From positions 1 through 34,961 of the forward strand of contig CAMAKJ010000003.1 in assembly GCA_945836055.1 (NCBI GenBank): 34,961 nt of DNA, given 5' to 3'. The notes below the pieces were generated by a model, which was not told the DNA's origin, made no database searches, and worked only from the letters and a program-made list of their open reading frames with translations. This DNA is from an uncultured Clostridia bacterium (GTDB lineage Bacteria; Bacillota; Clostridia; Oscillospirales; Oscillospiraceae). This document shows positions 1 to 34,961 of the stretch, piece by piece; within the stretch, counting starts at the first letter, position 1; each line of letters begins with the position of its first letter. The position numbers and the translations under genes are program-made.

Positions 1-1696
1 GGGTGAAGCCGAAGCGGAGCGTGTAATACAGGAAGAAGTCGTGGAGGGCGTAGGGACCCACCAGGTCCTCCGTATGCTGGGCGATTCTTCCTTCCGCGTC
101 GGGGGGGAGCAGCTCCGGGCTGATGGGGGTGTCCAGCACGTCCCGAAGCACATCCCTGGCAGGCGCGAATTCCGGCATTTCGGCGATGGCGTCAATCATC
201 CAGCGGATCAGGGTCTTGGGGATGGAGGCGTTGACGCCGTACATGCTCATGTGGTCGCCGTTGTAGGTGCACCAGCCGAGAGCCAGCTCGCTCAAATCCC
301 CGGTGCCCACCACAATGCCGCCCACCACGCTGGCGTAATCCATGAGAATCTGGGTGCGCTCCCGGGCCTGGGAGTTTTCGTAGGTGCCGTCGTGGACTTC
401 CGGGTTGTGGCCGATGTCGGAAAAGTGGAGGTTCACCGCGTCTTTGATATTGATTTCCTTTGCGGACACGCCCAGGGTCTTCATCAGCTCCCAGGAATTG
501 CGGTAGGTGCGGTCGGAGGTGCCGAAGCAGGGCATGGTGACGCCGCAGACATCGGAGGCAGGACGCCCCAGGCGGCGCATAGCCTCCACGGAAACCAGAA
601 GGGCCAGAGTGGAGTCCAGACCGCCGGAAATGCCGATGACAGCCTTGGCGCTGCCGAGCACGGACAGTCTCTGCTTCAGCCCCGCCACCTGCATCTGGAA
701 AATTTCCATGCAGCGCTGAATCCGGTCCTGCTTGCCGGAGGGGACGAAGGGCAGCTTCTGCAGGGGGTACATGGCGCCGTCGGAGCGCAGTCCGGGCGCA
801 CGCACATTCACGACGGCAGCGGGTTCCCCCCGATTCTGCCGGGACGCGTCCTGAAAGCTCTTGTTCTTCCGGCGATCGGCCCGGATTCTGCCCAGATCGC
901 AGTCGGCAATCAGGAGATAATCCGAGGCAATCGGCTCCTTTGTTTCCGCAAGCAGGGTGCCGTTCTCCCCGATCAGGCTCTGCCCGGAGAAAATCAAATC
1001 CTGGGTGGATTCCGTGGAACCGGCGGAGCAGTAGGCATAGACGCAGTTGAGCGCGGCGGACTGGTGCTTCACCAGCTCCCGGCGGTAGGCCCGCTTGCCG
1101 ATGGTCTCGTTGGAGGCGGAGAGATTCAGCACCACCTCCGCGCCGCTTAAGGCCAGCATGGTGGAGGGGGGCAGGGGCGTCCACAGATCTTCACAGATTT
1201 CCATGCCCACCATGGCGCCGCCGATGGAAAACACCGCTTTGGGGAGAATCGGTACCGTCTGCCCGTTCAGCACCACGGCGGCATCCGTCAAATCCGCGCC
1301 GGAGGAGAACCACCGCTTTTCGTAGAACTCATTATAATTGGGGATATAGGTCTTGGGCACCAGGGCGTGAACGCTGCCGCCGGAAATCACCGCCGCGCAG
1401 TTGAGCATCGCGGCTCCGGCACGGACAGGCAGTCCCACCACCGCCGTAACGCCCGGGCGGGCTTTGGTACAGGCAGCGATTTCCGCAATCCCCTTCTTCA
1501 CGCCCTCCCACAGGGTATCCTGAAAGAACAAGTCCTGGCAGGTATATCCGGTGAGCGCCATCTCCGGAAACAGCACGATATCGGCGCCGCGTTCATCCGC
1601 CTTACAGATATATTCGCAGATGTCCGCCGTGTTTTTCGCCGCGTCCCCCACCCGTACAGCCGGTACGGCGCAGGCAATTCGGATAAAATCCAGCAT
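1..1696 (-). CDS. nadE: Glutamine-dependent NAD+ synthetase, C-terminus truncated by window edge
   Basis: My translation of the minus strand from the ATG at 1694-1696 (MLDFIRIACAVPAVRVGDAAKNTADICEYICKADERGADIVLFPEMALTGYTCQDLFF...) shows a nitrilase-type amidase domain followed by an NAD synthase domain (VIGISGGLDSTLALLV; GTGDLSELALGWCTYNGDHMSMYGVNASIPKTLI). RBS gggagg is upstream. The frame is open to the window edge. Confidence 0.93.
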   Translation of the reverse strand, partial: MLDFIRIACAVPAVRVGDAAKNTADICEYICKADERGADIVLFPEMALTGYTCQDLFFQDTLWEGVKKGIAEIAACTKARPGVTAVVGLPVRAGAAMLNCAAVISGGSVHALVPKTYIPNYNEFYEKRWFSSGADLTDAAVVLNGQTVPILPKAVFSIGGAMVGMEICEDLWTPLPPSTMLALSGAEVVLNLSASNETIGKRAYRRELVKHQSAALNCVYAYCSAGSTESTQDLIFSGQSLIGENGTLLAETKEPIASDYLLIADCDLGRIRADRRKNKSFQDASRQNRGEPAAVVNVRAPGLRSDGAMYPLQKLPFVPSGKQDRIQRCMEIFQMQVAGLKQRLSVLGSAKAVIGISGGLDSTLALLVSVEAMRRLGRPASDVCGVTMPCFGTSDRTYRNSWELMKTLGVSAKEINIKDAVNLHFSDIGHNPEVHDGTYENSQARERTQILMDYASVVGGIVVGTGDLSELALGWCTYNGDHMSMYGVNASIPKTLIRWMIDAIAEMPEFAPARDVLRDVLDTPISPELLPPDAEGRIAQHTEDLVGPYALHDFFLYYTLRFGFT

Positions 1697-1724
1697 GAAA
1701 TGACCTCCCGCTCTCGTTTTGGTT

Positions 1725-1752
1725 ATCATACCACATTCTTCCCGTTTTGCAA
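1725..1752 (-). promoter_or_regulatory. Candidate sigma-A promoter for nadE (TTGCAA-16-TATGAT)
   Basis: Minus strand: -35 TTGCAA at 1747-1752, 16-bp spacer, -10 TATGAT at 1725-1730, upstream of the nadE start. Confidence 0.5.
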
Positions 1753-1777
1753 ACAAAAATCCCAAAGCGCGCACATA

Positions 1778-2923
1778 TCAGATTCCCGCAAGGGTTTTCA
1801 GCGTCTGTGCCAGATCCGTCCGTTCCCAGGGGCGGTCGGGAAGTCCGAAGTGGCCGTGGAGCGCCGTGTCAGCGTAGATCGGGCGGCGGAGGTTCAGCTT
1901 GCGGATAATTCCTGCAGGGGTCAGGTCGCAGTTTTCCCTGAGCAGCGCCGTCATTTTTTCGTCGGAAATGACGCCGGTGCCGAAGCTGTCCACCCTGAGG
2001 GACACCGGCTCCGCCACACCGATGGCGTAGGCCAGCTGCACCTGCACTTTGGCGGCCAGTCCCGCCGCCACCAGATTCTTCGCCATATACCGGGCCATGT
2101 ACGCGCCGCTGCGGTCCACCTTCGTGGGGTCCTTACCGGAAAACGCGCCGCCGCCATGGGAGAAATAGCCGCCGTAGGTGTCCACGATGATCTTCCGCCC
2201 CGTCAGGCCGGTGTCACCGTTGGGCCCGCCGATGACAAACTGACCGGTGGGGTTAATGTAAATGTGGGCAACATCCCCAATATCGAAGCCGTATTGAGCC
2301 AGCACCGGAGCAATCACCTGCTCCCGGACGAACCGGCGCAGATCGTCAATGGCAAAATAAGCGCTGTGCATGACGGACACCACCACGGTGTCGATGCCAA
2401 TCACATTGCCCTGTTCGTCAAATTCCGCCGTGACCTGGGTCTTTCCGTCAGGCCGCAGCAAATCCGTTTCTCCAACGCACTGGGTCAGCCGACTGCACAG
2501 GGCGCGGCTGAGGGCGGCGGGCAGGGGCATCCGCTCCGGGGTCTGGGTGCAGGCGCCGCCGAACATCATGCCCTGATCTCCCGCGCCGCCCACGGCGTCG
2601 TTGGTACCCAGGGCAATGTCCGCGGACTGGGTGTGGATGCGGCACTGGATTTCCACTGTGTCCGCCTCAAAGCCGTCCCCGGGGTACACATAGCCGATTT
2701 TCCGAATGGTCTCCCGGGCGACGGCGGCGTAGTCCACCTCCGCCCGGGTGGTGATTTCGCCGCAGATGACGCAGTAGTTCGTTGTGACCATGGTCTCGCA
2801 GGCCACCCGGGAATCGGGGTCCTGGGCAAGACAGGCGTCCAGGATGGCGTCGGAGATGGCGTCGGATACCTTGTCCGGGTGACCGCAGGTCACGCATTCC
2901 GAAGTAAACAGTCGTTTTTCCAT
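1778..2923 (-). CDS. metK: S-adenosylmethionine synthetase
   Basis: ORF 381 aa with MetK signatures: LFTSECVTCGHPDKVSDAISDAILDA, GAGDQGMMFG, GGGAFSGKDPTKVDRSGAYMARY. Confidence 0.97.
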   Translation of the reverse strand: MEKRLFTSECVTCGHPDKVSDAISDAILDACLAQDPDSRVACETMVTTNYCVICGEITTRAEVDYAAVARETIRKIGYVYPGDGFEADTVEIQCRIHTQSADIALGTNDAVGGAGDQGMMFGGACTQTPERMPLPAALSRALCSRLTQCVGETDLLRPDGKTQVTAEFDEQGNVIGIDTVVVSVMHSAYFAIDDLRRFVREQVIAPVLAQYGFDIGDVAHIYINPTGQFVIGGPNGDTGLTGRKIIVDTYGGYFSHGGGAFSGKDPTKVDRSGAYMARYMAKNLVAAGLAAKVQVQLAYAIGVAEPVSLRVDSFGTGVISDEKMTALLRENCDLTPAGIIRKLNLRRPIYADTALHGHFGLPDRPWERTDLAQTLKTLAGI

Positions 2924-2950
2924 GTTTGTTTTTCCTTTCTGTCTCTAAGA

Positions 2951-2990
2951 ATAAAGAAAAACCGCACACCGAAGATCCGATGTGCGCATG
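2951..2990 (-). terminator. Intrinsic terminator (expression platform) of the metK SAM riboswitch
   Basis: Reverse complement CGCACA-TCGGATCTTCGG-TGTGCG followed by GTTTTTCTTTAT, between the SAM aptamer and metK. Confidence 0.85.
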
Positions 2991-3001
2991 GTAAATCGAA
3001 T

Positions 3002-3095
3002 CCTCATCTTTCGTTGCCGCCGGATTTGGCACCTTTTCCTTTCGGACAGGCTGCCGGGTTTCATCGGGCCGTTCCCTCCACCGCTCTTGATAAGG
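3002..3095 (-). ncRNA. SAM-I (S-box) riboswitch upstream of metK
   Basis: Reverse complement reads CTTATCAAGAGCGGTGGAGGGAACGGCCCGATGAAACCCGGCAGCC...GGTGCCAAATCCGGCGGCAACGAAAGATGAG, the canonical S-box core motifs, placed directly upstream of metK. Confidence 0.96.
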
Positions 3096-3117
3096 CCTGT
3101 ATGCAGTTCGGTTACCT

Positions 3118-3145
3118 ATTTTACATGGTTCGGCCAAAATGTCAA
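3118..3145 (-). promoter_or_regulatory. Candidate promoter for riboswitch-metK (TTGACA-16-TAAAAT)
   Basis: Minus strand: TTGACA at 3140-3145, 16-bp spacer, TAAAAT at 3118-3123, upstream of the aptamer. Confidence 0.65.
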
Positions 3146-3177
3146 GACATTTCTTTCAAACGTTCACAAATCCGTTA

Positions 3178-3206
3178 TAGACAATTGAATGGATTGCTGT
3201 TAAAAT
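3178..3206 (+). promoter_or_regulatory. Candidate promoter for the rhomboid-like gene (TAGACA-17-TAAAAT)
   Basis: TAGACA 3178-3183, 17-bp spacer, TAAAAT 3201-3206. Confidence 0.5.
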
Positions 3207-3236
3207 GGGGATACGTTACGTTAGGAGTTGAGCCAA

Positions 3237-4100
3237 GTGAAAAATCTTCGCAAAAAGTTCGAGCTTTTCTGCTTCAAAAACCGGGATAAGGGTATTCCCA
3301 ACCTGATGCTGTATATCTCCATCGGCACCGCTGTGGTATACCTGTTCAGCGCGATGTCCGGCAACGCCCTGCTGTACAGCCTTCTCTGCTTCGACCGGAC
3401 AAGCATTCTCCACGGTCAGATCTGGCGGCTGATTACCTATCCCCTGACCTACAACGCCGGTAATATCCTGCTGACCGCCATCACGCTGCTGTGCTATTAC
3501 TCTCTGGGCCGGGCCATGGAGAATATCTGGGGCACCCTCCGCTTCAACCTGTTTTATCTCACCGGCGTGGTGATGATGGACGTTTACTGCATGATTTTCG
3601 GCGGCCGCGCCAGTGTTACCTATCTGAACCTGAGCCTGTTTCTCAGCTACGCCACGCTGTACCCCGACGCCCATTTCCTGCTGTTTTTCATCATCCCCAT
3701 CAAGGCGTGGATTTTCGCGCTGATTGACCTTGCCATGGTGCTGCTCAGCCTGCTGACCGATCCCTTCCCCTACAACCTGTTTTCCGTCATTTCCCTGGCC
3801 AACTACTTCCTGTTCTTCGGCAGGGACGTGCTGAACGTGATTCCCATGTCCTGGCGCACCAACGCCGCCCGGCTGTTCCGCCGAAAGCCAAAGCAGCCCA
3901 AGGCCAAGGTCATCCCGTTTGACGCAGGCTCCTATCAGGCCTCCAGCGCTTCCCCCAAAGCGCCCTACACCCACCGCTGCACCGTCTGCGGCCGGACGGA
4001 CGTGACGAACCCGGAGCTGGAATTCCGCTACTGCTCCAAGTGCAAGGGCTACTACTGCTACTGCCAGGATCACATCAGCAACCACACCCATATCCAGTGA
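3237..4100 (+). CDS. Rhomboid-superfamily-like multi-TM membrane protein with C-terminal zinc-ribbon motif
   Basis: The ORF track starts at TTG 3228; GTG 3237 is better spaced from the RBS (GGAG 3224-3227). Multi-TM, with YATLYPDAHFLLFFIIPIKAWIFALID resembling rhomboid/Derlin-like pseudoproteases. C-terminal CTVCGRTDVTNPELEFRYCSKCKGYYCYCQDH looks zinc-binding. Confidence 0.7.
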   Translation: MKNLRKKFELFCFKNRDKGIPNLMLYISIGTAVVYLFSAMSGNALLYSLLCFDRTSILHGQIWRLITYPLTYNAGNILLTAITLLCYYSLGRAMENIWGTLRFNLFYLTGVVMMDVYCMIFGGRASVTYLNLSLFLSYATLYPDAHFLLFFIIPIKAWIFALIDLAMVLLSLLTDPFPYNLFSVISLANYFLFFGRDVLNVIPMSWRTNAARLFRRKPKQPKAKVIPFDAGSYQASSASPKAPYTHRCTVCGRTDVTNPELEFRYCSKCKGYYCYCQDHISNHTHIQ

Positions 4101-4144
4101 CCGGCAGGATTCCCTTTCCTCCGCAACAATTTGTCAAATTCCTC

Positions 4145-4173
4145 TTGCAATATTCCACCACCCGTGGTATAAT
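4145..4173 (+). promoter_or_regulatory. Promoter of the aromatic amino acid operon (TTGCAA-17-TATAAT)
   Basis: TTGCAA 4145-4150, 17-bp spacer, consensus TATAAT 4168-4173, about 33 nt upstream of the leader ORF. Confidence 0.75.
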
Positions 4174-4205
4174 GTCCGTAGCTACTGAACAAGGAGACTG
4201 TTCCC

Positions 4206-4274
4206 ATGGTCACCATGAATTCTTCCGTGCACTTTTCCTTTTACTACTATTACTTTTTTACCCGGAAAAAGTAA
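4206..4274 (+). CDS. Phe/Tyr-rich attenuator leader peptide, 22 aa (MVTMNSSVHFSFYYYYFFTRKK)
   Basis: ATG at 4206, RBS AAGGAG at 4191-4196, codons ...CAC TTT TCC TTT TAC TAC TAT TAC TTT TTT ACC CGG AAA AAG TAA. 4 Tyr + 4 Phe of 22 residues, immediately upstream of an intrinsic terminator and DAHP synthase. Below the length cutoff of the supplied ORF track. Confidence 0.85.
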   Translation: MVTMNSSVHFSFYYYYFFTRKK

Positions 4275-4277
4275 TAG
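4247..4277 (+). promoter_or_regulatory. Perfect 12-bp hairpin overlapping the Tyr/Phe codons and leader stop codon (candidate 1:2 hairpin)
   Basis: CTATTACTTTTT (4247-4258), loop TACCCGG, AAAAAGTAATAG (4266-4277). Confidence 0.7.
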
Positions 4278-4324
4278 CGATTTGTGCTGCAAGGAATTTC
4301 AGGAGCTTTCAAGGGTATCTCAGG

Positions 4325-4361
4325 ACGCCGCACGAATTGCCGTGCGGCGTATTTTTGTTTT
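4325..4361 (+). terminator. Attenuator intrinsic terminator upstream of aroF
   Basis: Perfect 10-bp stem ACGCCGCACG (4325-4334) / CGTGCGGCGT (4341-4350), loop AATTGC, then ATTTTTGTTTT. Confidence 0.9.
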
Positions 4362-4376
4362 AGGAGATGGAAAAAC

Positions 4377-5378
4377 ATGATCGCAGTTCTCAAAAACGGC
4401 ACCACCCCCGACCAGGTTCAGCATCTGGTGGACTGGCTCAAGAATATGAATCTGGACGTCCACATTTCCCAGGGCGCGGAGGTCACCATTCTGGGTCTCA
4501 TCGGCGACACCAGCCGGGTAGACATTGACCTTCTGAAAAGCCTGGAAATGGTGGAAACCGTCAAGCGGGTGTCCGAGCCCTTCAAGCAGGCTAACCGGAA
4601 ATTTCATCCTCTGGACACCATCATTGAGGTGGGCAATGCCCGCATCGGCGGGGGCTATTTCGTCATGATCGCCGGACCCTGCAGCGTGGAAAACGAGGAT
4701 CAGATCATCGAGGTTGCCACCGCCGTCAAGCAGTCGGGCGCCAACATTCTCCGGGGCGGTGCCTTCAAGCCCCGCACCTCTCCCTACGCCTTCCAGGGTC
4801 TGAAGGACGAGGGCATCCGCCTGCTGCTGAAGGCTAAAGAAGCCACCGGCCTTCCCATCGTCACTGAAATCATGAACATCTCCTCTCTCGACCTGTTCGC
4901 GGACGTGGACATCATTCAGGTGGGCGCCCGGAATATGCAGAATTTCGATCTTCTGAAGGAGCTGGGCAAAACCGACAAGCCCATCCTGCTCAAGCGGGGC
5001 CTTGCCAACACCTTGCAGGAGCTGCTCATGAGCGCCGAATATATCATGAGCGAGGGCAACAGCAAGGTCATCCTCTGCGAGCGGGGCATCCGCACCTTTG
5101 AAACCGCCACCCGGAACACCCTGGACCTCTCCGCGGTTCCCGTGCTCCACAATCTGTCCCACCTGCCCGTGGTCATTGACCCCAGCCACGCCACCGGCAA
5201 GGCCAATCTGGTCGCCCCCATGGCCTACGCCGCCACCGCCGCCGGCGCCGACGGTATCATGGTGGAGGTTCACAACAACCCCGCCTGCGCCCTGTGCGAC
5301 GGGGCCCAGTCCCTGACGCCGCCTCAGTTCGACGAAATCGCCCGGAAGGTGCGGCAGATTCGTGAGGTTATCGTATGA
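4377..5378 (+). CDS. aroF: 3-deoxy-7-phosphoheptulonate (DAHP) synthase with N-terminal FLD/ACT-like regulatory extension
   Basis: MIAVLKNGTTPDQVQHLVDWLKNMNLDVHIS... then IAGPCSVENEDQIIEVA, LRGGAFKPRTSPYAFQG, VIDPSHATGK. Start trimmed from ORF 4284 to ATG 4377 with RBS TAGGAG. Confidence 0.95.
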   Translation: MIAVLKNGTTPDQVQHLVDWLKNMNLDVHISQGAEVTILGLIGDTSRVDIDLLKSLEMVETVKRVSEPFKQANRKFHPLDTIIEVGNARIGGGYFVMIAGPCSVENEDQIIEVATAVKQSGANILRGGAFKPRTSPYAFQGLKDEGIRLLLKAKEATGLPIVTEIMNISSLDLFADVDIIQVGARNMQNFDLLKELGKTDKPILLKRGLANTLQELLMSAEYIMSEGNSKVILCERGIRTFETATRNTLDLSAVPVLHNLSHLPVVIDPSHATGKANLVAPMAYAATAAGADGIMVEVHNNPACALCDGAQSLTPPQFDEIARKVRQIREVIV

Positions 5379-6205
5379 ACGTGGGAATTTTGGGTCTGGG
5401 TCTCATCGGCGGCTCCCTGGCAAGAGCCTACGCGTTGGAAGGGCACACCGTGTACGCCATCCAGCGCAATGAGAGTATGCTCTCCTTTGCCATGCTGTCA
5501 GGCGCCGTTCACGGCAAGCTGAACGAGGAGACCATTCCGAAGTGCGACCTGATTCTGCTGGCCATCTATCCTGGCGGCTGCGCCGATTGGCTGGAACGCA
5601 ACGCCCATTTGGTCTCCAAAAGCGCCTTGGTTCTGGACTGCTGCGGCATCAAGCGGGAGGTCTGCACCCGGTGCTTTCCCCTGGCAAAGCAGTACGGCTT
5701 TACCTTTGTGGGCGGGCACCCCATGGCGGGTTCCCAGTTCTCCGGCTTCAAGTACAGCCGGGCCGACCTGTTCGTGGGCGCGCCCATGGTGCTGGTGCCC
5801 CCGGTTTTCGACGATATTTTGCTTCTGGATCGGGTCAAGGAGGCGCTGAAGCCCTGCCGGTTCGGCTCCTTCTCCGTCACCACGGCGGAAGAACACGACA
5901 AAATGATTGCCTTTACCTCCCAGATGCCCCATATTTTGAGCAACGCCTTCATCAAATCTCCTACGGCGCTGAAGCACAAGGGCTTCTCCGCCGGCAGCTA
6001 CAAGGATCTGACCCGGGTTGCCTGGCTGAATCCCCGGATGTGGGCGGAGCTGTTTCTGGAAAACAAGGATAACGTCCTGTTCGAGCTGGACACCTATCTT
6101 GCCAGCCTGCAGGCCTACCGGGACGCCATCGCGGCAGACGACGAGGAAGCCCTCACCGCCCTGCTGGAAGAGGGCAAGCGGCGCAAAGAGGAGGTGGACG
6201 GATGA
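5375..6205 (+). CDS. tyrA: Prephenate dehydrogenase
   Basis: MNVGILGLGLIGGSLARAYALEGHTVYAI (NAD-binding), VGGHPMAGSQFSGF motif. ATGA overlap with aroF. Confidence 0.93.
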   Translation: MNVGILGLGLIGGSLARAYALEGHTVYAIQRNESMLSFAMLSGAVHGKLNEETIPKCDLILLAIYPGGCADWLERNAHLVSKSALVLDCCGIKREVCTRCFPLAKQYGFTFVGGHPMAGSQFSGFKYSRADLFVGAPMVLVPPVFDDILLLDRVKEALKPCRFGSFSVTTAEEHDKMIAFTSQMPHILSNAFIKSPTALKHKGFSAGSYKDLTRVAWLNPRMWAELFLENKDNVLFELDTYLASLQAYRDAIAADDEEALTALLEEGKRRKEEVDG

Positions 6206-7236
6206 ACACCGTAACCGTCCGCGCATCCAAACAGTATGACATTCTCATCGGCTCCGGGCTGCTGCCCACGCTGGGCGCGGAAGCAAAAAAGCTGGGCAAA
6301 GCCCGAACGGTGTGCCTGGTCAGCGAATCCACCGTGTATCCCCTCTATGGAAAGGCAGCGGAGGACAGCCTGAAAAGCGCCGGTTTTTCCGTGGTAAGCT
6401 ATGTCTTTCCCGCCGGGGAAAGCAGCAAAAACGGCACTGTTTTTCTGGATTTACTGAACTTTCTGGCAGAAAACAAGCTGACCCGCTCCGACCTTGTCGC
6501 CGCATTGGGCGGCGGTGTGGTGGGGGATCTGGCGGGCTTCGCCGCTGCCAGCTACCTGCGGGGCATCCGCTTTATTCAGGTGCCCACCACGCTGCTGGCC
6601 GCCGTGGATTCCTCCGTTGGCGGCAAGACTGCCATCGATCTGCCCGCCGGGAAGAATCTGGCCGGGGCCTTCTGCCAGCCAAGCCTGGTGCTGTGCGACA
6701 CGGATACCCTGCGCTCCCTGCCGGAAGAAATCTTCCGGGATGGCTGTGCCGAGGTCATCAAGTACGGCGTGCTGTACGACAGGGATTTGTTTGCCCATCT
6801 GGAAGAAGAGGGGCTTGCTTTCCACCGGGAAACCGTCATCACCCGGTGTGTGGAATTAAAGCGGGACGTAGTCATGGAGGACGAATTCGACACAGGCGCC
6901 CGGATGAAGCTGAACCTGGGCCACACCATCGGCCACGGGATCGAGGCGAAGAGCCACTTTCAGCTGTCCCACGGAAAAGCCGTGGCAGCAGGACTGGCCA
7001 TCGTCACCCGCGCCTGTCCCTGCCCTGACACCCCCCGGATTCTGGCGATTCTGGAGAAATTCGGTCTGCCCACCAAAACGGACTACGCATCCGATGATCT
7101 CTATACCTACACCCTCTCCGACAAAAAACGCGCCGGGGGCACGGTGAATCTCATCATCCCCCGGGCCATCGGCGACTGTGCCATCGTGCCCACGCCTGTG
7201 GAATCCCTCAAAACCTTCATTCAGGCAGGTCTTTGA
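6202..7236 (+). CDS. aroB: 3-dehydroquinate synthase
   Basis: AALGGGVVGDLAGFAAASYLRGIRFIQVPTTLLAAVDSSVGGKTAIDLPAGKNLAGAF. ATGA overlap with tyrA. Confidence 0.96.
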   Translation: MNTVTVRASKQYDILIGSGLLPTLGAEAKKLGKARTVCLVSESTVYPLYGKAAEDSLKSAGFSVVSYVFPAGESSKNGTVFLDLLNFLAENKLTRSDLVAALGGGVVGDLAGFAAASYLRGIRFIQVPTTLLAAVDSSVGGKTAIDLPAGKNLAGAFCQPSLVLCDTDTLRSLPEEIFRDGCAEVIKYGVLYDRDLFAHLEEEGLAFHRETVITRCVELKRDVVMEDEFDTGARMKLNLGHTIGHGIEAKSHFQLSHGKAVAAGLAIVTRACPCPDTPRILAILEKFGLPTKTDYASDDLYTYTLSDKKRAGGTVNLIIPRAIGDCAIVPTPVESLKTFIQAGL

Positions 7237-7237
7237 T

Positions 7238-8434
7238 ATGGATATTACCATTTTTCCCGGAAAACTCCACGGGGAAGTCACTGCCATTCCCTCCAAATCC
7301 CAGGCCCACCGGCTGCTGATCTGCGCTGCCTTTGCCGACGCACCCACCGACCTGATCTGCCCCGCAACCAACCGGGACATGGATGCCACTGCCGGATGCT
7401 TAAACGCTTTGGGCGCAAGCATTACCCGAACGGAGGGTGGGTATCACGTCGTTCCGGTACAGGACGTTCCCACGTCCGCCACGCTGAATTGCCATGACAG
7501 CGGCTCTACCCTCCGGTTTCTGCTTCCCGTAGCGGGAGCGTTGGGTGTGGATGCCGTCTTTCAGCTGGAGGGCAGACTGCCCAGCCGTCCCCTGTCCCCA
7601 CTGTGGGAGGAGCTGGAGCGGATGGGCTGCACCCTCACCCGCCCTGCCTCGGACACCATTCGCACCACCGGCCAGTTAAAAGCGGGGGATTACACCATTG
7701 ACGGCGGCGTTTCCAGCCAGTTCATCACAGGGCTTCTCTTTGCCGCCGCCCTGATTCCCGGGGAAAGCCGGATTCACCTCACCGGGAAGGTGGAGTCCCG
7801 TCCCTATATCGACATGACCTGCCGGGCCATGGCGCTGTTCGGACGGAATACGGAAGATTTTGTTGTAAACGGCGGAGGTCCCTTCCACTCCCCCGGCACC
7901 GTGGCCGTGGAGGGCGATTGGAGCAACGGCGCCTTTTTCCTGGCGGCGAAGGCCCTGGGAAACCACGTTTCGGTCACAAACCTCGCCCCGGATTCTCCCC
8001 AGGGCGACCGGGCGGTTTTTGACCTGCTCCCCGCTCTGGAAGAAAGCATCGTCATTTCCGCCGCCGATATTCCCGACTTGGTGCCCATTCTCGCGGTGAC
8101 AGCCGCCTGCAAGCACGGCGCGGTGTTTACGGACATCCGCCGTCTTCGCTTAAAGGAATCCGACCGGGTAGCCTCGGTCATCGCCATGCTAGAAGCTCTC
8201 GGCGGCAAAGCGGAGGCCACGGAGGATACCCTCACGGTCCGGGGCACCGGCCTTACCGGCGGCAGGGTGGATGCCGTGAACGACCACCGCATCGCCATGT
8301 CCGCCGCCATCGCGGCGACGGTTTGTCAAAAGCTGGTTACCATTCTGGGGGCACAGTGCGTGGAAAAATCCTATCCCCGATTTTGGGAAGAATACGCCCG
8401 TTTAGGAGGAAACTATGAGCAGCACCTACGGTGA
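7238..8434 (+). CDS. aroA: 3-phosphoshikimate 1-carboxyvinyltransferase (EPSP synthase)
   Basis: MDITIFPGKLHGEVTAIPSKSQAHRLLICAAFA, NCHDSGSTLRFLLPVAGAL, RLRLKESDRVASVIAMLEALGG, VNDHRIAMSAAIAA. Start trimmed to ATG 7238. Confidence 0.96.
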   Translation: MDITIFPGKLHGEVTAIPSKSQAHRLLICAAFADAPTDLICPATNRDMDATAGCLNALGASITRTEGGYHVVPVQDVPTSATLNCHDSGSTLRFLLPVAGALGVDAVFQLEGRLPSRPLSPLWEELERMGCTLTRPASDTIRTTGQLKAGDYTIDGGVSSQFITGLLFAAALIPGESRIHLTGKVESRPYIDMTCRAMALFGRNTEDFVVNGGGPFHSPGTVAVEGDWSNGAFFLAAKALGNHVSVTNLAPDSPQGDRAVFDLLPALEESIVISAADIPDLVPILAVTAACKHGAVFTDIRRLRLKESDRVASVIAMLEALGGKAEATEDTLTVRGTGLTGGRVDAVNDHRIAMSAAIAATVCQKLVTILGAQCVEKSYPRFWEEYARLGGNYEQHLR

Positions 8435-9506
8435 TAATTTGAAATTGTCCATATTCGGCCAGTCCCACGGAGCCGGAATCGGCATGATATTGGATGGAAT
8501 CCCCGCAGGACTTCCCGTGGATCTGGATGTTCTGCAGGCCTTTCTCAACCGCCGGGCGCCGGGACAGAACGTCTGGTCAACCCCCCGGAAAGAAGAGGAC
8601 CGCCCCGAATTCCTCAGCGGCATTTTGGACGGCTTCACCTGCGGCGCGCCCATTGCGGCGGTCATCCGCAACAAAAACACCCGCTCCGGTGACTACGACA
8701 ACCTGAAGGACTGCCCCCGTCCCGGTCACGCGGACTACACCGCCCAAATCAAGTACGGCGGCTTTCAGGACGCCGCCGGAGGCGGACACTTTTCCGGGCG
8801 GCTCACCGCACCGTTGTGCATTGCAGGCGGGCTGTGCAGGCAGTGGCTGGCGGAGCGGGGCATCACCGTAGCCGCCCATATTGCCGCCATCACCGGTATC
8901 CGGGATACCCCCTTCGATCCCCTCAATCCGGAAGTCAACGCCGTCCGAAGCGAGTGGCCGGTGCTCAATGCGGAAGCCGGGGCAGAGATGCGGGCCGCCA
9001 TTGACGCGGCGCGGATGGCGGGCGACAGCGTAGGCGGCATCGTGGAATGCGCCGTCACCGGCCTGCCCGCCGGCATCGGCGAACCCATGTTCGGCGGCGT
9101 GGAAAGCCGGATTGCCCAGATTGTCTACGGCATCCCCGCCGTCAAGGGCGTGGAATTCGGCGATGGTTTCGCCGCAGCGACGCTCCGGGGAAGCGAAAAC
9201 AACGACGCTTTCACCGTCACGGAGGGCGAAATCCGCACTGTAACCAATCACAGCGGCGGGATTTTAGGCGGCATCACCAACAGCATGCCCGTTCTTTTCC
9301 GGGTGGCCGTCAAGCCCACGCCCTCGATTTCCAAGCAACAGCAGAGTGTATCCCTGAGCCGGGGAGAAATCCAGGAGCTGACCGTCAAGGGCCGCCACGA
9401 CCCCTGCATTGTGCCCCGGGCGGTGCCCGTGGCGGAAGCCGCCGCCGCCATCGCCATATTCGATCTGATTCTGGGCAGCACCCGGACGGACAGGAGGAAA
9501 CCGTAA
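8415..9506 (+). CDS. aroC: Chorismate synthase
   Basis: MSSTYGDNLKLSIFGQSHGAGIGMILDGIPAGLPVD, RPGHADYTAQIKYGGFQDAAGGGHFSGRLT, KGRHDPCIVPRAVPVAEA. Overlaps the aroA 3' end by 20 bp. Confidence 0.97.
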   Translation: MSSTYGDNLKLSIFGQSHGAGIGMILDGIPAGLPVDLDVLQAFLNRRAPGQNVWSTPRKEEDRPEFLSGILDGFTCGAPIAAVIRNKNTRSGDYDNLKDCPRPGHADYTAQIKYGGFQDAAGGGHFSGRLTAPLCIAGGLCRQWLAERGITVAAHIAAITGIRDTPFDPLNPEVNAVRSEWPVLNAEAGAEMRAAIDAARMAGDSVGGIVECAVTGLPAGIGEPMFGGVESRIAQIVYGIPAVKGVEFGDGFAAATLRGSENNDAFTVTEGEIRTVTNHSGGILGGITNSMPVLFRVAVKPTPSISKQQQSVSLSRGEIQELTVKGRHDPCIVPRAVPVAEAAAAIAIFDLILGSTRTDRRKP

Positions 9507-10648
9507 TGGACTTGCATGAAATTCGCGGAGAAATCGACAAAATCGACGACGAGCTGGTGCACCTCTTCTGCCGGCGGATGCACGCCGCCGCCCAGGTCGC
9601 CGACTACAAAAAGGCCAACAATCTGCCCATACTCCAGCCCGCCCGGGAACGGGCAAAGCTCCAGGACGTAGCGGAGAAGGCCGGCCCGGAAATGGCCAAT
9701 TACACCCGGGTGCTGTACTCCATGCTCTTTGAGCTGAGCCGCAGCTACCAGAGCAAGCGAAACGGCGAGCTCAGCCCCCTTTACCAGAGAATCACCCAGG
9801 CCATCGAGAGTACCCCGAAGCTCTTCCCCCAGGCCCCCATGGTTGCCTGTCAGGGGGTGGAGGGCGCTTACTCCCAGATTGCCTGCGAGAAAATCTTCAA
9901 AAGTCCCATGATTCTGTATTTTAAGTCCTTTGAGGCGGTGTTCAACGCCATCGACCAGGGGCTTTGCCAGTACGGCGTCCTGCCCATCGAAAACTCCACC
10001 GCCGGTTCCGTGAAGAAGGTATACGATCTGATGATCGAGCACAATTTCTCCATCGTCCGCACTTTCCGGCTGAAAATCGACCACAATCTGCTGGTCAACC
10101 CGGGCACAAAGCTTTCCGACATCAAGGAAGTGTATTCCCACGAGCAGGCCATCGGCCAGTGCGGGAAGTACCTGCACACCCTGCCCGGGGTCAACGTGAT
10201 TCCCGTGGACAACACCGCCGTTGCCGCTCAGATGGTGGCCCAATCGGGACGGAAGGACGTGGCGGCCCTGTCCAGCCGCGCCTGCGCCGAGCTGTACGGC
10301 CTGGAATGTCTCAGATACTCCGTTCAGGACGAGGGCAACAACCGCACCCGGTTTATCTGCATCAGCCGGAATCTGGAAATCTACCCCGGCTCCGACAAAA
10401 CCAGCATCATGATGATCCTGAACCACAAGCCCGGCGCGCTGTACAAGGTGCTGGCCCGGCTCTACACCCTGGGCATCAACGTCACCAAGCTGGAATCCCG
10501 CCCCATCCCCGACCGGGAATTTGAGTTCATGTTCTATTTCGATCTGGAAACCTCCATCTACTCCGAAGAATACGTCCAGCTCATGTGCGAGCTGGACGAG
10601 CTGTGCGAGGAATTCAAGTATCTCGGCAGCTACACGGAGGTGGTCTGA
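9506..10648 (+). CDS. pheA: Bifunctional chorismate mutase / prephenate dehydratase (P-protein)
   Basis: N-terminal AroQ-type mutase (MDLHEIRGEIDKIDDELVHLFCRRMHAAAQVADYKK), prephenate dehydratase (ACQGVEGAYSQIACEKIF, VLPIENSTAGSV), C-terminal ACT (MMILNHKPGALYKVLARLYTLGINVTKLESRP). True start ATG 9506 (TAATG junction), not ORF start 9047. Confidence 0.95.
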   Translation: MDLHEIRGEIDKIDDELVHLFCRRMHAAAQVADYKKANNLPILQPARERAKLQDVAEKAGPEMANYTRVLYSMLFELSRSYQSKRNGELSPLYQRITQAIESTPKLFPQAPMVACQGVEGAYSQIACEKIFKSPMILYFKSFEAVFNAIDQGLCQYGVLPIENSTAGSVKKVYDLMIEHNFSIVRTFRLKIDHNLLVNPGTKLSDIKEVYSHEQAIGQCGKYLHTLPGVNVIPVDNTAVAAQMVAQSGRKDVAALSSRACAELYGLECLRYSVQDEGNNRTRFICISRNLEIYPGSDKTSIMMILNHKPGALYKVLARLYTLGINVTKLESRPIPDREFEFMFYFDLETSIYSEEYVQLMCELDELCEEFKYLGSYTEVV

Positions 10649-11874
10649 TGCGCTGCGGTCTGCTTGGTAGAACGCTGGGGCACAGCTACTCCCCTCAGAT
10701 TCATAGGCTTCTCGGGGATTACGAATATGATCTCTTTGAAAAAGAGCCGGAGGAAGTGGCCTCTTTTCTGAAAAGCGGGGACTTTACCGGTCTGAACGTG
10801 ACCATTCCCTACAAAAAAGCCGTCATTCCCTGCTTGGACGCCCTGTCCCCGGCGGCGCAGGCCCTGGGGGCGGTGAACACCATCGTCCGCAGAGCCGACG
10901 GCACGCTGTTCGGCCACAACTCGGACTATTTTGGCTTTGCCTATCTTGTCCGGCAAAGCGGTCTGGATGTGGCCGGCAAAAAAGCGCTGGTGCTGGGCAG
11001 CGGCGGCGCGTCCAACACGGTGGTCGCCGTTCTGAAAGCCCTGGGCGCGGAGCCGGTGGTGATTTCCCGCTCCGGGGAGAACAACTACGGCAATCTCAGC
11101 CGCCACGCCGATGCTTCGCTCATCGTCAACGCCACACCGGTGGGGATGTACCCGAATACCGGCGTCTCTCCCGTGGATTTGCGGCAGTTTCCCCGGTTGG
11201 AGGGGGTGCTGGACGTGGTATACAACCCCGCCCGCACCCAGCTGCTGCTGGATGCCGAAGCCCTGGGGCTGCCCTGTGCCAACGGCCTTTGGATGCTGGT
11301 TGCCCAGGCCAAGGAATCAGCAGAGTATTTTACTGGCAGACCCATTGACGACGCGGTGATTCCGTCCATCCACGACAAGCTGTCCTCCCAGATGCAGAAC
11401 ATCGTTCTCATCGGAATGCCGGGCTGCGGAAAAGGCACCGTGGGCGCTCTGGTGGCGCAAAGGCTGGGCCGCAGGCTGGTGGACGCGGATTCCGAAATCG
11501 TCCGCCTGGCGGGGAAATCCATCCCGGAGATATTTGGGCAGGACGGCGAGGCCGTGTTCCGGGACTGGGAAACGAAGGTTCTCGGGGAACTGGGCAAGCA
11601 GTCCGGTCTCGTCATCGCCACCGGCGGCGGCTGCGTCACGATGCAGCGCAACTACCCGCTTCTGCATCAAAACGGCCGTATCTTCTGGCTGAAACGGGAC
11701 ATCGGGAAGCTGCCCACGGATGGTCGGCCTTTGTCTCAAGCAAATCCTCTCACGGAGCTTTACGCCCGCCGGAAAGATTGGTACCATGCCTTCGCCGATT
11801 TCACCGTCAGCAATGACGGCACCCCGGAGGATACCGCCGCAGCCATAATTTCGCTTATGGAGGAATCAAAATGA
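10648..11874 (+). CDS. aroE-aroK: Fused shikimate dehydrogenase - shikimate kinase
   Basis: N-terminal AroE (LLGRTLGHSYSPQIHRLLGDY, GLNVTIPYKKAVIP, GAVNTIV, FGHNSDYFGF, VLGSGGASNTVV, NATPVGMYP); C-terminal AroK (VLIGMPGCGKGTVGALVAQRLGRRLVDADSEIV, FRDWETKVL, ATGGGCV, DGRPL). TGATG junction with pheA. Confidence 0.94.
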   Translation: MRCGLLGRTLGHSYSPQIHRLLGDYEYDLFEKEPEEVASFLKSGDFTGLNVTIPYKKAVIPCLDALSPAAQALGAVNTIVRRADGTLFGHNSDYFGFAYLVRQSGLDVAGKKALVLGSGGASNTVVAVLKALGAEPVVISRSGENNYGNLSRHADASLIVNATPVGMYPNTGVSPVDLRQFPRLEGVLDVVYNPARTQLLLDAEALGLPCANGLWMLVAQAKESAEYFTGRPIDDAVIPSIHDKLSSQMQNIVLIGMPGCGKGTVGALVAQRLGRRLVDADSEIVRLAGKSIPEIFGQDGEAVFRDWETKVLGELGKQSGLVIATGGGCVTMQRNYPLLHQNGRIFWLKRDIGKLPTDGRPLSQANPLTELYARRKDWYHAFADFTVSNDGTPEDTAAAIISLMEESK

Positions 11875-12305
11875 GAATTCTGGTCATCAACGGCCCGAAC
11901 CTGAATATGCTGGGCATCCGGGAGCCAGGGATTTACGGGAAAAACACCTTCGCCGATCTGCTGCAGCTGCTGGAAGACACCGCCAGAGCGGAGAATCTGG
12001 AAGTCGAGCAGTACCAGTCCAACCACGAGGGCGACCTGGTGGACAAAATTCAGGCGGCCTACGGCAATGTGGACGGCATCGTCATCAACCCCGCCGCCTA
12101 CACCCACACCTCTGTCGCCATTCTGGACGCCCTGAAGGCCGTGTCCATCCCGGCGGTGGAGGTGCACATCTCCGACGTGGATGCCCGAGAGCCCTTCCGC
12201 CAGATTTCCTACGCCGGCATGGCCTGCGTCAAGACCATCAAGGGCCACGGCCTGGAAGGGTACCGGGAAGCCATATTGTACCTCAAAGAACACTATGGGG
12301 CGTGA
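11871..12305 (+). CDS. aroQ: 3-dehydroquinate dehydratase, type II
   Basis: MRILVINGPNLNMLGIREPGIYGKNTFADL, QSNHEGDLVDKIQ, INPAAYTHTSVAILDAL, VEVHISDVDAREPFR. ATGA overlap with aroE-aroK. Confidence 0.97.
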   Translation: MRILVINGPNLNMLGIREPGIYGKNTFADLLQLLEDTARAENLEVEQYQSNHEGDLVDKIQAAYGNVDGIVINPAAYTHTSVAILDALKAVSIPAVEVHISDVDAREPFRQISYAGMACVKTIKGHGLEGYREAILYLKEHYGA

Positions 12306-12311
12306 AATTCC

Positions 12312-12416
12312 AAATGCTGAATGCGAAATGCAGAATTGTGGCATTTCCTCCGGAAATGATATTTCAATATGTCCGCGCAGCGGATACCTTCATTTCGCAT
12401 TTTGCATTCAGCATTT
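12312..12416. repeat. Palindromic intergenic repeat-like element with nested hairpins
   Basis: Outer inverted repeats AAATGCTGAATGC (12312-12324) / GCATTCAGCATTT (12404-12416). Inner hairpins ATTTCC-TCC-GGAAAT (12343-12357), ATAT-TTCA-ATAT (12359-12370), TCCGC-GCA-GCGGA (12372-12384). Confidence 0.65.
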
Positions 12417-12435
12417 CCCCTCACAGCATAGAAAT

Positions 12436-12457
12436 CCCGCTGCCGGGAAGCAGCGGG
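12436..12457 (-). terminator. Hairpin terminator downstream of the GtrA-like gene
   Basis: CCCGCTGC-CGGGAA-GCAGCGGG; on the minus strand followed by ATTTCTAT. Confidence 0.6.
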
Positions 12458-12464
12458 GAGGGGT

Positions 12465-12878
12465 TTATTTGCGGAACACCAGCAGCTTGCTGGCAACGTA
12501 GTTGAGAATCACCACCAGAACGCTGGTGATTATCTTCCAGATATTGCCGTTCCAGCCCAGGATGTCCACCGCCAGAAGCAGGATCAGCGTCTCCAGGACG
12601 CCGGAGGCCACGCGGCAGCCCACGAATTTGCTCAGCTCCGGCAGAACGGTTTTCGCCGACCAGTCGTGGCTTTTGAACACAAAGGGCTTGTTGGTCAGAA
12701 ATGCGAAGGCCACAGCCGCTACCCAGGCAATGGCGTTGCTCACCGCCGCCGAAGCGCCCAGCAGGTTGTAAATCGGCAGATACACCAGATAGTTGACAAC
12801 GGTGGTCAGCACGCCGAAAATCAGATAGGTCACAATGTCCCAGTACTTTTCCACCAAAGCGCGTATTTTTTGCAGCAT
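12465..12878 (-). CDS. GtrA-like family membrane protein
   Basis: MLQKIRALVEKYWDIVTYLIFGVLTTVVNYLVYLPIYNLLG...NAIAWVAAVAFAFLTNKPFVFKS...ILNYVASKLLVFRK, the four-TM GtrA pattern. Start trimmed to ATG 12876-12878 with an AGGAG RBS. Confidence 0.88.
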   Translation of the reverse strand: MLQKIRALVEKYWDIVTYLIFGVLTTVVNYLVYLPIYNLLGASAAVSNAIAWVAAVAFAFLTNKPFVFKSHDWSAKTVLPELSKFVGCRVASGVLETLILLLAVDILGWNGNIWKIITSVLVVILNYVASKLLVFRK

Positions 12879-12898
12879 TACGTTTCTCCTAACTTTTT

Positions 12899-13534
12899 TC
12901 ACAGTCCCAACTCTTCTCCCACCAGGACGAACTTGATCCGCCCCGCCGGGCGGCAGTTGCGGGTAATGAGTATCTGGTTGCAGATACACGCTTCACTTTT
13001 GCAGTCGGCACAGGCGCCTGTGACTGCGCAGGGTGTCGGCGTATCGAAGCGCTGCTTGTTCATGGGGGCGGCGACGGTTCTGGCCCGGGTCAAGGCGCTT
13101 TCCAGGGTGTCCGTCACCTTGTTCATGCCGGCAATGACGATCACGGAATCCGGGCCGTAGACAATTGCCGCCACCCGGTTTCCGTTTCCGTCGATGTTCA
13201 CCATCTGCCCGTCCAGGCTGATGGCGTTGGCTCCCGTGAGAAATACATCGGCGCCCAGGCACTGCTTCATGATTTTCTCCCGCTCCGCCGGGGTCTGTCC
13301 CAAATCCCGGTCGATGGCCCGGTACTCCCCCGCCCGGACGGCGTCGATCAGGCCGATCTGCTGGGCGGACATGGCCCCGCCCCAGCCCACGCTGGCGCCC
13401 TTGGGAATCAGCTCCAGCGCCTTTTCCAGCGCCGCGGCCTTATTCGGGCAGTAGTACGCCTCAAAATGGCGGCTCCGGAGATTCTTAACCAGCACCTGAC
13501 CACGTTTTTCATAGCAGATTTGTTTCGGATCCAT
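12899..13534 (-). CDS. LUD-domain protein (lactate utilization LutB/LutC-like)
   Basis: MDPKQICYEKRGQVLVKNLRSRHFEAYYCPNKAAALEKALELIPKGASVGWGGAMSAQQIGLID...GADVFLTGANAISLDGQMVNIDGNGNRVAAIVYGPDSVIVIAGMNKVT. Start trimmed from ORF 13777 to ATG 13534 with a GGAGG-like RBS. Confidence 0.85.
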   Translation of the reverse strand: MDPKQICYEKRGQVLVKNLRSRHFEAYYCPNKAAALEKALELIPKGASVGWGGAMSAQQIGLIDAVRAGEYRAIDRDLGQTPAEREKIMKQCLGADVFLTGANAISLDGQMVNIDGNGNRVAAIVYGPDSVIVIAGMNKVTDTLESALTRARTVAAPMNKQRFDTPTPCAVTGACADCKSEACICNQILITRNCRPAGRIKFVLVGEELGL

Positions 13535-13622
13535 TTGGCATCCCTCCGTTTTTCTTTTATCATACCGCATCGCGGCAGAAAAGTAAAGCCGTGAATCATC
13601 ATGGACAGAGAGGTAATATCCC

Positions 13623-14654
13623 ATGCAGAACATGAATTTCAAGCGCAAGCTCCCCGTTCCCAAGGAAATCAAGGAGCAATACCCCCTGACAGACGCCCTG
13701 GCAAAGGTCAAGCAGGCCCGGGACGCCCAGATCGCCGACGTGTTCACCGGAAAAAGCGACAAGCTGGTGCTCATCATCGGGCCCTGCTCCGCAGACCGGG
13801 AGGACGCAGTACTTGACTACTGCGAGCGTCTGGCAAAGCTCCAGGAGGCGGTTTCCGACCGCCTGATCCTGATTCCCCGGGTCTACACCAACAAGCCCCG
13901 CACCACCGGCGACGGCTACAAGGGGCTTCTGCACCAGCCCGACCCGGAAAAGCGCCCGGACATGCTGGAGGGTGTCATCGCCATCCGCCGGCTGCACACC
14001 AAGGTGCTGGCAAATACGGGCCTTTCCACCGCCGACGAAATGCTCTACCCCGACAACTACCGCTACCTGTCAGACCTGCTGTCCTACGTGGCGGTGGGCG
14101 CCCGGAGCGTGGAGAATCAGGAGCACCGGCTGACCTCCAGCGGCATTGCCGTGCCCGTGGGCATGAAAAATCCCACCAGCGGCGACATTTCCGTCATGCT
14201 CAACTCCATTCTCGCCGCCCAGCATCCCCATACCTTCATCTACCGGGGCTGGGAGGTGGACACCACCGGCAATTCCCTGGCCCACGCCATCCTCCGGGGC
14301 TATGTGAACAAGCACGGCGAGTCCCGTCCAAACTATCACTTTGAGGAGCTGGAATACCTGTACAACGCCTACGCGGCCAAGGGACTTCAGAACATAGCGC
14401 TGATTGTGGATGCCAACCACTCCAATTCCGGAAAGAAGTACGCAGAGCAGCCCAGAATCTGCAAGGAAGTGCTCCACTCCTGCCGCCACAGCGCCGACAT
14501 TAAGGCCATGCTCAAGGGCTTCATGATTGAATCCTACTTAGAGCCCGGCTGTCAGAAGATCGGCGAGGGCGTCTACGGCAAATCCATCACCGACCCCTGC
14601 ATCGGCTGGGACGTGACGGTGCGTCTGGTTCAGGACATCGCAGAGCTGGTCTAA
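13623..14654 (+). CDS. aroG: DAHP synthase, AroG/AroF/AroH type (second, non-homologous-subclass DAHP synthase)
   Basis: KLVLIIGPCSADREDAVLDYCERLAKL, LIPRVYTNKPRTTGDGYKGLLHQPDP, SVENQEHRLTSSGIAVPVGMKNPTSGDI, VDANHSNSGK. Confidence 0.93.
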   Translation: MQNMNFKRKLPVPKEIKEQYPLTDALAKVKQARDAQIADVFTGKSDKLVLIIGPCSADREDAVLDYCERLAKLQEAVSDRLILIPRVYTNKPRTTGDGYKGLLHQPDPEKRPDMLEGVIAIRRLHTKVLANTGLSTADEMLYPDNYRYLSDLLSYVAVGARSVENQEHRLTSSGIAVPVGMKNPTSGDISVMLNSILAAQHPHTFIYRGWEVDTTGNSLAHAILRGYVNKHGESRPNYHFEELEYLYNAYAAKGLQNIALIVDANHSNSGKKYAEQPRICKEVLHSCRHSADIKAMLKGFMIESYLEPGCQKIGEGVYGKSITDPCIGWDVTVRLVQDIAELV

Positions 14655-14671
14655 TCCGGGAGGAATCCAAA

Positions 14672-15211
14672 ATGACAGAAGAACAGATGCTCACCCTGGC
14701 TTATGCCGAGGGCTTCGCCGCCGCAGCGGTACTCGACACGTCGGAAATCGTCTTTGACCCGGCTTTCCGCCCCTACTGCGAGGAAAACCTCTGCGGGCAG
14801 TACGGCGTGAACTACGCCTGCCCGCCGGACTGCGGCTCCCCGGAGCAGATGAAGCAGAAGGTGCTCGCCCATAAAAAGGCGCTGGTGCTGCAGACCATCT
14901 GGCAGGTCGCGGACTTTTCCGATACACCAGCCATCAAGCAGGGAAAAGCTTCCCACAACGCCGCCGCCCTTCGCCTGATGAAGTCCTTGCGGCAGCAGGG
15001 CTGCGACGGATTTCTGGTAGGCGCCAGCGGCTGCGCCCTGTGCTCTCCCTGCGCCAAGAAAAGCGGCGAATCCTGCCGCTTTCCGGAGCTGCAATACTCC
15101 TGCATGTCCGCCTACTGCGTTTTCGTCAAGAAGCTGGCGGACGCGTGCGGCATGGAATACGACTGCGGCGACGGACTGATTGCCTTTTTCGGAATGTATG
15201 TCTTTGATTGA
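14672..15211 (+). CDS. DUF2284 Cys-rich predicted metal-binding protein
   Basis: Cys motifs: YCEENLCGQYGVNYACPPDCGSPEQM, GASGCALCSPCAKKSGESCRFPELQYSCMSAYCVF. Confidence 0.82.
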   Translation: MTEEQMLTLAYAEGFAAAAVLDTSEIVFDPAFRPYCEENLCGQYGVNYACPPDCGSPEQMKQKVLAHKKALVLQTIWQVADFSDTPAIKQGKASHNAAALRLMKSLRQQGCDGFLVGASGCALCSPCAKKSGESCRFPELQYSCMSAYCVFVKKLADACGMEYDCGDGLIAFFGMYVFD

Positions 15212-15225
15212 TTCCTATAGCCGCT

Positions 15226-15256
15226 GCCCCCCATTTCCGGATCGGAAATGGGGGGC
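15226..15256. terminator. Strong hairpin between convergent genes
   Basis: Perfect 14-bp stem GCCCCCCATTTCCG-GAT-CGGAAATGGGGGGC; no clear U-tract on either side. Confidence 0.55.
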
Positions 15257-15266
15257 ATGTTTCGTA

Positions 15267-16739
15267 TTACAGGTTGGTATAGCCCATCAGGCTTTCATCC
15301 ACCACGGCAGCCGTGTCCCGGCCCTCCCGCAGCGCCCACACCACCAGGCTCTGGCCCCGGCGCATATCGCCGCAGACAAAGACCTTTGGCTGGTTCGTGG
15401 CGTATTTCACATCCGCCACATTGCCTCTGGCCGTGCGCTCCACGCCGAAGGCATCGGCCACATAGCTCTCGCAGCCCACAAAACCTGCGGCAATCAGCAC
15501 CAGATCGCACTCCACGGTGAATTCCTCGCCGGTGGGTACCATCATACGCCGTCCGTCCACAACCTTGCTTTCCAGCCGGGCGATCAGCGCGCCGCAGACC
15601 TTTCCCGCCTCGTTCTTATAGAACTCCTTGACGGTGGTCTGGTACTTCCGGGGATCCCGGCCGAACACCGCAATGGCTTCCTGCTGGCCGTAGTCGGTTT
15701 TGAGAACCCGCGGCCACTCCGGCCAGGCGTTGCCGGGGGCACGCTGTGCCGGCGGGCAGGGCATCATTTCCAACTGCAAGATGTCCGTACAGCCCTGGCG
15801 GATGGCGGTGCCCACGCAGTCGTTGCCCGTGTCGCCGCCGCCGATGACCAGAACCTTCTTGCCCTGGGCCGAGATGGCTTTCCCATCGGCAAAGTTAGAG
15901 TCCAGCAAGCTCTTGGTCACGCTGGTGAGATAGTCCACGGCAAAGTGGATGCCCTCGGCGTCCCGTCCGGGAACGGTGATATCCCGGGGCTGCTTGGCGC
16001 CGCAGCACAGCACCACCGCATCGAAGCTGTCCAGCAGCTCCTGGGCAGGCACATCCCGCCCTACGTCAGCGCCGGTGACGAACTCGATGCCCTCTTCCTC
16101 CAGAATCTTTACCCGGCGGTCAATGACCCACTTTTCCAGCTTCATATTGGGAATGCCGTACATCAGCAGTCCGCCCACCCGGTCGGAGCGCTCGTACATG
16201 GTCACCTTGTGGCCCCGCTTGTTCAGAAGATCGGCAACGGACAATCCGGAGGGGCCGGTGCCCACCACCGCAACCCGCTTGCCGGTTCTCGCCGGTGGGG
16301 GAACCGCGTGGATCACGCCGCTTTCGTAGCCGTACTCAATAATCGCCCGTTCATTTTCCTTCACCGCCACGGGACTGCCGGTGGCCATGCCGCAGGTGCA
16401 GGCGGCTTCGCACAGGGCCGGACACACCCGGCTGGTAAACTCCGGGTAGCGGTTGGTGGCAATCAGCCGCTTGGCCGCCAAATCCCACCGTCCCTGATAC
16501 ACCAGGTCATTCCATTCGGGAATCAGGTTGTTCAGGGGGCAGCCGCTGGCCATGCCGCCGATCATCATGCCGCTCTGGCAGAAGGGCACGCCGCAGTCCA
16601 TACACCTGGCACCCTGGGCCTGCTGCTCGTCGCAGTGCAGCGGAATATGAAATTCATTGAAATTTTGGATTCTCTCTTCGGGAGCAATCTCCTGGCTGGT
16701 CTGCCGGGAAATCTCCATAAATCCGGTCGGTTTTCCCAT
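15267..16739 (-). CDS. gltD: Glutamate synthase small subunit
   Basis: 490 aa: MGKPTGFMEISRQTSQEIAPEERIQNFNEFH, QGARCMDCGVPFCQ, CPLNNLIPEWNDLVY, VAVVGTGPSGLSVADLLNKRGHKVTMYERSDRVGGLLMYGIPNMKLEK. Confidence 0.97.
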   Translation of the reverse strand: MGKPTGFMEISRQTSQEIAPEERIQNFNEFHIPLHCDEQQAQGARCMDCGVPFCQSGMMIGGMASGCPLNNLIPEWNDLVYQGRWDLAAKRLIATNRYPEFTSRVCPALCEAACTCGMATGSPVAVKENERAIIEYGYESGVIHAVPPPARTGKRVAVVGTGPSGLSVADLLNKRGHKVTMYERSDRVGGLLMYGIPNMKLEKWVIDRRVKILEEEGIEFVTGADVGRDVPAQELLDSFDAVVLCCGAKQPRDITVPGRDAEGIHFAVDYLTSVTKSLLDSNFADGKAISAQGKKVLVIGGGDTGNDCVGTAIRQGCTDILQLEMMPCPPAQRAPGNAWPEWPRVLKTDYGQQEAIAVFGRDPRKYQTTVKEFYKNEAGKVCGALIARLESKVVDGRRMMVPTGEEFTVECDLVLIAAGFVGCESYVADAFGVERTARGNVADVKYATNQPKVFVCGDMRRGQSLVVWALREGRDTAAVVDESLMGYTNL

Positions 16740-16751
16740 AGTTCCCCCTCC

Positions 16752-19700
16752 TTACTTTCCGTTTTTCATGGCGTAAAACGCCTCAATCTGCGCTTGCTCG
16801 CTGTCCTGCCCCTTTTCTTCCATCTGGGCGATGAGGCGGAGCATCTTATCGTAGTCATGGGGCAAGACCTTTTTGAACTTAGGCAGATATTCGCCGAAAT
16901 TCTCCAGAATTTCCCTGCCACGGGGAGAGCCGGTGGCCTCCACATGCTCCCGGATCAGGTCCTTCAGGAGGGATACGTCATACTTGTGCTCCACGCTCTC
17001 AAGGGAAACCATGTCCTTGTTCACCCGCAGATAGAAGTCCCAGTCCTCGTCCAGCACATAGGCGATGCCGCCGCTCATGCCAGCGGCAAAGTTCTTGCCG
17101 GTTTTGCCCAGCACCACCACGGTGCCGCCGGTCATGTATTCGCAGCCGTGGTCGCCCACGCCCTCCACCACGGCGGTGGCGCCGGAGTTGCGGACGCAGA
17201 ACCGCTCGCCCGCCACGCCGCTGACAAAGGCCTTGCCGCCGGTGGCGCCGTAGAGGGCCACGTTGCCGATGAGAATGTTCTCGCTGCGGTCATAGGTCAC
17301 GTTCTCCGGGGGATACACAATGAGCTTGCCGCCGGAAAGTCCCTTGCCCAGATAGTCGTTGCTGTCGCCAATCAGCTCCAGTGTCATGCCCTTGGGAATA
17401 AATGCGCCGAAGCTCTGGCCGCCGTAGCCGGTGCAGGTGACGTGGAAGGTGTCGTCCGGGAGGGTATTGCCGAATTTCGCGGTGATTTCGCTGCCGAAAA
17501 TGGTGCCGAAGGCCCGGTCCGTGTTGCCCACCTCCATGGCAACGGTCATGGGCTTGGGCTGGGGGCTGTCGAAGTTCTTTTTGAACTTTTTCATCAGAAC
17601 CCTCATGTCCGGAGTTTGCTCCAGCCTGAAATCATAAACCGACTTGGGGTCGAAATGGACGTTGCCGTTCTCCACCAGAGGGTTGTGCAGCAGTCCGGAC
17701 AAATCCATTTCGCCGGCACGGGAACCGGCAGGCGCAGGGCGAACCTTCAGCAGATCCGTGCGGCCCACCAGCTCGTCCACCCTCCGTACGCCCAGCTTTG
17801 CCATGTACTCCCGCAGCTCCTGGGCCATGAAGCGCATGAAATTCATAACGTATTCCGGCTTGCCGATGAACTTCTTCCGCAGCTCCGGGTTCTGGGTGCA
17901 GATGCCCATGGGGCAGGTGTCCAGGTTGCACACCCGCATCATCACGCAGCCCATAGCCACCAGCGGGCCGGTGCCGAAGCCGAATTCCTCCGCGCCCAGC
18001 ATGGCGGCGATGGCCACGTCCCGGCCGCTCATGAGCTTGCTGTCGGACTCGATGCGTACACGGGAACGCAGACCGTTCAGAATCAGGCACTGATGGGCTT
18101 CCGCGATGCCCAGCTCCCAGGGAAGGCCCGCGTTGTGGATGGAGGAATTGATGGAGGCCGCGCCGGTGCCGCCGTCGAAGCCGGAGATCAGAATGACCTC
18201 GGCACCGGCCTTGGCAACGCCCGCCGCGATGGTGCCAACTCCTGCCTCGCTCACCAGCTTGACATTGATGGCGGCATGGCGGTTGGCACACTTCAGGTCA
18301 TAAATCAGCTGGGCCAGATCCTCAATGGAGTAAATATCGTGGTGGGGCGGCGGGGAAATCAGACCCACACCGGTGGTGGAATTGCGGCACTTGGCGACCC
18401 AAGGGTAGACCTTGCCGCCGGGGAGCTGACCGCCCTCGCCGGGCTTGGCGCCCTGGGCCATTTTGATCTGAATTTCCTTGGCGGAGACCAGATATTTGCT
18501 GGTCACGCCGAACCGGGCGGAGGCCACCTGCTTGATGGCGGAGTTCCGCTCCGTGCCGTAGCGCTCCTCGGCCTCGCCGCCCTCGCCGGTGTTGGACTTG
18601 CCGCCCAAGCGGTTCATGGCGATGGCCAGGCACTCATGGGCTTCCTGGGACAGGGCGCCGTAGCTCATGGCCGCGGTCTTGAAGCGCCTGACAATGGAAT
18701 CCACGCTTTCCACCTCGTCAATGGGCACGCCGGTTTCGGGATAGTTGAAATCCAGCAGATCCCGCAGGTGCATATCGTCGCCGTCTTCGTTGGCTGCGGC
18801 GGCGGTGTACTGCTTGAACTTTCCGTAGTCCCCCGTCCACACCGCCTCCTGCAGCAGATGGATGGTCTGGGGATTATAGAGGTGCTGCTCCGCTTCCGCG
18901 CCGCTGCGGAACTTGTGGAAACCCACGCTGGGCAAATCCATGTAGATGTCCAGCCCCAGGGGGTCAAAGGCCTGCTGGTGGCGGTCCTCCACGTCCTTCT
19001 GGATGTCGGCGATGGTAATGCCGCCCACCCGGCTGACAGTGTTGGTGAAATACTTGTCGATGACCTCCTTGCTGATGCCCACGGCCTCGAAAATCTGGCT
19101 GCCCTGGTAGGACTGGATGGTGGAAATGCCCATTTTGGAGGCGATTTTCACAATACCGGCCAGAACCGCCCGATTGTAGTCGTCCACGGCGGCATAGTAG
19201 TCCTTGTCAAGCAGTCCGTCGTCGATGAGGCTGCGGATGCTGTCCTGTGCCAGATAGGGGTTGATGGCGCAGGCGCCGAAGCCCAGCAGGGTGGCAAAAT
19301 CGTGGACAAGCCGGGGCTCGCCGCTTTCCAGAATCAGCGCCATAGCGGTGCGCTTGCGGGTACGCACCAGGTACTTGGACACCGCGCTCACCGCCAGCAG
19401 ACTGGGAATAGCCACGTGGTATTCGTCGATGTCCCGGTCGGAGAGGATCAGAATGTTGGTGCCGTCCCGGTAGGCCCGGTCAACGTCCACGAACAGCCGG
19501 TCAATGGCCCGCTCCAACGGCGTATTTTTATAGTAGCAGATGGACACCGTCTCCACCTTGAAGCCGGGTACGTCCATGGTCTTGATTCTCAGCAGATCGG
19601 TTTCCGTCAGGATGGGGTTGTCGATTTTCAGAACCTTGCAGTTGTCCGCGTTCTCCTCCAGGAGATTGCCCTGGGCGCCCACATACACCGTGGTGGAGGT

Positions 19701-21305
19701 GACGATCTTCTCCCGCAGGGCGTCGATGGGCGGGTTGGTGACCTGGGCGAACATCTGCTTGAAGTATTCAAACAGGGGCGGGCGGGTATGGCTGAGGACG
19801 GCCAGGGGCGTATCGGCACCCATGGCCCCGGAAGGCTCCGCGCCGTTTTTCGCCATGGGGAGCATGATGTTTTTCAGGTCCTCATAGCGGTAGCCGAAGG
19901 CCTTCTGCAAGCGCACCATTTCTTCTCTTGTATAGGAGGGAATCTTCCGGTTGGGCACCTTCAGGCTGGAAAGGGTCACCAGATTCCGGTCCAGCCATTC
20001 GCCGTAGGGCTGGCGGCCGGCGTACTCCGCCTTCAGATGCTCGTCATCCACCAGCTCGCCTTTCACCGTGTCCACCAGCAGCATTTTGCCGGGGCGAAGA
20101 CGGTCCTTACGGACGATCTTTTCCTGGGGAATATCCAGCACGCCCACCTCGCTGGACAGAATCAGCCGGCCGTCGTCGGTGATGTAGTAGCGGCTGGGAC
20201 GCAGGCCGTTGCGGTCCAGCACCGCGCCCATCACGTCGCCGTCGCTGAACAGAATGGAGGCCGGGCCGTCCCAGGGCTCCAGCATGGTGGCGTAATACTG
20301 GTAGAAATCCCGCTTTTTGGAGTCCATGCTCTTGTTGTTGCTCCAGGGCTCGGGAATGGTGACCATCACCGCCAGGGGCAGATCCATGCCGTTCATCACC
20401 ATGAATTCCAGGGTGTTGTCCAGCATGGCGGAGTCGGAGCCGCCCTGATTCACGATGGGCAGCACCTTGGTCATGTCGTCCTTCAGAAAACGGCTGCCAA
20501 TGGTCTCCTCCCGGGCCAGCATGGTATCCACGTTGCCCTGGATTGTATTGATTTCGCCGTTGTGGAGGATGAACCGGTTGGGATGGGCCCGGTTCCAGCT
20601 GGGGGAGGTGTTGGTGGAAAACCGGCTGTGCACCATGCCGATGGCGGATTCATAGTCCGCATCCTGCAGGTCGGGATAAAACAGCCGCAGCTCCTTGACC
20701 AGGAACATGCCCTTATACACGATGGTGCGGCTGGACAGGCTGCAGACGTAGGTCTCCTGATTGGACTGCTCAAAGACCCGGCGTACCACATACAGCCGCC
20801 GGTCAAAGTCGATGCCGGCCTTCATCCGGGGCGGCTTGCCCACAAAGGCCTGCCAGATGCTGGGCATACAGTCCCGGGCCTTCTGTCCCAGAAACTCCGG
20901 GCACACCGGTACCTGGCGCCAGCCCAGGAAGGGCAGTCCTTCCTTTTTGCAGATGATCTCAAAGAGCTTTTTGGCCTGGTTGCGGAGCAGCTCCTCCTGG
21001 GGGAAGAAAAACATGCCCACGCCGTATTCCCGCTCGCCCCCCAGGGCAATGCCCGCAGCGGCAGCCGCTTTCGTAAAGAACTTGTGGCTGACCTGCAGCA
21101 GAATGCCCACGCCGTCGCCGGTTTTTCCCTCGGCATCCTTGCCGGCCCGGTGCTCCAGATGCTCCACAATCTGCAGCGCGTCGTCCAGCGTCCGGTGGCT
21201 CTTTCTGCCCTTGATGTCCACAACCGCGCCGATGCCGCAGTTGTCGTGCTCAAACCGGGAATCGTACAGCCCTGCCGGGGTTGTGCGCTCGGTAAAATTC
21301 TCCAT
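16752..21305 (-). CDS. gltB: Glutamate synthase large subunit
   Basis: MENFTERTTPAGLYDSRFEHDNCGIGAVVDIKGRKSH (GATase class II), central and FMN domains (GEGGEAEERYGTERNSAIKQVASARFGV, AQGAKPGEGGQLPGGKV, ISGFDGGTGAA), C-terminal GXGXG domain. Start trimmed to ATG 21303-21305. Confidence 0.97.
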   Translation of the reverse strand: MENFTERTTPAGLYDSRFEHDNCGIGAVVDIKGRKSHRTLDDALQIVEHLEHRAGKDAEGKTGDGVGILLQVSHKFFTKAAAAAGIALGGEREYGVGMFFFPQEELLRNQAKKLFEIICKKEGLPFLGWRQVPVCPEFLGQKARDCMPSIWQAFVGKPPRMKAGIDFDRRLYVVRRVFEQSNQETYVCSLSSRTIVYKGMFLVKELRLFYPDLQDADYESAIGMVHSRFSTNTSPSWNRAHPNRFILHNGEINTIQGNVDTMLAREETIGSRFLKDDMTKVLPIVNQGGSDSAMLDNTLEFMVMNGMDLPLAVMVTIPEPWSNNKSMDSKKRDFYQYYATMLEPWDGPASILFSDGDVMGAVLDRNGLRPSRYYITDDGRLILSSEVGVLDIPQEKIVRKDRLRPGKMLLVDTVKGELVDDEHLKAEYAGRQPYGEWLDRNLVTLSSLKVPNRKIPSYTREEMVRLQKAFGYRYEDLKNIMLPMAKNGAEPSGAMGADTPLAVLSHTRPPLFEYFKQMFAQVTNPPIDALREKIVTSTTVYVGAQGNLLEENADNCKVLKIDNPILTETDLLRIKTMDVPGFKVETVSICYYKNTPLERAIDRLFVDVDRAYRDGTNILILSDRDIDEYHVAIPSLLAVSAVSKYLVRTRKRTAMALILESGEPRLVHDFATLLGFGACAINPYLAQDSIRSLIDDGLLDKDYYAAVDDYNRAVLAGIVKIASKMGISTIQSYQGSQIFEAVGISKEVIDKYFTNTVSRVGGITIADIQKDVEDRHQQAFDPLGLDIYMDLPSVGFHKFRSGAEAEQHLYNPQTIHLLQEAVWTGDYGKFKQYTAAAANEDGDDMHLRDLLDFNYPETGVPIDEVESVDSIVRRFKTAAMSYGALSQEAHECLAIAMNRLGGKSNTGEGGEAEERYGTERNSAIKQVASARFGVTSKYLVSAKEIQIKMAQGAKPGEGGQLPGGKVYPWVAKCRNSTTGVGLISPPPHHDIYSIEDLAQLIYDLKCANRHAAINVKLVSEAGVGTIAAGVAKAGAEVILISGFDGGTGAASINSSIHNAGLPWELGIAEAHQCLILNGLRSRVRIESDSKLMSGRDVAIAAMLGAEEFGFGTGPLVAMGCVMMRVCNLDTCPMGICTQNPELRKKFIGKPEYVMNFMRFMAQELREYMAKLGVRRVDELVGRTDLLKVRPAPAGSRAGEMDLSGLLHNPLVENGNVHFDPKSVYDFRLEQTPDMRVLMKKFKKNFDSPQPKPMTVAMEVGNTDRAFGTIFGSEITAKFGNTLPDDTFHVTCTGYGGQSFGAFIPKGMTLELIGDSNDYLGKGLSGGKLIVYPPENVTYDRSENILIGNVALYGATGGKAFVSGVAGERFCVRNSGATAVVEGVGDHGCEYMTGGTVVVLGKTGKNFAAGMSGGIAYVLDEDWDFYLRVNKDMVSLESVEHKYDVSLLKDLIREHVEATGSPRGREILENFGEYLPKFKKVLPHDYDKMLRLIAQMEEKGQDSEQAQIEAFYAMKNGK

Positions 21306-21337
21306 AGCTTTCTCTCCTCTCGGTTGATTGGGACACG

Positions 21338-21388
21338 AAAAAAGGCGTTTCCGCGTATTTGGGCAAGCTTCGCCCACGCGGGAACGCC
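21338..21388 (-). terminator. Intrinsic-terminator-like hairpin in the gltB 5' leader
   Basis: Minus strand GGCGTTCCCGCGT-(GGGCGAAGCTTGCCC AAAT)-ACGCGGAAACGCC followed by TTTTTT; 12 of 13 outer pairs. Confidence 0.75.
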
Positions 21389-21404
21389 ATTGTTCTCTTT
21401 CGAT

Positions 21405-21433
21405 ATCATACCACAAAGTTCATCGCTTTACAA
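21405..21433 (-). promoter_or_regulatory. Candidate gltB promoter (TTGTAA-17-TATGAT)
   Basis: Minus strand: TTGTAA at 21428-21433, 17-bp spacer, TATGAT at 21405-21410. Confidence 0.6.
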
Positions 21434-21512
21434 TGCTAAAGAAACTCTCTTTTGTCCGGCGATCTTTGGTTCATTTGCCCAATTACCGTCGAAATTCCGG
21501 GAAACTGCCGGA

Positions 21513-22241
21513 TTACTTCCGGTTTTCCTTCTGCTTTTCCAGCTTCAGGTACATCTCCTTCAGATGCTCCGCCAGAGTGCTGTCCGAACGGAAGGGAGAG
21601 AAGAAGTGATATTTGGACGAAGCATTCTGCTGGAAGTTGCGGATGTGATCCTTGATGCTCTCGTACTTCACGATGACGGTATTCTCCTCGGCAAAGCGCT
21701 TGAGCTTGACAATCAGCTGGCTGGAATGGGCCACGTCGATGACAAACACGCCGTAGAACATGCCGATGAAGAAGGAAAAGGCCAGATTGTTGGACAGCCA
21801 GGCCAGGGCGTCCAGGATGTATGGATGCACAAAGAAGTAGTACAGCGCCCCCAGCACCGCCCAGAAGAAGGAAAACAGCGGGCAGATGATGCCCTGGACG
21901 TTGCCCCAGAGATCGGAATAATCCCACAGCCGGACCTTCAGGTACTTCAGGCAGAACAGGCCCGCCACATACTCAATCAGGGTCATGCACACCGCCATGG
22001 CGGCAAACAGCATCGCCTTGTTCCAGAAGGGGTTGGCAATCCAGTTCAGCCGCTCCAGAAGGGCCAGCAGAAACAGCGTACACAGGCCGAAGCCGTAAAT
22101 GGGCAGATACGGCCCGGTGCAGAAGCCGGGATTGACCCATTTTTGATGGCGGTGGGTCAGGTTCCGGTACAGCAGCTCCAGCACCCATCCCAGAGTGGAG
22201 CCGATTAAAAATAAAAATGCCAATACCAGCGCAAGATTCAT
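21513..22241 (-). CDS. Putative ABC-transporter permease (CmpB-type) multi-TM membrane protein
   Basis: 242 aa: MNLALVLAFLFLIGSTLGWVLELLYRNLTHRHQKWVNPGFCTGPYLPIYGFGLC...EYVAGLFCLKYLKVRLWDYSDLWGNVQGIICPLFSFFWAVLGALYYFFVHP, matching the CmpB/YpjP-like family pattern. Confidence 0.8.
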   Translation of the reverse strand: MNLALVLAFLFLIGSTLGWVLELLYRNLTHRHQKWVNPGFCTGPYLPIYGFGLCTLFLLALLERLNWIANPFWNKAMLFAAMAVCMTLIEYVAGLFCLKYLKVRLWDYSDLWGNVQGIICPLFSFFWAVLGALYYFFVHPYILDALAWLSNNLAFSFFIGMFYGVFVIDVAHSSQLIVKLKRFAEENTVIVKYESIKDHIRNFQQNASSKYHFFSPFRSDSTLAEHLKEMYLKLEKQKENRK

Positions 22242-22332
22242 AAAAGCGATCCTCTCTTCTGTCTTTCTGTTCTTATTTTATTCACGTTTCCTAAACACCA
22301 GCGAAATAATCTTTTACAAAAATGTAAACGGT

Positions 22333-22893
22333 TTACAGGCCGATGGCCCGGGTAAGCAGCAGCTCCGCCTTTTGGTTGAAGGCCTCCTGGGTGCAATGCA
22401 GGTTCCCGGCGAACCAGTCCTGGTACAGCTGGCTCAGGCCCCCGGCGCAGAAGCGGATCGACAGTTCAAACTCCTCACGGCTGGCAACCGCGAACTCCGA
22501 TTCATGCTCCAGCAGATAATCCACCACCACCGCGCACAGCTGGTCGCTGAGCTGCTTGGCGGCATGGGACGCCAGAATTCTCCGGTAGAAAGCCTGGTCT
22601 TCGTCCAGGATGGATTGGATTCGTCCCAGAAGAACGCCCGGCAGCGCTTCGATTGGGTAGGTCTGGTCGGACAGAACGTCCCGGATGCGGCAGAAAGCCT
22701 CCTCCACCATCTGATGAATCACGTCGGGGATGTCCGCATAGTGGGCGTAAAAGGTTCCCCGGTTGATTTCCGCCCGGTTCACCACGTCCGTCACCGTTAT
22801 TTTGTCCAGAGGCTTTTCCTGGAGCAGATCGGCCAGCGCCGCCTTGATGAGCCTCCGGGAGCGAACCGCGCTCCTGTATTCCGCCTTCGCCAC
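22333..22893 (-). CDS. TetR/AcrR family transcriptional regulator
   Basis: RRLIKAALADLLQEKPLDKITVTDVVNRAEINRGTFYAHYADIPDVIHQMVEEAF is a TetR HTH. GTG start at 22893 with RBS AAAGGGGGA; the longer ORF (to 23235) runs through the divergent promoter region. Confidence 0.88.
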   Translation of the reverse strand: MAKAEYRSAVRSRRLIKAALADLLQEKPLDKITVTDVVNRAEINRGTFYAHYADIPDVIHQMVEEAFCRIRDVLSDQTYPIEALPGVLLGRIQSILDEDQAFYRRILASHAAKQLSDQLCAVVVDYLLEHESEFAVASREEFELSIRFCAGGLSQLYQDWFAGNLHCTQEAFNQKAELLLTRAIGL

Positions 22894-22927
22894 GGGCAGT
22901 CCCCCTTTCAAAAATATACAGATCCCT

Positions 22928-22945
22928 GAAGTTTGTACAAAATTC
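22928..22945. promoter_or_regulatory. Candidate TetR operator palindrome
   Basis: GAAGTTTGTACAAAATTC, near-perfect 18-bp palindrome with perfect core TTTGTACAAA, in the TetR/RND divergent intergenic region. Confidence 0.5.
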
Positions 22946-22969
22946 GGCATATCCTGCCCAAATTGCTGC

Positions 22970-22998
22970 TTGCGCTTTTCCAGCAGGCCAATTATAAT
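22970..22998 (+). promoter_or_regulatory. Candidate promoter for the RND exporter (TTGCGC-17-TATAAT)
   Basis: TTGCGC 22970-22975, 17-bp spacer, TATAAT 22993-22998. Confidence 0.6.
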
Positions 22999-23019
22999 GG
23001 TCTCAATCAAAAAAGTCAA
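22991..23019 (-). promoter_or_regulatory. Candidate promoter for the TetR gene (TTGACT-17-TATAAT)
   Basis: Minus strand: TTGACT at 23014-23019, 17-bp spacer, TATAAT at 22991-22996; -10 shared with the plus-strand promoter. Confidence 0.65.
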
Positions 23020-23080
23020 CATTCGTTCAGTTTTGTCTTTGTGACGCATTTTGCCCCAAAGACAGCGTAAGGAGGATACT

Positions 23081-25543
23081 ATGTCAGAAAAGAAACCGCC
23101 GGACAGCAGCTTTATGACAAAGGTCGCCACATTCATTGTGGATAAGCGCACTTTGTTCTTCCTGCTGTACATATTCGCCATTATTTTCTGTGTGTTTTCC
23201 ACGGGTTGGGTGAACGTGGAAAACGACGTGACCACCTACCTGCCGGAGGATACGGAAACCCGGCAGGGCATCCTGGCCATGAACGAAAACTTCACCACCT
23301 TCGGCAGCGCCCAGGTCATGGTGTCCAACGTCACCTACGAGACGGCCGACGATCTGAGCCGGCAGATCGCGGATGTGGACGGGGTCAGCATGGTCACCTT
23401 CGACGACAGTGCCGACCACTACACCAGCGCTTCAGCGCTGTTCGACATCAGCTTCGACGGGCTGACCAACGACGAGAGCAGCCTGCAGGCCCTGAATGAG
23501 ATCAAGTCTCTTCTGGAGGGTTATGATTTCTGCGTGTACTCCGACGTTGGTTTCGATGAAAACGCCCAGCTTGAGGGAGAGATGACCGCCATCCTGATTG
23601 TGGCGGTGGTCATCATTCTGGTGGTGCTCACCCTGACCTCCCGCTCCTACGCAGAGGTGCCGGTGCTGATTATCACCTTCGCCGTGGCGGCGGTTCTGAA
23701 TATGGGCACCAATTTCCTGTTGGGAACCATCAGCTTCATTTCCAACTCCGTTGCCGTGGTGCTCCAGCTGGCGCTGGCCATCGACTATGCCATTATCCTG
23801 TGCCACCGCTTCACCGACGAGCGGGAGACCCGCTCCGCCCGGGAGGCCTGCATCACCGCCCTGAGCAAAGCCATTCCGGAAATCAGCGCCTCCTCTCTGA
23901 CCACGGTTTCCGGTCTCGCGGCTCTGGGATTCATGGAGTTCGGTATCGGCCTGGATATGGCGCTGGTGCTGATTAAGGCCATTTTGCTGAGTCTGCTGTC
24001 CGTGTTCACCCTGATGCCCGGGCTTCTGATGCTGTTCAGCCCCCTGATGGACCGCACCCGCCACAAAAAACTGCTGCCCAATGTTACGGTTCTGGGCAAA
24101 TTCGCGGTGAAAACCCGGCGCGTTGTTCCCCCGCTGTTTGCGGTGCTTCTGGTAGGGGCCTTCTACCTGTCCAACCGCTGCCCCTATGTCTACAGCTACA
24201 CCAATCTGGAAACGGCAAAAATGACGGAGCGTCAGGAGTCCTTCTTCAAAATTCAGAACACCTTCGGCACCAACAACATGCTGGCTCTGGTGGTACCCGG
24301 CGGCGACTATGAGGCGGAAGCCCGGGTCATGGAGGAGCTGGAAGCATGTCCTGAGGTCAAGAGCACCATGGGTCTTGCCAGCGTGGAACTCATGGACGGC
24401 TACCACCTGACCGACAGCCTCACCCCCCGGGAGCTTTCGGAGCTGGTGGGAATGGATTATGAGGTGGTACAGTTATTGTATTCCGCCTACGCCGTGGATC
24501 ATGACCAGTACGGCGAAATCCTCCAGGGCCTGGACAAATACGACGTTCCCCTGTTTGATATGCTTCTGTTCGTCAAGGATCAGTTGGAGCTGCGGAACAT
24601 CAATCTGGAGGGCGAGGATCAGCAGACCATGGACGACCTGTTCGCCCAGCTGGACAGCGCCCGGAAGCAGCTGAAAAGCGACCGCTACAGCCGTATGGTG
24701 GTCTACCTGAACCTGCCTGAGGAAAGCGACGAAACCTTCGCTTTCCTGCAGCACATCCGGGACATCCTGGGCAAATACTACGACGGAGACTACTATGTGG
24801 TGGGCAACTCCACCAGCTCCCGGGATCTGGCCTCCTCCTTCGTCAAGGACAATCTGCTGATTTCCATTCTTTCCTCCCTGTTCGTCATTCTGGTGCTGCT
24901 GTTCACCTTCCAGTCTGCGGGGCTGCCTCTGCTGCTGATTGTGTGTATCCTGGGCAGTATCTGGATCAATTTCTCCTTCCCCACACTGATGAATCAGCCG
25001 TTGTACTTCCTGGGCTACCTCATCGTGCAGGCCATCCAGATGGGCGCGAACATTGACTACGCCATCGTCATTTCCAGCCACTATCAGGAGCTGAAAACCA
25101 CCATGCCCCACAAGCAGGCCATCGTGGCGGCGCTGAACGCGGCCTTCCCCACCATCTTCACCTCCGGCACCATCATGTCCGCCGCCGCGCTGCTCATCGG
25201 CAATATGTCCGCCCAGCCCGTCATCGCCATTCTGGGCACCTGCCTGGGCCGGGGCACCATCGTCTCCATCGTCATCGTCCTGACGGTGCTGCCCTCCATC
25301 CTCGTGCTCAGCGATTCCATTATCAACCGCACCTCCTTCAAGATGAAGGGCATTGAAATTCCCACCAAAACCGCCAGCGGCACCATGTATGTCAGCGGCC
25401 GCCTCCGGGGTCAGGTCAGCGGTATGGTGGACGGCGAATTCACCGGCGTGATCCGGGGCGACATGAACGCCACCATTTCCACCAGCACCAAGATACAGCA
25501 GCTTGATGATCACCAGGAGAAAGGAGGCGAAGGCAATGCGTAA
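23081..25543 (+). CDS. RND superfamily (MMPL-type) exporter
   Basis: Two repeats of an RND/MMPL TM bundle (SRSYAEVPVLIITFAVAAVLNMGTNFLLGTISFISNSVAVVLQLALAIDYAIILCHRF; IQMGANIDYAIVISSHYQELKTTMPHKQAIVAALNAAFPTIFTSGTIMSAAALLIG). RBS GGAGG before ATG 23081. Confidence 0.92.
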   Translation: MSEKKPPDSSFMTKVATFIVDKRTLFFLLYIFAIIFCVFSTGWVNVENDVTTYLPEDTETRQGILAMNENFTTFGSAQVMVSNVTYETADDLSRQIADVDGVSMVTFDDSADHYTSASALFDISFDGLTNDESSLQALNEIKSLLEGYDFCVYSDVGFDENAQLEGEMTAILIVAVVIILVVLTLTSRSYAEVPVLIITFAVAAVLNMGTNFLLGTISFISNSVAVVLQLALAIDYAIILCHRFTDERETRSAREACITALSKAIPEISASSLTTVSGLAALGFMEFGIGLDMALVLIKAILLSLLSVFTLMPGLLMLFSPLMDRTRHKKLLPNVTVLGKFAVKTRRVVPPLFAVLLVGAFYLSNRCPYVYSYTNLETAKMTERQESFFKIQNTFGTNNMLALVVPGGDYEAEARVMEELEACPEVKSTMGLASVELMDGYHLTDSLTPRELSELVGMDYEVVQLLYSAYAVDHDQYGEILQGLDKYDVPLFDMLLFVKDQLELRNINLEGEDQQTMDDLFAQLDSARKQLKSDRYSRMVVYLNLPEESDETFAFLQHIRDILGKYYDGDYYVVGNSTSSRDLASSFVKDNLLISILSSLFVILVLLFTFQSAGLPLLLIVCILGSIWINFSFPTLMNQPLYFLGYLIVQAIQMGANIDYAIVISSHYQELKTTMPHKQAIVAALNAAFPTIFTSGTIMSAAALLIGNMSAQPVIAILGTCLGRGTIVSIVIVLTVLPSILVLSDSIINRTSFKMKGIEIPTKTASGTMYVSGRLRGQVSGMVDGEFTGVIRGDMNATISTSTKIQQLDDHQEKGGEGNA

Positions 25544-28244
25544 CGTTTTCAAGCGGGCGTCCGCTCTGATTCTCTGCCTGCTTCTGTGCGCCTGCCTGCC
25601 CCTGACGGCGCTGGCGGAGGAAACCGGCGATACCGGCAGGGTGCTGCGGATTTTCCGGAAGCAGCAGTTCCTGGAGCTGGCGGAAAGCTGCCGCCTGGAC
25701 AGCTACAGCCAGGATCTGACCGTGGTGCTCATGTCCGATATCGATCTGAAGGAAGCCGATTTCGGCGGCATTCCTATCTTCTGCGGCACCTTTGACGGAA
25801 ACGGCCACACCATTTCCGGCCTGTCCGTCACCGCGGATGGCTCCAACATGGGTCTTTTCCGGTATCTTTCCAAAACCGGCGTGATTCGGAATCTGAAGGT
25901 TACAGGCACCGTCGCCCCCGGGGGCAGCGCCTCCGCCGTGGGCGGAATCGTCGGAAGCAATGGCGGAACTGTTCAGAACTGCACCTTCTCCGGCCTCGTG
26001 TCCGGCGTGGATGACGTGGGCGGAATCGTGGGTATCAACACCGTGGACGGCATCGCGGAGGACTGCCAGGCTGGCGGAACCGTCACCGGCAGCCACCGGG
26101 TGGGCGGCATCGTCGGCCATAACAAAGGCGTCGTCCGCGCCTGCACCAACAGCGCTCAGGTGAATACCACCGCCGAGGAAAACAAGGTCAATCTCTCCGA
26201 CATCACCCTGTCCACCATCACCGGCACGGAATCCGCCAATACGGTGACGGATATCGGCGGCATCGCCGGTTCCAGCAGCGGTGTGATCCGGGACTGCAAA
26301 AACCGGGGCGACGTGGGCTACCAGCACATGGGCTACAACATCGGCGGCATCGCCGGTACCCAGACCGGTTATGTGTACCAATGCGAAAACAGCGCCCGGG
26401 TCTACGGGCGCAAGGAAGTGGGCGGCATCGTCGGCCAGATGGAGCCTACCACCTTCATTGAATACACCGCCGATACCCTGCAGATTCTCCAGGGGCAGCT
26501 GAATACCCTGGGAAATCTGACCAATCAGGCGGTTTCCAGCGTCCAGAGCAGCACCTCCAGCCTCACCGGACAGGTGGATCAGCTGCACAATGACATTCAG
26601 AATGCCAAGGACGCCCTGGATTCTCTGAAGCCCAGTCTGGATCCCCCCTACGTTCCCGACCTGGACACCATCGAAGCGGCAAGAAATAACCTCAGCAGCA
26701 GCCTGTCCGACATGAAAACCTCCCTGAGCGGCATGGTGGATTCCACCCAAAGCTCCATGGACTCTCTGAACCGGACCCTGCGCGCCATCTCCTCACAGGT
26801 AAGCGCCATGAGCGCCACCATCGGCAATGCCTCGGAAAATCTGGGCGGTGCCATTGAGGACATCTCCGATCAGGATACGGACGCCATTCTCTCCGGAAAG
26901 GTGGAAAGCTGCAGCAACACCGGCGCCGTGCTGGCCGACCGGAACGCGGGCGGCATCGTGGGCGCCATCGCCCCGGAAAATGACCTGGACCCCGAAAGCG
27001 ACGTCATGGTCACCGGCGACAACTCCATGAATTTTGACACCCAGCTGCGAGGCGTCATCCGCGGCTGCCAGAATACGGGCAGTGTCACGGTCAAGCGGCA
27101 GAACGCGGGCGGTATCGTGGGCTGGATGGCTCTGGGTCTGACCCGGGACTGTCTCAGCACCGGCTTCCTTGACGCCGGGAACGCCGACTATGTGGGCGGC
27201 ATTGCCGGGCAGAGCAGCGGATATATCCGCTCCTGCAGCGTCAAAGCCGCCATAGACGGCAGCGCCAGCGTGGGCGGCATCGCCGGAAAGGCCGTCACCG
27301 TCACCGACTGCCGCAGTATGGTGAATCTGACAGGCTCCGAAAAAACCGGCGCCGTGCTGGGGGTGCGGGAGGAAGCCTACGGTATCCTGGACGCGGAGGA
27401 CGACGGTTCGGAGGGAGAGCAGACGGAAACCGTCGCCGGCAACTACTATCTTGCAGTGGATTCCGACATCGGCGGTATCGACGGCGTCAGCTACGCCGGA
27501 TGTGCCCAGGGCCTGACGGAAACGGAATTTGCCCAGCTGGAGGGGCTGGACCCGGTTTTCGAGACCGTTTCCATCCGCTTCCTGTTTGACGGCGGCGCGG
27601 TTTACACCGTATCCCTTGCCCCGGGTCAGGCACTGTCTCCCGACCGGATTCCCGAGCTGCCGGCGAAAGAGGGCTATACCTGCTACTGGGACGGTCTGGA
27701 TGATGCAGACCTCACCGCCATCGGCTTTGACACCACCTTCCGGGCCGTGTACCTGGCGGAAAAGAAAACCGTTCAGAGTGAAGATACCCGTGAAAACGGC
27801 CTGCCCGTTCTGCTGGCCGAGGGTCAGTTCTCCGGCGACGAGCCCATTTCCCTGACGCCAATGGAAAAGTGGCCGGGCCTGGAGATTGACGAAACCTTCC
27901 TGGAAGGCTTCACCTTTACACTTCCCGGGGGAACCTGCAGCGCCCTTCGGTATCTGCCGGAAAATGCCTGGGAGGCAAAGACGGACCGGGTGTATGTCCA
28001 GGGCGCGGACGGCGCTTGGCGGGAAACGGAGGTTTCCCGGGATGTCAGTTACCTTGTGTTCTCCGTGCAGGCGGGAGATCAGGCCTTCTGCATCGTCCGC
28101 ACGGCTCCGGAATTCCCCACGGCGGTTGCCGCCGCGGCTGGCGCGGGCGCCGTTGCGATTATCCTGGCGGCAGCTCTGCTGATTCACCGCCGGAATAAGC
28201 GGAAAAAGGCGAAAGCCGCCTCAGAGGAAGCAAGCAATCCATAA
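25536..28244 (+). CDS. Secreted/surface-anchored GLUG-repeat protein with internal coiled-coil insertion and C-terminal TM anchor
   Basis: Signal peptide (MRNVFKRASALILCLLLCACLPLTALAEE), many VGGIVG/IGGIAG GLUG motifs, Ser/Leu-rich coiled-coil segment (LQILQGQLNTLGNLTNQAVSS...SSSLSDMKTSLSGMVDS...ISSQVSAMSATIGNAS), C-terminal TM with RRNKRKKAK. Overlaps the RND stop codon by 8 bp. Confidence 0.88.
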   Translation: MRNVFKRASALILCLLLCACLPLTALAEETGDTGRVLRIFRKQQFLELAESCRLDSYSQDLTVVLMSDIDLKEADFGGIPIFCGTFDGNGHTISGLSVTADGSNMGLFRYLSKTGVIRNLKVTGTVAPGGSASAVGGIVGSNGGTVQNCTFSGLVSGVDDVGGIVGINTVDGIAEDCQAGGTVTGSHRVGGIVGHNKGVVRACTNSAQVNTTAEENKVNLSDITLSTITGTESANTVTDIGGIAGSSSGVIRDCKNRGDVGYQHMGYNIGGIAGTQTGYVYQCENSARVYGRKEVGGIVGQMEPTTFIEYTADTLQILQGQLNTLGNLTNQAVSSVQSSTSSLTGQVDQLHNDIQNAKDALDSLKPSLDPPYVPDLDTIEAARNNLSSSLSDMKTSLSGMVDSTQSSMDSLNRTLRAISSQVSAMSATIGNASENLGGAIEDISDQDTDAILSGKVESCSNTGAVLADRNAGGIVGAIAPENDLDPESDVMVTGDNSMNFDTQLRGVIRGCQNTGSVTVKRQNAGGIVGWMALGLTRDCLSTGFLDAGNADYVGGIAGQSSGYIRSCSVKAAIDGSASVGGIAGKAVTVTDCRSMVNLTGSEKTGAVLGVREEAYGILDAEDDGSEGEQTETVAGNYYLAVDSDIGGIDGVSYAGCAQGLTETEFAQLEGLDPVFETVSIRFLFDGGAVYTVSLAPGQALSPDRIPELPAKEGYTCYWDGLDDADLTAIGFDTTFRAVYLAEKKTVQSEDTRENGLPVLLAEGQFSGDEPISLTPMEKWPGLEIDETFLEGFTFTLPGGTCSALRYLPENAWEAKTDRVYVQGADGAWRETEVSRDVSYLVFSVQAGDQAFCIVRTAPEFPTAVAAAAGAGAVAIILAAALLIHRRNKRKKAKAASEEASNP

Positions 28245-28247
28245 CCT

Positions 28248-28280
28248 ACCGGCCGTCCATCCTGGACGGCCGGTTCTTTT
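28248..28280 (+). terminator. Intrinsic terminator after the RND-GLUG operon
   Basis: Perfect 12-bp stem ACCGGCCGTCCA-TCC-TGGACGGCCGGT followed by TCTTTT. Confidence 0.9.
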
Positions 28281-28406
28281 GCAAAGATTTGGTTAAGAAA
28301 TTAGGAATCTCCCATCCCTTAACATTTTGTTTACAACAGATTCACTATAATAGTAGAGGAAATTTTGTAGAATAATGCCAAACTCAGGAAGAATGCGAGG
28401 CACCTT

Positions 28407-31400
28407 ATGAATACATACCGCGCCGGTATTGACATCGGCTCCACAACCGTGAAACTCGTGCTGCTGGACGAACAGGGAGAAATCCGTTTCGGGCAGTACC
28501 GCCGCCACTGCGCCCACACCCAGGAAACGCTGAAGGAGCTGCTCATGGAAGCCCGGGAACAGGTGGGCCCCTGCCTGCTGAAGGTGAAAATCACCGGCTC
28601 CGGCTCCATCAATCTGGGCAAAGCCATGGGTATCGGCTTTGTGCAGGAGGTGGTGGCCGTGGCTTCCGCACTGCAGGCCGTGGCGCCCCAGACCGACGTT
28701 GCCATCGAGCTGGGCGGCGAGGACGCCAAGATCATCTATTTCCGGGGCGGCCTGGAGGAGCGGATGAACGGCGTCTGCGCCGGCGGCACCGGCTCCTTTA
28801 TCGACCAGATGGCCTCCCTGCTGCAAACCGACGCCTCCGGCCTAAATGCCGAGGCGGAGCATTATCGGGAAATCTACCCCATCGCCGCCCGGTGCGGCGT
28901 GTTCGCCAAGACCGACATTCAGCCCCTCATCAACGAGGGCGCGACCAAGGCGGATCTGGCCGCCTCCATTTTCCAGGCGGTGGTCAATCAGACCATTTCC
29001 GGTCTCGCCTGCGGCAAGCCCATCAAGGGCTGCGTGGCCTTCCTGGGCGGCCCCCTGCACTTCCTGCCGGAGCTGAAAAAGGCCTTTATCCGCACCCTGA
29101 AGCTGACCCCGGAAACCACCGTCGATCCGGAAAACTCCCACCTCTTCGCTGCTATGGGCGCGGCGCTGGAATCCGATGACGCCGAGGCCGTCAGCATGGA
29201 CGGCATGATTGACCGTCTGGAAAAGGGCGTGGAAATGGCCTTTGAGCTGAAGCGGCTGGAACCGCTGTTTGCCAGCAAGGAAGAGCACCGGGCGTTCTGT
29301 GAGCGCCACGGCAAAGCCATCGTCCGGCGGGAGAGCCTGAGCGAATACCGGGGCGACTGCTTCCTGGGCATCGACGCCGGCTCCACCACCACAAAAGTGG
29401 CGCTGATTGGGAGCCGGGGACAGCTCCTCTTCTCCTACTACGCCAACAACCAGGGCAACCCCATCCGCACCGCCATGGACGCCATGGCACGTTTGAAAGA
29501 CGAGCTGCCGAAAGGCGCAAGAATCGTCCGTTCCTGCTCCACCGGCTACGGCGAAGCGCTGCTGAAATCCGCCTTCTGCCTGGACGAGGGCGAGGTGGAG
29601 ACCATCGCTCACTGCACCGCCGCCGCCTTCTTTGACCCGGATGTGGACTGCGTGCTGGACATCGGCGGGCAGGACATGAAGTGCGTCAAGCTGAAAAAGG
29701 GCAGCGTGGACACGATTTTGCTGAACGAAGCCTGCTCCTCCGGCTGCGGCTCCTTTATTGAAAACTTCGCCGGTTCCCTGGGCTACAGCGCCGAGGGCTT
29801 TGCCAAGGAAGCGCTGTTTGCCAAAAATCCCATCGATCTCGGCACCCGGTGCACCGTGTTCATGAATTCCAACGTCAAGCAGGCCCAGAAGGAGGGTGCC
29901 ACGGTACAGGACATCTCCGCGGGGCTTGCCTACTCCGTCATCAAAAACGCCCTGTACAAGGTCATCAAGCTGGCAGACCCTACCGACCTGGGCAAACACA
30001 TCGTGGTGCAGGGCGGCACCTTCTATAACCAGGCCGTTCTCCGAGCCTTTGAAAAAATCGCCGGTGTGGAGGCCACCTGCCCGGATATTTCCGGCATTAT
30101 GGGCGCTTTCGGCGCGGCGCTGATCGCCCGGGAGCGGTATCACGGCCAGCAAACCACCACCTTGCCCCTGGCGGATATTCTGAACCTGACCTACACCACC
30201 GCCACCACCCGCTGCGGCGGCTGCTCCAACCACTGTATGCTGACCATCAACAAATTCCCCGGCGGCCGCCGCCATGTGACCGGCAACCGCTGTGAAAAGG
30301 GTCTGGGCGGCAGCGGCTCCGGGCAGAAGGGGCCGAACCTGATGGCCTACAAGCTGCAGCGGATGTTCGACTACCCGCCGCTGGAAAATGCCCCCCGGGG
30401 CGAAATCGGCATTCCCCGGGTGCTGAACATGTACGAAAACTACCCCTTCTGGGCCACCTTCTTCCGGGAGCTGGGCTTCCGGGTTGTGCTTTCTCCCAAA
30501 TCCACCCGAAAAATCTACGAGCTGGGCATGGAGTCCATCCCCTCCGAGTCCGAGTGCTATCCCGCTAAGCTGTCCCACGGTCACGTCCAGTGGTTAATCA
30601 ACCAGGGAATCAAAACCATCTTCCATCCCTGTGTGTTCTATGAGCATCAGGAAACCCCCGGTGCCCAGAACCACTACAACTGCCCCATCGTGGTCTCCTA
30701 TCCGGAAAATCTGAAGAACAATGTGGAAGCCGTAGCCGACGGGGAAGTTCGCTACATCCGCCCCTTCATTGCCTTCACCAGCGAAAAAACCGCCGCCGAC
30801 CGCCTGGTTTCCCTGTGCAAAGAGGAATGGGGCATCGGCGGAAAGGAAGTCCGCGCCGCCGTGCACGCGGCCTGGGAAGAACAGCTTCACGCCAAGGCCG
30901 ACGTCCGGGCAGAGGGAGCAAAAGCCCTTCAATGGATGGCGGACAACGACGCCCGGGGCATCGTCCTGGCGGGGCGTCCCTACCACGTGGACCCGGAAAT
31001 CAACCACGGCATCCCGGAGATGATCGCCTCCTACCATCTGGCGGTGCTCACCGAGGACAGCCTGCCCATCGACTTTACCCCCGAGCGACCCCTCCGGGCC
31101 AACGACCAGTGGGTCTATCACTCCCGGCTGTACAGCGCGGCGGAATTCGTGGCAAAGCGGGAGGATTTGGAGCTGATTCAGCTGAATTCCTTCGGTTGCG
31201 GCCTGGACGCCGTCACCACCGACCAGGTGTGCGAAATTCTGGAGGGCAGCAACAAGCTCTACACCGTACTGAAAATCGACGAGGTGAACAACCTGGGCGC
31301 CGCCCGGATTCGCATCCGCAGCCTGCTCGCTGCCATGAATCAGCGGAAGGAACGGGGTATTCTACCCCAGCCCAGGCCCGCCGCCTACCACCGGTCGGAG

Positions 31401-32654
31401 TTCACCAAGCAGATGTATGAGGCCGGGTACACCATTCTCGCACCCCAGATGAGCCCCATTCACTTTGACCTGCTGGGACCCATCTTCCGGAAATACGGCT
31501 ACCATATTGAAGTTTTGGACAACGACAACCGGAGCGCCATCGACACAGGGCTGAAATTCGTCAACAACGACGCCTGCTTCCCCTCCATCACCGTTGTGGG
31601 ACAGATCATGGACGCGGTGCTTTCCGGAAAATACGACACGAACAAGCTGGCGGTCATCATGTCCCAGACCGGCGGCTGCTGCCGGGCCAGCAACTATGTG
31701 GGCTTCATCCGCCGGGCGCTGGACAAGGTTGGGTTGGGGCATATCCCGGTGATCTCCCTGAACGCCAACGGCATGGAGACCAACGAGGGCTTCAAGCTCT
31801 CCCCTGCTCTGCTTCTGTCCGCCCTGAAAGCTGTCGTCTACGGTGACCTGTTCATGCGCTGCCTGTACCGGGTGCGCCCGTACGAAAAGGAAAAAGGCGC
31901 CGCCAACGCCCTGCACCGGAAGTGGCTGGAAATCGCCATCGACTCCCTGGTCAACGACAAGAGCAAATGGAGCTATCGGGACGTATGCCGGGGCATCGTG
32001 GAAGCCTTTGACAATCTGCCCATCGACGAAACCCTCCGCAAGCCCAGAGTCGGCATTGTGGGCGAGATTCTGGTCAAATACATGCCCCTGGCCAACAACC
32101 ACCTGGTGGATCTGCTGGAAGCCGAGGGGGCGGAGGCCGTGGTGCCCGATCTGCTGGACTTCCTGAATTACTGCGTGTACAACGGCGACTATAAGCACGA
32201 ATACCTGGGCACCAGCTGGACAAACGCCGCCTCCGCGAAAATCGGCGTGGACGCCATCCGCGCACTGCGCAAGCCCGCTCTGCAGGCGCTGGAAAAGAGC
32301 CGCCGATTTGAAGCCCCCATGCCCATCGAGCAGGTGGCGGAGCTGGCAAAGCCCTTCCTCTCCATCGGCAACCAGTACGGCGAAGGGTGGTTTCTCACCG
32401 GGGAAATGGCGGAGCTGATTCTCTCGGGAACCCCCAACATCGTGTGCATCCAGCCCTTTGCGTGCCTGCCCAACCATGTTGTCGGCAAGGGCGTCATCAA
32501 GGCGCTGAAAAAAGCCTATCCCCAGGCCAACATCGTAGCCGTGGACTACGACCCCGGCGCGTCTGAGGTCAACCAGCTCAACCGCATCAAGCTCATGCTG
32601 TCCACCGCAAAGAAGCGGCTTGCCGAGGAAACAACAGCTGAAGCGGCCGTCTAA
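28407..32654 (+). CDS. Large acyl-CoA dehydratase activase-related fusion (two BadF/BadG/BcrA/BcrD ATPase modules + DUF2229 + HgdB-like region)
   Basis: 1415 aa; two ASKHA ATPase signatures (YRAGIDIGSTTVKLVLLDEQG; FLGIDAGSTTTKVALIGSRG), VLDIGGQDMK, NEACSSGCGSFIENFA, then a CoA enzyme activase-like region (GIPRVLNMYENYPFWATFFRELGFRVVLS, ESECYPAKLSHGHV) and HgdB-like C-terminal part. Confidence 0.92.
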   Translation: MNTYRAGIDIGSTTVKLVLLDEQGEIRFGQYRRHCAHTQETLKELLMEAREQVGPCLLKVKITGSGSINLGKAMGIGFVQEVVAVASALQAVAPQTDVAIELGGEDAKIIYFRGGLEERMNGVCAGGTGSFIDQMASLLQTDASGLNAEAEHYREIYPIAARCGVFAKTDIQPLINEGATKADLAASIFQAVVNQTISGLACGKPIKGCVAFLGGPLHFLPELKKAFIRTLKLTPETTVDPENSHLFAAMGAALESDDAEAVSMDGMIDRLEKGVEMAFELKRLEPLFASKEEHRAFCERHGKAIVRRESLSEYRGDCFLGIDAGSTTTKVALIGSRGQLLFSYYANNQGNPIRTAMDAMARLKDELPKGARIVRSCSTGYGEALLKSAFCLDEGEVETIAHCTAAAFFDPDVDCVLDIGGQDMKCVKLKKGSVDTILLNEACSSGCGSFIENFAGSLGYSAEGFAKEALFAKNPIDLGTRCTVFMNSNVKQAQKEGATVQDISAGLAYSVIKNALYKVIKLADPTDLGKHIVVQGGTFYNQAVLRAFEKIAGVEATCPDISGIMGAFGAALIARERYHGQQTTTLPLADILNLTYTTATTRCGGCSNHCMLTINKFPGGRRHVTGNRCEKGLGGSGSGQKGPNLMAYKLQRMFDYPPLENAPRGEIGIPRVLNMYENYPFWATFFRELGFRVVLSPKSTRKIYELGMESIPSESECYPAKLSHGHVQWLINQGIKTIFHPCVFYEHQETPGAQNHYNCPIVVSYPENLKNNVEAVADGEVRYIRPFIAFTSEKTAADRLVSLCKEEWGIGGKEVRAAVHAAWEEQLHAKADVRAEGAKALQWMADNDARGIVLAGRPYHVDPEINHGIPEMIASYHLAVLTEDSLPIDFTPERPLRANDQWVYHSRLYSAAEFVAKREDLELIQLNSFGCGLDAVTTDQVCEILEGSNKLYTVLKIDEVNNLGAARIRIRSLLAAMNQRKERGILPQPRPAAYHRSEFTKQMYEAGYTILAPQMSPIHFDLLGPIFRKYGYHIEVLDNDNRSAIDTGLKFVNNDACFPSITVVGQIMDAVLSGKYDTNKLAVIMSQTGGCCRASNYVGFIRRALDKVGLGHIPVISLNANGMETNEGFKLSPALLLSALKAVVYGDLFMRCLYRVRPYEKEKGAANALHRKWLEIAIDSLVNDKSKWSYRDVCRGIVEAFDNLPIDETLRKPRVGIVGEILVKYMPLANNHLVDLLEAEGAEAVVPDLLDFLNYCVYNGDYKHEYLGTSWTNAASAKIGVDAIRALRKPALQALEKSRRFEAPMPIEQVAELAKPFLSIGNQYGEGWFLTGEMAELILSGTPNIVCIQPFACLPNHVVGKGVIKALKKAYPQANIVAVDYDPGASEVNQLNRIKLMLSTAKKRLAEETTAEAAV

Positions 32655-32826
32655 TACTATTTCTTGATAAAAATGTTCCATTTTTATCAAGAAGGCACCG
32701 CCTTACGGCGTTGCCGAATCTGTGATTTTCGAGACAGAAAATTACAGATTCCTGTCTCATATGATTCTCTAATGAAAATGTTTCATCCAGATCGATGAAA
32801 CATTTTAAAAGAGAATCAGTATAATC
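32655..32826. repeat. Multi-hairpin, MITE-like intergenic element
   Basis: Four consecutive hairpins: 32661-32693 (15-bp perfect), 32694-32715, 32716-32751 (15 bp with one G-T), 32763-32817 (13 bp + 8 bp). Ends show imperfect inverted similarity (TAATACTATTTCTTGATAAAAATGTT vs reverse complement TTATACTGATTCTCTTTTAAAATGTTTC). Confidence 0.6.
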
Positions 32827-32846
32827 CTGTTTTCCCAAAAGCGCGC

Positions 32847-32882
32847 AAAATGCCTCCGCACGACCATGCGGAGGCATTTTTT
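32847..32882. terminator. Bidirectional intrinsic terminator
   Basis: AAAATGCCTCCGCA-CGACCA-TGCGGAGGCATTTT, 14-bp stem with T-runs in both orientations between convergent genes. Confidence 0.88.
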
Positions 32883-32888
32883 ATGAAA

Positions 32889-34322
32889 TTACAGGCCGAA
32901 GTACCGTTTTGCGTTGTTGAAGCTGACGCCCTCGACGATTTTTTTCAGGCTGGCCTCAACATTGGGGTACTCCCCGTTTTCCACCCAGCCGCCGATGAGA
33001 TTACACAGAATCCGGCGGAAATAGTCGTGGCGGGCGTAGCTCAGGAAGGAGCGGGAGTCGGTGAGCATGCCGATGAAATTGCCCAGCAGCCCCAGGCTTG
33101 CCAGGGTCTTCATCTGCTCCTCCATGCCCATCTTGTTATCATTGAACCACCAGGCGCTGCCGTGCTGAATCTTCCCGGGAACCTCCGGCCCTTGGAAGCA
33201 GCCGATCAGGGTGCCCAGCTGGGCATTGTCGGCGGGGTTCAGGGAGTAGAGGATGGTCTTGGGGCACTCACCGGTTTCGTCCAGGGCGGACAGAAGCTGG
33301 GCGATGTTGCCGCCGCAGGTGTTCTGGGCGATGGCGTCCACACCGGTGTCCGGGCCCTGAAGCTTGAAAATGCGCTGGTTGTTGTTGCGCAGGCAGGAGT
33401 AGTGCAGCTGCATGGCAATATCCAGCCGGTGGTAGGCTCTTCCCAGGCACAGGAGAATGACGGTCTGATAGCCTTCCACTTCCTCGGTGGTCAGCGTTTC
33501 GCCCCGCAGCGCCTTCTGGTAAACGGCGTCCGCCTGCTCCACGGTGTAATTCTGGAAGGGCACATAGTCCAGGCCATGGTCGGAAGCCCGGCAGCCGTGG
33601 GCCTTGAAATACTCCAGCCGCTCCACCAGAGCGTCCAGCACGTCCTGCATGGTGGGCAGGCTCTCCTTGCCCACGGACTTTGCCAGAGCGGTCATGTATT
33701 CCTTCCAGCCGGCCTTGTGGATGTTCACAGCCTTGTCAGGACGGTAAGAGGGGCCGACAACCACGTCGATGGTGGGATCGGCGGCAATTTTCTCGTGCCA
33801 TTTCAGGTCATCCACGGGATCGTCGGTGGTGCCGATGAAGGCCACATTGGCCTTGCGGATCAGGCCCCGGGCGGACATCTCCGGGTCATGCTGCAGCATG
33901 TCATTGCAGTGATCCCAGATGCGCCTGGCGCTCTCGGTGGTCAGCGGCTCGGTGACGCCGAAGAACTGCCGCAGCTCCAGGTGGCACCAGTGGTACATGG
34001 GGTTGCCGATGGCCATTTCCAGAGCTTCCACGAACTTCAGAAACTTCTCATAGGGGTCAACCATGCCGGTGACATACTGCTCCTCAACGCCGTTGGAGCG
34101 CATAACGCGCCACTTGTAGTGGTCGCCGGCGAAGCTGCCGTCGGGGTTTTCGCCGCCCAGCCACACCTCAGCCAGGTTGTTGAACCGGCGGTCTTCAAAA
34201 ATCTCCTGGGGATTTAAGTGGCAGTGGTAGTCCGCCAGAGGCATCTTGCTGGCATAGTCATGGTACAGGTGCCGGGCTGTGGGGGTTTCCAGGAGGAAAT
34301 CCTTGTCCATAAATTCTTTCAT
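32889..34322 (-). CDS. uxaC: Glucuronate isomerase
   Basis: 477 aa: [70 protein letters not shown]-type motifs, [44 protein letters not shown]. Confidence 0.97.
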   Translation of the reverse strand: [477 protein letters not shown]

Positions 34323-34349
34323 GAGGGAACTCCTTTACATCGAAAGTAA

Positions 34350-34377
34350 GCCTCTGCCCGATTGCCCGGGCAGAGGC
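34350..34377 (-). terminator. Intergenic hairpin between uxaC and the sugar kinase
   Basis: GCCTCTGCCCG-ATTGCC-CGGGCAGAGGC; on the minus strand followed by TTACTTTCG. Confidence 0.55.
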
Positions 34378-34392
34378 TTCTGAAGGGTCAGG

Positions 34393-34961
34393 TTATCTCT
34401 GAATCCGTCCGGAGCCGTCGCCGCCGGCCAGCTTCTCCACCTCGGGAACGGTGACCATGTTGTAGTCGCCCTCGATGGAGTGCTTCAGCGCGGAAGCCGC
34501 CACCGCGAATTCCACCGCCGCCTGGGTGTCCTTGCCACTGAGCAGAGAGTAAATCAGGCCGCCGCCGAAGCTGTCGCCGCCGCCCACACGGTCGATGATG
34601 TGCAGGCTATACTTCTTGGAGAAGCAGTACTCGTCCTTGGCAACATTATACAGCATAGCAGACCAGCCGTTGTCGAAGGCGGAGTGGCTCTCCCGGAGGG
34701 TGATGGCCACCATCTCGAAGCCGAACTTGTCCGCCAGCTGCTTGGCAACACTCTTGTAGCCCTCGTGGTTCAGGCTGCCGCCGTAGATATCGGTGGCTTC
34801 GGCCTCGATGCCGAACACGTCCTTGGCGTCCTCCTCGTTGGAGATGCACACGTCCACGTACTGGCACAGGTCGGTCATGGCTTCTCTCGCCTGAGCGCGG
34901 GTCCACAGCTTGCCCCGGTAGTTCAGGTCGCAGGAGATCTTGCAGCCGTGGGCCTTGGCGG
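34393..34961 (-). CDS. kdgK: PfkB-family sugar kinase, likely 2-keto-3-deoxygluconate kinase (partial, N-terminus outside window)
   Basis: ...AKAHGCKISCDLNYRGKLWTRAQAREAMTDLCQYVDVCISNEEDAKDVFGIEAEATD...IIDRVGGGDSFGGGLIYSLLSGKDTQAAVEFAVAASALKHSIEGDYN. PfkB GGGDSFGGG motif, adjacent to uxaC. Frame open to the window edge. Confidence 0.88.
   Translation of the reverse strand, partial: AKAHGCKISCDLNYRGKLWTRAQAREAMTDLCQYVDVCISNEEDAKDVFGIEAEATDIYGGSLNHEGYKSVAKQLADKFGFEMVAITLRESHSAFDNGWSAMLYNVAKDEYCFSKKYSLHIIDRVGGGDSFGGGLIYSLLSGKDTQAAVEFAVAASALKHSIEGDYNMVTVPEVEKLAGGDGSGRIQR

Follow-up and report, generated by a model that had tools for sequence, protein, structure and literature searches.

A TetR-associated MMPL-type RND exporter and its GLUG-repeat partner protein, a probable export machine of Clostridia

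Introduction

An exporter gene that overlaps the gene of a large secreted protein raises the question of whether the two products work as one machine or merely share a transcript. Such an arrangement lies at positions 22333-28244 of the stretch of DNA analysed here (34,961 nt, the window): a TetR-type regulator gene, a divergent gene for an MMPL/HAE3-type RND exporter, an overlapping gene for a GLUG-repeat protein and a strong terminator. To our knowledge, RND exporters of Gram-positive gut bacteria have hardly been studied beyond the actinobacteria. A preliminary description, made from the sequence alone, had suggested an undescribed system in which the GLUG protein could serve the exporter as an extracytoplasmic partner, adaptor or scaffold, and all elements that it named were re-examined. 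Within the literature searched the system is indeed undescribed, with no paper joining the GLUG motif and MMPL and none on an RND-GLUG pair.

Results

Composition of the locus

The composition originally read from the sequence is confirmed, as all three proteins score above the Pfam cut-offs (Table 1). The tetR frame remains open to 23235, and the start taken, a GTG codon preceded by the Shine-Dalgarno sequence AGGGGG, is the likely one; the RND gene is preceded by AGGAGG. The 8-bp overlap of the RND and GLUG genes is present at 25536-25543, and translational coupling, which had been deduced from it, is likely. It is however not the sole route to translation, since the GLUG gene carries a strong AGGAGG of its own, eight bases ahead of its ATG, and its translation thus need not depend wholly on coupling. 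The hairpin that closes the operon is the strongest terminator of the region, in agreement with the preliminary description.

Table 1 Features of the TetR-RND-GLUG locus, in positions of the window.
Feature	Position	Strand	Evidence
TetR-family regulator, 186 aa	22333..22893	-	Pfam TetR_N 25.5 bits (cut-off 24), TetR_C_8 32.2 bits (cut-off 26.1)
Promoter-like site for tetR, TTGACT-17-TATAAT	22991..23019	-	11/12 consensus match; shared intergenic region
MMPL/HAE3-type RND exporter, 820 aa	23081..25543	+	Pfam MMPL (PF03176) 135.9 bits (cut-off 20.5), E=2e-39
First Asp-Tyr pair, D235-Y236, MmpL3 proton-relay motif	23783..23788	+	invariant, 114/114 residue-bearing rows
Second Asp-Tyr pair, D659-Y660	25055..25060	+	invariant, 115/115 rows
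RND cytosolic C-terminal tail, glycine-spaced beta-repeat pattern	25337..25540	+	kept in 95/121 relatives
Shine-Dalgarno AGGAGG of GLUG gene, within RND gene 3' end	25522..25527	+	sequence reading
GLUG partner, 902 aa, secreted and anchored	25536..28244	+	Pfam Glug (PF07581) 52.5 bits (cut-off 20.5), four stretches, E=3.7e-14; AlphaFold2 mean pLDDT 81
Signal peptide, residues ~1-27	25536..25616	+	hydrophobic N-terminus ending ALA-EE; conserved in relatives
GLUG beta-solenoid part 1, residues 35-311	25638..26468	+	model, pLDDT mostly >90
Helical bundle / coiled-coil insertion, residues 314-432	26475..26831	+	four helices in model
GLUG beta-solenoid part 2, residues 439-611	26850..27368	+	model
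C-terminal beta domain, residues 636-856	27441..28103	+	model
C-terminal TM anchor, residues 862-888, then basic cytosolic tail	28119..28199	+	model helix
Intrinsic terminator of operon	28248..28274	+	12-bp stem, 9 G-C pairs, then TCTTTT

Elsewhere in the window, an open frame of 2342 aa (15180-22208, plus strand) runs antisense to a glutamate-synthase-like gene (16752-21416, minus strand) and beyond, and is probably a by-product of codon bias and no gene. The gene adjoining tetR (21513-22241, minus strand) encodes a membrane protein of Pfam family ABC_trans_CmpB (PF06541), which is not kept as a neighbour of the RND-GLUG pair among the loci of relatives. A defence system was considered and rejected, PADLOC having matched nothing but the coiled coil in a chance-like manner.

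The two genes occur together

Rare co-occurrence of RND and GLUG genes in other genomes had been named at the outset as the result that would contradict a partnership, and the reverse was found, decisively, in three samples. Among 99 relatives, mostly of the same genus, full-length GLUG homologues all lie directly 3' of an RND homologue, contig ends excepted, with two paralogous pairs in some genomes; of 20 strong RND matches in nearer relatives, a single one has a partner without the GLUG part. A class-wide sample of 245 genomes chosen by the RND alone gave 29 matches above 900 bits, including the window's own, the next ones remaining below 320 bits per stretch, and in 28 of the 28 relatives above 900 bits the GLUG gene follows directly downstream (25 adjacent, 3 fused). 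Conversely, when loci were chosen by GLUG alignment with one genome per species, the RND gene lies directly upstream in 79 of 80 loci, including one fusion (5 of the 79 assigned as adjacent or fused by inspection), and the exception is cut by a contig end. As the second sample was chosen by the RND and the third by the GLUG protein, the dependence holds in both directions.

Across 121 distinct RNDs, 114 are adjacent to the partner, four are fused to it and three behave otherwise: L149 is adjacent with a long N-terminus, the partner of L057 is truncated, and L063 is the only RND of the family truly without one. L057 is apparently a degraded pair in which the RND tail is gone, as is the N-terminal GLUG part of its partner, and L062, where fragments of both genes are all that is left, likewise appears degraded. 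Within the class, about one in eight of the sampled genomes carry the pair; elsewhere in the phylum it is found in few. Its carriers are mainly gut and rumen Oscillospiraceae and Lachnospiraceae, among them Roseburia inulinivorans DSM 16841, Gemmiger formicilis ATCC 27749 and Acetatifactor muris DSM 23669.

Fusion, overlap and joint divergence

Four proteins combine both partners in one chain: L166 (2003 aa), L167 (1912 aa) and L168 (1921 aa), from three species of one genus, and L141 (2152 aa), which belongs to a clade with a lipid-carrier-like domain (see below). In these fusions the former signal peptide has become an additional TM between the RND and GLUG parts. L166-L168 form one supported clade in the tree, far from L141, and fusion has thus occurred in at least two separate events; a sequencing error is excluded for the former by the three species, whereas L141, standing alone, could be one. 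Judged from these chains, the fusions would imply a 1:1 stoichiometry of RND and GLUG protein. With start codons chosen by a script, 89 of the 114 pairs that could be measured show an overlap of the two genes, most commonly of 8, 4, 11 or 14 nt. Pairwise distances among RNDs correlate with those among their partners (r = 0.83, maximum after shuffling 0.08), a value that includes shared species history, as common ancestry contributes to the correlation.

The GLUG partner

In the AlphaFold2 model of the GLUG protein, a helical bundle interrupts the beta-solenoid and a TM anchor lies near the C-terminus, where it is conserved in complete relatives. A secreted, membrane-anchored protein of about 900 aa is thus what the preliminary description had seen, but its "long coiled coil" comprises no more than about 120 aa in four helices. 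This insertion is modelled as a hairpin or four-helix bundle in the window protein, and its length is highly variable among relatives, being far longer in other members. Foldseek returned no match below E=0.001 for the whole model; weak matches were obtained with the SRRP solenoid for the GLUG model and with PMEI four-helix bundles for the insertion. There is no MmpS-type match in Pfam or NCBIfam, and the window protein lacks a carrier domain of the LolA/LppX/LprG kind.

The RND exporter

The MMPL match of the exporter falls into two stretches that correspond to the two MMPL halves, and relatives are 46-71% identical to the window RND. In contrast to Pfam, the curated NCBIfam models are not reached: the RND scores 131.3 against the actII MMPL model TIGR00833 (cut-off 874.7) and 124.6 against the HAE3 model TIGR00921 (cut-off 351.9), and HpnN, BstA and MmpL3 are far under their cut-offs. 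Each half carries an invariant Asp-Tyr pair; the equivalent pairs of MmpL3 are thought to be proton carriers (PMC10466384). The C-terminal tail that follows the last TM is absent from all four fusions and from one basal clade. It is perhaps bactofilin-like, in view of weak and statistically non-significant matches to Bactofilin in three of seven RND tails (best E=0.027, none for the window tail) and to the bactofilin 6ria (E=0.042). The tail is also weakly similar to the T4 gp5 spike.

A LolA-like domain in one clade

In 19 relatives, about one in six, the TM of the partner is followed by a second TM and some 400 further residues, with the extra domain outside by topology and confined to one sister clade of the tree. 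It has no Pfam or PDB sequence match, and its likeness to LolA carriers is seen by fold comparison only. Such likeness to LolA, LppX and LprG was predicted before the comparison, which agreed: an AlphaFold2 model (pLDDT 83) matches LolA, LprG and LppX (probability 1.00, E from 5e-5 to 5e-4) as well as RseB (E=5e-6), at moderate target-normalised TM-scores, mostly 0.43-0.51 for single-domain carriers. Because the order of elements repeats, the domain apparently consists of two LolA-like units in tandem. LppX and LprG act in PDIM and glycolipid transport (PMC8427324; PMC4709180); PDIM translocation requires LppX together with MmpL7, and LprG is a glycolipid-binding protein in contact with MmpL11 (PMC8427324). 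As the window protein lacks this domain, which is limited to one clade, the observation concerns the family's substrate class and only indirectly this locus, for which the model-based link to lipids would be one of kinship.

More distant exporters of Clostridia

Distant MMPL exporters of Clostridia have a secreted partner directly downstream in 18 of the 22 loci examined, of 570-770 aa and starting within about 120 bp of the RND stop, with no Pfam family above cut-off among those scanned. In L064-L072, L182-L188, L191 and L192 the downstream secreted protein is partly coiled coil, of two sequence types and free of GLUG. Exporters that we term CC2 and type 3 share gene order and overlap with the window locus, but their partners have other C-terminal motifs in place of GLUG repeats, and their RNDs are only remotely related, scoring less than about 520 bits with the profile of the family. 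Of the four loci without such a downstream partner, two, L189 (5129-9172) and L190 (4764-8972), encode RNDs (1347 and 1402 aa) in which helical units of about 85 aa are repeated in tandem in the second extracytoplasmic loop, the loop that in MmpL5 holds a coiled-coil insertion of 196 aa (PMC12501195). One seemingly similar unit is found at about residues 440-545 of the window RND. By analogy, such pumps may in general require an extracytoplasmic helical element, provided either in cis or in trans.

Regulator and neighbours

Of 107 loci, 50 have a TetR gene in the 1.5 kb upstream, in divergent orientation in 46. The promoter-like site shares the core ATTATAATG between the window and the relatives L041 and L043, and no convincing palindromic operator is common to the intergenic regions of window and relatives. 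In L043 (4690-5600), a GDSL-hydrolase-like gene is positioned between tetR and the RND gene, which is not general. Apart from TetR, no neighbour recurs beside the pair in the loci of relatives, biosynthetic genes included, so neighbour genes were ruled out as a clue to the substrate.

Discussion

Adjacency in both directions, fusion in two lineages and correlated divergence support the original proposal of the GLUG protein as an extracytoplasmic partner of the exporter. Sequence data can hardly give firmer support to the view that the two constitute a single functional unit, and very probably they form one export machine of Gram-positive bacteria with no earlier description in the literature searched. 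The locus as a whole appears, with reasonable confidence, to be a self-contained module under TetR control, which exports an amphipathic or lipid-like molecule and has the GLUG protein as its obligate extracytoplasmic scaffold; substrate and conduit are the inferred parts.

We propose that the system operates as follows. Most likely, TetR keeps the operon repressed in the absence of a membrane-active ligand, either the substrate or a mimic. The GLUG protein very probably stands in complex with the RND, on the outer face of its porter domain. Export of amphipathic or lipid-like molecules is likely, considering the family and the carrier domain of relatives, and on balance we favour a pump that would take such a molecule from the outer leaflet by proton antiport. 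More tentatively, the GLUG solenoid and the helical insertion might lengthen the pump across the thick wall, serving as scaffold or conduit, of which a conduit is a plausible reading. With similar hesitation, we suggest that the separate GLUG protein could take the role of the coiled-coil insertion that MmpL5 carries in cis.

The variant belongs to the RND/MmpL kind and is not categorically new. Its nearest solved chains are MmpL4, MmpL5 and MmpL3 (E down to 2.6e-14), which makes the early comparison to an MmpL with an accessory protein apt. The MmpL5-MmpS5 and MmpL4-MmpS4 systems, the nearest solved structures, similarly have an operon-encoded extracytoplasmic accessory, a coiled coil outside the membrane and a dedicated regulator, and export amphiphiles driven by protons, as is inferred here (PMC12501195). 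MmpL5 needs both its coiled-coil insertion, for efflux, and its operon partner MmpS5, for activity (PMC12501195). However, MmpS is a small Ig-like protein, whereas the GLUG partner is a 902-aa solenoid with a C-terminal anchor, and the helical element is inserted in the RND itself in MmpL5 but resides in the partner in the window locus. The pairs MmpL7-LppX, MmpL11-LprG and LprG-Rv1410 (P55) join exporters to carriers of the LolA/LppX fold, a fold that is matched within the partner in one clade of relatives; there it is a TM-tethered C-terminal domain, whereas the known carriers are separate lipoproteins. HpnN and BstA, transporters of hopanoids and sterols, are of the same RND superfamily with weak model matches, and are described without a GLUG partner. 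The likeness to tripartite pumps of the AcrAB-TolC type, an RND motor with an extracytoplasmic extension, is one of analogy: an HlyD match is at chance level (E=0.079, far below cut-off), no outer-membrane channel gene was found beside the locus, and no adaptor or channel recurs in the neighbourhoods of relatives.

Alternatively, the pump may serve detoxification, expelling toxic amphiphiles of host or diet such as bile acids, fatty acids or antimicrobials that are sensed by TetR, with the GLUG protein stabilizing the pump or carrying the toxin past the wall. A TetR gene in divergent orientation is typical of inducible efflux, the carriers come from animal guts and rumens, no biosynthetic gene recurs beside the pair, and MmpL5 doubles as siderophore exporter and drug pump (PMC12501195). 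Yet the lipid-carrier domain of relatives better fits the delivery of a lipid made by the cell, and the regulator is not universal among the loci, so that we regard detoxification as possible but somewhat doubtful.

Two further readings concern the GLUG protein itself. Many other surface proteins of these genomes also contain GLUG repeats and the solenoid is weakly similar to the SRRP adhesin, as expected for an independent adhesin or wall protein that only shares the transcript; this is, however, difficult to reconcile with near-obligate pairing, gene overlap, fusions in two lineages and correlated divergence, and we consider it very improbable. Even less credible is that the GLUG protein is cargo, exported or folded at the surface by the RND. 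Such a role would agree with one-to-one pairing, but the protein has its own signal peptide and TM anchor, for which Sec suffices, the two are one chain in the fusions, and the closest RND relatives of solved structure transport small amphiphiles.

In a wider perspective, and as a conjecture that we hold to be rather unlikely in its full form, Clostridia might possess a thick-wall RND architecture of their own, in which an MmpL-like pump is combined with a dedicated extracellular element, encoded downstream, as wall-spanning conduit, handing lipids to a built-in LolA-like carrier in some lineages. The element could, equally conjecturally, be a GLUG solenoid, a secreted protein with a coiled coil or a set of helical repeats in tandem within the pump. 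If true, this architecture would represent a Gram-positive counterpart of the tripartite RND pumps.

In conclusion, the conserved pair makes the partner needs of MmpL-type pumps testable, and its presence in commensals such as R. inulinivorans, G. formicilis and A. muris does the same for the transit of amphipathic or lipid-like molecules across a thick wall. The lipid-carrier domain of relatives provides a concrete lead to the substrate class.
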